Assembly (NCBI RefSeq): GCF_000264765.2 | Contig: NZ_CP006664.1 | Coordinates: 2,542,001 to 2,606,000 of the forward strand | Direction of reading: 5' to 3' | DNA from: Edwardsiella anguillarum ET080813 | GTDB lineage: Bacteria > Pseudomonadota > Gammaproteobacteria > Enterobacterales > Enterobacteriaceae | Length of the DNA: 64,000 bases | Shown here: piece by piece, positions 1 through 64,000 of the stretch | Position numbering within the stretch: position 1 is the first letter of the stretch | Layout: every line of letters begins with the position of its first letter | Notes under the pieces: generated by a model | What the model was told of the DNA's origin: nothing | Database searches by the model: none | Seen by the model: only the letters and a program-made list of their open reading frames with translations | Made by a program: the position numbers and the translations under genes

Positions 1-2050
1 GGCACAGCAGGTGGCGGGCGTGCCACGCCAGCTGGCTGGGCGTATGGCGCAGGAAGTAGTCTGCGCGGCAGCGGCCCCACAGCTGCATCAGTTCCGGTTC
101 GTCGATGTTGTCCATCCGCAGCAGCGCCAGCGCCTGCAGCCGGTGATGGCGTACCCGTTCGCGCATGTCCGGGCTGCTGTGCATACCGCGGCGCAGCTGT
201 TTTTCGCTGGCGAAGAACAGCTCGCGCAGCAGGCTCTGCTTCCAGCTGTTCCACAGGTTTTCGTTGGTCGCGCAGATGTCGGCGACCGTCAGGCAGATCA
301 GATAGCGCAGCCGGGTTTCGCTGTGCACCTCCGCACAGAAGTGGCGAATGACCTCGGGATCCTGAATATCGCGGCGCTGAGCGGTGACCGACATCAGCAG
401 ATGGCAGCGCACCAGCCAGGCCACCAGCTGGGTTTCGCGCGTGTTAAGGCCGTGCAAACGGGCAAACTCCAGCACGTCGTCGGCGCCGAGCAGGGAGTGG
501 TCGCCGCCGCGTCCTTTGGCGATATCGTGGAACAGGGCGGCGAGCAGCAGCAGCTCCGGCTGCGGCAGGCGCGGGTAGAGCTCGACGCACAGCGGGTGGC
601 GCCCATGGTTATCCCGATCGGCAAAGCTCTCCAGCTTGAGCAGCACCCGCATGGTGTGCTCGTCCACGGTGTAGGCGTGGAACAGGTCAAACTGCATCTG
701 GCCGACGATCTTTCCCCACTGCGGCATATAGGCCCACAGGACGCTGTGATGGTGCATGGGCAGCAGCGCGCGTCGCACCGCGCCGGGGTGGCGCAGGATC
801 GCCATGAACAGGCTGCGCGCCTCGGGTAGGGCGCACAGGGGCTGTTTCAGATGGCGGCGCGCGTAGCGCAGCTGACGCAGCGTGGTGGAGTAGATGCCCT
901 CGATCTCCGGATTGCGCGCCATGGCGTAGAACAGGCGCAGAATAATCACCGGATCGTGGCTGAAGGTGTCCGGATCGCGCAGATCGATCAGGGGGCCGCG
1001 CAGCTGGAAGTAGTCATCGAGAATGCGCGGTTTTTCCCGGGTGTCCAGTGCGAGGATCGCCTCATCGAACAGCTGTAACAGCATCTGGTTCAGCTCACGC
1101 ACCCGCCGGGTCATGCGGTAAAACTCTTTCATCATCTTTTCGATGGGCGCGTTGCCTTCGCCCTGATAGCCCAGCAGGCGGGCGACGCTGAGCTGACGAT
1201 CGAACAGCAGGCGGTTGTCGTAGCGGTTGACCACCAGATGCAGGGCGAAGCGGATGCGCCACAGGAAGCTGCGGCATTCGTTCAGCTCGTCGGCCTCGGC
1301 CTCTGTCAGGTAGCCGAAGCCGACCATCTCATCGAGGGAGGTGGCGCCAAAGTGACGATGGGCGACCCACAGCAGGGTGTGAATATCGCGCAGGCCGCCG
1401 GGGCTGGCCTTGATATCCGGCTCCAGATTATAGCTGGTGCCGTGATAGCGCCGGTGGCGCTCGCGCTGTTCGTTCACCTTGGCGTGGTAAAAGCGCGGCG
1501 AGGGCCAGAAGTCATCGCTGAATAGCTGTTTTTGTAACTGGAGAAACAGCGCGACGTCGCCGCTCAGCAGACGGGATTCGATCAGGTTGGTGGCGACGGT
1601 CAGATCGGCCAGCCCCTCGCTCAGGCACTGCGCCAGGGTACGAACGCTGTGGCCAACCTCCAGGCGCAGGTCCCACAGCAGGGTTATCAGCGCGCCAATC
1701 TGCGCCTCCTGCGCCTGCGCCAGCGGCTCGGCGCTGAGCAGCAGCAGGTCGATGTCCGATAGCGGGTGCAGCTCAGCGCGGCCATAGCCGCCGACGGCGA
1801 TCAGCGCCAGGCCGGGCTGGCTGTCGAAGCCGTAGCTGCGCCACAGGCGCACCAGCAGACGGTCGAGATAGTGGGTTCGGGCGGCAACCAGCGACTCGGC
1901 GCTCTCGCCGCGGCGAAAGGCGCCGTCCAGCCAGCGGCGCAGCTGCTCCATGTGGGGCTTCAGCCCGGCGCAGGTCAGCGCGTCGGCGGGGAGGGTGTCC
2001 GGCGATACGGGCGGCAGGGCGTCTGATTCGCCGTGCGATAACTCGGCCAT
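1..2050 (-). CDS. glnD: Bifunctional uridylyltransferase/uridylyl-removing enzyme GlnD (3' part missing)
   Basis: GlnD senses glutamine and adds or removes UMP on the PII protein GlnB in the cytoplasm. The first 683 codons are present; the C-terminal ACT domains lie beyond the window edge. The nucleotidyltransferase motif [17 protein letters not shown] is visible in the N-terminal domain and the HD-domain motif [14 protein letters not shown] further on. The start ATG (complement of 2048-2050) opens [10 protein letters not shown]. It lies downstream of map on the same strand, as in E. coli, but a terminator separates them. Its target gene glnB is at 51220. Identity is certain from sequence; the lost end is only a window effect. 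Confidence 0.96.
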
Positions 2051-2065
2051 AGGCAGTCCATTGAT

Positions 2066-2089
2066 AAAAAAGCCGGCATAAGCCGGCCT
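2066..2089 (-). terminator. Rho-independent terminator of map
   Basis: On the minus strand a GCCGGC stem with a four-base TTAT loop is followed by six T residues. It lies just after the map stop codon and before the glnD start, so glnD probably needs its own promoter or read-through. Confidence 0.75.
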
Positions 2090-2139
2090 AGGTTATCTGC
2101 GTGCTGCAGTGAGACGCCCCCGCAGGGGCGGGCGCGCAC

Positions 2140-2946
2140 TCACTGGGCGCTCATGTCGTGGGCGATCACCCGCGGTAAATCGTGCTCTTCCTCGCGCAGC
2201 GTCAGGATCTCGCAGCCGCTGTCTGTGACAACGATAGTATGCTCGTACTGCGCGGACAAGCTGCGATCCTTGGTTTTTACCGTCCAGCCGTCCTTCATCA
2301 GGCGGATGCGGTAGTCACCGGCGTTGACCATCGGTTCAATGGTGAACGTCATGCCCGCCTGCAGCACCACGCCGCCGTCGTCGGCATCGTAGTGCAGCAC
2401 CTGCGGCTCTTCGTGGAACACTTCGCCAATGCCATGGCCGCAGTACTCTCGCACCACGGAGAAGCCGTTTTCCTCAACGAATTTCTGAATGGCCTTGCCG
2501 AGGCTGCGCAGACGGATGCCCGGTTTGACCATCTTCAGCGCCAGATACAGACTCTCCTGGGTGATGCGGCACAGGCGCTCGCCGAGGATGGTCGGCTTGC
2601 CAACGATAAACATCTTGGAGGTATCGCCGTGCCAGCCGTCTTTGATCACGGTGACGTCGATATTGACGATATCGCCGTCCTTAAGCGCCTTATCGTCGCT
2701 TGGGATACCGTGGCAGACCACCTCATTGACCGAAATGCAGACGGATTTCGGGTAGCCGTGATAGCCCAGGCAGGCGGAGATGGCGTGCTGTTGCTGTGTG
2801 ATGTACGCATCGCACAGGCGATCCAGCTCGCCGGTGGTGACGCCGGGCACCACGTGCGGGGCGATCATTTCCAGCACCTCGGCGGCCAGGCGGCCAGCGA
2901 TGCGCATTTTTTCGATGTCTTGTGGTGTTTTCAGTGCAATAGCCAT
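2140..2946 (-). CDS. map: Methionine aminopeptidase, type I
   Basis: This cytosolic metalloenzyme removes the initiator methionine from nascent proteins. The protein is 268 residues, close to the 264 of E. coli, and starts MAIALKTPQDIEKMR. An upstream in-frame extension exists but lacks family similarity, so the ATG at 2946 was chosen. The metal-ligand segments are visible: NIDVTVIKDGWHGDTSKMF carries the two aspartates and CGHGIGEVFHEEP carries the histidine region. It is divergent from rpsB across a 336-base spacer that holds the rpsB promoter and leader, as in other enterobacteria. Confidence 0.97.
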   Translation of the reverse strand: MAIALKTPQDIEKMRIAGRLAAEVLEMIAPHVVPGVTTGELDRLCDAYITQQQHAISACLGYHGYPKSVCISVNEVVCHGIPSDDKALKDGDIVNIDVTVIKDGWHGDTSKMFIVGKPTILGERLCRITQESLYLALKMVKPGIRLRSLGKAIQKFVEENGFSVVREYCGHGIGEVFHEEPQVLHYDADDGGVVLQAGMTFTIEPMVNAGDYRIRLMKDGWTVKTKDRSLSAQYEHTIVVTDSGCEILTLREEEHDLPRVIAHDMSAQ

Positions 2947-3066
2947 AGGTATTCTGTCCACGGACGTCGCCGCAGCGACAATGAGAAGCAATGTCTTCTA
3001 TGGTAACAGTCCCGCTACGCCCTGCCAAATGGCAGCAGGGTGGCTGGCTCAAAATGCAACAAAAGG

Positions 3067-3101
3067 TGGAGTCTATCGCGTGTTTATGGTATAAAGCGCG
3101 C
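3067..3101 (+). promoter_or_regulatory. rpsB extended -10 promoter
   Basis: TG-G-TATAAA at 3087-3095 is an extended -10 element with a poor -35. It is followed by a G+C-rich discriminator (GCGCGCC), typical of stringently controlled ribosomal promoters. Transcription would start near 3102. Confidence 0.65.
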
Positions 3102-4008
<907 letters not shown>

Positions 4009-4057
4009 TAAGGACAGCTCGCAGGAGCCCTTATTAACCGGTATTCATATGTTGGTT

Positions 4058-4086
4058 AGGGGGCCTATCATGGCCCCCTTTCTTTG
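4058..4086 (+). terminator. rpsB-tsf intercistronic terminator/attenuator
   Basis: A GGGGGCC stem with a TATCAT loop is followed by TTTCTTT. It lies 50 bases after rpsB and before tsf. A similar element in E. coli lowers tsf expression relative to rpsB. Confidence 0.75.
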
Positions 4087-4170
4087 TGGTCTATTCCGCA
4101 AAGATGTCATCTCTAGAACAATCGTCTGGCGCAGAGGCTCCCTCTGGGCGAGATAACCGAGGAAAATACA

Positions 4171-5028
4171 ATGGCTGAAATTACCGCTTCCCTGGTAAAA
4201 GAACTGCGTGAGCGTACCGGCGCAGGCATGATGGAATGTAAAAAGGCACTGGTTGAAGCTAACGGCGACATCGAGCTGGCCATCGACAACATGCGTAAAT
4301 CCGGCCAGGCCAAAGCGGCCAAGAAAGCCGGCCGTGTTGCCGCTGAAGGCGTGATCCTGACCAAGGTTGCCGCTGACGGTAAATATGGCGTCATCGTTGA
4401 GATGAACTGCGAAACCGACTTCGTTGCCAAAGACGCTGGCTTCAAAGCGTTTGCCGATGAAGTTGCCGCCGCTGCCCTGGCTGACAAAATCATCGATATC
4501 GATACCCTGAAAGCGAAGTTCGAAGAACAGCGTACTCAGCTGGTTGCCAAAATCGGTGAAAACATCAACATCCGTCGCGTGTCTGAACTGACCGGTGACC
4601 TGCTGGGCACCTACAGCCACGGCGCGCGCATCGGCGTTATGGTTGCCGCTACCGGCGCTGACGAAGAGCTGATCAAGCACATCGCCATGCACATCGCCGC
4701 GAGCAAGCCGGAATACGTTAAGCCGGAAGACGTACCGGCAGACGTGGTTGCGCACGAGCACCAGATCCAGCTGGACATCGCCATGCAGTCTGGCAAGCCG
4801 CGCGAAATCGCTGAGAAGATGGTCGAAGGCCGTATGCGTAAGTTCACCGGTGAAGTCTCTCTGACCGGTCAGAGCTTCGTTATGGATCCGAGCAAGACCG
4901 TTGGCCAGCTGCTGAAAGAGCACAACGCTAACGTGACCGGCTTTATCCGCTTCGAAGTAGGCGAAGGCATCGAGAAAGTCGAAACCGACTTCGCTGCAGA
5001 AGTTGCCGCGATGTCTAAAGGGGCCTAA
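4171..5028 (+). CDS. tsf: Elongation factor Ts
   Basis: EF-Ts exchanges GDP for GTP on EF-Tu during translation. The protein is 285 residues against 283 in E. coli. The N-terminal signature [16 protein letters not shown] and the core segment [13 protein letters not shown] are present. A GAGG ribosome site precedes the ATG. Codon use is as biased as in rpsB, fitting high expression. It is followed by a strong terminator. Confidence 0.99.
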
Positions 5029-5040
5029 TCCCCTTTGACG

Positions 5041-5070
5041 ACAGAGCCGCCGTGAGGCGGTTCTGTTTTA
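5041..5070 (+). terminator. tsf terminator
   Basis: An ACAG-A-GCCGCC stem with a GTGA loop and GGCGG-TT-CTGT partner is followed by TTTTA. It closes the rpsB-tsf operon ahead of the independently transcribed pyrH. Confidence 0.8.
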
Positions 5071-5167
5071 TCCGGCCAGACTTACTTCAATGAGCGGTCA
5101 GGGGCGCAGACCGTACATTGAAATACCTCCGACTAATTAATTGACTGTTTCTTAGGACTCAAACACC

Positions 5168-5893
5168 ATGGCTACCAATTCCAAACCCGTTTACCAGCGT
5201 ATTCTGCTTAAGCTGAGCGGCGAAGCTCTGCAAGGCTCAGAAGGTTTTGGCATCGATGCGAGCGTGCTGGACCGCATGGCGCAGGAGGTCAAAGAGCTGG
5301 TTGAATTAGGCGTGCAGGTGGGCGTGGTGATTGGCGGTGGCAACCTGTTCCGCGGCGCCGGTCTGGCGCAGGCGGGGATGAACCGAGTGGTCGGCGACCA
5401 CATGGGGATGCTGGCGACGGTGATGAACGGCCTGGCGATGCGCGATGCGCTGCACCGTGCCTATGTCAACGCCCGTCTGATGTCGGCCATTCCGCTGAAC
5501 GGCGTATGTGACAACTACAGCTGGGCGGAGGCGATCAGCCTGCTGCGCAACAACCGCGTCGTGATTTTCTCCGCCGGCACCGGTAATCCGTTCTTTACCA
5601 CCGACTCCGCCGCCTGTCTGCGCGGGATCGAAATCGAAGCCGACGTCGTGCTGAAGGCGACCAAGGTGGACGGCGTCTATTCGGCCGATCCGATGAAAAA
5701 TCCGGACGCCACGCTGTATGAACAGCTGAGCTATCAGGATGTGTTGGAGAAAGAGCTGAAGGTGATGGATCTGGCCGCCTTCACTCTGGCGCGCGATCAT
5801 AATCTCCCGATCCGCGTGTTTAACATGAATAAGCCGGGTGCGCTGCGTCGCGTCGTGATGGGCGAACAAGAAGGTACGCTGATCACCAAATAA
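5168..5893 (+). CDS. pyrH: Uridylate (UMP) kinase
   Basis: This hexameric cytosolic kinase of the amino acid kinase fold converts UMP to UDP using ATP. It has 241 residues, the E. coli length. The phosphate-binding motifs [10 protein letters not shown] and [13 protein letters not shown] are near the N-terminus, and [17 protein letters not shown] forms the UMP site. It stands alone between the tsf terminator and frr. A U-less hairpin at 5914-5932 follows it. Confidence 0.98.
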
Positions 5894-5951
5894 TGCGCTG
5901 CGTGCATGCGGAACAGCCGGCACGTCCGGCTGCCGTATTGCGCCGGTCGCA

Positions 5952-5981
5952 TTGAAAAACGCTTGGCCTTTGGTGCACAAT
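5952..5981 (+). promoter_or_regulatory. Candidate frr promoter
   Basis: TTGAAA (5952-5957) and CACAAT (5976-5981) are 18 bases apart, 40 to 70 bases before the frr start. This is a by-eye match only. Confidence 0.4.
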
Positions 5982-6023
5982 TCACTCTACTAACCACAAC
6001 CACCGTTTTCAAGGGTTCGCAAC

Positions 6024-6581
6024 GTGATCAACGAAATCAGAAAAGATGCCGAAACGCGCATGGACAAATGCGTCGAGTCATTCAAGGGCAATATCAGCAA
6101 AATCCGCACCGGCCGTGCACATCCCAACCTGCTCGATGGCATTCAGGTTGAGTACTACGGCACCGCGACGCCGTTGCGTCAGCTGGCCAACATCGTTGCG
6201 GAAGACTCCCGTACGCTGGCCCTGACCGTATTCGATCGCAGCATGTCCGGGGCTATCGAAAAAGCCATCCTGACCTCCGATCTGGGCCTGAATCCCGCCT
6301 CTGCCGGCACCGTGATCCGCGTTCCGCTGCCGCCGCTGACGGAAGAACGCCGTAAGGATCTGATCAAGCTGGTACGCTCTGAGGCCGAATCTGGCCGCGT
6401 TTCCGTGCGTAACGTACGCCGCGACGCCAATGATAAGGTGAAGGCGCTGCTGAAAGACAAAGAGATCAGCGAAGACGAAGATCGCAAGTCTCAGGACGAG
6501 ATCCAGAAGATCACCGACCTGATGATCAAAAAGATCGATGCGGCGCTGGCTGACAAAGAAAAAGAGCTGATGGATTTCTAA
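6024..6581 (+). CDS. frr: Ribosome recycling factor
   Basis: RRF splits post-termination ribosomes together with EF-G. The length of 185 residues equals E. coli RRF. The start is GTG ([18 protein letters not shown]). Typical segments are [15 protein letters not shown] and the helix-rich C-terminus ending in EKELMDF. It lies between pyrH and dxr, as in E. coli, and ends before a good terminator hairpin. Confidence 0.98.
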
Positions 6582-6683
6582 TCCCGCCGCGGCAGCGGCA
6601 TCCCCCTGGGGCGGCGCCATGCGCGCCGGCCGCTGCGCAGCACCTCTGCGGTGGGCGCTCTCCTCGCCTGCCGTTTCGGGAAT

Positions 6684-6708
6684 AAGCGTCGCTTCGGCGG
6701 CGCTTTTG
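6684..6708 (+). terminator. frr terminator
   Basis: The stem AAGCG-T-CGC pairs with GCG-G-CGCTT across a TTCG tetraloop and runs into TTTT. It lies about 100 bases after frr. Confidence 0.7.
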
Positions 6709-6814
6709 TTTGTGCGCCGCCAGTGCGCCTTGGCGACGGCGCAAAATTCGCTGGGGAGGTGCGCTGGCTTAGCGTATCCTGTAGCGATTTGACCCAGTAA
6801 TTCAGAGTATCCTC

Positions 6815-8014
6815 ATGAAGACGCTGACCATTTTAGGTTCAACCGGCTCCATCGGCACCAGTACGCTGGCGGTGGTGCGGGCCAATCCCGGCGCGTTCCG
6901 CGTGGTGGCACTGGTGGCAGGCAAGAACGTTGATGTCATGCTGCAGCAGTGCCGTGAATTCTCCCCCCGCTATGTCTGCATGGCCAATGAAGGCGCCGCC
7001 GCCACGCTGCGCCAGCGCCTGTTCGAGTGCGGCCTTGGCGCGATTGCCGTGATGAGCGGGGAGCACGCCGCCTGTGAGCTCGCTGCCCTGGATGAGGTCG
7101 ATCAGGTGATGGCGGCGATCGTCGGCGCCGCGGGCCTGCTGCCGACGCTGGCGGCGATCCGGGCCAACAAACGGGTGCTGCTGGCCAACAAAGAGGCCCT
7201 GGTGACCTGCGGGCGTCTGTTTATGGAGGCGCTGTCCCACAGCCAGGCGCAGCTGCTGCCTATCGACAGTGAACACAACGCCATTTTTCAGAGCCTGCCG
7301 ACGGCGGTACAGCAGCAGCTGGGCTTTGCCAGCCTGCGTGAGCACGGGGTGACCCGTATCGTGCTGACCGGCTCCGGCGGTCCGCTGCGTCAGCTGCCGC
7401 TGGCGGATTTTGATGCCGTCACGCCGGCGCAGGCCTGCGCGCATCCCAACTGGTCTATGGGGCGCAAGATCTCCGTCGACTCCGCCACCATGATGAATAA
7501 AGGGCTGGAGTATATTGAGGCGCGCTGGCTGTTCAACGCCTCGGCGGAGGAGATGGAGGTGATCGTTCACCCGCAGTCGGTGATCCACTCCATGGTGCGC
7601 TATCGGGACGGCAGCGTGATTGCCCAGCTGGGGAATCCGGACATGTGTACGCCGATCGCCCATGCTATGGCCTATCCCGACCGCGCGCCGAGCGGCGTTG
7701 AGCCGCTGGATTTCTGCCGCCTGGGCTCGCTGAGCTTTGAGGCGCCGGATATGGCGCGTTACCCCTGTCTGCAGCTGGCTATCGAGGCGTTTGCCGAGGG
7801 GCAGGCGGCGACGACGGCGCTGAATGCGGCGAATGAAATTGCGGTTGCCGCCTTTCTGGATGGGCGTCTACGCTTTACTGACATCGCCCGGCTGAACCGC
7901 GGCGTGGTGGAGCAGCTGCGCTGCGCTGAGCCGGACTGCGTTGAGGCGGTGCTGGCGATTGATAGCGCTGCCCGCCAGGCAGCCCAGACGCTGAGCGCGC
8001 GTTTTTCCCGCTAA
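6815..8014 (+). CDS. dxr: 1-deoxy-D-xylulose 5-phosphate reductoisomerase
   Basis: Dxr (IspC) converts DXP to MEP with NADPH, the committed step of the non-mevalonate isoprenoid pathway. The protein has 399 residues, one more than E. coli. The NADPH motif [12 protein letters not shown] is at the N-terminus, and the metal/substrate segments [13 protein letters not shown] and [13 protein letters not shown] are intact. It precedes uppS, which consumes isoprenoid precursors. A terminator-like hairpin separates the two. Confidence 0.98.
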
Positions 8015-8180
8015 ATTTGCCCGGCCGGGTGCGCTGATTTGTGGCGCTAACGGCATGATGATATAGTCTGCGCCAGTTTTTTGCGCGTGCGCCGCAAAAA
8101 GAACGGCGTGAGGGCGGGGAATGATCCCCCCGCTCGCCGGCGTCGGGTGTGCGCGGCAGTCTGAGTTGAGATGATTGGGG

Positions 8181-8206
8181 GGCCGTGCTGATTCACGGCC
8201 TTATTT
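8181..8206 (+). terminator. Hairpin between dxr and uppS
   Basis: GGCCGT and ACGGCC pair across an eight-base loop and are followed by TTATTTA. It is a modest terminator about 90 bases before the uppS start. Confidence 0.5.
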
Positions 8207-8297
8207 ACGCAGGAGTGACCGTCGCCGCAGGACTGCGCGCGGCGGGATGGACACGTTGAGGCCGCCCTGCTGGCTTGTTGAGGAAAAATTTACACGT

Positions 8298-9059
8298 ATG
8301 TCATCCACACAACCAACTGTGATGAGCGACGCTGCCTCTGTTCCCCGGCATGTTGCGATTATCATGGACGGCAACGGCCGCTGGGCCAAACGTCAGGGTA
8401 AAATGCGTGTATTCGGACATAAGGCCGGCGTTAAGTCGGTGCGCTGTGCGGTGCGTTTCGCTGTCACCCGGGGAATTCGGGCGCTGACGCTGTATGCCTT
8501 TAGCAGCGAAAACTGGAATCGGCCGCAGCAGGAAGTGTCGGCGCTGATGGAGTTATTTGTCCGTGCACTGGATAGTGAAGTCAAACGACTGCATAAGCAT
8601 CAGGTGCGGCTGAAGGTGATCGGTGATATCAGCCGCTTTAGCCCGCGCTTACAGGAGCGTATTCGTCGCTCAGAGCAGATGACCGCCGAGAATACCGGCC
8701 TGACACTGAACATCGCCGCCAACTACGGTGGGCGCTGGGATATCGTTCAGGGGGTGAAAACGCTGGCAGAGCAGGTGCGTCAGGGGACGCTGCTGCCGGA
8801 GGCGATCACGGAGTCAATGCTGGGTGAGCAGATCTGCCTGCATGAACAGGATGCCGTGGATTTAGTTATCCGTACCGGAGGCGAGCATCGGGTCAGTAAC
8901 TTTCTGCTGTGGCAAATTGCCTATTCAGAATTTTATTTTACTGACGTGCTGTGGCCTGATTTTGATGAAACAACCTTTGAAGGTGCACTGAATGCATTTG
9001 CACAACGCGAGCGTCGCTTCGGGGGAACGACACCTATCAACGCAACCGATGCGTCATAG
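8298..9059 (+). CDS. uppS: Undecaprenyl diphosphate synthase
   Basis: This cis-prenyltransferase makes the C55 lipid carrier for peptidoglycan and O-antigen. From the ATG at 8298 the protein is 253 residues, the E. coli length. A longer in-frame reading to 8175 has no family similarity. The catalytic motif HVAIIMDGNGRWAK and the late motif DLVIRTGGEHR are present. The cdsA start follows after nine bases, so it opens the operon uppS-cdsA-rseP-bamA. Confidence 0.97.
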   Translation: MSSTQPTVMSDAASVPRHVAIIMDGNGRWAKRQGKMRVFGHKAGVKSVRCAVRFAVTRGIRALTLYAFSSENWNRPQQEVSALMELFVRALDSEVKRLHKHQVRLKVIGDISRFSPRLQERIRRSEQMTAENTGLTLNIAANYGGRWDIVQGVKTLAEQVRQGTLLPEAITESMLGEQICLHEQDAVDLVIRTGGEHRVSNFLLWQIAYSEFYFTDVLWPDFDETTFEGALNAFAQRERRFGGTTPINATDAS

Positions 9060-9068
9060 GGGGAACTT

Positions 9069-9926
9069 TTGCTGAAGTCGCGCATTATTACTGCATTAAT
9101 TTTGGTCCCGGTGGTGATTGCCGCCCTGTTCTTGCTGCCGCCGCTGGGATTCTCGCTGGTGACGCTCGCCGTCTGTATGCTGGCCGCCTGGGAGTGGGGA
9201 CAGCTGGCCGGTTTCGCCAGCCGCAATCAGCGTATCTGGGGCGCCGTGATCTGTGGGCTGGTGCTGGCCGCCATGCTGCTGGGGATGCCCGAGTTCACCC
9301 GCAGCGTGCATCTGCCGCTGATCGCCGGCTCGCTGTGGACTGCCGCCGTCTGGTGGATTGTGGCGCTGGCGCTGGTGTTTTTTTACCCTCGCTCGGCCGG
9401 CTGGTGGCGTCACTCGCGTGCGCTGAAGGTACTGTTTGGCATCGTCACCATTCTGCCCTTCTTCTGGGGGATGGTGGCGCTGCGTCAGTATGGCTATGAG
9501 GCTAACCATTATCGCGGCGCCTGGTGGCTGCTGTATGTCATGTTCCTGGTATGGGGAGCCGACTCCGGCGCCTATATCTTTGGCAAGCTGTTCGGCAAGA
9601 ACAAGCTGGCGCCGAAGGTGTCGCCGGGGAAAACTTGGGAAGGATTGATCGGCGGGCTGATGACCTCTGCGCTGATCTCGTGGCTGTTTGGGCGCTATGC
9701 GCCGCTGGATGTCGATGTCCGCGTGCTGTTGGTCTGCTCAGTCATCGCCGCGCTGGCCTCTGTGCTGGGCGATCTGACGGAGAGCATGTTCAAGCGCGAG
9801 GCGGGTATTAAGGACAGTAGCCACCTGATCCCCGGCCACGGCGGCGTACTGGATCGCATCGATAGTCTGACGGCGGCGGTGCCGGTATTTGCCTGCCTGA
9901 TGCTGTTGGTTTTTGGCCAGGCCTAA
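9069..9926 (+). CDS. cdsA: Phosphatidate cytidylyltransferase
   Basis: CdsA makes CDP-diacylglycerol from phosphatidic acid and CTP in the inner membrane. The start is TTG (MLKSRIITALILV), as in E. coli, giving the same 285 residues. Several hydrophobic helices are evident. The C-terminal family signature SMFKREAGIKDSSHLIPGHG is complete. It is tightly packed between uppS and rseP. Confidence 0.97.
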   Translation: MLKSRIITALILVPVVIAALFLLPPLGFSLVTLAVCMLAAWEWGQLAGFASRNQRIWGAVICGLVLAAMLLGMPEFTRSVHLPLIAGSLWTAAVWWIVALALVFFYPRSAGWWRHSRALKVLFGIVTILPFFWGMVALRQYGYEANHYRGAWWLLYVMFLVWGADSGAYIFGKLFGKNKLAPKVSPGKTWEGLIGGLMTSALISWLFGRYAPLDVDVRVLLVCSVIAALASVLGDLTESMFKREAGIKDSSHLIPGHGGVLDRIDSLTAAVPVFACLMLLVFGQA

Positions 9927-9944
9927 ACGGGTAAGGGAGGAGCG

Positions 9945-11300
9945 ATGGGTGGCATCCTATGGAGTGTACTGGCGTTCTTGGTGGCGCTGGGCGTACTGAT
10001 CACGGTACATGAGTTTGGCCACTTCTGGGTCGCGCGCCGCTGCGGCGTGCGGGTCGAGCGTTTCTCCATCGGCTTTGGCAAGGCGCTGTGGCGGCGGGTC
10101 GATCGTCAGGGGACCGAATACGTGGTCGCGGCGATCCCGCTGGGTGGCTATGTCAAAATGCTGGATGAGCGGGTCGAGAGCGTGGCGCCGGAGTGGCGCC
10201 ACCAGGCGTTCAATAACAAGAGCGTGCTGCAGCGCGCCGCGATCGTCAGCGCCGGTCCCATCGCCAACTTCGTGTTTGCCATCATCGCCTACTGGCTGGT
10301 CTTCGTCATCGGGGTGCCCAGCGTGCGTCCGGTGATCGCCGATGTGACCCCGGATTCTATCGCCGCCGCCGCCCATATTACGCCGGGAATGGAACTGAAG
10401 TCCGTTGACGGTGTCGATACTCCGGACTGGGAGTCCGTTCGACTGGCGCTGGTGGGGCAGATCGGCGACGGCAGCACCACGCTCGGCGTGGGGCCGTTTG
10501 GCAGCCACCTGGTGAGTGAAAAGACCCTGGACCTGCGCCGCTGGCAGTTTGATCCCGAGCGTCAGGACCCGGTCGTCTCGCTGGGGATTATCCCGCGTGG
10601 CCCGACCATTGAGCCGGTGCTGGCGGAGATACAAAAGGGGTCGGCGGCGCAGAAAGCAGGTTTACAAGTAGGGGACAGGATAGTTAAAGTCAATGGCGTC
10701 CCAATACGCGGCTGGCGTGATTTTGCGTTGCAGATCCGCGATAATCCCGACCGCGCGCTGGCACTGGATGTCGAGCGGGCGGGGCAGCCGGCGTCACTGA
10801 CGCTGACGCCGGAGAGCCGGCGCGTGTCGCGCGGGCTGACCGAAGGCTTTGCTGGCGTGGTTCCGCAGGTAATCCCGCTGCCGGAGGAGTATCAAACCAT
10901 TCGCCAGTATGGGCCGTTCGTGGCACTGTATCAGGCGACGGACAAGACCTGGCAGCTGATGAAGCTGACGGTCTCCATGCTGGGTAAACTGATTACCGGT
11001 GATGTAAAGTTGAACAATCTGGGCGGCCCTATCTCCATAGCACAGGGAGCGGGGGCGTCAGCTGAGTATGGCTTGGTGTATTACCTGATGTTTTTGGCGC
11101 TGATCAGCGTCAATCTGGGGATCATCAACCTGTTTCCTTTACCGGTTCTTGATGGGGGACATCTGCTGTTTCTTGCGCTGGAAAAGCTCAAGGGCGGTCC
11201 GGTGTCCGAACGGGTTCAGGCTTTCGGCTATCGCATTGGCGTGATTTTGCTGATGCTGTTTATGGGGCTTGCACTTTTCAATGATTTCTCGCGGCTGTAA
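9945..11300 (+). CDS. rseP: Intramembrane zinc protease RseP (site-2 protease)
   Basis: RseP cleaves the anti-sigma factor RseA after DegS, releasing sigma-E, and also degrades remnant signal peptides. It is an inner-membrane protein of 451 residues. The HEXXH zinc motif is at residues 22-26 (VHEFGH) and the third-ligand segment [11 protein letters not shown] is near residue 400. Two PDZ domains lie between them; [17 protein letters not shown] belongs to the second. It precedes bamA, tying envelope stress sensing to outer-membrane protein assembly. Confidence 0.98.
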
Positions 11301-11334
11301 TGGGCGGGATTGTTAGGAAGAACGCATAACAACG

Positions 11335-13722
11335 ATGGCGATGAAAAAGTTGCTCTTAGCGTCGCTGCTGTTTGGCAGCGCAACCGTATACGGTGCAGAT
11401 GGTTTCGTAGTGAAAAATATTCATTTCGAAGGACTGCAGCGGGTCGCCGTCGGTGCGGCGTTACTTAACATGCCGGTACGCGTAGGCGATACCGTCTCTG
11501 ATGAGGATCTGAGTAATACCATCCGCGCGCTGTACGCCACCGGTAACTTTGAGGATGTGCGGGTACTGCGTGATGGTAACAACCTGATTGTGCAGGTTAA
11601 GGAACGTCCGACCATCGCCAGCATTACCTTCTCTGGCAACAAGTCAGTGAAGGATGAGATGCTGAAGCAGAACCTGGAGGCCTCCGGGGTTCGCGTCGGC
11701 GAGGCGCTCGATCGCACCACGCTTTCCAGCATTGAAAAAGGGTTGGAAGATTTCTACTACAGCGTCGGTAAATACAACGCCACCGTGAAGGCGGTGGTGA
11801 CGCCGCTACCGCGCAATCGCGTCGATCTGAAGCTGGTGTTTACCGAGGGTAAATCGGCACAGATCCAGCAGATTAACATCGTTGGCAACCATGCGTTCAG
11901 CAGCGCCGAGCTGCTGGGGCACTTCCAGCTGCGCGACGATGTGCCGTGGTGGAACCTGATGGCCGATCGCAAATACCAGAAGCAGAAGCTGGCCGGCGAC
12001 CTTGAGGCCCTGCGCAGCTACTATCTGGATCGCGGCTATGCGCGTTTCGCCATTAATTCGACCCAGGTGAGCCTGACGCCGGATAAGAAAGGGATCTACA
12101 TCACCATCAACATCACCGAAGGCGATCAGTATAAGCTGGAGGGGGTGGACGTCACCGGCAATATGGCCGGCTACAGCGCCGAGATCACCCGCCTGACCAA
12201 GGTGGAGCCGGGCGAGCTGTATAACGGTGCCAAGGTCACCAAGATGGAGGATGAGATCAAGCAGCTGCTGGGGCGCTATGGCTATGCCTATCCGCGCGTG
12301 CAGACGCAGCCGGAGATCAATGACAAGGACAAGACCGTTGTCCTGCATATGAACGTCGATGCCGGTAACCGCTACTATGTGCGTCAGATTCGCTTTGTCG
12401 GCAACGACACCAGCAAAGACGCGGTACTGCGCCGTGAGATGCGCCAGATGGAAGGCTCTTGGCTGGGCAGCGATCAGGTCGAGCAGGGTAAAGAGCGTCT
12501 GAACCGTACCGGTTACTTTGAAAACGTCGACGTGGAGACCCAGCGCGTACCCGGCACGCCGGATCAGGTCGATGTTGTCTACAAGGTGAAAGAGCGTAAT
12601 ACCGGCAGCTTTAACTTCGGTATCGGCTACGGTACCGAGAGCGGCGTCAGCTTCCAGGTCGGAGTACAGCAGGATAACTGGCTGGGCACCGGCAACGTGG
12701 TGGCGATCAACGGTACCAAGAACGATTACCAGACCTATGCCGAGCTGTCGCTGACCGATCCGTACTTTACGGTGAACGGCGTCAGCCTGGGCGGCCGCCT
12801 GTTCTATAACGATTTTAAGGCCAACGACGCCGATCTGTCTGACTATACCAACAGCAGCTATGGCTTTGACGGCACCCTGGGCTTCCCGATCAACGAGAAC
12901 AACTCGCTGCGCACCGGCCTGGGCTATGTACACAACGACCTGTCCGACATGCAGCCGCAGGTGGCGATGTGGCGCTATCTGCGCTCCGTTGGTCAAAATC
13001 CGAGCGACAGCCAGCGCGCCAGCTACAAGGCCGATGACTATACCTGGACCGCCGGCTGGGCCTACAATAACCTGGATCGCGGCTTCTTCCCGACGGCCGG
13101 TAGCAAGGCCTCGCTGAACGGTAAGATCACGCTGCCGGGCTCCGACAACGAATACTACAAGCTGACCTTTGACAGCCAGAGCTATTTCCCGATCAACCAG
13201 GATCGTACCTGGGTGGTGCTGGGACGTACCCGCCTGGGCTACGGTAACGGCTTCGGCGGCAAAGAGATGCCGTTCTATGAGAACTTCTACGCCGGCGGCT
13301 CTGGCACCGTACGCGGCTTCCAGTCCAATAACATCGGTCCGAAGGCGGTGTACCTGAACAGCGATGGCAGCGTGGATCAGAACAAGACCGGCGACAACGA
13401 CGCGGTGGGCGGTAACGCCATGGCGGTCGCCAGCCTGGAGCTGATCACCCCGACGCCGTTCGTCAGCGAGCAGTATGCCAACTCTCTGCGCACCTCCGTA
13501 TTTATGGATGCCGGTACCGTCTGGGATACCAACTGGGATCAGGCCGCCTACCCGACGCTGCCGGACTACAGCAAGGCGACCAACGTGCGTCTGTCGGCCG
13601 GTATCGCGCTGCAGTGGATGTCGCCGCTGGGGCCGCTGGTGTTCTCCTATGCCCAGCCGGTCAAGAAGTATGAGGGCGATAAGGCGGAGCAGTTCCAGTT
13701 TAATATCGGTAAAACCTGGTAA
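11335..13722 (+). CDS. bamA: Outer membrane protein assembly factor BamA
   Basis: BamA is the beta-barrel core of the BAM complex that inserts outer-membrane proteins. The 795-residue protein has a signal peptide ([20 protein letters not shown]), five POTRA repeats over roughly residues 22-420 and a C-terminal barrel. The barrel contains the loop-6 motif VRGF (in [12 protein letters not shown]) and ends in FNIGKTW, a beta-signal. It is 15 residues shorter than E. coli BamA, probably in surface loops. The chaperone gene skp follows. Confidence 0.98.
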
Positions 13723-13796
13723 CCGGAAACGCGATTATCCGCAGGAGGCACTGTGGCGCGGCGACGCCGCCGGCGCAGGCCTCCGGATATAAAGGC

Positions 13797-13821
13797 GCGG
13801 GGATGTCCCCGCACCCTTTTT
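13797..13821 (+). terminator. Weak hairpin after bamA
   Basis: GCGGGG and CCCCGC flank a short loop and are followed by ACCCTTTTT. Partial termination between bamA and skp is plausible. Confidence 0.4.
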
Positions 13822-13933
13822 GCATATGCTCCGCTCAGCGCGTTCTTTTCTCTGGACGTGGTGAGACACGATGGGTCGGCGCCTGTGCAGTGACGTGTCA
13901 TTGACACAACTAGGTGATGGTAAGGAGTTCAAA

Positions 13934-14431
13934 GTGAAAAAGTGGTTATATGCGGCGGGTCTGGGCGTAGCGATGGCTGTTTCCGCCAATGTGCAGGCTG
14001 CTGAAAAAATTGCCGTAGTGAACGTTGCCGGCGTTTTCCAACAGCTTCCGCAGCGTGATGCGGTGGCGAAGCAGCTGGAGAGCGAGTTCAAAGGCCGTGC
14101 CACCGAGCTTCAGGGCATGGAGCGCGATCTGCAGAGTAAAATGCAGCGTCTGCAGCGCGATGCTTCCACCATGAAGGCCAGTGAGCGCACCAAGATGGAA
14201 AAAGAGATCGCCGCACAGCGTGAAACTTTTGCCCGTAAGGCGCAGGCTTTTGAACAGGACAACCGTCGTCGCCAGATGGAAGAGCGCAATAAGCTGCTGA
14301 GTCGTATCCAGGATGCCGTACGCAGCGTAGCGAAAGACAAGGGCTACGATATGGTTATCGATGCCAACGCGGTGGCCTATTCTCAGTCTTCTGACGACAT
14401 CACTGCTCAAGTATTGAAACAGGTTAAATAA
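13934..14431 (+). CDS. skp: Periplasmic chaperone Skp (OmpH)
   Basis: Skp is a trimeric periplasmic holdase for unfolded outer-membrane proteins on the way to BamA. The start is GTG at 13934 behind an AAGGAG ribosome site, as in E. coli; the longer upstream reading is rejected. The protein has 165 residues, a signal peptide ending NVQA, and a long charged helical hairpin region (about residues 45-130) forming the tentacles. lpxD begins four bases after its stop. Confidence 0.96.
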
Positions 14432-14434
14432 GGC

Positions 14435-15457
14435 ATGGCTTCAATTCGACTGGCTGACCTTGCTCAGCAGTTGAATGCCGAGCTGCACGGTGATGGCGAT
14501 CTCGCCATCACCGGCGTGGCATCGATGCATTCAGCACAAGCGAACCAGATTACGTTTCTGTCCAACAGCCGCTACCGTGAGCAATTGGCTGCCTGCCAGG
14601 CCGGCGCCGTGGTGTTGACGCAAGCGGATCTGGAATTCTGTCCGCAGGCGGCGCTGGTAGTGAAGAACCCCTACCTGACCTACGCCATGATGGCGCAGAT
14701 CATGGACACGACGCCGGCGCCGGCGAGCGGCATCGTGCCGAGCGCGTCAATCGATCCGACGGCGACGCTGGGCAACAATGTCTCCATCGGCGCCAATGCG
14801 GTGATTGAGGCGGGCGTAGCGCTGGGCGACGACGTGATAATTGGCGCGGGCTGTTTCATCGGTAAGTTTACCCGGATCGGCGCCGGGAGCCGCCTGTGGG
14901 CCAACGTCAGCGTTTACCACCAGGTCGAGATCGGTGCGCAGTGTCTGGTGCAGTCCGGCACGGTGATCGGCAGCGATGGCTTTGGCTATGCCAACGATCG
15001 CGGCAACTGGGTGAAAATTCCGCAGCTGGGCAGCGTGCGCATCGGCGATCGCGTCGAGATCGGCGCCTGTACCACGATCGACCGCGGCGCCCTGGATGAC
15101 ACCGTTATCGGCAACGGCGTGATTATCGATAACCAATGTCAGATTGCGCACAACGTCATGATTGGTGACAATACAGCGGTTGCCGGCGGTGTTATCATGG
15201 CCGGCAGCCTCAAGATTGGACGCTATTGTCAGATCGGCGGCGCCAGCGTGATTAATGGTCACATGGAGATTTGCGATCAGGCAGTGGTGACGGGGATGGG
15301 CATGGTGATGCGACCTATCACCGAACCCGGTATCTACTCTTCTGGCATTCCGCTTCAGCCAAACAAAACGTGGCGTAAGACGGCTGCGCTGGTGATGAAT
15401 ATTGACGAGATCAATAAGCGTTTGAAGGCCGTAGAAAAGAAAGTCCACAGCGATTAA
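14435..15457 (+). CDS. lpxD: UDP-3-O-(3-hydroxyacyl)glucosamine N-acyltransferase
   Basis: LpxD adds the second 3-hydroxyacyl chain in lipid A synthesis, using acyl-ACP. The protein has 340 residues, one fewer than E. coli. A UDP-binding N-terminal domain is followed by a left-handed beta helix of hexapeptide repeats (about residues 105-300) and a C-terminal helix. [12 protein letters not shown] carries the catalytic histidine. It belongs to the lpxD-fabZ-lpxA-lpxB cluster. Confidence 0.98.
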
Positions 15458-15563
15458 TGCCCGCCGGGCCCGTGGCCCAATTCGATTTGCGGCCTGCATC
15501 ATGTCCCCTGAAGGAGTGAGGCAGGCCGTGTTGTTTGACATCCGTTTTTACAGGAAGAGTATT

Positions 15564-16019
15564 TTGACTACTGACACTCATACTCTCAATATTTCAGAGA
15601 TTTTAGAGCTTCTGCCGCACCGTTTTCCGTTCCTGCTGGTGGATCGTGTGCTGGATTATCAAGAGGGCAAATTCCTGCGTGCAGTGAAGAATGTCTCCTT
15701 CAACGAGCCATTTTTCCAGGGACACTTCCCGGGCAAGCCGATTTTCCCCGGGGTGCTGATCCTCGAAGCCATGGCGCAGGCCACCGGTATTCTGGCATTC
15801 AAGAGCGTGGGCAAACTGGAGCCGGGCGAACTGTACTACTTCGCCGGTATCGATGACGCCCGCTTTAAGCGTCCGGTTCATCCGGGTGACCAGATGATCC
15901 TGGAAGTGGAGTTTCTGAAAGAGCGCCGCGGCGTGGCTCGCTTTAACGGTGTTGCCAAGGTTGACGGCAAGATCGTGTGCGAGGCGTCCATGATGTGCGC
16001 CCGTAACCGTGAGGCCTGA
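15564..16019 (+). CDS. fabZ: 3-hydroxyacyl-[ACP] dehydratase FabZ
   Basis: FabZ dehydrates 3-hydroxyacyl-ACP in fatty acid elongation and competes with LpxA/LpxD for 3-hydroxymyristoyl-ACP. The start is TTG at 15564 behind an AGGAAG site, giving 151 residues as in E. coli. The hot-dog fold active-site segment [17 protein letters not shown] contains the catalytic histidine and LILEAMAQA the glutamate. The lpxA start follows after three bases. Confidence 0.96.
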
Positions 16020-16022
16020 TAC

Positions 16023-16811
16023 GTGATTGATCAAACCGCCTTTATCCATCCCAGCGCTATTGTCGAAGACGGTGCGGTGATTGGCGCCGGTGTTCACATT
16101 GGCCCGTTCTGCTACATCGGTTCGCAGGTTGAAATCGGCGCGGGCAGCGTGCTGAAGTCCCATGTGGTGGTCAACGGGATCACCAAGATTGGCTGTGATA
16201 ACCAGATCTATCAGTTCGTCTCCATCGGCGAAGTGAATCAGGATCTGAAGTATGCCGGCGAGCCGACCCGGGTTGAGATCGGCGATCGCAACCGCATTCG
16301 CGAGAGCGTCACCGTTCATCGCGGTACGGCGCAGGGCGGCGGTCTGACCCGTATCGGCAGCGATAACCTGCTGATGGTCAATACCCATGTTGCCCATGAC
16401 TGCGTCATCGGCAACCGCTGTATTCTGGCCAACAACGCCACGCTGGGCGGCCACGTCAGCGTGGACGACTTCGCCATCATCGGCGGGATGACGGCCGTAC
16501 ACCAGTTTTGTGTGATCGGTGCGCACGTGATGGTGGGCGGCTGCTCCGGCGTCGCGCAGGACGTGCCGCCGTACGTGATTGCCCAGGGTAACCACGCCAC
16601 GCCGTACGGCCTGAACCTGGAGGGGCTGAAGCGCCGTGGCTTTGAGAAGGATGCCCTGCAGGCGATTCGTAACGCCTACAAGATCCTCTACCGCAGCGGT
16701 AAAACCCTGGAAGAGGCAAAGCCGGAGATCGAAGCCCTGGCTCAGCGCCAGCCGGCGGTGCAGCTGTTCGTCGATTTCTTTGCCCGCTCCACCCGCGGCA
16801 TCATCCGTTAG
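16023..16811 (+). CDS. lpxA: UDP-N-acetylglucosamine acyltransferase LpxA
   Basis: LpxA performs the first step of lipid A synthesis, O-acylating UDP-GlcNAc. It starts with GTG and has 262 residues, identical in length to E. coli. Hexapeptide repeats fill the N-terminal two thirds. The segment NTHVAHDC holds the histidine equivalent to catalytic His125, and the helical C-terminus ends ARSTRGIIR. It is nearly contiguous with fabZ and lpxB. Confidence 0.98.
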
Positions 16812-16814
16812 TCC

Positions 16815-17999
16815 ATGGTGGCGTCAGCGCGGGGCCCACGCCCGCTTACCATTGGTCTGGTCGCCGGGGAGACCTCCGGCGATATTCTCGGTGCCGGCCT
16901 GATCCGCGCACTGAAGGTGCGTCACCCCGACGCCCGCTTCGTCGGCGTGGCGGGGCCGCTGATGCAGGCCGAGGGCTGTGAGGCCTGGTTCGAGATGGAA
17001 GAGTTGGCGGTGATGGGCATCGTCGAGGTGCTGGAGCGTCTGCCGCGCCTGCTGCGCATTCGCCGCGAGCTGACCCGGCGCTTTACGGCGCTGCGGCCGG
17101 ACGTGTTTGTCGGTATCGATGCGCCGGACTTCAACCTGACCCTGGAAGGCCGCCTGCACCAGCGCGGCATTCGCACCATCCACTATGTCAGCCCCTCCGT
17201 CTGGGCCTGGCGTCAGAAGCGGGTGTTTAAGATTGGCCGCGCCACCGATTTGGTGCTGGCCTTCCTGCCGTTTGAGAAAGCCTTCTACGACCGTTTCAAT
17301 GTTCCCTGTCGCTTCATCGGCCATACCATGGCCGATGCGATGCCGCTGGCGCCGGATCGCGCCGCGGCACGTCAGGCGTTGGGGATCGCCGCCGATGCGC
17401 GCTGTCTGGCGCTGCTGCCCGGCAGCCGCAGCGCCGAAGTCGAAATGCTGAGCGCCGATTTTCTGCGTACCGCGCTGTTGCTGCGGCAGAGCTATCCCGA
17501 TCTACAGATCGTGGTGCCGCTGGTCAACGCCCGGCGTCGCGCGCAGTTTGAACGGATCAAGGCGGAGGTGGCGCCGGATCTGCCGGCGCATCTGCTGGAC
17601 GGTCAGGCGCGCAACGCCATGTACGCCAGCGACGCGGCGCTGCTGGCGTCGGGAACGGCGGCGCTGGAGTGCATGCTGGCCAAGTGCCCGATGGTGGTGG
17701 CCTACCGCATGAAGCCCTTCACGTTTTGGCTGGCGCAGCGCCTGGTAAAAACCGAGTTTGTCTCTCTGCCCAACCTGCTGGCCGGCCGTCGGCTGGTCGA
17801 GGAGCTGCTGCAGCACGAGTGTCAGCCGCCGCGTCTGGCGCAGGCGCTGGCGCCGCTGCTGGCCGACGGCGCACAGACTCAGGCGCTGAAGCAGACCTTT
17901 TTACAGCTGCACCGCCAGATCCGCTGCGGCGCCGATACGCAAGCCGCCGAGGCGGTGCTGGCGTTAGCCGCTGACCCCCGGGAGTCCTCCAATGAGTGA
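16815..17999 (+). CDS. lpxB: Lipid-A-disaccharide synthase
   Basis: LpxB is a peripheral membrane glycosyltransferase (family GT19) joining UDP-diacyl-glucosamine and lipid X. The protein has 394 residues. Family motifs [32 protein letters not shown] and [18 protein letters not shown] are present. Its last eight bases overlap rnhB, indicating translational coupling. Confidence 0.97.
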
Positions 18000-18585
18000 T
18001 ATTTTTGTCTACCCCTGCGCCGACCGCATCGCCGGCGTCGATGAGGTCGGCCGCGGGCCGTTGGTGGGCGCGGTGGTGACGGCGGCGGTGATCCTGGATC
18101 CCGCGCGTCCGATTGCCGGGCTGGCCGACTCCAAAAAGCTGAGCGAAAAGCGGCGCTGCGCGCTGTATGACGAGATCGTCGAGAAAGCGCTGTGCTGGAG
18201 CCTGGGCCGGGCAGAGGCGGAAGAGATCGATCGCCTCAATATTCTGCAGGCCACGATGGTGGCGATGCAGCGCGCGGTGGCCGGGCTGGCGCTGCAGCCG
18301 GACTTTGTCCTGATCGACGGCAACCGCTGTCCGGCGCTGCCGATGGCGGCGCAGGCGGTGGTCAAAGGCGATAGCCGGGTGGCGGAGATCAGCGCAGCGT
18401 CGATCCTGGCCAAGGTGACGCGCGATCGCGAAATGGCCGAGCTGGATTGCTGCTATCCCGAATATGGCTTTGCCCAGCACAAGGGCTATCCTACCGCACT
18501 GCACCTGGAGCGCCTGGCTGCGCTGGGGGCCACCGAGCATCACCGCCGCAGCTTTGGGCCGGTGAAGCGGGTGCTGGGCCTGTAG
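17992..18585 (+). CDS. rnhB: Ribonuclease HII
   Basis: RNase HII nicks DNA at embedded ribonucleotides and degrades RNA in hybrids. It has 197 residues, one fewer than E. coli. The first two catalytic acids lie in [13 protein letters not shown], another in LIDGNRC and the last near KVTRDREM. It overlaps lpxB by eight bases and precedes dnaE, the usual enterobacterial order. Confidence 0.97.
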
Positions 18586-18641
18586 TCTGTCACCTCTCTC
18601 TGGGATGACATCGTTTTCTGGTATTAAAAGGTAATCGTTCG

Positions 18642-21600
18642 ATGGCGGAACCACGTTTTATACATCTGCATGTGCACAGTGACTACTCGATGATCGACGG
18701 GCTGGCGAAGACCAGTCCCCTGGTCAAGAAGGTCGCCGCGCTGGGGATGCCCGCCTTCGCGATCACCGACCATACCAACCTGTGCGGGCTGGTCAAGTTT
18801 TATGGCAGCGCGCACGGCGCCGGGATCAAGCCGCTGGTCGGGGCCGATGTCCTGGTCCGCAGCGAGACGATGGGCGATGAGCTGTCGGCGCTGACTCTTC
18901 TGGCCTGTGATAACGAGGGCTACCAGAATCTGACCCAGCTTATCTCACACGCCTACCAGCGCGGCTATGGCGCAGAGGGGCCGACGATCGATCGCGATTG
19001 GCTGATCGCGTACCGCGCCGGGCTGATTTTGCTCTCCGGCGCCCGCCACGGCGACGTGGGTAAGCTGCTGCTGCGCGGTAATCAGACGCTGGTCGGTGAG
19101 TGCGTTGACTTCTACCAACGGCACTTTCCTGATAGCTACTTTTTAGAGTTGGTGCGCACCGGACGCCCCGATGAGGAGAGCTATCTGCACCTGGCGGTGG
19201 AGCTGGCGCAGCAGCGTGATTTGCCGCTGGTGGCGACCAACGACGTCCGCTTCTTGGAGGCCTCGGACTTTGACGCCCATGAGATCCGCGTCGCGATCCA
19301 CGACGGCTATACCTTAGACGATCCCAAGCGCCCACGTAACTATAGCGCTCAGCAATACATGCGCAGCGAAGAGGAGATGTGCGAGCTGTTCGCCGATCTG
19401 CCCGAGGCGCTGCAGAACAGCGTAGAGATTGCTAAGCGTTGTAATGTGACCATCCGACTCGGCCAGTACTTTCTGCCGCAGTTCCCCACCGGGGAGATGT
19501 CGACGGAGGATTTCCTGGTGAAGATGGCGCACGAGGGGCTGGAGGAGCGTCTCACGTTCCTGTTCCCCGATGAGGCGGACCGTGCCCGACTGCGCCCGCC
19601 TTACGATGAGCGTCTGGAGATCGAGCTGAAGGTGATCAACCAGATGGGCTTCCCCGGTTACTTCCTGATCGTGATGGAGTTTATCCAGTGGTCTAAGGAT
19701 AACGGGGTTCCGGTGGGGCCGGGGCGCGGCTCCGGCGCCGGCTCGCTGGTGGCCTATTCGCTGAAGATTACCGACCTCGATCCGCTGGCCTTCGATCTGC
19801 TGTTCGAACGTTTTCTTAACCCGGAACGCGTATCCATGCCCGACTTTGACGTCGACTTCTGCATGGAGAAGCGCGATCGGGTGATCGATCACGTCGCCGA
19901 TATGTATGGCCGTGAAGCGGTATCGCAGATCATCACCTTCGGTACCATGGCGGCCAAGGCGGTGATCCGCGACGTGGGACGTGTGCTGGGTCATCCCTAC
20001 GGCTTCGTCGATCGCATCTCCAAGCTGGTGCCACCGGATCCTGGCATGACCCTGGCCAAGGCCTTCGAGGCGGAGCCGCAGCTGCCGGAGATCTACGAGG
20101 CGGATGAAGAGGTGCGGGCGCTGATCGACATGGCGCGCAAGCTGGAGGGGGTCACCCGCAACGCCGGTAAGCACGCCGGTGGGGTGGTGATCTCGCCGAC
20201 CAAGATCACCGACTTCGCGCCGCTGTACTGCGATGCCGAGGGGAATCACCCGGTCACCCAGTTCGACAAGAGCGACGTGGAGTACGCCGGGCTGGTGAAG
20301 TTTGACTTCCTGGGCCTGCGTACCCTGACCATCATCAACTGGGCGCTGGAGATGATCAACGCCCGCCGTGCGCGCCAGGGGCTGGAGCCGGTGGATATCG
20401 CCGCCATTCCGCTCGACGATCAGAAGAGCTTCGATATCCTGCAGCGCGCGGAGACCACGGCGGTATTCCAGCTGGAATCGCGCGGGATGAAGGATCTGAT
20501 CAAGCGTCTAAAGCCGGACTGCTTCGAAGATATGATCGCGCTGGTGGCGCTGTTCCGCCCCGGCCCGCTGCAGTCGGGGATGGTCGATAACTTTATCGAC
20601 CGTAAGCACGGGCGCGAAGAGCTCTCCTACCCGGACCGTGAGTGGCAGCATGAGAGTTTGAAGCCGGTGCTGGAGCCGACCTACGGCGTGATCCTGTATC
20701 AGGAACAGGTGATGCAGATAGCCCAGGTGCTGGCCGGCTACTCGCTGGGCGGCGCCGACCTGCTGCGCCGTGCGATGGGTAAGAAAAAGCCCGAGGAGAT
20801 GGCCAAGCAGCGCTCGGTGTTTGAAGAGGGCGCCAGGAACAACGGCGTCAACGGCGAACTGGCGATGCACATCTTCGACCTGGTGGAGAAGTTCGCCGGC
20901 TATGGCTTTAACAAGTCGCACTCCGCCGCCTATGCGCTGGTCTCTTACCAGACGCTGTGGCTGAAAACCCACTATCCGGCCGAGTTTATGGCGGCGGTGA
21001 TGACCGCCGATATGGATAACACCGAGAAGGTGGTCGGGCTGGTGGATGAGTGCTGGCGGATGGGGCTGAAGATCCTGCCGCCGGACATCAACAGCGGGCA
21101 GTATCACTTCCACGTCAACGATGAGGGCGAGATCGTCTACGGTATCGGCGCCATCAAAGGGGTCGGGGAAGGGCCAATCGAGGCGATCATCGAGGCGCGC
21201 AACAGCGGCGAACAGGGCTATTTTAAGGATCTGTTTGATCTGTGCGCCCGCACCGATACCAAGAAGCTGAACCGTCGGATGATGGAGAAGCTGATCATGT
21301 CCGGCGCCTTCGATCGCCTGGGGCCGCACCGCGCGGCGCTGATGAGCTCGCTGAGCGATGCGCTGAAGGCCGCCGAGCAGCACGCCCGCGCCGAGGCCAT
21401 CGGACAGGCGGACATGTTTGGTGTGCTGGCGGAAGAGCCGGAGCAGGTAGAGCAATCCTATGGCAGCGTGCCGCCCTGGCCAGCCCAGATGGTGCTGGAC
21501 GGCGAGCGCGAGACCCTGGGGCTGTACCTGACCGGCCATCCGATCACCCAGTATCTGAAAGAGATCGAACGCTATGCCGGCGGTGGCCGTCTGAAGGATA

Positions 21601-22130
21601 TGCATCCGACGGATCGTGGTAAGATGACCACCGCCGTGGGGCTGGTGCTGGGGGCCCGGGTGATGACGACCAAGCGCGGTAACCGCATCGGAATGTGTAC
21701 CCTCGACGATCGATCCGGCCGTCTGGAGGTGATGCTGTTCACCGATGCGCTGGAAAAATACCAGCATTTGCTGGAGAAAGACCGTATCCTGATCGCCAGC
21801 GGACAGGTCAGCTTTGATGACTTCAGCGGCGGCCTTAAAATGATCGCCCGCGAGTTAATGGATATCAGCGAAGCCCGTGAAAAATATGCACGTGGACTTG
21901 CCATCTCGCTGACTGACAGGCAAATTGATGATCAGCTTTTAAACCGTCTCCGTGAAGCGCTGGAACCACATCGTTCGGGGACGATCCCAGTACACCTGTA
22001 TTATCAGCGTGCGGATGCGCGGGCCCGGGTTCGTTTCGGTGCAGCCTGGCGCGTGACGCCGACGGATCGCCTGCTGCTCGATCTGCGCACGCTGGTGGGA
22101 TGTGAACAGGTGGAACTGGAATTTGACTAA
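18642..22130 (+). CDS. dnaE: DNA polymerase III alpha subunit
   Basis: DnaE is the replicative polymerase catalytic subunit. It has 1162 residues against 1160 in E. coli. An N-terminal PHP domain ([13 protein letters not shown]), the palm with two catalytic aspartates (PDFDVDF, near residues 401 and 403), the third in [10 protein letters not shown], and a C-terminal OB-fold and tau-binding region occur in order. accA follows after 12 bases. Confidence 0.98.
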
Positions 22131-22142
22131 TATAGGAATACT

Positions 22143-23102
22143 ATGAGTCTGAATTTTCTGGATTTTGAACAGCCGATTGCCGAACTTGAAGCGAAGATCG
22201 ATTCGCTGAACGCTCTCAGCCGTCAAGACGAAAAATTGGATATTAATATCGACGAGGAGGTTCAGCGCCTGCGTGAGAAGAGCGTTGAGCTGACCCGTAA
22301 GATTTTTGCCGATCTGGGAGCCTGGCAGATTGCCCAGCTGGCGCGTCATCCGCGCCGCCCCTATACCCTGGATTATCTTCAGCATATCTTCACCGACTTC
22401 GATGAGCTGGCCGGCGATCGCGCCTACGCCGACGACAAGGCGATTGTCGGTGGCACGGCACGTCTGGACGGCCGTCCGGTGATGGTGATTGGCCATCAGA
22501 AAGGGCGCGAGACCAAAGAGAAGATCCGCCGTAACTTCGGCATGCCGGCGCCGGAGGGCTACCGTAAGGCCTTGCGCCTGATGGAGATGGCCGAGCGCTT
22601 TAACCTGCCGATCATCACCTTTATCGATACCCCGGGCGCCTATCCGGGGGTGGGGGCAGAAGAGCGCGGTCAGTCTGAGGCTATCGCACGTAACCTGCGC
22701 GAGATGTCTGGGCTGAAGGTGCCGGTCATCTGCACGGTGATCGGCGAAGGCGGTTCCGGCGGCGCGCTGGCTATCGGGGTTGGCGATAAGGTCAACATGC
22801 TGCAGTACAGCACCTACTCGGTGATCTCACCGGAAGGATGCGCATCTATCCTGTGGAAGAGCGCCGACAAGGCGCCGCTGGCCGCGGAAGCGATGGGCAT
22901 CACCGCGCCGCGCTTACAGGAGCTGAAGCTGATCGATTCGGTGATCTCGGAGCCGCTGGGCGGCGCCCACCGCGATCCGCAGGCGATGGCGGCGAGCCTG
23001 AAGGCCCAGCTGCTGTCCGATCTGGGGGAGCTGGATACCCTAGAAAAAGAAGAGCTGCTCGACCGTCGCTATCAGCGTCTGATGAACTACGGTTACTGCT
23101 GA
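22143..23102 (+). CDS. accA: Acetyl-CoA carboxylase carboxyltransferase alpha subunit
   Basis: AccA pairs with AccD to transfer carboxyl from biotin to acetyl-CoA, making malonyl-CoA for fatty acid synthesis. The 319 residues match E. coli exactly. Diagnostic segments are [20 protein letters not shown] and [15 protein letters not shown], which form the oxyanion and CoA region of the crotonase-like fold. It ends the long plus-strand block and is closed by a clear terminator. Confidence 0.98.
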
Positions 23103-23127
23103 TCCCCCTACCGTGGTATCCCTTTAC

Positions 23128-23163
23128 ATCAAGCCCGGAAACGGGCTTGATGCCTTTATTTTC
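23128..23163 (+). terminator. accA terminator
   Basis: ATCAAGCCCG and CGGGCTTGAT pair perfectly over a GAAA loop and run into GCCTTTATTTT. This is a strong end signal for the dnaE-accA unit. Confidence 0.85.
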
Positions 23164-23248
23164 TGTATGTTTTCCCTCGTCAGGCGCTAACGCTTTTATC
23201 GCGCCCACGGCATAATCCGCAACACTTTATGGGACCTCGGGAGATATA

Positions 23249-23635
23249 GTGCAGCTCAATCGTCTTCATCATGTCGCCTTGATTGCGTCAGACTATGCAC
23301 GCAGCAAGGCGTTTTATTGTGATATCCTCGGTTTTTCCTTGGTGCGTGAGCATTACCGCACTGAGCGTGACTCATGGAAGGGTGATCTGGCGCTGAATGG
23401 CGTTTATACACTGGAGCTGTTTTCTTTTCCTGCGCCGCCGCCGCGGGTATCCGCGCCGGAGGCCTGCGGTTTGCGTCACCTGGCCTTCAGCGTTGCGAAC
23501 CTGGGGGAGGCCGTTGCGCATCTCGCCAGTCACGGCGTGACGTGCGAGACGATACGCCGTGACGAATATACCGGACGCTGCTTTACTTTTTTTCGCGATC
23601 CGGATGGATTACCGCTGGAGTTGTATCAGGAATAG
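23249..23635 (+). CDS. yaeR: VOC-family protein YaeR (glyoxalase-like)
   Basis: The protein is a small vicinal-oxygen-chelate fold protein of 128 residues starting with GTG. It matches E. coli YaeR throughout: FYCDILGF, RDSWKGDLALNG, CGLRHLAFSV and FRDPDGLPLELY. The histidine and glutamate residues expected to bind a metal are kept. Its substrate is not known; a lyase or isomerase role is only inferred from the fold. In E. coli it lies between ldcC and tilS; here the cad genes sit on its downstream side. Confidence 0.9.
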   Translation: MQLNRLHHVALIASDYARSKAFYCDILGFSLVREHYRTERDSWKGDLALNGVYTLELFSFPAPPPRVSAPEACGLRHLAFSVANLGEAVAHLASHGVTCETIRRDEYTGRCFTFFRDPDGLPLELYQE

Positions 23636-23749
23636 TTGGCGAAGAAAACAGTTTCGGTGGTAAATTAATAGATGGCGTGTAGGTGTTACTTTAAGCACTA
23701 TGTTAGTATGGCACGCTTCAGACTTTTCTCTCCGGGCAATTAGTACACT

Positions 23750-25390
23750 ATGCAAGAGCAAACTTTCCGCGTAGGCGAGTGGTTAGTACTGGCAGCAGAC
23801 AATAAAATCACCCGCGAAGGACGCGTGTTGGTACTTGAGCCCAGACTCATCGACATGTTGAGCTATTTTGCTCATCATCCTGATACGGTGTTGAGCAGAG
23901 ATGAGCTGATTGATAATGTATGGAAACGAAATATCGTTACCAATCATGTTGTTACTCAGTGTATCTCCGAGTTGCGCAAGTACCTGAAGGATGGGCGTCC
24001 CGAAGCACCAGAGTATATCGTGACCGTGCCGAAGCGTGGCTATAAGCTGGTTGAGTCGGTTATCTGGTGTGGGGAGGAGAGTCTCGAGCTGCCGGCGGCG
24101 GCGGCTCTACCGGTAGAGACGCCGACTAACCCTGCGGTGACCGACGTGAGTGCGCCGCTGGGGAGTGTTGGCCCCGCATCTGCCGCGGAGCCTGGCGCCG
24201 TCGCGCCGCCCTCGGCGTCTGCTGTAGCTTCTGTTGCGCAACCAGCGCCGCCGCGTGATGCGCCGGTGCTGCCCGTTGCGCCCGCCGCGCAGAAGACGCC
24301 GCGGCGCGCCAAGCGCTCCTCATTCTGGGTCTGGGTGGCCTTTTTGGTGGCGCTGGCGCTGTGCGTGACCTTTGTTGGACTGGCGGTGTTCAGCAACCGG
24401 GTGCCGGTAGCGCCTCAGCCGATGCTGCTTAATCCCCGCGATATTGATATCCGTATCCAGGGCGGTAACAGCTGCAGTAACTGGACCAATCAGCTCTCCT
24501 ATGTGATTGGGCTGAGTGAGGAGCTCACTCAGGGACTGAATACCTACTCCACCTTCCTGGTTCACGATCAGACCAACTATAACTATGGCGGCCAAAGCAG
24601 CTCAGGTAAGTCGCTGTACATCGAGTTTGTCAATCAGCGCCACTATCGGGCGCAGCAGTGTTTCCTCTCGGTTCGCCTGATCGACAACGCGGATAACTCG
24701 GTGATGCTGGAAAAGCGCTACTTTATCACGCCGGATAACCTGCTCAGCGTTCAGAAGGACTTTATCAATAGTATCTTTACCGTGCTCAAGGTCAGCATGC
24801 CCCCTTCGCTGGAGAAGCGTTATGAGGCGCTGATGCCTACGCACAGTCAGATGCTGCAGCAGTATTACCAGGCCCATCAGCTGCTGCTGCAGGGCGACAG
24901 CGAATCACTCAATCAGGCCAACCGCCTGTTGACGCAAATTATTAAACAGGATCCCGACTTTGTGTATGCCAAGGCGGAAAAGGCGCTGGTCGATATTCTA
25001 CTTAACTCCTATCAGCCCCTCAGCGCGCCGCAGCTGGCGGCGCTACGCCAGGAGATTAATGACGTAGAGCACAACCCGCTGCTGCAGGGGACTCCGATCA
25101 TTCAGCAGATTTATACCGTCGACTATCTGGGGCAGGGGAAGGTGGATCAGGCTTTCTCCGCGATCAATAAGGGTATTGAGCTGGAGATGTCCTGGATCAA
25201 CTATGTGTTGCTGGGCAAGGTCTATGAATTGAAGGGGCAAAATAACCAGGCGGCGGATGCCTATATCACCGCTTTTAATCTACGCCCGGGTCACAACACG
25301 CTGGACTGGATTAAAAATGGTGTATTCCAAACTAATATTGAGCGCGTTGCACCTTACCTGCTCAATTATGATGCAGAGAAGTCTGAATAG
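23750..25390 (+). CDS. cadC: Membrane-integrated transcriptional activator CadC
   Basis: CadC is a one-component sensor that activates cadBA at low pH when lysine is present. The 546-residue protein has an OmpR-type winged-helix domain (about 1-103), an Ala/Pro-rich cytoplasmic linker (about 113-185), one membrane helix (about 191-213) and a periplasmic sensor domain. C242 and C304 are spaced like the pH-sensitive disulfide pair of E. coli CadC (C208/C272). The protein is 34 residues longer than E. coli CadC, mostly in the linker. It sits directly upstream of cadB and ends in its own terminator. CadC normally interacts with the lysine permease LysP, which is not in the window. Confidence 0.93.
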   Translation: MQEQTFRVGEWLVLAADNKITREGRVLVLEPRLIDMLSYFAHHPDTVLSRDELIDNVWKRNIVTNHVVTQCISELRKYLKDGRPEAPEYIVTVPKRGYKLVESVIWCGEESLELPAAAALPVETPTNPAVTDVSAPLGSVGPASAAEPGAVAPPSASAVASVAQPAPPRDAPVLPVAPAAQKTPRRAKRSSFWVWVAFLVALALCVTFVGLAVFSNRVPVAPQPMLLNPRDIDIRIQGGNSCSNWTNQLSYVIGLSEELTQGLNTYSTFLVHDQTNYNYGGQSSSGKSLYIEFVNQRHYRAQQCFLSVRLIDNADNSVMLEKRYFITPDNLLSVQKDFINSIFTVLKVSMPPSLEKRYEALMPTHSQMLQQYYQAHQLLLQGDSESLNQANRLLTQIIKQDPDFVYAKAEKALVDILLNSYQPLSAPQLAALRQEINDVEHNPLLQGTPIIQQIYTVDYLGQGKVDQAFSAINKGIELEMSWINYVLLGKVYELKGQNNQAADAYITAFNLRPGHNTLDWIKNGVFQTNIERVAPYLLNYDAEKSE

Positions 25391-25411
25391 ATTTGTATAA
25401 TGATTAACCAC

Positions 25412-25445
25412 ACCCGCCTTCAGCGATGAAGACGGGTTTTTTTTT
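25412..25445 (+). terminator. cadC terminator
   Basis: ACCCG-C-CTTC pairs with GAAG-A-CGGGT and is followed by nine T residues. It isolates cadC from cadBA. Confidence 0.85.
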
Positions 25446-25808
25446 ACCCCATGATCTCCCGGATAAAACCTCAACATCACCCGGCGATTTGCTTTTTTGA
25501 CTCCATTTGTGTGATGAAAGCTCTGAGCATTTTGTTGGTATTTTAGCGTGTTTTTTGCGCTGTTTCTTCATGTCAACATTGTGTCAACGTATTGTATTGT
25601 AAGGTTTTATATGAATTCCCTTGATGTTTTTTTACCTTCACCTAAAAAACATCAAGATGTCATTTATTGCGACACGCTGAGAATTTAACTTTACCTTTAG
25701 GACTTTGCTTTCCGGGGTCATTACTATGCCTGCCATCAAGTCGGGTACTCGCCAGACATCAGTGAGTAAATTCGACTTATCTGAAAATTAATCAGGAGCA
25801 ACTTGACC
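25446..25808 (+). promoter_or_regulatory. cadBA control region
   Basis: This A+T-rich stretch between the cadC terminator and cadB must hold the acid-induced promoter. Visible elements are a direct repeat TGTCAAC at 25571-25577 and 25582-25588 (one helical turn apart), a 13-bp perfect inverted repeat at 25620-25632/25644-25656, a weak TTGCGA (25667-25672) with a poor -10 17 bases on, and a possible 21-codon leader at 25726-25791. An AGGAGC ribosome site precedes cadB. In E. coli CadC binds upstream of cadBA and displaces H-NS; the same logic is inferred here. Confidence 0.6.
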
Positions 25809-27140
25809 ATGTCATCGAGCAAAAAAATCGGGCTTATCGCCTGTACCGGTGTAGTCGCCGGTAATATGATGGGGAGCGGCATTGCACTTCTGCCTGCAAA
25901 CCTGGCGAGTTTAGGTTCCATCGCCATTTTCGGCTGGATCATTTCTCTGGTTGGTGCCATGTCTCTGGCTTATGTCTATGCCCGATTGGCTACCAAGAAC
26001 CCGCAGCAGGGTGGCCCTATCGCCTATGCCGGTGAGGTTGGTCCTGCTTTTGGTTTCCAGACCGGTGTTCTTTATTACCACGCTAACTGGATCGGTAACC
26101 TGGCTATCGGCATCACCGCCGTCTCTTACCTGTCCACCTTCTTCCCGCTGCTGAACAGCCCGGTACCGGCGGGTATCGCCTGTATCGCCATCGTCTGGAT
26201 CTTCACCTTCGTTAACATGCTGGGTGGTACCTGGGTGAGCCGTCTGACCACCATCGGTCTGGTTCTGGTACTGATCCCGGTTGTGGGCACCGCCATCGCC
26301 GGCTGGGCCTGGTTCGATCCGGCTGTTTATCACGCTAACTGGAACACCTCTGGTGGCACCGATACTCACGCCGTTGTTAAAAGTATCCTGCTGTGCCTGT
26401 GGGCGTTCGTTGGGGTTGAATCTGCCGCGGTCAGTACCGGCATGGTTAAAAACCCGCAGCGCACCGTTCCGCTGGCAACCATGATGGGTACCTGCCTGGC
26501 CGGTATCGTCTACATCGCCGCAACTCAGGTTATCGCCGGTATGTTCCCGGCCAGTGAAATGGCTGCCTCCGGTGCGCCGTTCGCCGTCTCCGCTTCTGCG
26601 ATGGTCGGTCACTGGGCTGGTCCGGTTGTTTCCGCCTTCACCGCCTTCGCCTGCCTGACCTCTCTGGGCTCCTGGATGATGCTGGTTGGCCAGGCCGGTG
26701 TCCGCGCCGCCAACGACGGTAACTTCCCGAAAGTTTACGGTGAGATGGATAAGAACGGCATTCCGAAGAAAGGCCTGCTGCTGGCTTCCGTGAAAATGAC
26801 CGTACTGATGGTGCTGATCACCATCCTGAACGCCAGCGGCGGTAAAGCCTCTGACCTGTTCGGTATGCTGACCGGTATCGCCGTACTGCTGACCATGCTG
26901 CCGTACTTCTACTCTTGCGTTGACCTGATTCGCTTCGAAGGCGCCAACGTTAAGAACATCATGAGTCTGGTCGCCGCCGTACTGGGTTGCTGCTTCTGCT
27001 TCATCGCCCTGATGGGCGCAGGCAACATGGAGCTGTCCGGTACCTTCATCGTCAGCCTGATCATCCTGATGTTCTACGCACGTAAGATGAATACCCGCAA
27101 GGCACAGAATACTGAGAACAACAGTAACGCCGCGGCATAA
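25809..27140 (+). CDS. cadB: Lysine/cadaverine antiporter CadB
   Basis: CadB is an inner-membrane APC-superfamily antiporter exchanging external lysine for cadaverine produced by CadA. The ATG at 25809 gives 443 residues (444 in E. coli); a TTG two codons upstream is less likely. About 12 hydrophobic helices are seen, starting with KKIGLIACTGVVAGNMMGSG. Most of the protein reads like E. coli CadB. Codon use is that of a highly expressed gene. cadA follows after 140 bases. Confidence 0.96.
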   Translation: MSSSKKIGLIACTGVVAGNMMGSGIALLPANLASLGSIAIFGWIISLVGAMSLAYVYARLATKNPQQGGPIAYAGEVGPAFGFQTGVLYYHANWIGNLAIGITAVSYLSTFFPLLNSPVPAGIACIAIVWIFTFVNMLGGTWVSRLTTIGLVLVLIPVVGTAIAGWAWFDPAVYHANWNTSGGTDTHAVVKSILLCLWAFVGVESAAVSTGMVKNPQRTVPLATMMGTCLAGIVYIAATQVIAGMFPASEMAASGAPFAVSASAMVGHWAGPVVSAFTAFACLTSLGSWMMLVGQAGVRAANDGNFPKVYGEMDKNGIPKKGLLLASVKMTVLMVLITILNASGGKASDLFGMLTGIAVLLTMLPYFYSCVDLIRFEGANVKNIMSLVAAVLGCCFCFIALMGAGNMELSGTFIVSLIILMFYARKMNTRKAQNTENNSNAAA

Positions 27141-27208
27141 GTAAATAAGTAAGACTATTTAGTAATCATAACGATTACACACAGCAAGTAATTTAACGAC
27201 TTTATCCA

Positions 27209-27254
27209 GCCTCTCTCTACTGCGACACAGTCCTGCCGAACGGCAGAGAGAGGC
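27209..27254 (+). other. cadB-cadA intercistronic hairpins
   Basis: A 10-bp outer pair GCCTCTCTCT (27209-27218) / AGAGAGAGGC (27245-27254) encloses a smaller hairpin CTGCCG-AACGGCAG (27233-27246) whose 3' end overlaps the outer arm by two bases. There is no immediate U-tract. It could stabilise or attenuate the downstream cadA mRNA. Confidence 0.55.
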
Positions 27255-27280
27255 CCGCATTTTGCCTGGAGAATTAAAGT

Positions 27281-29425
27281 ATGAATATTATTGCCATCCT
27301 GAATCACATGGGTGTTTACTTCAAAGAAGAACCCATCCGTGAACTGCATAAGGCACTGGAAGCACAGAATTTCCAGATCGTGTATCCGAACGATCGTGAA
27401 GACCTGCTGAAGCTGATCGACAACAACGCACGTCTGTGCGGCGTCATCTTCGACTGGGATACCTATAACCTGGATCTGTGCCGCGACATCAGCGAGATGA
27501 ACGAGCACCTGCCGGTTTACGCTTTTGCCAACACCCACTCTACCCTGGATGTCAGCCTGAGCGATCTGCGCCTGAACGTTGAGTTCTTCGAATATGCACT
27601 GGGTGCTGCCGAAGACATCGCCCTGAAAATCCGCCAGAGCACCGATGCCTACGTAGACGAAATCCTGCCGCCGCTGACCAAGGCGCTGTTCAACTACGTT
27701 AAAGAAGGCAAGTACACCTTCTGTACGCCGGGCCACATGGGCGGCACCGCGTTCCAGAAGAGCCCGGTAGGTAGCCTGTTCTATGATTTCTACGGCGCCA
27801 ATGCCATGAAATCTGACATCTCCATCTCTGTCTCTGAGCTGGGCTCTCTGCTGGACCACTCCGGCCCGCACAAAGAAGCGGAAGAGTACATCGCACGTAC
27901 CTTCAACGCTGAACGCAGCTACATGGTGACCAACGGCACCTCTACCGCCAACAAGATTGTCGGCATGTACTCTGCGCCGGCCGGCAGCACCATCATGATC
28001 GACCGTAACTGCCATAAATCGCTGACTCACCTGATGATGATGAGCGACGTTACGCCGATCTACTTCCGTCCGACCCGTAACGCCTACGGCATCCTGGGTG
28101 GTATTCCGAAGAGCGAATTTGCTCGTGAAACCATCGAAGAGCGCGTGAAGAACACCCCGAACGCGACCTGGCCGGTACACGCCGTAGTGACTAACTCCAC
28201 CTACGACGGTCTGTTCTACAACGCTGAGTACATCAAGAAGACCCTGGATGTTAAATCCATCCACTTCGACTCAGCCTGGGTGCCTTACACCAACTTCAGC
28301 CCGATCTACAAAGGTCTGTGCGGCATGAGCGGTGGTCGTGTGGAAGGCAAGGTTATCTATGAAACCCAGTCTACTCACAAACTGCTGGCGGCCTTCTCCC
28401 AGGCATCCATGATCCACGTTAAAGGTGACATCAACGAAGAAACCTTCAACGAAGCGTTCATGATGCACACCTCTACCTCTCCGCACTACGGTATCGTAGC
28501 TTCCATCGAAACCGCCGCGGCGATGATGAAGGGTAACGCTGGTAAGCGTCTGATCAACGGTTCTATCGAACGTGCCGTTCGCTTCCGTAAAGAGATCAAA
28601 CGCCTGCGTAGCGAGTCTGATGGCTGGTTCTTCGACGTATGGCAGCCGGAGCACATCGACGAAGCGAAATGCTGGAACCTGGATCCGAAAGAATCCTGGC
28701 ACGGCTTCAAAGACATCGATGAAGACCACATGTTCCTGGACCCGATCAAGGTGACTCTGCTGACCCCGGGGATGAAGGAAGATGGCACCATGGCGGATAC
28801 CGGTATCCCGGCCTCCATCGTTGCCAAATACCTGGACGAGCACGGCATCATCGTTGAGAAGACTGGCCCGTACAACCTGCTGTTCCTGTTCAGCATCGGC
28901 ATCGACAAGACCAAGGCGATGAGCCTGCTGCGCGGTCTGACCGACTTCAAACGTGCCTATGACCTGAACCTGCGCGTTAAGAACATGCTGCCTTCACTGT
29001 ACCGTGAAGATCCGGAGTTCTATGAAAACATGCGTATCCAGGAACTGGCCCAGGGCATCCACGCGCTGATCCAGCATCACAACCTGCCGGATCTGATGTA
29101 CCGTGCCTTCGAAGTGCTGCCGACCATGGTGATGAACCCGCACAACGCATTCCAGATGGAACTGCGCGGTCAGACCGAAGAAGTTTACCTCGAAGACATG
29201 ATCGGCAAAGTTAACGCCAACATGATCCTGCCGTACCCGCCGGGAGTTCCGCTGGTAATGCCGGGTGAAATGCTGACCGAAGAAAGCCGTCCGGTTCTGG
29301 AGTTCCTGCAGATGCTGTGCGAAATCGGTGCTCACTACCCGGGCTTCGAAACCGACATCCACGGCGCCTATCGCCAGGCTGACGGTCGTTACACTGTGAA
29401 CGTTATCAAAACTGAACAGAAGTAA
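27281..29425 (+). CDS. cadA: Inducible lysine decarboxylase CadA (LdcI)
   Basis: CadA is a PLP-dependent fold-I decarboxylase turning lysine into cadaverine and consuming a cytoplasmic proton. The protein has 714 residues (715 in E. coli). It comprises a wing domain (about 1-130), the PLP core with lysine 367 in ETQSTHKLLAAF, and a C-terminal domain. R97 and R206, which belong to the ppGpp-binding pocket of E. coli LdcI, are conserved, so stringent inhibition is likely. A GGAG ribosome site precedes the ATG. It follows cadB and ends in a strong terminator. Whether it replaces constitutive LdcC, whose locus it occupies, cannot be told from this window. Confidence 0.96.
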   Translation: MNIIAILNHMGVYFKEEPIRELHKALEAQNFQIVYPNDREDLLKLIDNNARLCGVIFDWDTYNLDLCRDISEMNEHLPVYAFANTHSTLDVSLSDLRLNVEFFEYALGAAEDIALKIRQSTDAYVDEILPPLTKALFNYVKEGKYTFCTPGHMGGTAFQKSPVGSLFYDFYGANAMKSDISISVSELGSLLDHSGPHKEAEEYIARTFNAERSYMVTNGTSTANKIVGMYSAPAGSTIMIDRNCHKSLTHLMMMSDVTPIYFRPTRNAYGILGGIPKSEFARETIEERVKNTPNATWPVHAVVTNSTYDGLFYNAEYIKKTLDVKSIHFDSAWVPYTNFSPIYKGLCGMSGGRVEGKVIYETQSTHKLLAAFSQASMIHVKGDINEETFNEAFMMHTSTSPHYGIVASIETAAAMMKGNAGKRLINGSIERAVRFRKEIKRLRSESDGWFFDVWQPEHIDEAKCWNLDPKESWHGFKDIDEDHMFLDPIKVTLLTPGMKEDGTMADTGIPASIVAKYLDEHGIIVEKTGPYNLLFLFSIGIDKTKAMSLLRGLTDFKRAYDLNLRVKNMLPSLYREDPEFYENMRIQELAQGIHALIQHHNLPDLMYRAFEVLPTMVMNPHNAFQMELRGQTEEVYLEDMIGKVNANMILPYPPGVPLVMPGEMLTEESRPVLEFLQMLCEIGAHYPGFETDIHGAYRQADGRYTVNVIKTEQK

Positions 29426-29435
29426 TTGATGACCG

Positions 29436-29468
29436 AGGGCGCCCCGTCAGGGGGCGCCCTTTATTTTT
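29436..29468 (+). terminator. cadA terminator
   Basis: AGGGCGCCCC and GGGGCGCCCT form a near-perfect stem followed by TTATTTTT. It separates cadBA from dtpC, so dtpC may have its own promoter or depend on read-through. Confidence 0.85.
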
Positions 29469-29503
29469 ACCCTCCGTTCTATCCCCCGCGTCAGGGAGAA
29501 TCT

Positions 29504-30985
29504 ATGAAAACACCCTCACAACCGCGCGCAATCTACTATGTCGTAGCGCTACAAATCTGGGAATATTTCAGCTTTTACGGCATGCGTGCGTTACTGATCC
29601 TCTATCTCACCCACCAGCTCGGGTATAACGATACCCATGCATTCAGCCTGTATAGCGCCTATGCATCGCTGGTTTATGTCACGCCTATTCTGGGCGGTAT
29701 CCTGGCCGACAAGCTGCTGGGCAACCGTGTGGCCGTGGTCACCGGCGCCGCGCTGATGACGCTGGGACACGTCGTTCTGGGACTCAGCGCCGTCTCTCCG
29801 TTCTCTCTCTATCTCGCCCTGGCCATCATTGTGTGCGGCTATGGCCTGTTCAAATCGAATATCAGCTGCCTGCTCGGCGAACTCTACTCTGCAGAGGATC
29901 CGCGCCGTGACGGGGGCTTCTCCTTACTGTATGCGGCGGGAAATATTGGCTCGATCATAGCGCCGATTGCCTGTGGTCTGGCCGCCGAACAGTACGGTTG
30001 GCACGTCGGCTTTGCGCTGGCGGGGATCGGCATGTTTGCCGGTCTGGTGATTTTTATGTGTGGACATCGCCACTTCCGCCATACGAGCGGCGTGAACAGT
30101 CAGGCGTTGCAGGCGCGCAGGGCCGTGTTGCCCAACTGGAGCTGGCTGCTGCTGGGGCTGCTGCTCTCCCCGCTGCTGGTCGCCGTCCTGTTTTGGCGCG
30201 ACTGGTCCAGCTATGCGCTGGCGCTGGTCTGCGCGGCGGCGATGATTATCCTGGGCAAAATTTTTCGCCGGGCCACGCCCGAACAGCGTCGTGGGCTAAT
30301 CCAGATAGTGATCCTGATGGCGCTGGGTACGCTGTTCTGGGCCTTTGCCCAGCAGGGCGGCAGCTCTATCAGCCTGTTTATCGACCGCTTTGTGAATCGT
30401 CATCTGCTCTCCTTCACCGTGCCGACGGCGCTGTTCCAGTCCGTGAACGGCTTTGCCGTGATGGCCTGTGGGGTGGTTTTGGCCTGGCTGGTCAGCGAGC
30501 GTAGCGGCGGTAACCGTATTTTGCGCATCTGGGGTAAGTTCGCCCTGGGGCTGGCGTTGATCAGCATCGGCTTCGGTATTTTGACCTTCAACGCCCGCTG
30601 GGCGGCGCAGCATGGACAGGCATCCATGGGGCTGACGGTGCTGGGGCTGGCGGTGATGGGCTGCGCAGAACTGTTTATCGATCCGGTCGCCATGGCGCAG
30701 ATCACGCGCCTGACGATCCCTGGAGTGACGGGCGTCCTCACCGGGATCTATATGCTGGCGACCGGATCGGTAGCCAACTATCTGGCCGGGATCATCGCCA
30801 ATCAGACCGCTGAATCCAGCTTTGCCCACGGCGGAGAGGCGCTCACCCACTCGGTGATGGCCTATGCCAAGGTGTTTAGCGATATCGCCTGGGGGGCGCT
30901 GGGATGCGTCGCGCTGGTGGCCGTGATTTGGCTGGTCAACTTGCTGCTGGTACGGCGCGCTGCGCCGCAGGCGGTGTCAGAGTAA
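29504..30985 (+). CDS. dtpC: Proton-dependent di/tripeptide transporter DtpC-like (POT family)
   Basis: This is an inner-membrane proton-coupled oligopeptide transporter of 493 residues with about 12-14 helices. The ATG at 29504 behind GGGAGA gives an N-terminus [14 protein letters not shown] nearly identical to E. coli DtpC (YjdL). The usual POT motif ExxER is altered to QIWEY near residue 18, as in E. coli YjdL, an atypical member reported to prefer lysine-containing dipeptides. The order cadC-cadB-cadA-dtpC is the same as in E. coli, so supply of lysine from peptides to the decarboxylase is a sensible inference. Confidence 0.92.
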
Positions 30986-30999
30986 AATCGGATATCGGG

Positions 31000-31096
31000 G
31001 ATGCCGCCCGCGCGGCGGCATCAAACGGCGCGGAGACCGACGGCGTTTGCGCCGGGGAACGCTTCCCGGCGCGGCGTGGAGAGCAAGGGGCTTGCT
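31000..31096 (+). repeat. Three tandem hairpins between dtpC and tilS
   Basis: Perfect or near-perfect inverted repeats occur at 31000-31022 (GATGCCGCC arms), 31050-31071 (CGCCGGGGA arms with one G-U pair) and 31082-31096 (AGCAAG arms). None has a following U-tract. They fill much of the 180-base spacer. Confidence 0.5.
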
Positions 31097-31165
31097 TCTC
31101 GCGGAATTGCTGGTTAACGTGCTGATACTTATCGATGCAGGGCGGTGAAAGCCGCAAATACTTCC

Positions 31166-32485
31166 ATGAATACCCTAGATATCCAGAGGCACATTGCCGA
31201 CAGGCTGGCCGGGCGCCGGCATCTGTTGGTTGCCTTTAGCGGCGGCCTGGACTCCACGGTGCTGCTGCATGCGCTGGTACAGCTGCGCGCCAGCCGTCTT
31301 CCCCATTTACGCCTGCGGGTGGTGCATGTGCACCATGGACTGAGCCATTTCGCCGATCAGTGGGTCGACCACTGTGAGTCGGTGTGCTATCTGTGGCAGG
31401 TGCCGCTGCATATACTGCGCGTTCAGGTCGATACTCAGCGCAACAGCGTGGAGGCCGCGGCGCGTGATGCCCGCTACCGGGGGATTGCCGAGCTGATCGA
31501 CAGTCATGAAACCCTGCTGACCGCACAGCATCTGGACGATCAGTGCGAAACCTTCCTGCTGGCGCTCAAACGCGGCAGCGGCCCGACCGGCCTGTCGGCG
31601 ATGGCGCAAAGCATGCCGTTTTTCGCCTGCGAACAGCTGCGTCCGCTGCTGGATATTTCCCGTGAACAGCTCATGGCCTATGCGCAGGCGCACGATCTCT
31701 CCTGGGTCGAGGATGACAGCAATACCGATGCCCGCTTCGATCGCAACTTCCTGCGTATGCGCATTGTGCCGCTGCTGCGTGAGCGTTGGCCCCATTTTTC
31801 AGAGGCCGTGGCGCGCAGCGCCAGCCTGTGCGCCGAACAGGAGCAGCTGCTGGACGAACTGCTGATGGAGTCGCTGCAGGCGCTGATGAGCGAAGATGAT
31901 GCCCTGAGCATCGACGGCCTGCTGCCGCTCTCCGAGGCCAAACGCTATGCGCTGCTGCGGCGCTGGATCGCCTGCTTTGGGGTGATGATGCCGACGCGCG
32001 AGCAGCTGCAGCGCCTCTGGCACGAGGTCGCGCTGGCCCGTGAGGACGCCGAGCCGCAGCTGCACCTGGCCAAATGCCAGGTGCGTCGCTTCCGGCGTCG
32101 GCTCTACCTGCTGCCGCCGCTGCGCTCGCTGCGCGACGAGGTGCTACGCTGGGATCTGCGTAAGCCGCTGACGCTGCCCGATGGGCTGGGGGAGCTGCAG
32201 ATTGGCAGCCGGGGCGTCTGCGTGCGGGCTCCGGCGCCCGACGAAGCCGTCACCATCCGTTTTTGTGCGCAGGGAGTGCTGCGCATCGTGGGACGCCGCC
32301 ACTCCCGGGCGATAAAAAAAATCTGGCAGGAGATGCATATTCCGCCCTGGGAGCGTGAGCGCACCCCGATGCTGTATTATGGTGAGCGTCTGATCGCCGC
32401 GCTGGGCGTATTTGTTACCCAAGAGGGGGTGGCGCCGGCCGGGGAAACGGCGTGGAATATTCACTGGTCTAAGGACTGGATGTAG
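31166..32485 (+). CDS. tilS: tRNA(Ile)-lysidine synthetase
   Basis: TilS attaches lysine to C34 of tRNA(Ile2) with ATP, allowing AUA decoding. The protein has 439 residues (432 in E. coli). The PP-loop motif LLVAFSGGLDSTVLLHAL is at the N-terminus. The segment TAQHLDDQCETFLLALKRGSG and the C-terminal TilS domain (KKIWQEMHIPPWERERTPML) are present. The start is uncertain: ATG 31166 or GTG 31145; neither has a strong ribosome site. It follows dtpC instead of yaeR, which lies on the far side of the cad genes. Confidence 0.95.
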   Translation: MNTLDIQRHIADRLAGRRHLLVAFSGGLDSTVLLHALVQLRASRLPHLRLRVVHVHHGLSHFADQWVDHCESVCYLWQVPLHILRVQVDTQRNSVEAAARDARYRGIAELIDSHETLLTAQHLDDQCETFLLALKRGSGPTGLSAMAQSMPFFACEQLRPLLDISREQLMAYAQAHDLSWVEDDSNTDARFDRNFLRMRIVPLLRERWPHFSEAVARSASLCAEQEQLLDELLMESLQALMSEDDALSIDGLLPLSEAKRYALLRRWIACFGVMMPTREQLQRLWHEVALAREDAEPQLHLAKCQVRRFRRRLYLLPPLRSLRDEVLRWDLRKPLTLPDGLGELQIGSRGVCVRAPAPDEAVTIRFCAQGVLRIVGRRHSRAIKKIWQEMHIPPWERERTPMLYYGERLIAALGVFVTQEGVAPAGETAWNIHWSKDWM

Positions 32486-32517
32486 GGTACGACAACGGAT
32501 TTCTCAGGAGGATAGCG

Positions 32518-32841
32518 ATGAAACGGGGTGTGATGGGGATACTGGCGCTGGCGTTGCCCCTGGCGGCGCAGGCGGGCGGCGATGCCGCCGCTGGACGGCA
32601 GAAGTCTGCATCCTGCGCCTCCTGCCACGGGGTTCAGGGGCAGGGGCTGACGCCGATCTATCCGCCGCTGGCCGGGCTGAGTGCGCAGCGCCTGGTGGAG
32701 GCGATGCAGGAATATAAGGCCGGGACGCGCCACGGTGGGCAGGCGGGGATCATGTCGGCCTATGTGGCGCGCCTCAGCGGGCAAGATATGGCGGATCTGG
32801 CGGCGTACTATGCTAGCCTGACGCCGCCGGCGGCGCCGTAA
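32518..32841 (+). CDS. Small periplasmic c-type cytochrome
   Basis: The protein has 107 residues and a signal peptide (MKRGVMGILALALPLAAQA). One haem-binding motif CASCH lies near residue 33 and a candidate axial methionine in QAGIMSAYV near residue 79. Size and layout resemble cytochrome c553/c4-type single-haem carriers. A strong AGGAGG site precedes the ATG, 32 bases after tilS, so they may be co-transcribed. E. coli has no such gene here. The electron donor and acceptor cannot be deduced. Maturation needs a Ccm system, not seen in the window. Confidence 0.85.
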   Translation: MKRGVMGILALALPLAAQAGGDAAAGRQKSASCASCHGVQGQGLTPIYPPLAGLSAQRLVEAMQEYKAGTRHGGQAGIMSAYVARLSGQDMADLAAYYASLTPPAAP

Positions 32842-32846
32842 TGGCG

Positions 32847-32872
32847 AGTCGGGGCCCCGTGGGGCCCCGACT
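32847..32872. terminator. 26-base perfect palindrome between convergent genes
   Basis: AGTCGGGGCCCC and its exact complement flank a two-base GT centre. It fits between the stops of the cytochrome gene and rof. It has no U-tract on either strand; a bidirectional end signal or mRNA 3' protection is inferred. Confidence 0.5.
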
Positions 32873-32892
32873 GAATGGGAGAGTGCACGTCG

Positions 32893-33153
32893 CTACGACA
32901 TGCTGATGGTGACGGTGCCCAGCGTCGGGTGGCTAAAGCGGGCAATGTGATCCAGACGGAGCTCGCGCGGCTGGCCTTGGCTGGTGACCAGCAGATACTC
33001 CACGTGCTTGCGGGAAATCAGATCGCTGGCCTGTCCTTCGAGCGCTTCACCGTCGCGCAGAACGATCTGCAGAACCAAATGGTGCTGGCAGGCGAGCTCC
33101 AGGCTGTCGTAATCATCGCAGTTGATGGGTTGATACTCTTCAGTCGTCGACAT
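32893..33153 (-). CDS. rof: Rho-binding antiterminator Rof
   Basis: Rof (YaeO) binds Rho and inhibits Rho-dependent termination. The ATG at 33153 gives 86 residues and [20 protein letters not shown], matching E. coli Rof; a GTG two codons upstream is possible. Conserved stretches are [14 protein letters not shown] and [14 protein letters not shown]. Its first 14 bases overlap the end of yaeP, as in E. coli, so the two are probably coupled. Confidence 0.94.
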
Positions 33154-33340
33154 AATCACTCACCAATAAGTTCGCGGCGGCATAGGCCGCCTGTTCCCTA
33201 ACGGCCGGTGGCAGCTGTTCATCGGCCGCAACCGCATCCAGTGCCTTTAAGGCACACCCTACTGCATCGGGGATATAGCCGAGGTCGCCGCTGGCGATCT
33301 CGGCATATCTACGCCGAACCAACGCAGAGTATTGTTGCAA
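33140..33340 (-). CDS. yaeP: Conserved small protein YaeP
   Basis: The protein has 66 residues, the same as E. coli YaeP, with the conserved core [20 protein letters not shown] and the ending [14 protein letters not shown]. It starts with TTG (complement of 33338-33340) behind a good GGAG. Its function is unknown. It overlaps the downstream rof start and is divergent from yaeQ. Confidence 0.92.
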
Positions 33341-33559
33341 CGTCTTCTCCTATAGAGCGTAACCCGGTGGCGTTATCCTGCGGGTGAGCTGGGCTTACCT
33401 GCGGATAAATCTCCATTTTGACTATATCACAGGGTTGCTCCGGCGGCAGCGGGGCGCAACGGCGCCCGACGATAAAAAGTGTGCTTTTCCCCCGGCATGG
33501 ATTCGTGCCGGGCGGTAAAAACGGGTAAAATGGCGTAAAGATTCGAAATGGGGAAACGC

Positions 33560-34108
33560 ATGGCACTGAAGGCAACCATTTATAAGGCCAACGTCAATAT
33601 TGCCGACATGGATCGGCACCACTATCAGGATGCCGCGCTGACGCTGGCGCAGCACCCCTCCGAGACGGAGCAGCGCATGATGCTGCGCCTGCTGGCCTGG
33701 TGCTGTCATGCGGATGAGCGGCTGACGTTTACCAAGGGACTTTGCGCAGACGACGAACCAGAGCTGTGGCTGCGTAACGACTACAACGGCGTGGATCTGT
33801 GGATTGAGCTGGGCCTGCCGGATGAGAAACGTCTTAAAAAAGCCTGCTCGTTATCGCGCCAGGTGGTGCTGTATGCCTATAGTGAGCGGGCCGCACGGGT
33901 CTGGTGGCAGCAGAATCAGGCGCGGCTGGCGACGCTGCGCTCGCTGAGCATCTATTTTATCGATGATGAGGCCCTGAGCCGGCTGGCGGCGCTGGCGACC
34001 AGAACCATGGATTTGCAGGTGACGCGCCAGGAGGGGCAGCTGTGGGTTTCCGATACCGCGCACAGCATCGAGATCGCGCTGGATGTCTGGCAGCAGGGTA
34101 GCGTCTGA
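33560..34108 (+). CDS. yaeQ: YaeQ family protein
   Basis: This cytosolic protein of 182 residues begins [20 protein letters not shown] and matches E. coli YaeQ, which adopts a PD-(D/E)XK nuclease-like fold. [25 protein letters not shown] and [10 protein letters not shown]-type segments are kept. No activity is established for the family. The ATG at 33560 has a GGGGA site six bases upstream. arfB begins one base after its stop codon, so the pair is translationally linked. Confidence 0.92.
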
Positions 34109-34109
34109 G

Positions 34110-34526
34110 ATGCTGTATATCAACGCCCGCCTGGCGATCCCCGAACGGGAGATCTCGCTGAGCGCCATTCGCGCGCAGGGAAACGGTGGGCAGAACGTCA
34201 ATAAAGTGTCCAGCGCCATTCACCTGCGCTTCGATATTCGCGCCTCCAGCCTGCCGCCGGTTTACCAGCAGCGGCTGTTGGCCATGCAGCACCATTTGAT
34301 TACGGATGACGGCGTGGTGGTGATCAAGTCCCAGTCATTCCGTACCCAGGCACAGAACCGCGACGATGCGCTGGCCCGCCTGGCGGCGCTGATCCGTCAG
34401 GCCTCAGAGGTGGCTAAGCCGCGCCGGGCCACGGCGCCCAGCCGCGGCGCGCGTCGTCGGCGTACCGACGATAAAACACGGCGCGGATCGCTGAAGTCGC
34501 TGCGCGGCAAGGTCATTCCGGGTTAG
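34110..34526 (+). CDS. arfB: Alternative ribosome-rescue factor ArfB
   Basis: ArfB (YaeJ) hydrolyses peptidyl-tRNA on stalled ribosomes lacking a stop codon. The protein has 138 residues. The catalytic GGQ motif is at residues 26-28 (GNGGQNVNK). A flexible basic tail rich in Arg and Lys (about 100-138), which inserts in the mRNA channel, follows. It is immediately downstream of yaeQ, as in E. coli. Confidence 0.96.
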   Translation: MLYINARLAIPEREISLSAIRAQGNGGQNVNKVSSAIHLRFDIRASSLPPVYQQRLLAMQHHLITDDGVVVIKSQSFRTQAQNRDDALARLAALIRQASEVAKPRRATAPSRGARRRRTDDKTRRGSLKSLRGKVIPG

Positions 34527-34622
34527 AGCGCTTTTTTCGCGCTGCCGCAGGGTCGGCGGCGCCGGGGGACATGCAGGTCGCCCGCTTGATATTGCATTCG
34601 TTTGCACAGTAGGAGAGAAACT

Positions 34623-35300
34623 GTGAAAAAACTGGCTATTTCGCTGTTGTTGGCGGCGGGGGTGATCACCCTGTTTGGGTGTCATGCGCGTACGCAGTAC
34701 GCTGAACAGCCTCTGGTGCCGATGGCGCAGAGTTTTCAAGGTACGCTGCCGTGCGCCGACTGCGGCGGCATGGAGATGTCGCTGTTCTTGGACAAGGACG
34801 GCAGCTTTGTCCTGAAATCGATCTACCGCGCTAGTCGCGACGGCGATCAGAGCTTCGCCGAATACGGGCGCTGGCAGCGCACCGCCGATCGCCTGGTGCT
34901 GATCGGCAGCGACGGCGAGAAGCGTTACTTCCGTCCGGTCGGGAATGACATGCGCCTGCTGGACACCAGCGGCAATGAGATCGACTCGCCGTTCAATTAC
35001 ACGCTGAAGGCGGCCACCTCGCCGCTGCCGGTGACGGCGATGAGCGTGAAAGGGATGTACCGCTATATGGCGGATGCCGCCACGTTTCACGACTGCGCGA
35101 CGGACAACGTGTATCCGGTGAGCAGCACCGTCGAGCTCGAGCAGGCCTATATTAACGCCCGTCCGGCGCCGGGACAGGCGGTTTACGTGGAGATGAAGGG
35201 GCACTTTGCGGTGCTGCCCTCCATGGAGGAGGGGCAGGTGGCGAAAACGCTGGTGCCAGACGGCGAGGCCCGTTTCGACGCCCGCGGCCACTGCCGCTGA
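34623..35300 (+). CDS. nlpE: Outer-membrane stress lipoprotein NlpE
   Basis: NlpE (CutF) is an outer-membrane lipoprotein that signals surface contact and lipoprotein sorting faults to the Cpx system. The start is GTG at 34623 behind AGGAGA, giving 225 residues. The lipobox ends at C20 (TLFGC). The N-domain has the C44-A-D-C47 pair. The second domain contains GMYRYMADAATFHDCAT, as in E. coli. It is the last gene of the E. coli-like tilS-nlpE block; its 3' neighbour here is yfhL, not yaeF or proS. Confidence 0.94.
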   Translation: MKKLAISLLLAAGVITLFGCHARTQYAEQPLVPMAQSFQGTLPCADCGGMEMSLFLDKDGSFVLKSIYRASRDGDQSFAEYGRWQRTADRLVLIGSDGEKRYFRPVGNDMRLLDTSGNEIDSPFNYTLKAATSPLPVTAMSVKGMYRYMADAATFHDCATDNVYPVSSTVELEQAYINARPAPGQAVYVEMKGHFAVLPSMEEGQVAKTLVPDGEARFDARGHCR

Positions 35301-35305
35301 GCGAC

Positions 35306-35321
35306 GCGGGCGGCGGCCCGC
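35306..35321. terminator. Hairpin between nlpE and yfhL stops
   Basis: GCGGGC and GCCCGC pair across a GGCG loop. It fits in the 21 bases between the two convergent stop codons and has no U-tract. Confidence 0.4.
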
Positions 35322-35582
35322 TTACAGGACGTCGCTGTGGTACAGTCGCACAAACTTGTCCCACAGCTGCTCTTCGCTTTCGGCGTGCGCCGGATCGCGG
35401 ATGATGGTGTTATCGATCGGGCAGACCTTGATACAGGTCGGCTCGTCGTAGTGACCGACGCATTCGGTGCAGCGCGCCGGATCGATCTGGTAAATCTGCT
35501 CCCCCATCGAGATCGCCTGATTGGGGCACTCCGGTTCGCACATGTCGCAGTTGATGCACTTCTTGGTAATCAGTAACGCCAT
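35322..35582 (-). CDS. yfhL: 2[4Fe-4S] ferredoxin YfhL
   Basis: This small electron carrier has 86 residues with two iron-sulfur cluster motifs: CINCDMCEPECP and a variant second one, CTECVGHYDEPTCIKVCP, with the long insertion typical of Alvin-type ferredoxins. The C-terminal extension ESEEQLWDKFVRLYH is as in E. coli YfhL. The ATG at 35582 gives MALLITKKC. yfhH lies upstream on the same strand after 124 bases. Confidence 0.94.
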   Translation of the reverse strand: MALLITKKCINCDMCEPECPNQAISMGEQIYQIDPARCTECVGHYDEPTCIKVCPIDNTIIRDPAHAESEEQLWDKFVRLYHSDVL

Positions 35583-35706
35583 TCTAGTCACTTAAGAAAT
35601 ATAATTTAAATATCATGCAGATAGCGTGATTAACTTCCTCTGCGCGATCGCGTATGCGCGTATTTTTGCACACTCCCCCGCACATTGAAAAACCTTTCTG
35701 CGCCGG

Positions 35707-36558
35707 TTACTCCAGCGTCTTGACTAGCGCGCAGCTGTTGCGAATATGCAGGCAGGCGTGCTCCGCGTTCTGCTGGACGATCCCCATATACAGCAGATCC
35801 GTCAGGGTGCTTTGCGCAATACGTGAGGAGATGGCGGTGGTCTGATCGGCGTGGGCATCGATGACGGTATACAGCGTCAGCGACGCCAGATCCTGTAGGG
35901 GATTGGGGGAGAAGCCGGTCAGGGCCAGCACCTGGGCGCCGCGGCGGCGGGCCGTTGCGGCGGCCATATTGACCTCTTTGCGTTCGCCGCTGTAAGAGAT
36001 GGCCATCAGGAGATCCTGCGGCTGCATGGCCTGGGCACAGACTATCTGCACATGGGCATCCGATTCGGCGTAGGCCGCCAGGCCAATCTGCATCAGCTTA
36101 TTGGCGAAGTCCTTGGCCACTAGGCCGGAGGCGCCGAGGCCGGTAATAACAATGCGCCGGGCGCTGAGCAGCATGCGCAGCGCCTGCTGCAGCTGCTCCT
36201 CATGGTTGATGGTCAGGGTGGACTGCAGCGCCGCGATCTTTTCCGCCATCAGCTTTTCGCCGACCACCTTGAGCGGATCGTGGCGTAGAATACCGTGATG
36301 GAGCGCGGCCTCGTTAGCCGGCGCCTGATGGCGCAGCAGATGGGCCGAGATATCCTGCTTTAGCGCGGGAAAGCCGCGGAAACCCAGCTTTTGGGCGAAC
36401 TTAACCACGCTGGACTGGCTGATACCGAGCGTATTGGCCAGCTCCTGAGAGCTTAGCTTGCCCAGCTGCTCCGGCGAGGAGAGGATAAAATCGGCCAGCT
36501 TACGCTCGTTTTGTGCCAGCGAATGATAAAGCTGTTTTATTCTCACCAAGCTGCTCAT
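35707..36558 (-). CDS. yfhH: RpiR/MurR-family transcriptional regulator YfhH
   Basis: This cytosolic regulator of 283 residues has an N-terminal RpiR-type helix-turn-helix (about 1-75, with LGISQSSVVKFAQKLGFRGF) and a C-terminal SIS sugar-phosphate binding domain (ITGLGASGLVAKDFANKLMQ, AISYSGERKEVNMA). It resembles E. coli YfhH. The ligand is unknown. The ATG at 36558 is preferred; the longer reading to 36642 adds 28 unrelated residues. It is divergent from pgpC. Confidence 0.9.
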   Translation of the reverse strand: MSSLVRIKQLYHSLAQNERKLADFILSSPEQLGKLSSQELANTLGISQSSVVKFAQKLGFRGFPALKQDISAHLLRHQAPANEAALHHGILRHDPLKVVGEKLMAEKIAALQSTLTINHEEQLQQALRMLLSARRIVITGLGASGLVAKDFANKLMQIGLAAYAESDAHVQIVCAQAMQPQDLLMAISYSGERKEVNMAAATARRRGAQVLALTGFSPNPLQDLASLTLYTVIDAHADQTTAISSRIAQSTLTDLLYMGIVQQNAEHACLHIRNSCALVKTLE

Positions 36559-36712
36559 AAATGTCCCCTTTGCATGCGAGGGGATAGTTTGCCATAGTGT
36601 CAGCCCCATGAGGCGAAACCTCGCTTGCTGCATAAACTCCATATCATGACGTCATCGTCATAATTTGTCAGCGCGAGCGACATAGACCCGACGCGGGTAA
36701 CGGGAGGCGGTC

Positions 36713-37360
36713 GTGATACATCAGCGGGAACATTCTGTACGCAGGCAGGTCTTTTTTGACCTGGACGGTACGCTGCACCGCCAGGATCTGTTTGGCTGCT
36801 TTCTGCGTTTCATGCTGTGGCGTCTGCCGCTGAACTGGCCGCTGGTGCTGCTGTGCCTGCCGCCGGTGGGGCTGGGGCTGCTATTCGCCGGGCGGGCGGC
36901 GCGGCGTCCGGTCAGTCTGCTGCTGTGGAGTATGACCGCTGGTCGCTCGGAAGGGCGCCTGCGGGGGCTGGAGACGCGGTTCGTGGCGCAGTTTCGCCGC
37001 CGGGTTCAGCCCTTTCCCCTGGTGCGGGCGCGTCTGGATGACTATCTGGCGTGCCCGATGACGCAGGTCTGGCTGCTGACCGGTTCGCCCGAGCAGCTGG
37101 TGGAGCAGGTGTATCGCGACAGCGGCATTCTGCTGCGCGTGAGGCTGATAGGCACCCGGATGCGCCGTCGCTTCGGCGGCTGGACGCTGACGCGCCGCTG
37201 TTTGGGGCGGGAAAAGGTGCGCCAGCTAGAGCGCTGTCTCGGGCGTCCGCTGCAGCTGTACAGCGGCTACAGCGATAGTCGCCAGGATGATGTAGTGCTG
37301 AGTTACTGTCGCTTTCGCTATCGGGTCGATAAGGAGGGCGCGCTGCGGCGCCTGCCTTAA
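36713..37360 (+). CDS. pgpC: Phosphatidylglycerophosphatase C
   Basis: PgpC dephosphorylates phosphatidylglycerophosphate to phosphatidylglycerol at the inner membrane. The 215-residue protein is a HAD-superfamily phosphatase with the nucleophile motif FFDLDGTLH, a hydrophobic insertion (about 35-62), motif II in LLTGSP, and a late acidic motif in YSGYSDSRQDD. It starts with GTG behind GGGAGG. It lies before tadA as in E. coli, but yiaY and pspE intervene. Confidence 0.92.
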   Translation: MIHQREHSVRRQVFFDLDGTLHRQDLFGCFLRFMLWRLPLNWPLVLLCLPPVGLGLLFAGRAARRPVSLLLWSMTAGRSEGRLRGLETRFVAQFRRRVQPFPLVRARLDDYLACPMTQVWLLTGSPEQLVEQVYRDSGILLRVRLIGTRMRRRFGGWTLTRRCLGREKVRQLERCLGRPLQLYSGYSDSRQDDVVLSYCRFRYRVDKEGALRRLP

Positions 37361-37366
37361 TCGGAT

Positions 37367-37385
37367 GCCCCGCCGTCGGCGGGGC
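37367..37385. terminator. Hairpin between convergent pgpC and yiaY
   Basis: GCCCCGCC and GGCGGGGC pair across a GTC loop just after the pgpC stop and before the yiaY stop. There is no U-tract in either direction. Confidence 0.4.
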
Positions 37386-37391
37386 CGGGGA

Positions 37392-38543
37392 TCACAGCGC
37401 GGCGCGGAAGATCGCCACGATCTCCGCATGACTGGCCTGGATCGGGTTGGTTAGACCGCAGGCGTCCTTCAGGGCGTTGTTGGCCAGGGTGTCCAGATCC
37501 TCTTCACGCACCTTCAGCTCGCGCAGACCCGCCGGGATCGCCACGTCGTGGGCCAGGCCGCGGATGGCGGCGATGCAGGCTTCGGCGCCCTGTGCGTCGT
37601 CCATATCCTGAACCGCGACGCCCATCGCCGCCGCGATATCCTTCAGACGCCCCGCGCAGGCGCGGGCGTTGAAGCTCTGTACGTGGGGCAGCAGTATCGC
37701 ATTGCAGACGCCGTGCGGCAGATCGTAGAAGCCGCCCAGCTGGTGTGCCATCGCATGGACATACCCCAGAGAGGCATTGTTAAAGGCCATCCCCGCCAGA
37801 AACTGGGCATAGGCCATGGCTTCGCGCGCCGCCATATCGTCGCCGTCGCGGACGGCGTCGCGCAGATGGGCGCTGATCATCGTGATGGCCTTCAGCGCGC
37901 AGGCGTCGGTGATCGGGGTCGCGGCGGTAGAGACATAGGCCTCTACGGCGTGGGTCAGGGCATCCATTCCGGTGGCGGCGGTCAGCCCCTTCGGCATACC
38001 GCGCATGAGCTGCGGATCGTTGACGGAAAGGATCGGGGTGACATGCTTGTCGACGATGGCCATCTTAATGTGACGCTGTACATCGGTGATGATACAAAAG
38101 CGCGTCATTTCAGAGGCAGTACCGGCGGTGGTGTTGATGGCGATCAGCGGCAGCTGCGGGTGCTGTGAGCGATCGACCCCTTCATAGTCACGGATATCCC
38201 CGCCGTTGGTCGCCACCAGTGCGATGCCTTTGGCGCAGTCGTGGGGCGAGCCGCCGCCCAGCGAAATCACGCAGTCGCAGCCGTGCTCGCGCAGCAGCGT
38301 CAGCCCTGCGGCGACGTTATCGGTGGTCGGGTTGGGATGCGTGCCGTCATACACCGCGCTCTGAATGCCTACCTTGGCCAGCAGCGCCTGTACGTCGCCG
38401 ACGACGCCCAGACGACTGAGCACGCTGTCGGTGACGATCAGCGCCTGGTGGTAGCCGTACTCTTTCATCGTCGCCGCCGCCTCGTTCAGGCAACCGCGAC
38501 CGATCATATTTACACTGGGAATGAAAAACGTTGAGGTCGTCAT
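37392..38543 (-). CDS. yiaY: Iron-containing alcohol dehydrogenase YiaY-like
   Basis: The protein is a group III Fe/NAD-dependent alcohol dehydrogenase of 383 residues, the length of E. coli YiaY and closely similar over its whole length. The NAD-binding segment [18 protein letters not shown] and the iron-ligand region ([27 protein letters not shown]) are intact. The ATG at 38543 has AGGAG six bases upstream. In E. coli the gene lies elsewhere, so it has moved in or out here. The physiological alcohol is not known. Its promoter should lie in the 270-base A+T-rich gap up to 38813. Confidence 0.9.
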
Positions 38544-38813
38544 CGACAACTCCTTTTATGTTAGTAAATTAACAACCAAGATAGCCTGCCAATGAATTAT
38601 TACAGCGATCCCGCGCACGAAATGATGAAAATTAAATGTTTAGAAAGCTAACAGTTAAGGTTTTTTTGTATTAAATTGCCATAATTAGCCGATATCGTTG
38701 CTATTTTATACTCGTTTAAAGCGGTTTTTTACTGAGTGGATAATAAGTCGGCATTCACCGATGCGGCAGCGCGGCGGCGGCGTGACAGCGGACCGCCCCC
38801 GCGCAGGGTGTTA

Positions 38814-39152
38814 TTATTTTACCATTTGCTGGTGCTTGGCGACCTGTTCCAGCCCGCCCGCATTGACGGCGTGGCGGTAGCCCATCTGCTGCAGCAGCGC
38901 TTCCGCCTGGCCTGACTGGCGCCCGCTGTTGCAATACAGATGCAGGGTATCATTCTTGTCCTGGGTCAGCGCGCCGATGCGCTGCGCCAGGTTTTTGAGC
39001 GGAATATTGTGGGCGCCCTTGACGTGCTCCTGCTGGTATTGCTCCGGTACACGGACGTCGATCCAGTACTCTGCCGCCCACAGCGGGGCGGATGTCGCCA
39101 GCAGGCCGGCCATCAGCAGGCCCTGTTTCATGCGCCGAATTTGTGCAAACAT
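38814..39152 (-). CDS. pspE: Periplasmic thiosulfate sulfurtransferase PspE
   Basis: PspE is a small secreted rhodanese. The 112-residue protein has a signal peptide (ending APLWAA), the segment YWIDVRVPEQYQQEHVKGA and the active cysteine loop LYCNSGRQSGQA, all like E. coli PspE. An AGGAG site eight bases before the ATG supports the start. In E. coli it belongs to the phage-shock operon pspABCDE; here it stands alone beside tadA, so control by PspF is doubtful. Confidence 0.92.
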   Translation of the reverse strand: MFAQIRRMKQGLLMAGLLATSAPLWAAEYWIDVRVPEQYQQEHVKGAHNIPLKNLAQRIGALTQDKNDTLHLYCNSGRQSGQAEALLQQMGYRHAVNAGGLEQVAKHQQMVK

Positions 39153-39285
39153 CCAGATATCTCCTGAGAATGATTAGGCTATGCCCTTTTGCCCCATCGA
39201 TACGGCGGGCAGGTGCCGGCGTATCATACGCCTGCGCCGCAGCGGCTGTCCGCTTCCGCGCGGAGAAATTGGGCGATAGCGCTAA

Positions 39286-39861
<576 letters not shown>

Positions 39862-39877
39862 GGGTGGCCGGCTCAGC

Positions 39878-41302
39878 TCAGCGCGGCCCGAGCAGCGCTA
39901 GCTGGGTCGCCTCTGCCGCCTCTCGCTTCTCCTTCTCCTGCAGGTAGCCGCGCAGGCTGACGGTATAGCGGCGAATGTTTTCGACGTACTGATAGGCCTC
40001 GTGCCCACGCGCGTAGCCATAGGTCAGCCGCTGGTAGTATTTCTTTTGGCTCAGCAGCGGAAGACGCTGTTTGACATCGGCCCAGCTGTCGGGATTGGCC
40101 CCCTGTTTTTGGGTCAGCTGGCGGACGTCCAGCATGTGTCCGTAGCCCATATTATAGGCGGCCAGAGCGAACCAAATCCGCTCATCCTGCGGAATGCTCT
40201 CCGGCAGCCTCTCCATCAGCCGCTCCAGGTACAGCGAACCGCCGGCGATGCTCTCCTCCGGATCGAGGCGATCTTTCACCCCCAGCCCCTCGGCGGTGGC
40301 GCGGGTCAGCATCATCAGCCCGCGTACGCCGGTCGGCGACGTGGCCTGGGGATTCCAGTGTGACTCCTGATACGAGATCGCGGCCAGCAGCCGCCAGTCC
40401 ATTTTGCGCGCATGCTGGGTAAAAAAGTCCTGCAGTGACGGCAGCACGCTATCGATAGCGGAGAGGAACGTACGTGTATCGACGTAGTCGAAGCTGCCGA
40501 CGTGGCCGATATATTTCTCCTCTAGGCGCGCCAGGGTGCCGTCTTCAGCGCTCTGGCTGAAGAAGTCCAGCATCGCCGCGTACAGGCTGTCATCCTCGCT
40601 GCGGTTGAGATACCACATGACCGGCTCTTCATCGCTGATATCGAAGGCGACCGCCACCTGCGGGTGGATCCGCTGAAACAGGGAGATCGCCATCGAATCC
40701 GCCACCGTATAGTCCAGCTTGCCCTCGGCGACCTGCTTAAGCAGCTCGGTTGCCGACAGGCTGTCGCTGCTCTGCCACTGCAGGTCAGGGTACTTTTGCT
40801 GGCGGTAGTGCTCCAGGGTGGTGATATGGGCCGACCCGGACTGTACCATCAGGGGACCGCTGAGATCGCCCAGGTTACGCGGGCGCACCTTGCCCTGGCG
40901 GTAGACCAGCTGCTGGGAGACGGAGTAATAGGTCGGCCCGGTGCGATAGCGATGCAGCCGCGCGCTGCTGTACAGCAGTCCGGCGGCGACCATATCGGCA
41001 TCCTGTCCATCCAGATCGTCAAACAGACCCGGCAGCGTGGGGCGCACGGTGACGCGCAGCTTCACGCCCAGATAGTCGGCGAAGCGTTTGGCCAGTTCAT
41101 AGTCCAGGCCGGAGATCGCATTGCCCTCACGCTGATAGGTGAGCGGCGAAACGATGGTGCTTACGCGCAGCTCTCCCCGGTCGAGGATCTGCTGTAGCTG
41201 GTTTTCATTACCGCTGCGCCACGGAATATTGGGCCACAGCGCCAGCGCCAAAAGCGCGGAGACAATACCGATAAGGTAATAATTATATTTTATACGTTTC
41301 AA
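39878..41302 (-). CDS. mltF: Membrane-bound lytic murein transglycosylase F
   Basis: MltF cleaves peptidoglycan glycan strands in the periplasm. The 474-residue protein has an N-terminal hydrophobic segment, a solute-binding-like ABC domain (about 35-265) and an SLT family 1 lytic domain. The catalytic glutamate is in [12 protein letters not shown], followed by the [11 protein letters not shown] motif. It is about 44 residues shorter than E. coli MltF, through a shorter C-terminal tail. It is divergent from purL. Confidence 0.95.
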
Positions 41303-41469
41303 ATAGTTATCCCATGACGGTCTAGCGGGATGCGGTTGCTGGTGTTAAAAGTGGAATAAAGGTAAAGCCAATCAGGCAGGCGCATTTTGCTTAACAAAAC
41401 GCCAGTGTGCAACTTTAACCGCATTATTGGGCAATAAATGAGCCGATCGCGCTCTTTACAAGAAAGGCT

Positions 41470-41485
41470 ACGCAAACGGTTTCGT
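41470..41485 (+). promoter_or_regulatory. PurR operator of purL
   Basis: ACGCAAACGGTTTCGT fits the PurR consensus ANGCAANCGNTTNCNT at every defined position. It lies where the -35 of the purL promoter should be, so repression by PurR with hypoxanthine or guanine is expected. Confidence 0.9.
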
Positions 41486-41502
41486 CGGCGCGGGAGATTC
41501 AC

Positions 41503-41508
41503 TATAAT
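41503..41508 (+). promoter_or_regulatory. purL -10 box
   Basis: A perfect TATAAT begins 17 bases after the end of the PurR operator. Transcription would start near 41515, leaving a leader of about 70 bases. Confidence 0.75.
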
Positions 41509-41585
41509 GGCGCCCGGTTTCCCCCTGTTTCGCCCATTGAGGCGGCTGTAAACAGCTTCCTCGCAGACGAGAGAATCAAATCATC

Positions 41586-44500
41586 ATGGAAATTCTGCGC
41601 GGCACCCCCGCTTTATCGGCCTTTCGTGTTAACCAGCTGCTGTCTGCCTGCCGCGACGCGTCCCTGCCCGTCGACGCGATTTACGCCGAGTACATTCACT
41701 TTGCCGACGTCAGCGCGCCGCTGGATCCGGCGGCGCACGATACGCTGCGCCAGCTGCTGACCTACGGACCGTCGCAGGCTGCCCGCCCGCAGTCAGGACG
41801 GCTGCTGCTGGTCACGCCGCGCCCGGGCACGATCTCTCCCTGGTCATCTAAGGCGACGGATATCGCTCGCCACTGCGGGCTGGCGCAGATCCGCCGGCTG
41901 GAGCGCGGTCTGGCCTACTACATTGAGGCTGGGGCGCTGGATCAGGCGCAGTGGCAGACGCTGTGCGATCTGCTGCACGATCGCATGATGGAGCAGGTCT
42001 TCACTGAGCTGGCGCAGGCCGAGCAGCTGTTTATGCAGCATACGCCGCAGCCGGTGCAGTCTGTGGATATCCTTGGCGGGGGGCGGACTGCGTTGGAGGA
42101 GGCCAACCAGCGCCTGGGGCTGGCGCTGGCGCAGGATGAGATGGACTACCTGCTCAACGCCTTTACCCGTCTGGCGCGTAACCCGAGCGACGTCGAGCTG
42201 TATATGTTCGCCCAGGCCAACTCGGAGCACTGCCGCCACAAGATCTTCAACGCCGACTGGGTTATCGACGGGCAGCCGCAGGAGAAATCGCTGTTCCAGA
42301 TGATTAAAAACACCTACCGGCAGACGCCGGAGCATGTCCTGTCCGCCTATAAGGACAACGCGGCGGTCATGGAAGGCTCCGCGGTGGGCCGCTTCTTTGC
42401 CGACGCCGACAGCGGCTGCTATGACTTCCATCAGGAGCCGGCGCACATCCTGATGAAGGTGGAGACCCACAACCACCCGACGGCGATCTCGCCCTGGCCG
42501 GGGGCCGCGACCGGCTCCGGCGGGGAGATCCGCGACGAAGGGGCGACGGGGCGCGGCGCCAAGCCGAAGGCGGCGCTGGTCGGCTTCTCCGTCTCCAACC
42601 TGCGCATCCCGGGGTTCGAACAGCCCTGGGAGCAGGACTTCGGCCGTCCGGCGCGCATCGTCAGCGCGCTGAATATTATGACCGACGGACCGCTGGGCGG
42701 CGCGGCGTTTAACAACGAGTTTGGGCGCCCGGCGCTGCTGGGCTATTTCCGCACCTATGAGGAGCGGGTCGACAGCCATAACGGCACGGAGCTGCGCGGC
42801 TACCACAAACCGATCATGCTGGCGGGCGGCCTCGGCAATATCCGCGCCGAGCACGTGCAGAAGGGGGATATCGCCGCCGGCGACTGCCTGATCGTGCTGG
42901 GCGGTCCGGCGATGAATATCGGCCTGGGGGGCGGTGCCGCCTCGTCGATGACCTCCGGTCAGTCCGATGCCGATCTCGACTTCGCATCGGTGCAGCGCGA
43001 TAACCCGGAGATGGAGCGCCGCTGCCAGGAGGTCATCGACCGCTGTTGGCAGCTGGGCGATGCCAACCCGATCCGCTTTATCCACGACGTGGGCGCCGGC
43101 GGTCTCTCCAACGCCATGCCGGAGCTGGTGAGCGACGGCGGCCGCGGCGGCCGCTTTGAGCTGCGCGACATTCCCAACGACGAGGCGGGCATGAGCCCGC
43201 TGGCGCTGTGGTGCAACGAGTCGCAGGAGCGCTATGTCCTGGCGGTGGCGCCGCAGGATCTGGCGCGCTTTGCCGCCATCTGCGAGCGTGAGCGTGCCCC
43301 CTATGCGGTGATCGGCGAGGCGACGGAGGCACGTGAGTTGATCCTGAGCGATCGCCACTTTGACAATCGTCCCATCGACATGCCTCTCGACGTGCTGCTG
43401 GGGAAAACGCCGAAGATGACGCGCACGGCGGAGACTCTGCGGGCCACGGGGCATGCCCTGGATCGCGCCGGTATCGTGCTGGCCGAGGCGGTGCGCCGGG
43501 TGATGCACCTGCCGGCGGTGGCGGAGAAAACCTTCCTGATCACCATCGGCGATCGCAGCGTGACCGGCATGGTCGCCCGCGATCAGATGGTGGGCCCGTG
43601 GCAGGTTCCGGTGGCCGACTGCGCTGTGACCAGCGCCAGCCTGGACAGCTACTACGGCGAGGCGATGTCGCTGGGAGAGCGCGCCCCGGTGGCGCTGCTG
43701 GATTTCGCCGCCTCGGCTCGCCTGGCGGTGGGGGAGGCGCTGACCAACCTGGCGGCCTGCCACATCGGCGATATTAAGCGGATCAAGCTCTCCGCTAACT
43801 GGATGGCGGCGGCGGGGCATCCCGGCGAGGACGCCGGCCTGTATCAGGCGGTGAAGGCGGTGGGTGAGGAGCTGTGTCCGGCGCTGGGGCTGACCATCCC
43901 GGTCGGCAAGGATTCGATGTCCATGAAGACCCGTTGGCAGCAGGAGGAACAGACGCGAGAGATGACCGCCCCGCTGTCGCTGGTGATCACCGCGTTCGCC
44001 CGGGTGGAGGACGTGCGGCGTACGGTAACGCCGCAGCTGCAGCCCGCGCAGGATAACGCGCTGTTGCTGATCGATCTGGGCGCCGGCCGCAACGCGCTGG
44101 GGTGCAGCGCGCTGGCGCAGGTGTATCGCCAGCTGGGGGATACGCCCGCCGACGTACGTGATACGGCGCAGCTGGCGGGCTTTTTTAGCGCCATGCAGGC
44201 GCTGGTGGCGCAGGGGCTGCTGCTGGCCTACCACGATCGCGGCGACGGCGGGCTGCTGGTCACCCTGGCAGAGATGGCCTTTGCCGGCCACTGCGCGCTG
44301 GATATCGATATCGCCGCGCTGGGCGACGACGCGCTGGCGGTGCTGTTCAGCGAGGAGCTGGGGGCGGTGATCCAGGTGGCGCGCCGCGATCTGGCGGCGG
44401 CGCAGGCGCTGCTGGCCGAGCACGGTCTGGCGGCGGTCAGCCACGAGATAGGTCGGGCGCTGCCGGGCGACCGCCTGCGGATCCAGCGCGGTGGACAGGC

Positions 44501-45473
44501 GGTGTATGACGAGAAGCGCTCTACGCTGCGCGCCTGGTGGGCAGAAACTACCTGGCAGATGCAGCGTCTGCGCGATAATCCCCTCTGTGCCGATCAGGAG
44601 CATCAGGCCAAGCTGGTGGAGGAGGATCCCGGTCTTAACGTGAGCCTGAGCTTCGATCCGCAGGAGGATATCGCGGCGCCCTTCATCGCCCGCGGCGCGC
44701 GTCCGCGCCTGGCTGTGCTGCGGGAGCAGGGGGTGAACTCGCACGTCGAGATGGCCGCCGCGTTCCATCGCGCCGGGTTTGAGGCGCAGGATGTGCACAT
44801 GAGTGACATCCTTTCCGGGCGGACGATGCTCGAGCCATTCCAGGGGCTGGTGGCCTGCGGCGGGTTCTCCTACGGCGACGTGCTGGGCGCCGGAGAGGGC
44901 TGGGCCAAGTCGATTCTGTTCAACGCCCGCGCACGTGACCAGTTCGGCGCCTTCTTCCTGCGTCCGGATACGCTGGCGCTGGGGGTGTGTAACGGCTGCC
45001 AGATGATGTCTAACCTGCGTTCGCTGATCCCGGGCGCCGAGCTGTGGCCGCGCTTTGTCCGCAACGCGTCCGAGCGCTTTGAGGCCCGCTTCAGCCTGGT
45101 CGAGGTCAGCGACAGCCCGTCGCTGTTCCTACAGGGGATGGTCGGGTCGCGCCTGCCGATCGCCGTCTCCCACGGCGAGGGGCGGGTCGAGGTGCGCGAT
45201 GAGGCTCACCTGACGGCGCTGGAGCAGCAGAGTCTGGTCGCGCTGCGCTACGTCGATAACGTTGCGCAGGTTACCGAACGCTATCCGGCCAACCCGAACG
45301 GCTCCCCCAACGGGATCACCGCGCTGACCACGCGGAGCGGGCGGGCAACGGTGATGATGCCGCATCCGGAGCGGGTATTCCGCACGGTGAGCAATTCCTG
45401 GCACCCCGCCGAGTGGGGCGAGGATGGCCCGTGGCTGCGCCTGTTCCGCAATGCGCGGCGCGCGCTGGGCTGA
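41586..45473 (+). CDS. purL: Phosphoribosylformylglycinamidine synthase (large form)
   Basis: PurL converts FGAR, glutamine and ATP to FGAM in purine synthesis. The single chain has 1295 residues, exactly as in E. coli. It comprises an N-terminal PurS-like domain, FGAM synthetase domains ([30 protein letters not shown]) and a C-terminal class I glutaminase with nucleophile cysteine in LGVCNGCQM and the late histidine in [10 protein letters not shown]. Control by PurR is supported by its operator. A strong terminator follows. Confidence 0.98.
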
Positions 45474-45493
45474 GCCGCGCGGCGGGATAGCAG

Positions 45494-45516
45494 GCGGCCT
45501 TCGGGCCGCTTTTTTT
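45494..45516 (+). terminator. purL terminator
   Basis: GCGGCC and GGCCGC pair over a TTCG tetraloop and run into seven T residues. Confidence 0.9.
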
Positions 45517-45622
45517 CTGCCGTTTCCCGCGCAGCGGTTGGCGCGGCGCTAGGATTGATCCTAATATTACAAAATATTAATCGTGGCCACTTTTTATTTT
45601 GGGTGAGTTATGTAACCATATT

Positions 45623-45880
45623 AGTGGTTGCTCATTCGGCCCTTTATGTCAGCGCCAGTCATGGCCGGCTCCATAAAACATCGAATGACGCCATTAGCAC
45701 GGTGCCTACCGTCCGGAAATATCGATAACAGTCGCTTCGGCGCTTTATCAGGCACAGGACGACACGTTGAGTGAGGCGCCACCTATTCTGCCCTGTGCCG
45801 ATAAGGCGCAGGCCGCGCGACGGGGCCGCTGCCCCGTCGGCACGCCATCAGGCCCGCCGGTTACCCGCCGCCGGGCTTTT
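45623..45880 (+). ncRNA. glmY: Small regulatory RNA GlmY (3' end uncertain)
   Basis: GlmY sequesters RapZ and so protects GlmZ, which activates glmS translation and controls amino-sugar supply. The spacer between purL and glrK is the glmY site in E. coli, and the 5' part here (from AGTGGTTGCTCATTCGG, then TTATGTCAGCGCC) resembles E. coli GlmY. Downstream are an 18-bp stem with a single bulged A (45740-45758/45792-45809), a 9-bp hairpin (45818-45839) and a terminator-like hairpin with TTTT (45852-45880). The 258-base span is longer than the 184 bases of E. coli, so the end may be earlier. Confidence 0.6.
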
Positions 45881-45942
45881 CCCGTTATGGCCGTTCGGTT
45901 AGCCTGTGGCGACCCCCTTTGACCTTTGGGAGTGATGCCGTC

Positions 45943-47358
45943 ATGCCGTGGCCCCTGTTTCCCCGTTCGCTGCGCCAGCTGGTGCTGTTGGCCTTTCTGC
46001 TGGTGCTGCTGCCCCTGCTGGTGCTGGCCTATCAGGCCTACCAGAGTCTGAATCACCTGAGCGCCCAGGCGGCGGATATCAACCATACCACCCTGAGCGA
46101 CGCCCGCCGCAGCGAGGCGATGGCCGCACTGGCGCTGGAGATGGAGCGCAGCTATCGTCAGTACTGCGTGCTGGGGGATGAGACGCTGGCGGCGCTGTAT
46201 CAGCGTCAGCACGCCCAGTACCGTCAGCTGCTGGAGCGCCACGCCGCGCTGCTGCCCGACGGCAGCGACTACGCGCAGCTGGATAGCCTGCTGCGGCAGC
46301 TGGCCGCGCCGCGCTGCGCAAACAGCCTGCCGCTGGCGAGCGCCGACGGCCAGCTGGCTCAGTTTTCCCGCGCCAACGGCGCGATGGTGCAGGCGACCCG
46401 TAACGTGCTGTTTGGCCGAGGTCAGCAGCTGCAGCAGGCGATCGCCGAGCGCGGCCGCTATTTTGGCTGGCAGGCGCTGGTGCTGTTTCTGGTCAGCGTA
46501 CTGCTGGTGGCGCTGTTTACTCGTATGATCATCGGCCCGGTGAAGGGCGTAGAGCGCATGATCCGGCGCCTGGGCGAGGGACTGAGTCTGCAGGCGTGTC
46601 CCCCTTTTCGCGGGCCGCGTGAAATCCGTACGCTGGCGCAGCGCATTCTGTGGCTCAGCGATCGGCTGGCCTGGCTGGAGTCCCAGCGCCATGAGTTTTT
46701 GCGCCATCTCTCCCATGAGCTGAAGACCCCGCTGGCCAGCCTGCGGGAGGGCACTGAACTGTTGGCGGACGGGGTCGCCGGGCCGCTGAGCGCGGATCAG
46801 CGCGAGGTGGTGACGATTCTGGATGACAGCAGCCGTCGCCTGCAGGTGCTGATCGAGCAGCTGCTGGACTATAACCGCCGTCTGGCCGATGCGCCGCCGG
46901 AGTCCGCTCAGCTGGAGCTGGCCGCGCTGCTGGAGCGGGTGGTCGCCGCTCACCGCCTGCCAGCGCGGGCTAAGAATATCCAGACCCGCTACGCGCTGGA
47001 TGAGACCCGCTGCCGCGCGCAGCCGGTGCTGCTGGAGCGGGTGCTGGAGAATCTCTATTCCAATGCGGTGCACTATGGCGCGGAATCCGGTACCATTTGG
47101 CTGCGCACTCGTAGGGACGGGGAGCATCTGGTGATCGAGGTCGCCAACAGCGGTACACCGATCCCGGCCAATGAGCACGCGATGATTTTTGAGCCTTTTT
47201 TTCAGGGGAGCCATCAGCGCAAAGGCGCCGTCAAGGGTAGCGGCCTCGGTCTGAGCATCGCCCGCGACTCGCTGCGCCGGATGCACGGCGATCTGCGCCT
47301 GATCGCCGACGATGAAGCCGACGTCTGCTTCCGCATTGAACTCCCGATAGCGAGATAA
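45943..47358 (+). CDS. glrK: Two-component sensor kinase GlrK (QseE)
   Basis: GlrK is an inner-membrane histidine kinase that phosphorylates GlrR. The ATG at 45943 gives MPWPLFPRSLRQLV and 471 residues. Two membrane helices (about 10-30 and 170-195) enclose a periplasmic domain. A HAMP region, the phospho-acceptor H258 (RHLSHELKTPLAS) and the ATPase domain (LYSNAVHYG, GSGLGLSIARD) follow. The operon continues with qseG and glrR. The signal is debated for the E. coli protein. Confidence 0.94.
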   Translation: MPWPLFPRSLRQLVLLAFLLVLLPLLVLAYQAYQSLNHLSAQAADINHTTLSDARRSEAMAALALEMERSYRQYCVLGDETLAALYQRQHAQYRQLLERHAALLPDGSDYAQLDSLLRQLAAPRCANSLPLASADGQLAQFSRANGAMVQATRNVLFGRGQQLQQAIAERGRYFGWQALVLFLVSVLLVALFTRMIIGPVKGVERMIRRLGEGLSLQACPPFRGPREIRTLAQRILWLSDRLAWLESQRHEFLRHLSHELKTPLASLREGTELLADGVAGPLSADQREVVTILDDSSRRLQVLIEQLLDYNRRLADAPPESAQLELAALLERVVAAHRLPARAKNIQTRYALDETRCRAQPVLLERVLENLYSNAVHYGAESGTIWLRTRRDGEHLVIEVANSGTPIPANEHAMIFEPFFQGSHQRKGAVKGSGLGLSIARDSLRRMHGDLRLIADDEADVCFRIELPIAR

Positions 47359-47366
47359 CACCAAGC

Positions 47367-48089
47367 ATGAGTATGTGGTTCTTACCCCCTCCGTTTCCCC
47401 CGATCTGCGGCCGTCTGCGGCGGCGACCGCCTGCTCTCCTGTGGCTGATGACGCTGCTGCTCGGCGGCTGTAGCCACGGCGGCGATCGCGCCGTGGAACC
47501 CTCCGGGGGGCGAACCTGCGCCGGTACGCCGGTGATGCGCGACTATCAGCACGCCGCCTGCGATGCGCTGTGGCAGGAGCACTCCCCCCAGGCGATGGGG
47601 AACGGCCTGTACTGGCTGCGCGCCATGACCTGCGCAGAGCGCCTGAACCGAACCCAGGCGCGGGCGCAGGCGCATCGGCTGGGCGGGGAAAGCTGGCAGG
47701 CGGCCCTGAAGCAGAGCCTGTTGGTGGGACGCACCGATCCTAGCGTAGCCGAACGCCGTCAGATCCTCGATCGCCTGGCGAGCCTGGACGGCCAGATCCC
47801 GCCGGCGCTGCAGCCCCTGGTGCAGCTGTGGCGCGCCCAGCAGGCGCAGGCGATCGCCCTGCAGGAGGAGCGGACCCGCTATCAGCGGCAGCTCTCCGCC
47901 AGCGAGACGCAGCTGGAGAGCCTGCGCGATGAGCGGCAGCTGCTGCAGGTGCGCCTGGATGAGACGCAGCGTAAGCTGGAAAACCTAACCGATATTGAAC
48001 GTCAGCTGTCATCGCGTAAGCAGATGGTCCCGGAGGTGAAGGGAAGCCTCCCGGCGCCGGCCGGCGGCGACACGAGCAAGGAGCCCTAA
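47367..48089 (+). CDS. qseG: Outer-membrane lipoprotein QseG
   Basis: QseG is a lipoprotein encoded between the kinase and the regulator. In enteropathogenic E. coli it affects effector translocation and QseE activity. The 240-residue protein has a lipobox at C35 (TLLLGGC) with an Arg-rich N-terminus, a conserved cysteine-containing middle part and a long coiled coil (about 155-215). It is eight bases from glrK and three from glrR. Sequence is less conserved than its neighbours, but position settles the call. Confidence 0.88.
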   Translation: MSMWFLPPPFPPICGRLRRRPPALLWLMTLLLGGCSHGGDRAVEPSGGRTCAGTPVMRDYQHAACDALWQEHSPQAMGNGLYWLRAMTCAERLNRTQARAQAHRLGGESWQAALKQSLLVGRTDPSVAERRQILDRLASLDGQIPPALQPLVQLWRAQQAQAIALQEERTRYQRQLSASETQLESLRDERQLLQVRLDETQRKLENLTDIERQLSSRKQMVPEVKGSLPAPAGGDTSKEP

Positions 48090-48092
48090 CGG

Positions 48093-49433
48093 ATGACATC
48101 CGCCCACTCTGCCAGCCTGCTGCTGGTCGATGATGATCCCAGCCTGCTGAAGCTGCTGGGCATGCGCCTGAGCAGCGAGGGGTTTCGGGTAACGACCGCC
48201 GCCAGCGGCCAGGAGGCGCTGCGTCTGTTGGCCCGCGCTCCCATCGATCTGGTGATCAGCGATCTGCGGATGGACGAGATGGACGGCCTGGCGCTGTTCA
48301 GCGAAATCCAGCGGCGTCAGCCGGGGCTGCCGGTGATCATCCTGACCGCCCACGGCTCGATACCGGACGCCGTGGCGGCCACCCAGCAGGGGGTCTTCAG
48401 CTTCTTGACCAAGCCCGTCGATCGCGATGCCCTGTACCGCGCCATCGACGATGCGCTGGCGCAGTCGATGCCGCAGGGGGGCGATGACGCATGGCGTCAG
48501 GCATTTGTGACCCGCAGCCCGCTGATGCTGCGTCTGCTGGAGCAGGCGCGAATGGTGGCCCAGTCGGACGTCAGCGTCCTGATCAACGGCCAGAGCGGGA
48601 CCGGCAAAGAGCTGCTGGCGCGGGCGATCCACAGCGCCAGCCCGCGCGCCGGAAAGGCCTTTATCGCCATCAACTGCGGCGCGCTGCCGGAGCAGCTGCT
48701 GGAGTCAGAGCTGTTTGGCCATGCCAAGGGCGCCTTTACCGGCGCCGTCAGCAGCCGTGAGGGGCTGTTTCAGGCCGCCGCCGGCGGCACGCTGTTTCTG
48801 GATGAGATCGGCGACATGCCCCTGACGCTGCAGGTGAAGCTGCTGCGGGTGCTGCAGGAGCGCAAGGTCCGCCCGCTGGGCAGCAACCGCGACCTCGATA
48901 TCGACGTGCGCATCATCTCCGCCACCCACCGCAACCTGCCCAAGGCGATGGAGCTGGGGGAGTTTCGCGAGGATCTGTTTTATCGTCTCAACGTGGTCTC
49001 CCTGCGTCTGCCGGCGCTGAACCAGCGCCCGGAGGATATTCCGCTGCTGGCCGCCCATCTGCTGCGCCAGGCCGCCGAGCGCCATAAGCCGCTGGTGCGC
49101 GGCTTCTCCAGCGGTGCGATGACGGCGCTGATGAGCGCCAGCTGGCCGGGCAACGTGCGTCAGCTGGTCAATGTCATCGAGCAGTGCGTGGCGCTGACCA
49201 CGGCGCCGGTGATCGGCGAGGCGCTGGTGGAGCAGGCGCTGCAGGGCGAAAATACGGCGCTGCCGACCTTTGTCGAGGCGCGCCACCACTTTGAGCTGCA
49301 CTACCTGCGTAAGCTGCTGCAGATCACCAAAGGAAACGTGACCCATGCGGCGCGGATGGCCGGTCGCAACCGTACCGAGTTTTATAAGCTGCTGTCGCGT
49401 CATGAGCTAGATCCTAATGATTTCAAAGAGTAA
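48093..49433 (+). CDS. glrR: Sigma-54-dependent response regulator GlrR (QseF)
   Basis: GlrR is a NtrC-type activator of sigma-54 promoters; in E. coli it activates glmY and rpoE. The 446-residue protein has a receiver domain with phospho-acceptor D57 (VISDLRMDEMDG), an AAA+ domain with Walker A GQSGTGKE and the sigma-54 contact loop GAFTGA, and a Fis-type HTH at the end. The candidate target glmY lies 2.2 kb upstream. A U-less hairpin at 49453-49473 follows the stop. Confidence 0.95.
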   Translation: MTSAHSASLLLVDDDPSLLKLLGMRLSSEGFRVTTAASGQEALRLLARAPIDLVISDLRMDEMDGLALFSEIQRRQPGLPVIILTAHGSIPDAVAATQQGVFSFLTKPVDRDALYRAIDDALAQSMPQGGDDAWRQAFVTRSPLMLRLLEQARMVAQSDVSVLINGQSGTGKELLARAIHSASPRAGKAFIAINCGALPEQLLESELFGHAKGAFTGAVSSREGLFQAAAGGTLFLDEIGDMPLTLQVKLLRVLQERKVRPLGSNRDLDIDVRIISATHRNLPKAMELGEFREDLFYRLNVVSLRLPALNQRPEDIPLLAAHLLRQAAERHKPLVRGFSSGAMTALMSASWPGNVRQLVNVIEQCVALTTAPVIGEALVEQALQGENTALPTFVEARHHFELHYLRKLLQITKGNVTHAARMAGRNRTEFYKLLSRHELDPNDFKE

Positions 49434-49452
49434 TCGTCTAATTTTCTCTCAC

Positions 49453-49473
49453 GCGGCGGGTATCGCCCGCCGC
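49453..49473 (+). terminator. Hairpin after glrR
   Basis: GCGGCGGG and CCCGCCGC pair perfectly over a five-base loop 20 bases after the glrR stop. The following bases are not T-rich. Confidence 0.4.
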
Positions 49474-49583
49474 TGCCGCTAAACAAAGTCGCCGGAATGA
49501 TTTACACTCCCTGCGGATTTTTATCAGTCAGGCTGCGGTATGCCGCGTGCGGCGCCCTGCGGCATATCGGACAGTGAGTATTT

Positions 49584-51206
49584 ATGAGTCGAACCCTCTC
49601 CATCGCACTGGCCCAGCTGAATCTGCTGGTCGGTGACATCGAAGGCAACGCCGAGCGTATGCTGGCCACCCTGGCGCAGCAACAGCAGGCGGGCGCCGAC
49701 GTCGTGATGTTCTCTGAGCTGGCGCTCTGCGGCTACCCGCCGGAGGATCTGCTGTATCGCGATGATTTTCATCAGCGCTGTCAGAGTCAGCTCGCGCGTC
49801 TGCAGCAGGCCTCCGCCGGGATCGCCGTGATCGTGGGCCACCCGTGGCGCGACGGCGATCGCCTGTATAACGCCCTGTCGGTGTTTGCCGAAGGACGCCT
49901 GCTGGCCCGTTACTACAAGCAGTGTTTGCCCAACTACGGTGTGTTCGATGAGAAACGCTACTTTAGCGCCGGGGATACCCCGTGCACCGTCACCCTGAAG
50001 GGCTACCGCCTGGGGCTGCTGATCTGTGAGGACGTGTGGTTTGATGCGCCGGTCGATGCGCTGGCCGCCGCCGGGGCCGAGGTGCTGCTGACCATTAATG
50101 CCTCGCCATATAACCGCGAAAAGCCCTACATGCGCAATACCCTGCTGGCGGATCACTGCCGCCGCACCGGCCTGCCGCTGCTGTACCTCAATCAGGTGGG
50201 CGGGCAGGATGAGCTGGTGTTCGACGGCTGCTCCAAGGCCTTTGACGCCAACGGCGCGCTGACGCACCGTCTGGCCGCCTTCGACGAGCAGGTGACCCAG
50301 GTTCGCCTGGACGACGGGCGCCTGCTGCCGATGGCCTCGCCGGCGGCGGCGCTGCCACCGCTGGCGCAGATCTATCAGGCGCTGGTGCTGGCGGTGCGTG
50401 ACTACGTCGGGAAAAACGGTTTCCAGGGCGCGGTGCTGGGGCTGTCAGGGGGGATCGACTCCGCGCTGACGCTGGCCATCGCGGTGGATGCGCTGGGCAA
50501 AGAGCGGGTGCAGGCGGTGATGATGCCGTTCCGCTACACGGCCGACATCAGCGTCGCCGATGCTCAAGCGCAGGCGCTGACGATGGGGGTCGAGTTCGAC
50601 ATCCTCTCCATCGAGCCGATGTTCGATGCCTTTATGGGACAGCTGGCGCCGATGTTCGCCGGTACCGAACGCGATACGACGGAGGAGAACCTCCAGGCGC
50701 GCTGCCGCGGCGTGGTGCTGATGGCGCTGTCGAACAAGCGCCGTCGTCTGGTGCTGACCACCGGCAACAAGAGTGAGATGGCGGTCGGCTATGCTACGTT
50801 GTACGGCGATATGGCCGGCGGCTTTGACGTGCTGAAGGATGTACCGAAGACGCTGGTGTTCCAGCTGGCGCGCTACCGTAATACCTTGACGCCGGCGATC
50901 CCGCAGCGGGTTATCGACAGGCCGCCCTCCGCCGAGCTGGCGCCGGATCAGGTCGATCAGGATAGCCTGCCGCCCTATGATATTCTGGATGCCATCCTGC
51001 AGGGCTACGTCGAACAGGACAAGTCGGTGGCGCAGCTGGTGGCCGACGGCTTCGATGAGGCGGTGGTGCGTAAGGTGATTCGTCTGGTGGATATCAACGA
51101 ATACAAACGCCGTCAGGCCGCCGTGGGGCCGCGCATTACGGCGCGTAACTTTGGCAAAGATCGCCGTTATCCGATTACCTCCGGCTTTGGCCGCAAAAAC
51201 TGGTGA
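49584..51206 (+). CDS. nadE: Glutamine-dependent NAD+ synthetase (long form)
   Basis: This enzyme makes NAD+ from nicotinic acid adenine dinucleotide, using glutamine as nitrogen donor. The 540-residue protein has an N-terminal nitrilase-type glutaminase (E45 in VMFSELALCGYP, lysine in RYYKQCLPNYGVF, cysteine in LLICEDVWF) and a C-terminal synthetase with PP-loop VLGLSGGIDSALTLA. E. coli has only the short ammonia-dependent NadE. The gene sits between glrR and glnB, as I recall for Yersinia and Serratia. Confidence 0.94.
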   Translation: MSRTLSIALAQLNLLVGDIEGNAERMLATLAQQQQAGADVVMFSELALCGYPPEDLLYRDDFHQRCQSQLARLQQASAGIAVIVGHPWRDGDRLYNALSVFAEGRLLARYYKQCLPNYGVFDEKRYFSAGDTPCTVTLKGYRLGLLICEDVWFDAPVDALAAAGAEVLLTINASPYNREKPYMRNTLLADHCRRTGLPLLYLNQVGGQDELVFDGCSKAFDANGALTHRLAAFDEQVTQVRLDDGRLLPMASPAAALPPLAQIYQALVLAVRDYVGKNGFQGAVLGLSGGIDSALTLAIAVDALGKERVQAVMMPFRYTADISVADAQAQALTMGVEFDILSIEPMFDAFMGQLAPMFAGTERDTTEENLQARCRGVVLMALSNKRRRLVLTTGNKSEMAVGYATLYGDMAGGFDVLKDVPKTLVFQLARYRNTLTPAIPQRVIDRPPSAELAPDQVDQDSLPPYDILDAILQGYVEQDKSVAQLVADGFDEAVVRKVIRLVDINEYKRRQAAVGPRITARNFGKDRRYPITSGFGRKNW

Positions 51207-51210
51207 CTGA

Positions 51211-51558
<348 letters not shown>

Positions 51559-51811
51559 TCACCGAGGCGCGGCGGCAGCCCCCGCTAGCGGCGCCTCCGT
51601 ATCCGGCGCCGCCGACCGTTTACGCCTCCGTTCCCGCCGTGTCGCCTCCTTGCCCTCCGCGGGGCGGTATTTTGTTCGAGTATAATCATTTTTCGTTCGA
51701 AAAAGAAAATAGCGCCGCGCTGGGAAAGCGCGTCCGCCTTGCTTCTCGTCGCCTGGTCAATCCGTTACACTGCTAGGGTATCCGTATTGAACTCATTGAT
51801 GAGGCGTGCCC

Positions 51812-52393
51812 ATGTATCAAGATCTGATTCGTAGCGAGCTGAACGAAGCGGCGCAGACACTGAATAATTTCCTGGCCGATGAGGCCAACATCCTGGCCAT
51901 CCAGCGGGCAGCTCAGCTGCTGGCTGCCTCCTTTAAGGCCGGCGGTAAGGTACTCTCCTGCGGCAACGGCGGCTCCCACTGCGATGCGATGCACTTTGCC
52001 GAGGAGCTGACCGGGCGCTATCGGGAAAATCGCCCTGGCTATCCGGCGATCGCTATCTCCGATCCCAGCCATCTCTCCTGCGTCAGCAACGACTTCGGCT
52101 ATGACTATGTCTTTTCGCGCTACGTCGAGGCCGTAGGGCGGGAAGGGGACGTGCTGCTGGGGATCTCGACGTCGGGCAACTCCGGCAACATCATCAAGGC
52201 CATCGAGGCCGCGCGCGCCAAGGGGATGAAGGTGATCACCCTGACTGGGAAAGACGGCGGCAAGATGGCCGGCAGCGCCGACGTGGAGATCCGGGTGCCG
52301 CACTTCGGCTACGCCGATCGCATCCAGGAGATCCACATCAAGGCGATCCATATCATGATCCAGCTGATCGAAAAAGAGATGGCGTCAGCCTGA
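51812..52393 (+). CDS. gmhA: Sedoheptulose 7-phosphate isomerase
   Basis: GmhA (LpcA) makes D-glycero-D-manno-heptose 7-phosphate, the first step to the heptose of LPS inner core. The ATG at 51812 behind GAGG gives 193 residues. The SIS-domain segments [19 protein letters not shown] and [17 protein letters not shown] are present. yafJ follows after 44 bases, as in E. coli. A 253-base spacer separates it from glnB, an unusual neighbour. Confidence 0.97.
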
Positions 52394-52437
52394 CGGTAAT
52401 GGGGCAGGCGGCGCCTGCCCCGCGATAAGGAGCGGCA

Positions 52438-53205
52438 ATGTGTGAACTGCTGGGCATGAGCGCCAACGTGCCGACGGATATCTGCTTTAGCTTTACCGCG
52501 CTGGCGCTGCGCGGTGGCCGTACCGGTCCACACAAGGATGGCTGGGGGATCACCTTTTACGAGGGGAAAGGCTGTCGGACCTTTAAGGATCCGCAGCCCA
52601 GCCACAGCTCACCGATAGCCCGCCTGGTGCGCGAGTACCCGATCAAATCCTGCGCCGTCGTCTCCCATGTGCGTCAGGCTAACCGGGGGGCCGTCTCGTT
52701 AGAGAATACCCATCCGTTTACCCGCGAGCTGTGGGGGCGTAACTGGACCTTCGCCCATAACGGACAGCTTGAGGACTATCTGTCGCTGCCGACGGGGATG
52801 TATTGCCCGGTAGGGCAGACCGATAGCGAATACGCCTTTTGCTGGCTGCTGCATCGATTACGCGAGCGCTATCCGACGGAGCCGGAGAGTGCCCCGGACG
52901 TGTTCCGCTTTATCGCCGAATGCGCCGATGCGCTGCGCGCGCGCGGGGTGTTTAACATGCTGCTGTCGGACGGTCGCTATGTGATGGCCTACTGCAGCAC
53001 CCATCTGCACTGGATCACCCGGCGCGCGCCGTTTGGCAAGGCGACGCTGGTGGATGAGGATGTGGCGATCGATTTTCAGGCCGAAACGACGCCGAACGAC
53101 GTCGTCTCGGTGATTGCGACCCAGCCGCTGACCTGCGATGAGTCCTGGCAGCGCATCGCGCCGGGGGAGTATGTCCTATTCTGCCTGGGTGAACGCCAGG
53201 CGTGA
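52438..53205 (+). CDS. yafJ: Class II glutamine amidotransferase YafJ
   Basis: The protein has 255 residues and starts MCELLGM, so C2 is the N-terminal nucleophile of an Ntn-type glutaminase domain. RTGPHKDGWGITFYEGKG and HVRQANRGAVS are typical. There is no synthase domain; the acceptor is unknown. In E. coli the gene has the same neighbours. Its last 30 bases overlap the 3' end of yafK on the other strand. Confidence 0.92.
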   Translation: MCELLGMSANVPTDICFSFTALALRGGRTGPHKDGWGITFYEGKGCRTFKDPQPSHSSPIARLVREYPIKSCAVVSHVRQANRGAVSLENTHPFTRELWGRNWTFAHNGQLEDYLSLPTGMYCPVGQTDSEYAFCWLLHRLRERYPTEPESAPDVFRFIAECADALRARGVFNMLLSDGRYVMAYCSTHLHWITRRAPFGKATLVDEDVAIDFQAETTPNDVVSVIATQPLTCDESWQRIAPGEYVLFCLGERQA

Positions 53206-53898
53206 CGGCGCATCGCTGCCCGGCAGCGGAGCGTTGACCACGTAGCGGCCATCCTGCACGTTGACCTGCGGCGGCAGCGCATGCTGGGCAAAATACTGAT
53301 AGCCCGGCTGCAGCTGGCGCCAGAAGCCGATGTAGCTGGAGTTACGGTGGCGCTGCATGTTTCTGTCGGTCATCCGGAACGGATAGATATTGATATTGAC
53401 CAGCGTCTGGCCGCGGCGGAAGGCGCTCTGTACATAGCGATAAATTTCCGAGATGCCGTCGTTGGTCATGGCATAGCAGCCGACCGATACGCAGTCGCCG
53501 TGGATCATCAGGTATTTACCGGAATAGCCGTGGGACTGATCGAAGCTGTTCGGGTAGCCGATGTTGATGGCCTGATAATAGCGGCTATCGGGCTTCAGGT
53601 GACGGGCGTCGATTTGGTAGAAGCCCTCCGGGCTCTTAAAGTCCCCTTCGGTGCGCTTGGGACCCAGACCGCCGGAAAACTTACAGATCGGGAAGCTTTT
53701 TACCAGCTGGTATTTGTCCTGTACTTTGGCATACAGCTCCAGCTGACGCTCTTCCTTGAAGATTTGAATATAGACCTGCGATCCCAGCAGACTATTGACG
53801 CCGCTGCGCGGCGTAGTACCGGACTCACTGGCGGACGATTTGCACGCCGCCAGCGGCAATGCCAGGCATATCGCCAGCATGGCAACTATCTTACCCAT
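53176..53898 (-). CDS. yafK: YkuD-family peptidoglycan-Lpp amidase YafK (DpaA)
   Basis: In E. coli YafK/DpaA detaches Braun lipoprotein from peptidoglycan. The 240-residue protein has the YkuD core GGLGPKRTEGDFKSPEGFY and the active site LMIHGDCVSVGCYAMTN with histidine and cysteine. The N-terminus ends in LPLAAC, a good lipobox with K at +2, suggesting an outer-membrane lipoprotein; I recall no lipobox in E. coli YafK. The gene ends inside yafJ on the opposite strand. Confidence 0.91.
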   Translation of the reverse strand: MGKIVAMLAICLALPLAACKSSASESGTTPRSGVNSLLGSQVYIQIFKEERQLELYAKVQDKYQLVKSFPICKFSGGLGPKRTEGDFKSPEGFYQIDARHLKPDSRYYQAINIGYPNSFDQSHGYSGKYLMIHGDCVSVGCYAMTNDGISEIYRYVQSAFRRGQTLVNINIYPFRMTDRNMQRHRNSSYIGFWRQLQPGYQYFAQHALPPQVNVQDGRYVVNAPLPGSDAPSRLAFTQAE

Positions 53899-54156
53899 TT
53901 AAGACCCTGTCAAAGAGAGTAATACCAAGAATTTTTAGGATAAGGTCGATTGACGCTCCCCAAAGTGGGCACAGTGTAATCCAGAGCCGAAGGGCATCGT
54001 GAGCGTTTTTTTTGTTCACGGCGAGGAAAGCGATGCGGCGGTGTCTCACGCTCTTTTTTTATAACCAGAGGTGTGAATTCCCCCGCTGATTATATCTATT
54101 TTACAGGATTGGACGCCGACGGGGCCTTGTCCTCATAATGTGCGCCATTGATCAAC

Positions 54157-54176
54157 GGTGCGCCGCGTGGCGCACC
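54157..54176 (+). promoter_or_regulatory. Perfect hairpin in the apbE leader
   Basis: GGTGCGCC and GGCGCACC pair over a GCGT loop, ending 20 bases before the apbE ATG. A further GTGCGCC at 54140-54146 could compete for the second arm, giving two alternative folds. A possible -10 (CATAAT, 54134-54139) would place the start site close to the hairpin. Confidence 0.4.
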
Positions 54177-54196
54177 CCGTAAGACAGGCTATAGGC

Positions 54197-55249
54197 ATGA
54201 TGAAACATCTCTCAACCGGACGCGGGCTGACGGCCCGCTTTCTCGCGCTGCTGACGGCGGCGCTGCTGCTGAGCGGCTGCGGCCCGACCCAGGTGGATCT
54301 CACCGGGAAAACCATGGGCACCTACTATGCGGTTAAATATGTCGGCGTGGACGGCGCCCCGGCGCCGACGGTGGTTCAGGCGGAGATCGACCGTCGCCTG
54401 GAGCGGGTCAACGATCAGATGTCCACCTATCGCCCCGGCTCGGAGCTGAGCCGCTTTAACCAGAGCCGCACGGTGGGCGTGCCGTTCCCGGTATCGGCGG
54501 ACACGGCGCGGGTGGTGAAAGAGGCGCTGCGCATCAACAAGCTGACGGACGGCGCGCTGGATGTCACCGTGGGGCCGCTGGTCAATCTGTGGGGGTTCGG
54601 CCCGGAGGGGCGGCCGGATCGTGAGCCTGCGGCGGCGCAGATTGCGCAGCGCCGCGCCTGGGTCGGCATTCAGCACCTGTCGCTGCAGGGCAATGCCCTG
54701 GTGAAGGATATTCCCCAACTGTACGTTGACCTGTCGGCGATCGCCAAGGGGTATGGGGTGGACGTCGTCGCCGAATATCTGCAGTCGCTGCATATTGAGA
54801 ACTATATGGTCGATATCGGCGGCGAGGTACGCACCAATGGGGATAACGGGGAGGGCGTGCCGTGGCGTATCGCCATCGAAAAACCCTCAACCGATGCCCA
54901 GCAGCGGGTGCAGACGATCATCCAGCCGGGACGGATGGCGATAGCGACCTCCGGCGACTATCGCAACTATTTTGAGCAGGATGGCCAGCGCTTTTCCCAC
55001 GAGATTGACCCCAATACCGGGCGCCCGGTAACGCACCGTCTGGCCTCGATCACCGTGCTGGCGCCGACCTGTATGACCGCCGATGGCCTGTCCACCGGGC
55101 TGTTTGTGATGGGGCCGGATCGCGCCATGGCGCTGGCCAATCAGATGAATATCCCCATCTATATGATCGTCAAGGGTGAACACGGCTTTGAGGAGCGCGC
55201 CTCGGCAGCCTTTGACGCCTATCGGGCGCCGAGCCCGAGCCAACCCTAG
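54197..55249 (+). CDS. apbE: FAD:protein FMN transferase ApbE
   Basis: ApbE covalently attaches FMN to threonines of NqrB/NqrC and RnfD/RnfG in the periplasm. From the ATG at 54197 it has 350 residues with a lipobox at C28 (LLLSGC). Family segments are GKTMGTYYAVKY, DLSAIAKGYGVDVVAEYL and DIGGEVRTNG. A second ATG follows at once, so the start is uncertain by one codon. No nqr genes are adjacent; Rnf, if present elsewhere, would be the likely client. Confidence 0.94.
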   Translation: MMKHLSTGRGLTARFLALLTAALLLSGCGPTQVDLTGKTMGTYYAVKYVGVDGAPAPTVVQAEIDRRLERVNDQMSTYRPGSELSRFNQSRTVGVPFPVSADTARVVKEALRINKLTDGALDVTVGPLVNLWGFGPEGRPDREPAAAQIAQRRAWVGIQHLSLQGNALVKDIPQLYVDLSAIAKGYGVDVVAEYLQSLHIENYMVDIGGEVRTNGDNGEGVPWRIAIEKPSTDAQQRVQTIIQPGRMAIATSGDYRNYFEQDGQRFSHEIDPNTGRPVTHRLASITVLAPTCMTADGLSTGLFVMGPDRAMALANQMNIPIYMIVKGEHGFEERASAAFDAYRAPSPSQP

Positions 55250-55306
55250 CCGCGGCGCCATCTCCACGGGCGCGGATACCACGCCCCTGTCGCATTCTCA
55301 GCTCGC

Positions 55307-56761
55307 CTAGACGCCGGCATGGGGCTGGCCGCTGTGCGCCGTGCTGCGCTGGCTGTAGGCGTGCAGCAGCAGGGGCAGCGCCACAAAGGCGGCGGTGCCG
55401 CCCAGCAGCAGCAGGACGTAGCGCGCCGGTGAGCCGACCGGGATCTGATCCGGTGGGATAAAGCTCAGCACAAAGGCCAGCAGGGCGGCGACCAGTCCGA
55501 CGCCGGCCACCAGCCAAACCCCGGCGTTGCCACCGGGGATCCGATAGGGACGCGGCGTATTGGGCTGGGTGTAGCGCAGGGTGATCACCGCCGCAAACAT
55601 CAGGATATACATCAGCAGATAGAGAATGGCAGCCAGCTGGCCCAGGATTTGAAACGCGGCCTGCACGGACGGCAGGCAGACCAGCATGATCGCCATCAGG
55701 GTAACGATGGCGCCCTGCAGCAGCAGAATATTGCGCTGTACGCCGCTGCGGTTGCTTTGCTGCAGCAGCGACGGCAGATACCCCTCTCGCCCCACTTCAA
55801 ACAGGCCGCGCGATGGTCCGGCGACGATCACCGTGACCTGTCCCAGCACCCCGACGGCGACCATCAGCGCGACCACGTGGCCGAGCCAGGGGACGCCGAG
55901 CGAGCTAAACAGCAGGTCATAGGCTACCAGCAGGCTCTGTACCAGGTTGATGCGATCGGCGGGGATCAGTGCGCTGATGGTCAGCGTACCTAGCACCAGT
56001 ACCACTACGGTCAGCAGCGCACTGATCCCGATAGCCAGCGGATAGTTACGCGATGCGTTGTTCAGCTCGCGTACGTGGACGGCGTTGATCTCCATCCCGG
56101 AGTAGAACAGAAAGACGCTGGCGGCCAGCACTAGGTTATGCAGATGGGTAATGTTGGGAAACAGCGCGTCCCACCCCAGAGTAAAGTGCACCGGGTTACC
56201 GCGGGCGATGTAGAGGATGCCGCAGCCGATCAGGATCGCCGCCGGGATCAGGGTCCCGATCATCCCGGCGATGGCGCTGATGCGTGACGCCGAGCGGACG
56301 CCGCGCAGGTTAATCCAGGTCGCCAGCCAATAGACGACCAGCACGACGCCCAGCGTATAGACGGCGTTGGAGGCCAGATGGGCGTCGGCGCCGGGGAGGG
56401 GCAGCGCATAGGCCAGCGCGACGGCGGTAAAGATCAGCATGGTGGGAAAGCAGATGGTGGTTGCCAGCCACTGTAGAAAGATGGCCAGCAGGCCATAGCG
56501 ATCGCCAAAGGCCTGGCCTATCCAGCGAAAAACCCCGCCTTTCTGTGGCCAGCCGGTGGCCAGCTCGGCGGCGCACAGGGAGACCGGCACCAGGAAACAC
56601 AGGGCGGCGAACAGATAGAGAAAGACGGCGGCCAGCCCGTACTCGGCCTCGGCCGCCAGTCCGCGCAGGCTGACCACGGTGGTAATGTTCATCATGGCGA
56701 AGGTGCCAGCCCCTAGGCTCACCGCCGCCAGCGCAGGCTTGCTGCTCGATTGCGAATTCAT
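55307..56761 (-). CDS. GadC-type amino acid antiporter, second copy
   Basis: This inner-membrane protein of 484 residues has about 12 hydrophobic helices and belongs to the APC superfamily, glutamate:GABA antiporter group. Segments such as VSLCAAELATGWPQKGGVFRW, FYSGMEINAVHVRELNNASR and FVLSFIPPDQIPVGSPARY match the group. It lacks the C-terminal plug that closes E. coli GadC at neutral pH. It is a paralogue of the upstream gene, with clear similarity from end to end. The ATG has only a weak ribosome site. Substrates are probably the amino acid and amine of the decarboxylase in the same operon, but are not known. Confidence 0.82.
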   Translation of the reverse strand: MNSQSSSKPALAAVSLGAGTFAMMNITTVVSLRGLAAEAEYGLAAVFLYLFAALCFLVPVSLCAAELATGWPQKGGVFRWIGQAFGDRYGLLAIFLQWLATTICFPTMLIFTAVALAYALPLPGADAHLASNAVYTLGVVLVVYWLATWINLRGVRSASRISAIAGMIGTLIPAAILIGCGILYIARGNPVHFTLGWDALFPNITHLHNLVLAASVFLFYSGMEINAVHVRELNNASRNYPLAIGISALLTVVVLVLGTLTISALIPADRINLVQSLLVAYDLLFSSLGVPWLGHVVALMVAVGVLGQVTVIVAGPSRGLFEVGREGYLPSLLQQSNRSGVQRNILLLQGAIVTLMAIMLVCLPSVQAAFQILGQLAAILYLLMYILMFAAVITLRYTQPNTPRPYRIPGGNAGVWLVAGVGLVAALLAFVLSFIPPDQIPVGSPARYVLLLLGGTAAFVALPLLLHAYSQRSTAHSGQPHAGV

Positions 56762-56781
56762 GATAAGGCACTCACGCTAAA

Positions 56782-56800
56782 GGGCCGCACGGGGCGGCCC
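56782..56800 (-). other. Intercistronic hairpin between the two antiporters
   Basis: GGGCCGC and GCGGCCC pair perfectly across five bases, followed on the minus strand by TTT. It may reduce expression of the second antiporter. Confidence 0.45.
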
Positions 56801-56811
56801 GGGTGTGGCGG

Positions 56812-58263
56812 TTACTGCCGATCGGCGTTGGCCGGTTGCCAAGAGGGCTTGCGGCAGGCGTAGACAATCAGCGGAATAACGAAGAAGCAGACCGATCCGA
56901 TCATCAGGATCAGGATATAGCTGCCCGGATTACCGACCGGGATCTGGGAGGGGGGAATGAAGCTGAGGACGAAAGCCACCAGGGAGCCGATAAAGCCGGC
57001 GCCGGCGATAACCCACATCCCCAGCGCACCGCCGGGGACCCGATACGGACGCGGCGTGTTGGGCTCTTTATAGCGTAGGTAAATTGCGGCGGCGAACATC
57101 ATGATGTACATCAGCAGATAGAGGATGGTCGCCAGCTGTCCCAGGATCTGATAGGCGGACTGCACGGAGGGCAGCACCACCAGCAGAACGGAGATGATGC
57201 TGACCACGATGCCCTGGAAGATCAGAATGTGCTGCTGCACGCCGTGGCGGTTGGTCTTCTGTAAAAAGGGCGGCAGATAGCCGGAGCGGCCGACCTGCAG
57301 CAGACCGGTGGACGGGCCCGCGACGATGGCGGTAATTTGCCCCAGCACCCCGAACGCCAGCATGGCGGCCAGAACCTCGCCCAGCCAGTGCAGGCCAAAG
57401 TGGTCGAACAGCGCGTTATAGGCGATGAGCAGGCTCTGCACCAGGTTGATTTGCTGTTTGGGGATCAGGGTGGCGATACACAGGGTGCCGAAGACAAAGA
57501 TAACGACGGTGGCGACGGCGGCGCTGATGATAGCCAGCGGATAGTTGTGCGACGGGTTGTCCACCTCGACCACGTGGACGGCGTTGATCTCCATCCCGCC
57601 GAAGAACAGGAAGATGCTGGAGGCCAGCACCAGATTGTTCAGGTTAGTCAGGTCGGGGAAGAAGTCGGCGGCGCGTGCCACAAAGTGCACCGGATTACCG
57701 TTGAGGACGTATACCAGCGTCAGCACCATCAGGATGATGGCCGGGATGATGGTCCCGATAAGCCCGCCCAGCGTCGCCAGCTTGGCGGAGGATTTAATTC
57801 CGCGCAGGGCGACCAGGGTGGCCAGCCAGTAGACCAGCAGCAGGATCACCACGGTATACAGCCGGTTGGCGGCCAGGTGGGAGTCGACGTCGGGGTGCGG
57901 CCCGATGAAGGCCAGCGACACGGCGGCGAAGATCAGCACCGTAGGAAACCAAATGGTGGTCGCCACCCACTGTAGATAGATGGCGACGAACCCCCAGCGG
58001 TGGCCAAAGGCTTCACCGATCCAGCGGAAGACGCCGCCTTTCTGCGGCCAGCCGGTCGCCAGCTCGGCGGCCACCAGTGAAACGGGAATTAAAAAGAAAA
58101 CGGCGGCAAAAAGATAATAGAAGGCGGATGTAATACCATACTCGGCTTCGGATGGCAGACCACGTAAACTGACCACCGTGGTGATATTCATGATTGCCAG
58201 CGTCATAATGCTGAGCTTGGCGGAAGGTTTCCCTTGCGTCGTGGAGTCCGATGTGGAGGCCAT
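56812..58263 (-). CDS. GadC-type amino acid antiporter, first copy
   Basis: The protein has 483 residues, about 12 membrane helices and the same APC/GGA family features: IMNITTVVSLRGLPSEAEYG, ELATGWPQKGGVFRWIGEAF and FFGGMEINAVHVVEVDNPSH. It ends ACRKPSWQPANADRQ, so the pH-gating C-plug of E. coli GadC is missing. AAGGAG precedes the ATG. It follows the decarboxylase gene after 169 bases and precedes its paralogue after 50. Exchange of substrate amino acid for the decarboxylated amine across the inner membrane is the likely role. Confidence 0.84.
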   Translation of the reverse strand: MASTSDSTTQGKPSAKLSIMTLAIMNITTVVSLRGLPSEAEYGITSAFYYLFAAVFFLIPVSLVAAELATGWPQKGGVFRWIGEAFGHRWGFVAIYLQWVATTIWFPTVLIFAAVSLAFIGPHPDVDSHLAANRLYTVVILLLVYWLATLVALRGIKSSAKLATLGGLIGTIIPAIILMVLTLVYVLNGNPVHFVARAADFFPDLTNLNNLVLASSIFLFFGGMEINAVHVVEVDNPSHNYPLAIISAAVATVVIFVFGTLCIATLIPKQQINLVQSLLIAYNALFDHFGLHWLGEVLAAMLAFGVLGQITAIVAGPSTGLLQVGRSGYLPPFLQKTNRHGVQQHILIFQGIVVSIISVLLVVLPSVQSAYQILGQLATILYLLMYIMMFAAAIYLRYKEPNTPRPYRVPGGALGMWVIAGAGFIGSLVAFVLSFIPPSQIPVGNPGSYILILMIGSVCFFVIPLIVYACRKPSWQPANADRQ

Positions 58264-58333
58264 AAATGCTCCTTGATAAAACCTGATTTATGCGTGTTTC
58301 ATGGGTCAGCGATGCGAAAATAAAGAGGCATAT

Positions 58334-58353
58334 AGGCCGGGATAACCCGGCCT
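58334..58353 (-). other. Intercistronic hairpin after the decarboxylase gene
   Basis: AGGCCGGG and CCCGGCCT pair perfectly over a four-base loop. On the minus strand a T-rich patch begins about ten bases later. It could be a leaky terminator or an mRNA 3' stabiliser. Confidence 0.5.
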
Positions 58354-58432
58354 GTGCATATATTGATGGCGGTGTCCTGCGGCGGGTTATACGCATCGAT
58401 ATGATGCCCCGTCGCGGAACAGTCGCGTGGCA

Positions 58433-60145
58433 TTATTTAATGCCAAGCACCTCATTACGTGCGGCAGTGACGCAATCTACAACGTGCTGCATAATTTCAT
58501 GGGTTAAATGAACATTCATCGGATACACTTTCAGGGCAAATACGGTTGCATCCGGGTCGTGCGCGTCGCGGTTATATTCAGTCACCCGGAAGCCGGTGCT
58601 GAAGCTCATGTACGGAGTATATTGTCCGTTGATTTTCTTACCGCTACGGAACCACTCGTAAAGTTTATTACCGACGTCCATGGTTAGTTTGTTATTGGCG
58701 ATCAGCTGAGATTTGTAGGACGGATCGCTGAGCTCATGCTGATATTGCTGATGAGCCATAACGCCTTCCGGGTAAATACGGAACAGCGTTACCAGGCTGT
58801 AGTCATCGGGGTTGACGCAGACGGTGGCGGCATTTTCATGCAGCAGGTTACGCAGGTAATACTGGTTCTCCAGAATCCCGCCCATGATGGCCTGGAAGCC
58901 CTCATAGCCGAAGTATTTCATCGTGGCCCAGCCAGCCAGCGCGCCGGTCGCCGCACGGGAGACCTCCAGCGTGTAGTCCAGCGGGTTGTACGGGGAGCGC
59001 GGCTGCAGATAGGCGGAGCCCGGACGTTTCAGGATGCTTTCAAACTCCTCTGCGTTGCGGTAGGTGAAGCAGCTGCTGGCGTAGGGGGTAAAGCCGGCTT
59101 TATGGAAGTCAAAGCCGATAGCATCAGCGTACTTCATGTCCTGCAGCGCGCGGCAGTTGGCCTCGATGAACGGCAGCAGCTCTTCGGTGAACTGCAGCGG
59201 GTTCTTGGCAAAATCATATTTCTTAAAGGCCAGCCATGACCAGCTGGTGACGGCATCGCAGTACAGCAGCGCCTTGCCGTAGGGGGCGGCGTTGGGGTAT
59301 TGATCCAGCAGCTTACGTACCCCGCCCACCGGGTCAAAGGCGTTAGCGTCGGTGGTCCCCATGGTACATACCACGGAGGCAACCGGGATTTTCTTGGCCT
59401 GCAGCGATTTCAGCACCGCCTCCAGGTCGTTCAGATCCATCGCGTTGGTGTCAGGATCGGTCTTGATGCGGATGATGTTGTCCATCCCCAGGCCCATCCA
59501 GTCGGTGCTGTTCAGCATCGTGTAGTGTGCCTGCTGAGAGCACAGCACCTTGGCATCGGTACGGACGCCGCTGTGGCGGGAGTTCGGCAATACGCGGGTC
59601 AGCGCATATTTAACATGGTAGGTCCAGCAGCCTGAGCCGCCGTAGGTGTACAGACAGCCGGCGTGTTTGGCGTCCCAGCCGACCATGTTGGCCAGCATCC
59701 CGGCGCTTTCCAGCTCGGCGCGGTGAACGTTCCAGGAGTATTCCCCTTCCAAAATATTCGGGGAGAAAATTTCTGACATCACGGCCGCGATAATAGAGGC
59801 GGTATTCGCCTGCGGGATCACGTTACACATGGTCAGCGGATGGCCCCAGTTAGGCAGCCCTTCAAACAGAGCGCTGGTATCAGCAATGACCTGGTCGCTG
59901 CTACTCATTTTATCGGCCATTTCAATGTCTTTGACTTTATCGAAATCGATAGTCAAAGCCGGATTCTGTCCCAAATAGGCGGGGCCGCCGTCGGCAGGAC
60001 GTAGCTTATTCAGCTGTTCAATGGCTTTGGCTATCGATTTGGTTAAAGGATCATGATCGTCACTGAATGCAGACGGAAATGCAGAGCGCATCTCTTCGCG
60101 GTATTTTGTCCACTGTTTGTCATTATTACAGTTACACGTTTTCAT
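58433..60145 (-). CDS. PLP-dependent group II amino acid decarboxylase, substrate unknown
   Basis: The protein has 570 residues from the ATG at 60145 (AAGGA nine bases upstream); a longer frame to 60220 is less likely. The PLP lysine is K349 in GFDFHKAGFTPYASS, the ring-stacking histidine is H207 in SQQAHYTMLNS and the pyridine-binding aspartate is D297 in LYCDAVTSWSW. It is longer than E. coli GadB (466 residues) and does not look like it at the ends. The adjacent GadC-type antiporters suggest glutamate or another acidic or aromatic amino acid. An acid-resistance or pH role is inferred. It heads a three-gene minus-strand operon behind a long A+T-rich promoter region. Confidence 0.8.
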   Translation of the reverse strand: MKTCNCNNDKQWTKYREEMRSAFPSAFSDDHDPLTKSIAKAIEQLNKLRPADGGPAYLGQNPALTIDFDKVKDIEMADKMSSSDQVIADTSALFEGLPNWGHPLTMCNVIPQANTASIIAAVMSEIFSPNILEGEYSWNVHRAELESAGMLANMVGWDAKHAGCLYTYGGSGCWTYHVKYALTRVLPNSRHSGVRTDAKVLCSQQAHYTMLNSTDWMGLGMDNIIRIKTDPDTNAMDLNDLEAVLKSLQAKKIPVASVVCTMGTTDANAFDPVGGVRKLLDQYPNAAPYGKALLYCDAVTSWSWLAFKKYDFAKNPLQFTEELLPFIEANCRALQDMKYADAIGFDFHKAGFTPYASSCFTYRNAEEFESILKRPGSAYLQPRSPYNPLDYTLEVSRAATGALAGWATMKYFGYEGFQAIMGGILENQYYLRNLLHENAATVCVNPDDYSLVTLFRIYPEGVMAHQQYQHELSDPSYKSQLIANNKLTMDVGNKLYEWFRSGKKINGQYTPYMSFSTGFRVTEYNRDAHDPDATVFALKVYPMNVHLTHEIMQHVVDCVTAARNEVLGIK

Positions 60146-60829
60146 TTTTAATGTCCTTGATATGGTCTCTATCACGTGAGTGATAAGCCGTAGACCCATT
60201 TTTCGCTGGTATGACATCACAGCGCAAAGGAAAACGACTCAGGGAATGTCACTAAAGCCTATATTGCATGTATTAACTCTGTTTTCTGGAAACAAAAATC
60301 CCAGCTGTATTAAAACAGCGTGTTGTACTGTGTTGAGCGCGTTGATTAAAATAAATCATGCTTGGCTCAGCTAACGTTTTTAATTCTAGCACCGCAGCTG
60401 CAGTCATCATGAAATAAAGAGTGTAAACACGACAAAAAGCCGATCGCGATGTAAAGTGGGCCAATCCTTTTATAATACAAATTGAACTATATTGTGAGTG
60501 TACTATTACGTGATGGTCATCCCAATTGTGGCGCAATATCATGATTATGCAAATCCTGTGCCTGAATATTTAAACGCTTTTGGTTGCTAGTTTCGTATGA
60601 AACAGAGTTGGTGATATATGAAACATTATGCAATGGTTGTTTTTAATTATTATGAATGATAATTGTGCTGAGGATATTTTGCGTATATTTAATATCACCC
60701 TGCTGTAATTAAAACGTGCTTAGAGTTTAACGGCGTCATTATTTATGAACGGACGGGAACGGTTTTCCCGGCAGGCCATGCCCCACCGCCTCCTCACGAT
60801 AGCGCGACGGTTGAATCGACTCAATTGTG
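60146..60829. promoter_or_regulatory. A+T-rich divergent spacer upstream of the decarboxylase operon
   Basis: This stretch is clearly richer in A+T than the surrounding genes and holds no convincing gene. Short frames on both strands (for example 60180-60374 and 60273-60542) lack ribosome sites or recognisable sequence. It must contain the promoter of the decarboxylase operon. Its length and composition suggest binding of H-NS-type silencers, as at other acid-inducible loci. Confidence 0.45.
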
Positions 60830-60845
60830 CTGTATACTTATACAG
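60830..60845 (+). promoter_or_regulatory. LexA (SOS) box of dinB
   Basis: CTGT-N8-ACAG with an alternating A/T core (CTGTATACTTATACAG) lies 25 to 40 bases before the dinB start. SOS induction by LexA cleavage is expected. Confidence 0.9.
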
Positions 60846-60869
60846 TGCAACTGAGGCGTGGGCAGGCTG

Positions 60870-61928
60870 ATGGGTAAGATCATTCACATCGATATGGACT
60901 GTTTTTTTGCGGCGGTCGAGATGCGGGATTTTCCGGCGCTGCGCGAGGTGCCGCTGGCCATCGGCGGCAGCGGCGAGCGGCGTGGCGTGATCAGCACCGC
61001 CAACTATGCGGCACGGCGCTACGGTGTCCGCAGCGCCATGCCGACGGCGCAGGCCCTGAAGCTGTGCCCCCATCTGATGCTGCGTCCAGGGCGCATGGCG
61101 GTGTATAAGAGCGTCTCTGGTGAAATCCAACGCATCTTTCAGCGTTACACCCCGTTGGTCGAGCCGCTGTCGCTGGATGAGGCCTATCTGGACGTCAGCG
61201 ACTGTCCGCTGCACCACGGCTCGGCCACGCTGATAGCCCGGCAGATCCGCGCCGATATCGCCGCCGAGCTGCGGCTGACGGCCTCGGCCGGCGTCGCTCC
61301 GCTGAAGTTTCTGGCGAAAATCGCCTCTGACATTAACAAACCCAACGGCCAATATGTGATCCCGCCGGAGCAGGTCGATGCCTTTGTTCAGGCTCTGCCG
61401 CTGGCGAAGATCCCCGGCGTGGGGAAGGTGACCGCCGCCCGTTTAGCCGAGCTGGGGCTGCATACCTGCGCCGACGTGCGCGCCTACGATCTGGCCACGC
61501 TGCTGCGCCGCTTCGGCAAGTTTGGCCGCGTGCTGTGGGAGCGCAGCCTGGGGCGCGATGAGCGCGAGGTCAACCCCGCTCGGCAGCGTAAATCGGTAGG
61601 CGTGGAGAAGACGCTGGCGCAGGATATCGGCGACTGGGCGGCATGCCGTCAGCTGATCGAGCAGCTGTATCCCGAGCTAGAACGGCGGCTGGCCAGAGTC
61701 CAGCCGGATCTGCGCATTGCCCGCCAGGGGGTAAAGCTCAAGTTTGCCGACTTTCAGCTGACCACGCAGGAGCACGTTTACCCCTATCTGGATCGGGACG
61801 ATCTGCTGGCGGTGGCGCGGCAGGCGTGGGATTTGCGCCGCGCCGGACGCGGCGTGCGTTTGGTGGGGCTGCATGTGATGCTGCCCGACCCCGGGCAGCA
61901 GAAGCAGCTGTCGCTGGACATTCTTTGA
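60870..61928 (+). CDS. dinB: DNA polymerase IV
   Basis: DinB is a Y-family translesion polymerase induced in the SOS response. From the ATG at 60870 it has 352 residues (351 in E. coli); GTG at 60858 is an alternative. Catalytic acids are in HIDMDCFFAAVEMRD and LSLDEAYLDV. The helix-hairpin-helix segment KIPGVGKVTAARLAELGL and the little-finger domain follow. The C-terminus QKQLSLDIL resembles a beta-clamp binding motif. It lies downstream of the decarboxylase island, divergent from it. Confidence 0.97.
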   Translation: MGKIIHIDMDCFFAAVEMRDFPALREVPLAIGGSGERRGVISTANYAARRYGVRSAMPTAQALKLCPHLMLRPGRMAVYKSVSGEIQRIFQRYTPLVEPLSLDEAYLDVSDCPLHHGSATLIARQIRADIAAELRLTASAGVAPLKFLAKIASDINKPNGQYVIPPEQVDAFVQALPLAKIPGVGKVTAARLAELGLHTCADVRAYDLATLLRRFGKFGRVLWERSLGRDEREVNPARQRKSVGVEKTLAQDIGDWAACRQLIEQLYPELERRLARVQPDLRIARQGVKLKFADFQLTTQEHVYPYLDRDDLLAVARQAWDLRRAGRGVRLVGLHVMLPDPGQQKQLSLDIL

Positions 61929-62027
61929 GCCCGGCGCGGCTTTATCGTCGTTCTTGCGGGCGCTTCAAACTTTTATGACACCATTGCTTTTATAATTCCG
62001 TCGGTTGACCCTAAAGGAATCTAAGTA

Positions 62028-63281
62028 ATGGATATTATTGACCGTTTTATTAGTTACACCCAAATTAATACCACCACCGATCGTGAGAAAGGGGCCCAGG
62101 GCATCATGCCGTCGTCGCCGGGTCAGCGGGTGCTGGCGCAGCGCCTGGGAGAGGAGCTGCGCGCGCTCGGCCTGCAGGAGGTGCAGGTCAGGGAGAATGC
62201 CATCGTCACCGCGACGCTACCGGCTAACTGCGATCGGCCGCTGCCGACGGTGGCCTTTTTTGCTCATCTGGACACCAGCGCCGAGCAGAGCGCCGATACC
62301 CACGCCCAGGTGCTGCCTTACCGCGGCGGCGATCTGTGTCTGAACGCCGAGCGGCAGATCTTTCTGCGCCAGAGCGCGTTTCCCGAGCTGGCCGACTACG
62401 TTGGCGATGATCTGATCGTGACCGACGGCACCAGTCTACTGGGGGCGGACGACAAGGCGGCCATCGCCGCCATCATGAACGCCCTGCAGCACCTGCAGGC
62501 CAACCCGCAGATTGCCCACGGCCCGGTCAAGGTGGGCTTTGTCCCGGACGAGGAGCAGGGGCTGCGCGGCGCCAAGGCGTTCGATACCGAGGCCTTCGGC
62601 GCTGACTTTGCCTATACCCTGGACTGCTGCGGCATCGGCGAACTGGTGTGTGAAAACTGGAACGCCGGCGATGTTGAGGTGATCTTTACCGGCGCCTCGG
62701 CGCACCCGATGTCGGCCAAGGGCAAGCTGAAGAACTCGCTGCTGATGGCCCATAAGTTCATCGCCATGCTGCCGCCGGGCGAGGCGCCGGAGTACACCGA
62801 AGGGCGTGAGGGTTACTACTGGGTGAAGCAGCTGTCGGGCAACAGCGCGCGTACCGTGCTCAAGCTGGATATCCGCGACTTTACCGACGCAGGCTATCGC
62901 CAGCGGATGGCGTTTATCCGCCAGCTGGCGCAGAGCTGTGAGGCGCTGTGGGGCGAGGGGAGCGTCGTGGCCCACCTCGCTGATCGCTATGCCAACGTGG
63001 CCAACAGCCTGCAGGGCGCCGCGAGTTTCCCGGTGGAGATCGCCCTGCGCGCCTACCGGCGCTGCGGTATTACCCCGCGCCCGGTGCCGATGCGCGGCGG
63101 CTATGACGGCGCGGTGCTGTCGCAGAAGGGACTGCCCTGTCCCAACCTGTTTACCGGCGCGCATAACTTTCACTCCATCTATGAATACCTGCCGGTGAAA
63201 TCCCTGCGGGCGGCCAGCGACGTGGTGGTTGCGGCGATCGTCGAGACCCACGCCCACTTCAGCGCAGAGGAGACGGCATGA
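62028..63281 (+). CDS. pepT: Peptidase T-like M20 tripeptidase
   Basis: PepT removes the N-terminal residue of tripeptides using two zinc ions in the cytosol. The 417-residue protein has metal-site segments AFFAHLDTS (H80, D82), LLGADDKAAIAAIM (D141, D142), VPDEEQG (E175, E176), TLDCCGIGEL (D199) and FTGAHNFHSIYEY. A dimerisation domain fills the middle. It is clearly diverged from E. coli PepT (408 residues), so substrate range may differ. AAGGAA precedes the ATG. Its stop overlaps the ATG of the next gene in ATGA. Confidence 0.85.
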   Translation: MDIIDRFISYTQINTTTDREKGAQGIMPSSPGQRVLAQRLGEELRALGLQEVQVRENAIVTATLPANCDRPLPTVAFFAHLDTSAEQSADTHAQVLPYRGGDLCLNAERQIFLRQSAFPELADYVGDDLIVTDGTSLLGADDKAAIAAIMNALQHLQANPQIAHGPVKVGFVPDEEQGLRGAKAFDTEAFGADFAYTLDCCGIGELVCENWNAGDVEVIFTGASAHPMSAKGKLKNSLLMAHKFIAMLPPGEAPEYTEGREGYYWVKQLSGNSARTVLKLDIRDFTDAGYRQRMAFIRQLAQSCEALWGEGSVVAHLADRYANVANSLQGAASFPVEIALRAYRRCGITPRPVPMRGGYDGAVLSQKGLPCPNLFTGAHNFHSIYEYLPVKSLRAASDVVVAAIVETHAHFSAEETA

Positions 63282-64000
63282 TCCAGGTGATTATCGCGCT
63301 GCTGGTGATCGTGGCGGTGGCCCGCCTGATCCTGCGCGGCTATAAGGCGGAGCCGGTGCTGCTGGTGGCCGGCCTGCTGCTGATGTTCTGCACCCAGCTG
63401 GCGGGCTGGGGCAGCGTGTTGCCGAAAGGGGTGGCCACGACCGGGATCGCGGCGCTCGACCCCTTTGAGGTGATGCGCGATCTGTTCAGCACCCGGGCGG
63501 CGGATCTGGGGCTGATGATCATGGCGCTGATGGGCTTTGCCCACTATATGGATCACATCGGCGCCAACGAGGCGGTGGTGCGGGTGGTGACCCGCCCGCT
63601 GCGTCGCCTGCAGTCGCCCTATACCCTGCTGTTCTTCTCTTACCTGCTGGCCAGCCTGCTGCAGCTGGCCATTCCGTCGGCTACCGGCCTGGCGGTATTG
63701 CTGATGGGCACCATGTTCCCCATCATGCTGGGGCTCGGGCTGTCCGCCGCGTCGGCGGCGGGGGTGATCGCGACGTCGCTCGGGGTGGCCTATACCCCGA
63801 CGGCGATCGACGCCATCCGCGGCGCCAAGGCCGTTGAGATGGATGTGGTGGAGTATGTGCTGTACCACCAGGGGCCCGCGGCGCTGGCGACGGTGCTGGT
63901 GGTCGGCATCTGCCATGTCTTCTGGCAGCGCCACTGCGATCGGCGCGCCGGCACGCTGCCGCAGGCGGCGGTACGGCAGCAGGAGGATGCGCCCGCCCGC
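63278..64000 (+). CDS. DcuC-family C4-dicarboxylate transporter (3' part missing)
   Basis: The first 241 codons of an inner-membrane protein are present. Hydrophobic helices and the segments AADLGLMIMALMGFAHYMDHIG and SATGLAVLLMGTMFPIM resemble E. coli DcuC, an anaerobic succinate/fumarate carrier. The window ends inside the gene. The ATG overlaps the pepT stop (ATGA), so the two are translationally coupled. The transported compound could be a dicarboxylate or a peptide breakdown product; the pairing with a peptidase is unusual. Confidence 0.82.
   Translation, partial: MIQVIIALLVIVAVARLILRGYKAEPVLLVAGLLLMFCTQLAGWGSVLPKGVATTGIAALDPFEVMRDLFSTRAADLGLMIMALMGFAHYMDHIGANEAVVRVVTRPLRRLQSPYTLLFFSYLLASLLQLAIPSATGLAVLLMGTMFPIMLGLGLSAASAAGVIATSLGVAYTPTAIDAIRGAKAVEMDVVEYVLYHQGPAALATVLVVGICHVFWQRHCDRRAGTLPQAAVRQQEDAPAR

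Follow-up and report, generated by a model that had tools for sequence, protein, structure and literature searches.

The locus and its genes

The window analysed here is a 64,000-nucleotide stretch of DNA from the fish-associated bacterium Edwardsiella anguillarum ET080813, in which a gene for a pyridoxal phosphate (PLP) decarboxylase is followed by genes for two paralogous antiporters, AP1 and AP2. A first-pass annotation had described this arrangement, and the three genes indeed proved to be real and intact, all on the minus strand, with the following coordinates:

58433..60145, minus strand: PLP decarboxylase, 570 amino acids from the ATG, group II (PF00282 match) and not GadB-type; no NCBIfam cut-off reached
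59099..59101, minus strand: codon of Lys349 (DFHK), which homology predicts to be the lysine that binds PLP
56812..58263, minus strand: AP1 (antiporter 1), GadC-class, 483 amino acids, without C-terminal plug
57325..57327, minus strand: codon of AP1 Ile313, aligned with GadC Trp308 and AdiC Trp293
55307..56761, minus strand: AP2 (antiporter 2), AP1 paralogue, GadC-class, 484 amino acids, without C-terminal plug
55826..55828, minus strand: codon of AP2 Ile312, aligned with GadC Trp308
60146..60857, no strand: AT-rich intergenic stretch of 712 bp, 5' of the decarboxylase gene (39.7% GC against 60.7% for the window)

The gaps between the genes are 169 bp (decarboxylase to AP1) and 50 bp (AP1 to AP2), and the three are presumably co-transcribed; the AT-rich stretch may have a regulatory role. 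The genes flanking the operon in the window encode a DNA polymerase IV-like protein, an M20 peptidase and ApbE, with no glutaminase gene among them.

A group II decarboxylase outside the GadB family

In a Pfam profile search, the decarboxylase passed the gathering score of PF00282 (58 bits over two stretches, 27 required). Among the NCBIfam profiles, it gave no match at E ≤ 0.001 to TIGR01788, the GadB-type family (cut-off 380.4), and its scores for PanP (66.2, cut-off 606.1), TyrDC (59.9, cut-off 905.3) and diaminobutyrate decarboxylase (59.3, cut-off 900) did not reach those cut-offs; the PLP histidine decarboxylase profile gave 19 where 305 is needed. The same genome has a separate, canonical gadB-gadC-glsA locus, whose GadB scores 652 with TIGR01788 and gave no blastp match to the decarboxylase at E < 1e-5. 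The view of the first-pass annotation that the enzyme is not a canonical GadA or GadB is thus supported, and the close characterised relative that it had left room for did not appear in searches of Pfam, NCBIfam and PDB sequences.

The catalytic residues, as predicted, are intact: Lys349, His207 and Asp297 are invariant in a 14-row alignment, and by homology we take them to be the PLP lysine, the ring-stacking histidine and the pyridine-nitrogen aspartate. The structure prediction (pLDDT 71.7, below 50 in the substrate segment 95–136) gave tied top fold matches at Z 30–31 to DfoJ (lysine), GADL1, GAD65, CSAD, diaminobutyrate decarboxylase and GAD67, followed by a bacterial tryptophan decarboxylase (Z 29.9) and human AADC (about 28). 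This ranking of a predicted model does not discriminate between substrates, and identity to solved group II members in the structure comparisons was 13–19%. The AP1 model has a pLDDT of 59.8, and both models are poor in the regions that matter, so that we put no weight on them. Asn108 and Asn130 of the decarboxylase align without gaps with GAD67 residues that presumably lie on the substrate side. A case for an acidic substrate built on these two residues was dropped, since both are also kept in more distant relatives and are thus uninformative.

As to the virulence-linked gadB reported for Edwardsiella tarda, which the first-pass annotation could not place, a partial answer is that the Edwardsiella "gadB" primers of PMC12427314 match the canonical gadB exactly and not the 570-residue decarboxylase gene, so that this marker is the other gene. 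The gadB primers of PMC12857957 match neither the canonical gad locus nor the decarboxylase locus. RpoS is reported to induce genes called "gadBC" in E. piscicida (PMC6136808). In our literature search, no title or abstract opening among the matches listed named the three-gene set, leads on branched-chain and histidine decarboxylases gave nothing on this decarboxylase family among the matches listed, and we found no paper on an Edwardsiella pyridoxal-dependent decarboxylase or on a pyridoxal-dependent decarboxylase together with GadC.

Distribution and gene order

The decarboxylase belongs to a tight family without a name of its own, 57–99% identical across several phyla, with carriers in Edwardsiella, Plesiomonas, Photobacterium, Kosakonia, an E. 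albertii plasmid, sphingomonads, Acidobacteria and Bacteroidota; the nearest relatives found outside it are 39% identical. The order of a decarboxylase and two antiporters, noted in the first-pass annotation for this locus, recurs in three genera, namely Edwardsiella, Plesiomonas and Photobacterium. One or more GadC-class antiporter genes follow the decarboxylase gene in these genera and in E. albertii, Polymorphobacter and Sphingomonas, the decarboxylase coming first in each of the six proteobacterial groups that have linked antiporters. No GadC-like gene was present within the stretch examined in 12 of 23 family loci, and coupling is therefore not universal; a search of nine carrier genomes from Bacteroidota and Acidobacteria gave no GadC homologue above 28% identity. 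The family gene overlaps a catalase gene at two loci (L036 and L146), and S51 peptidase genes lie near it at three.

A megablast search, which sees only DNA about 85% identical or more, gave no near match in any of 5,426 E. coli genomes. In one Edwardsiella genome (G001), the flanks of a candidate empty site for the module are on different contigs. Photobacterium aquae has the module and no GadB above the TIGR01788 cut-off, and on this ground we rejected the idea that the module is a mere helper of GadB.

Two old antiporter paralogues with short tails

AP1 and AP2 are 60% identical to each other, and 58% and 52% identical, respectively, to the GadC of the same genome. With the GadC profile TIGR03813 (cut-off 650), AP1 scores 730 bits and AP2, with 646, falls just below. 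The same split is seen for the AP1-type and AP2-type proteins of Plesiomonas (720 and 644) and Photobacterium (700 and 624), and the AP1 counterparts in these two genera and in E. albertii pass the cut-off. AP1 scores 335 with the TyrP profile (630 needed) and 36 with that of AdiC (574 needed). AP2 and its Plesiomonas and Photobacterium copies form a monophyletic clade (support 100/98), and the clade of decarboxylase-linked antiporters is moderately supported (86/85). Comparison of the window with two other Edwardsiella genomes gave dN/dS values of 0.04–0.10 for all three genes, which corresponds to purifying selection; with the recurrence of the gene order, this speaks against a chance arrangement. 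AP1 and AP2 are old paralogues kept across three genera. That AP2 might be a dead copy was rejected on the basis of its monophyly and this selection, and neither antiporter shows a sign of the inactivity that the first-pass annotation had allowed for.

After the last helix, counted from where its conserved part stops, AP1 has 8 residues and AP2 has 10, whereas E. coli GadC has 40. The C-terminal plug is thus missing from both antiporters, as had been proposed. Short tails of 10, 17 and 19 residues also occur in GadB-linked relatives (L122, L123 and L106), and one decarboxylase-linked antiporter (L042) retains a 30-residue tail. According to PMC3663535, removal of the plug from E. coli GadC shifts its activity by about 0.5 pH unit, and the plug-less protein does not move glutamate at pH 7 or above and moves glutamine at pH 7–8. 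Because of the short tails in some GadB-linked relatives, and because plug-less E. coli GadC is inert to glutamate at pH 7, absence of the plug is a weak argument. The first-pass annotation had reasoned from two antiporters for one enzyme and the missing plug to a second substrate or another pH; the suggestion of a second substrate survives on the different evidence described below, while the argument from the tails is weakened.

Middle gate and substrate pocket

All 11 decarboxylase-linked antiporters examined, including AP1 and AP2, have Ile at the position of GadC Trp308, and Trp stands there in 35 of the 36 loci checked for other homologues. The middle-gate Trp is also retained in E. coli AdiC and in some TyrP-like relatives, such as L097. 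Earlier work, as cited in PMC4970712, reported that Trp308Ala abolishes glutamate transport by GadC and that a non-aromatic residue at Trp293 abolishes transport by AdiC. The lack of this Trp makes it probable that these antiporters do not handle free glutamate as their substrate in the manner of GadC. Glu218, Tyr378 and Tyr382 of GadC are conserved in AP1, AP2 and the other linked antiporters.

GadC has an aromatic residue at the position of AdiC Tyr93 according to PMC4970712; for this to hold, TM3 must be shifted by one residue, and we hence used two mappings onto the AdiC alignment, for which MAFFT and phmmer were concordant. Fixed differences between AP1 and AP2 occupy 12 of 474 columns overall. 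In the inferred shell they take 4 of 17 positions (p = 0.0005); the alternative TM3 mapping makes this 3 of 19 (p = 0.010). When linked antiporters were compared with GadB/GlsA-linked ones, shell enrichment had p = 0.006 or 0.05, depending on the mapping, and p = 0.0013 or 0.075 with the gate residues included. A first shell test, with our own contact list, gave 4 of 17 (p = 0.006), and 5 of 44 (p = 0.04) when positions up to one residue away were counted; a second, with the 4.5 Å list seen in PMC6199258, whose "Ser2" we took as Ser26, gave 4 of 16 (p = 0.004) and 2 of 9 for strictly fixed columns (p = 0.03). The shell test was devised after the differences had been seen, and it has related rows and small counts. 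The L041 antiporter gene is frameshifted; the letters given for its TM1 are read in the wrong frame and are to be disregarded. The fixed AP1/AP2 differences thus appear to be concentrated in the inferred substrate shell.

Interpretation

We consider it somewhat probable that the locus encodes a second decarboxylation-antiport module parallel to GadB-GadC-GlsA, whose substrate has changed, probably away from glutamate, and whose two antiporters are not redundant. The decarboxylase would consume a proton in decarboxylating a cytosolic amino acid, AP1 and AP2 would take up the amino acid from outside in return for the amine formed inside, and together they would act as a virtual proton pump or a source of proton motive force. 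As AP1 and AP2 are old and non-redundant, with different pockets, they probably supply one enzyme with two related substrates, or with one substrate under two conditions. Such a module may protect the cell with an amino acid other than glutamate. The points against this reading are the retained Glu218, Tyr378 and Tyr382, the identity of both antiporters to the genome's own GadC, the dependence of the enrichment on the mapping when linked and GadB/GlsA-linked antiporters are compared, the moderate support of the linked clade, the 12 of 23 loci without a GadC-like gene and the poor structure models. A more specific version, namely a module working closer to neutral pH on one or two non-glutamate amino acids, with two pocket-differentiated antiporters and APC gating without the Trp reported as essential in AdiC and GadC, partly spread by plasmids among enteric, aquatic and soil bacteria, is possible but on the whole doubtful.

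An alternative that we regard as unlikely is a further glutamate (or glutamine)/GABA system of the usual kind, in which a non-orthologous glutamate decarboxylase is served by antiporters where other gating replaces the Trp and loss of the plug gives a slightly higher pH range. The passage of AP1 and its counterparts over the TIGR03813 cut-off, the 58% identity of AP1 to GadC with the three retained residues, the presence of GAD65, GADL1 and CSAD among the tied folds, and the glutamine transport reported for plug-less GadC (PMC3663535) would all fit such a system, but the TIGR03813 name of these antiporters is one given by similarity, the Trp308 whose replacement by Ala is reported as lethal to glutamate transport is absent from every linked copy examined, and the operon lacks a flanking glutaminase gene in the window, while gadB-gadC-glsA is already present in the genome. 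Quite improbable, in our view, is a decarboxylase that serves mainly stress metabolism and needs no antiporter, with the proteobacterial antiporters as add-ons of minor or separate function. The 12 loci without a GadC-like neighbour, the carriers without a GadC homologue and the nearby catalase and S51 peptidase genes agree with this, but the constant gene order in six proteobacterial groups does not, nor does the maintenance of two paralogues in three genera, with purifying selection within Edwardsiella.

If a second module with a changed substrate is indeed present, some annotations as "putative glutamine/gamma-aminobutyrate antiporter GadC" conceal a system with another substrate, and acid-stress or GABA phenotypes predicted from gadC would be incorrect in the case of Edwardsiella, Plesiomonas and related plasmids. 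It would also mean that there are natural antiporters close to GadC from which a residue regarded as essential for gating has been lost.

Comparison with known systems

Like GadB-GadC-GlsA (AR2, AR2_Q), the module combines a decarboxylase with GadC-class antiporters, one of them within TIGR03813, but its enzyme is not of the TIGR01788 family, it has two antiporters and no adjoining glutaminase, and these differ from GadC in lacking the plug and in having Ile for Trp308. With the group II PLP decarboxylases (animal GAD, CSAD, GADL1 and AADC; bacterial PanP and TyrDC), the window enzyme shares PF00282, the PLP lysine and, in its predicted model, the fold (Z about 31 to DfoJ, GADL1 and GAD65), although it forms its own tight family, distant in sequence from the solved members and far under the NCBIfam cut-offs of the families matched. 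AdiC/AdiA and TyrP/TyrDC likewise pair an APC antiporter with one decarboxylase; AP1, however, is below the TyrP and AdiC cut-offs, and E. coli AdiC and TyrP-like relatives such as L097 keep the middle-gate Trp. According to PMC8465708, the PLP-type hdcA of some Proteobacteria has antiporter genes both up- and downstream, and antiporters annotated gadC adjoin the pyruvoyl hdcA in some phyla, which provides a precedent for two antiporters with one decarboxylase and for a "gadC" beside another decarboxylase. In contrast to these histidine decarboxylase clusters, both antiporters of the module are GadC-class and lie in tandem downstream of the decarboxylase gene.

A decarboxylase and two antiporters in tandem

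A PLP decarboxylase and two paralogous antiporters in tandem had been described in the first-pass annotation, and all three genes were located in the window:

58433-60145, minus strand: PLP decarboxylase, 570 aa
56812-58263, minus strand: AP1, the first GadC-class antiporter, 483 aa
55307-56761, minus strand: AP2, the second GadC-class antiporter, 484 aa

They are spaced by 169 bp and 50 bp and are flanked at one end by DNA polymerase IV-like and M20 peptidase genes and at the opposite end by an ApbE gene. The 712 bp upstream of the decarboxylase (60146-60857) have 39.7% GC, compared with 60.7% window-wide; long AT-rich upstream stretches are often found at silenced stress genes.

The enzyme was said not to be a canonical GadA/GadB, and indeed it has no match to the GadB profile TIGR01788 and no blastp similarity to GadB of the same genome at E<1e-5. 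It scores only 58 bits against PF00282 (group II PLP decarboxylases) and reaches none of the NCBIfam cut-offs, the best being PanP with 66 of the 606 needed. Fold comparison of the modelled enzyme supports group II membership only, and nothing beyond. The genome also has a canonical locus, which encodes GadB (652 bits against TIGR01788), a long-tailed GadC of 529 aa and a glutaminase:

Contig C1, 1041227-1046592 (5228-10593 of fetched locus L044): genes for these three proteins and for another APC transporter

Whether the virulence-linked gadB of Edwardsiella tarda is the window gene had been left as a question. The gadB primers tabulated in PMC12427314 have 0 mismatches to the canonical gene and 5-6 to the window, and so fit the former and not the latter, while those in the primer table of PMC12857957 fit neither of these two regions (at least 6 mismatches each).

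Tail, substrate pocket and selection in the antiporters

AP1 passes the GadC profile TIGR03813 (730, cut-off 650) and AP2 falls narrowly below it (646); they are 58% and 52% identical, respectively, to GadC of the same genome. In the tree, antiporters linked to this decarboxylase family (10 rows, the Sphingomonas locus L041 excluded) group together in a moderately supported clade (86/85), adjacent to a clade of GadB/GlsA-linked antiporters (100/99). The five comparison antiporters have glsA in the fetched flank in 5/5 cases and gadB in 4/5 (absent from L095). The AP2 sequences from Edwardsiella, Plesiomonas and Photobacterium make up a clade of their own (100/98), so the AP1/AP2 pair is old. 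Inactivity of one antiporter would have spoken against a two-antiporter system, but in comparisons with two further Edwardsiella genomes dN/dS was 0.04 for the enzyme, 0.05-0.06 for AP1 and 0.07-0.10 for AP2, which gives no sign of decay in any of the three genes.

Both antiporters do lack the GadC plug: counted as residues past the last conserved helix end, their tails are 8 (AP1) and 10 (AP2) residues, compared with 40 in E. coli GadC, 52 in GadC of the same genome and 34-40 in four other GadB/GlsA-linked antiporters. Other linked gammaproteobacterial copies have 3-10, and the Polymorphobacter copy 30. The missing gating had been taken to suggest a second substrate or another pH, and here the observation stands and that interpretation points the right way, though on grounds different from the tail. 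Short tails also occur despite GadB linkage (L122, 10; L123, 17; L106, 19) and, according to PMC3663535, E. coli GadC without the plug has its pH range moved by only about 0.5 unit and at pH 7 or above transports Gln, not Glu. Absence of the plug is thus neither peculiar to the window system nor sufficient for glutamate transport at neutral pH.

The predicted substrate pocket differs as well. At the position of GadC Trp308 (AdiC Trp293), all 11 linked antiporters examined have Ile, whereas Trp is found in 35 of 36 other homologue loci (L092-L123, L125, L081, L082, L088), many of them near-identical and weaker homologue matches lying outside the count; the sole exception, L117, is a 25% relative with a gapped alignment. 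As PMC4970712 cites from earlier work, Trp308Ala abolishes Glu transport by GadC, and non-aromatic replacements at Trp293 abolish AdiC transport. The GadC Glu304 position is Gln in 11/11 linked antiporters; Glu218, Tyr378 and Tyr382 are retained. The columns that separate linked from GadB/GlsA-linked antiporters, and those with fixed differences between AP1 and AP2 (one row per genus), are compared in the table.

Discriminating columns at inferred substrate-contact positions mapped from AdiC (shell), with the TM3 mapping shifted by one residue in brackets
Linked vs GadB/GlsA-linked, 22/474 columns: shell 4/17, p 0.006 (3/19, p 0.05); shell and gate 5/20, p 0.0013 (3/22, p 0.075)
AP1 vs AP2, 12/474 columns: shell 4/17, p 0.0005 (3/19, p 0.010); shell and gate 5/20, p 5e-5 (4/22, p 0.0014)

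On these counts, the AP1/AP2 fixed differences are enriched at the putative substrate-binding positions, alike in three genera; seven to nine of the twelve fall outside them.

Distribution and gene context

One pattern-based scan of genome contigs gave 14 relatives of the decarboxylase (59-99% identity) in Edwardsiella, Plesiomonas, Photobacterium, Kosakonia, Bacteroidota and Acidobacteria. With the own genome counted, 18/295 genomes of the order sample match at E<=1e-20, 16 of them only 28-31% identical, the exception being a further, close copy in G340 (76%); the class sample has 2/274 at the same threshold, the second 34% identical. The Bacteroidota class sample has 8/345 at E<=1e-60, two at 39% and six at 63-67%, four of which were already among the 14 relatives. 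In the tree, the family is a tight 20-row clade distant from the 39% relatives. In the plasmid collection, 23 records match at 1e-20, with 6 close members among the best 20 of 23: an E. albertii plasmid typed as conjugative (81%), two from Plesiomonas (75%), one from Sphingomonas (61%) and two from Polymorphobacter (57%). The patchy and partly plasmid-borne distribution suggests that the family spread by horizontal transfer.

Among 23 family loci, some sharing a species or genome, two antiporters adjoin the decarboxylase in 7 (Edwardsiella, Plesiomonas, Photobacterium) and one in 3 (E. albertii, Polymorphobacter, and Sphingomonas with broken frames); in L026 the contig stops inside the first antiporter. 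The remaining 12 (Kosakonia, ten Bacteroidota including genomes G912 and G1018, and one Acidobacteria) have none within the examined stretch, and a search of nine whole Bacteroidota and Acidobacteria carrier genomes (Kosakonia, G912 and G1018 outside it) found no GadC homologue above 28% identity. On the Sphingomonas plasmid (L041 6001-9262), decarboxylase and antiporter genes are both fragmented, with pieces in different frames; on that of E. albertii, a KUP-family potassium transporter gene (L039 11430-13283) follows the decarboxylase and single antiporter. GadB is also present in all four tested Edwardsiella genomes with the window-type decarboxylase, Edwardsiella G001 matches neither, and Photobacterium aquae has the module and no GadB above cut-off.

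In two Bacteroidota loci (L036, L146) the decarboxylase end overlaps the start of a catalase gene, and two Plesiomonas plasmids have a catalase gene upstream; a tie to oxidative stress is possible.

L036 4911-6365: catalase
L146 4246-5709: catalase
L040 5821-7299: catalase (Plesiomonas plasmid)

Near solitary Bacteroidota decarboxylases there are also S51 peptidase genes (L029 10852-11703, L031 4317-5186, L032 1304-2164), of the cyanophycinase type.

Comparison with known systems

With this three-gene set, the decarboxylation–antiport systems gain a new variant. The analysis demonstrates which genes are present, how they are conserved and under selection, and which residues have changed; beyond this, we infer as most likely a mechanism in which one cytosolic decarboxylase and two exchangers would bring about net proton removal. 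The substrate is probably not glutamate handled in the manner of GadC, and AP1 and AP2 probably serve different substrates or different conditions. Precedents for two antiporters per enzyme, or for a "gadC" with another enzyme, are found in the part of PMC8465708 describing histidine decarboxylase clusters: those of the PLP type in some Proteobacteria have antiporter genes on both sides of the enzyme gene, and pyruvoyl histidine decarboxylases are adjoined by antiporters annotated as gadC.
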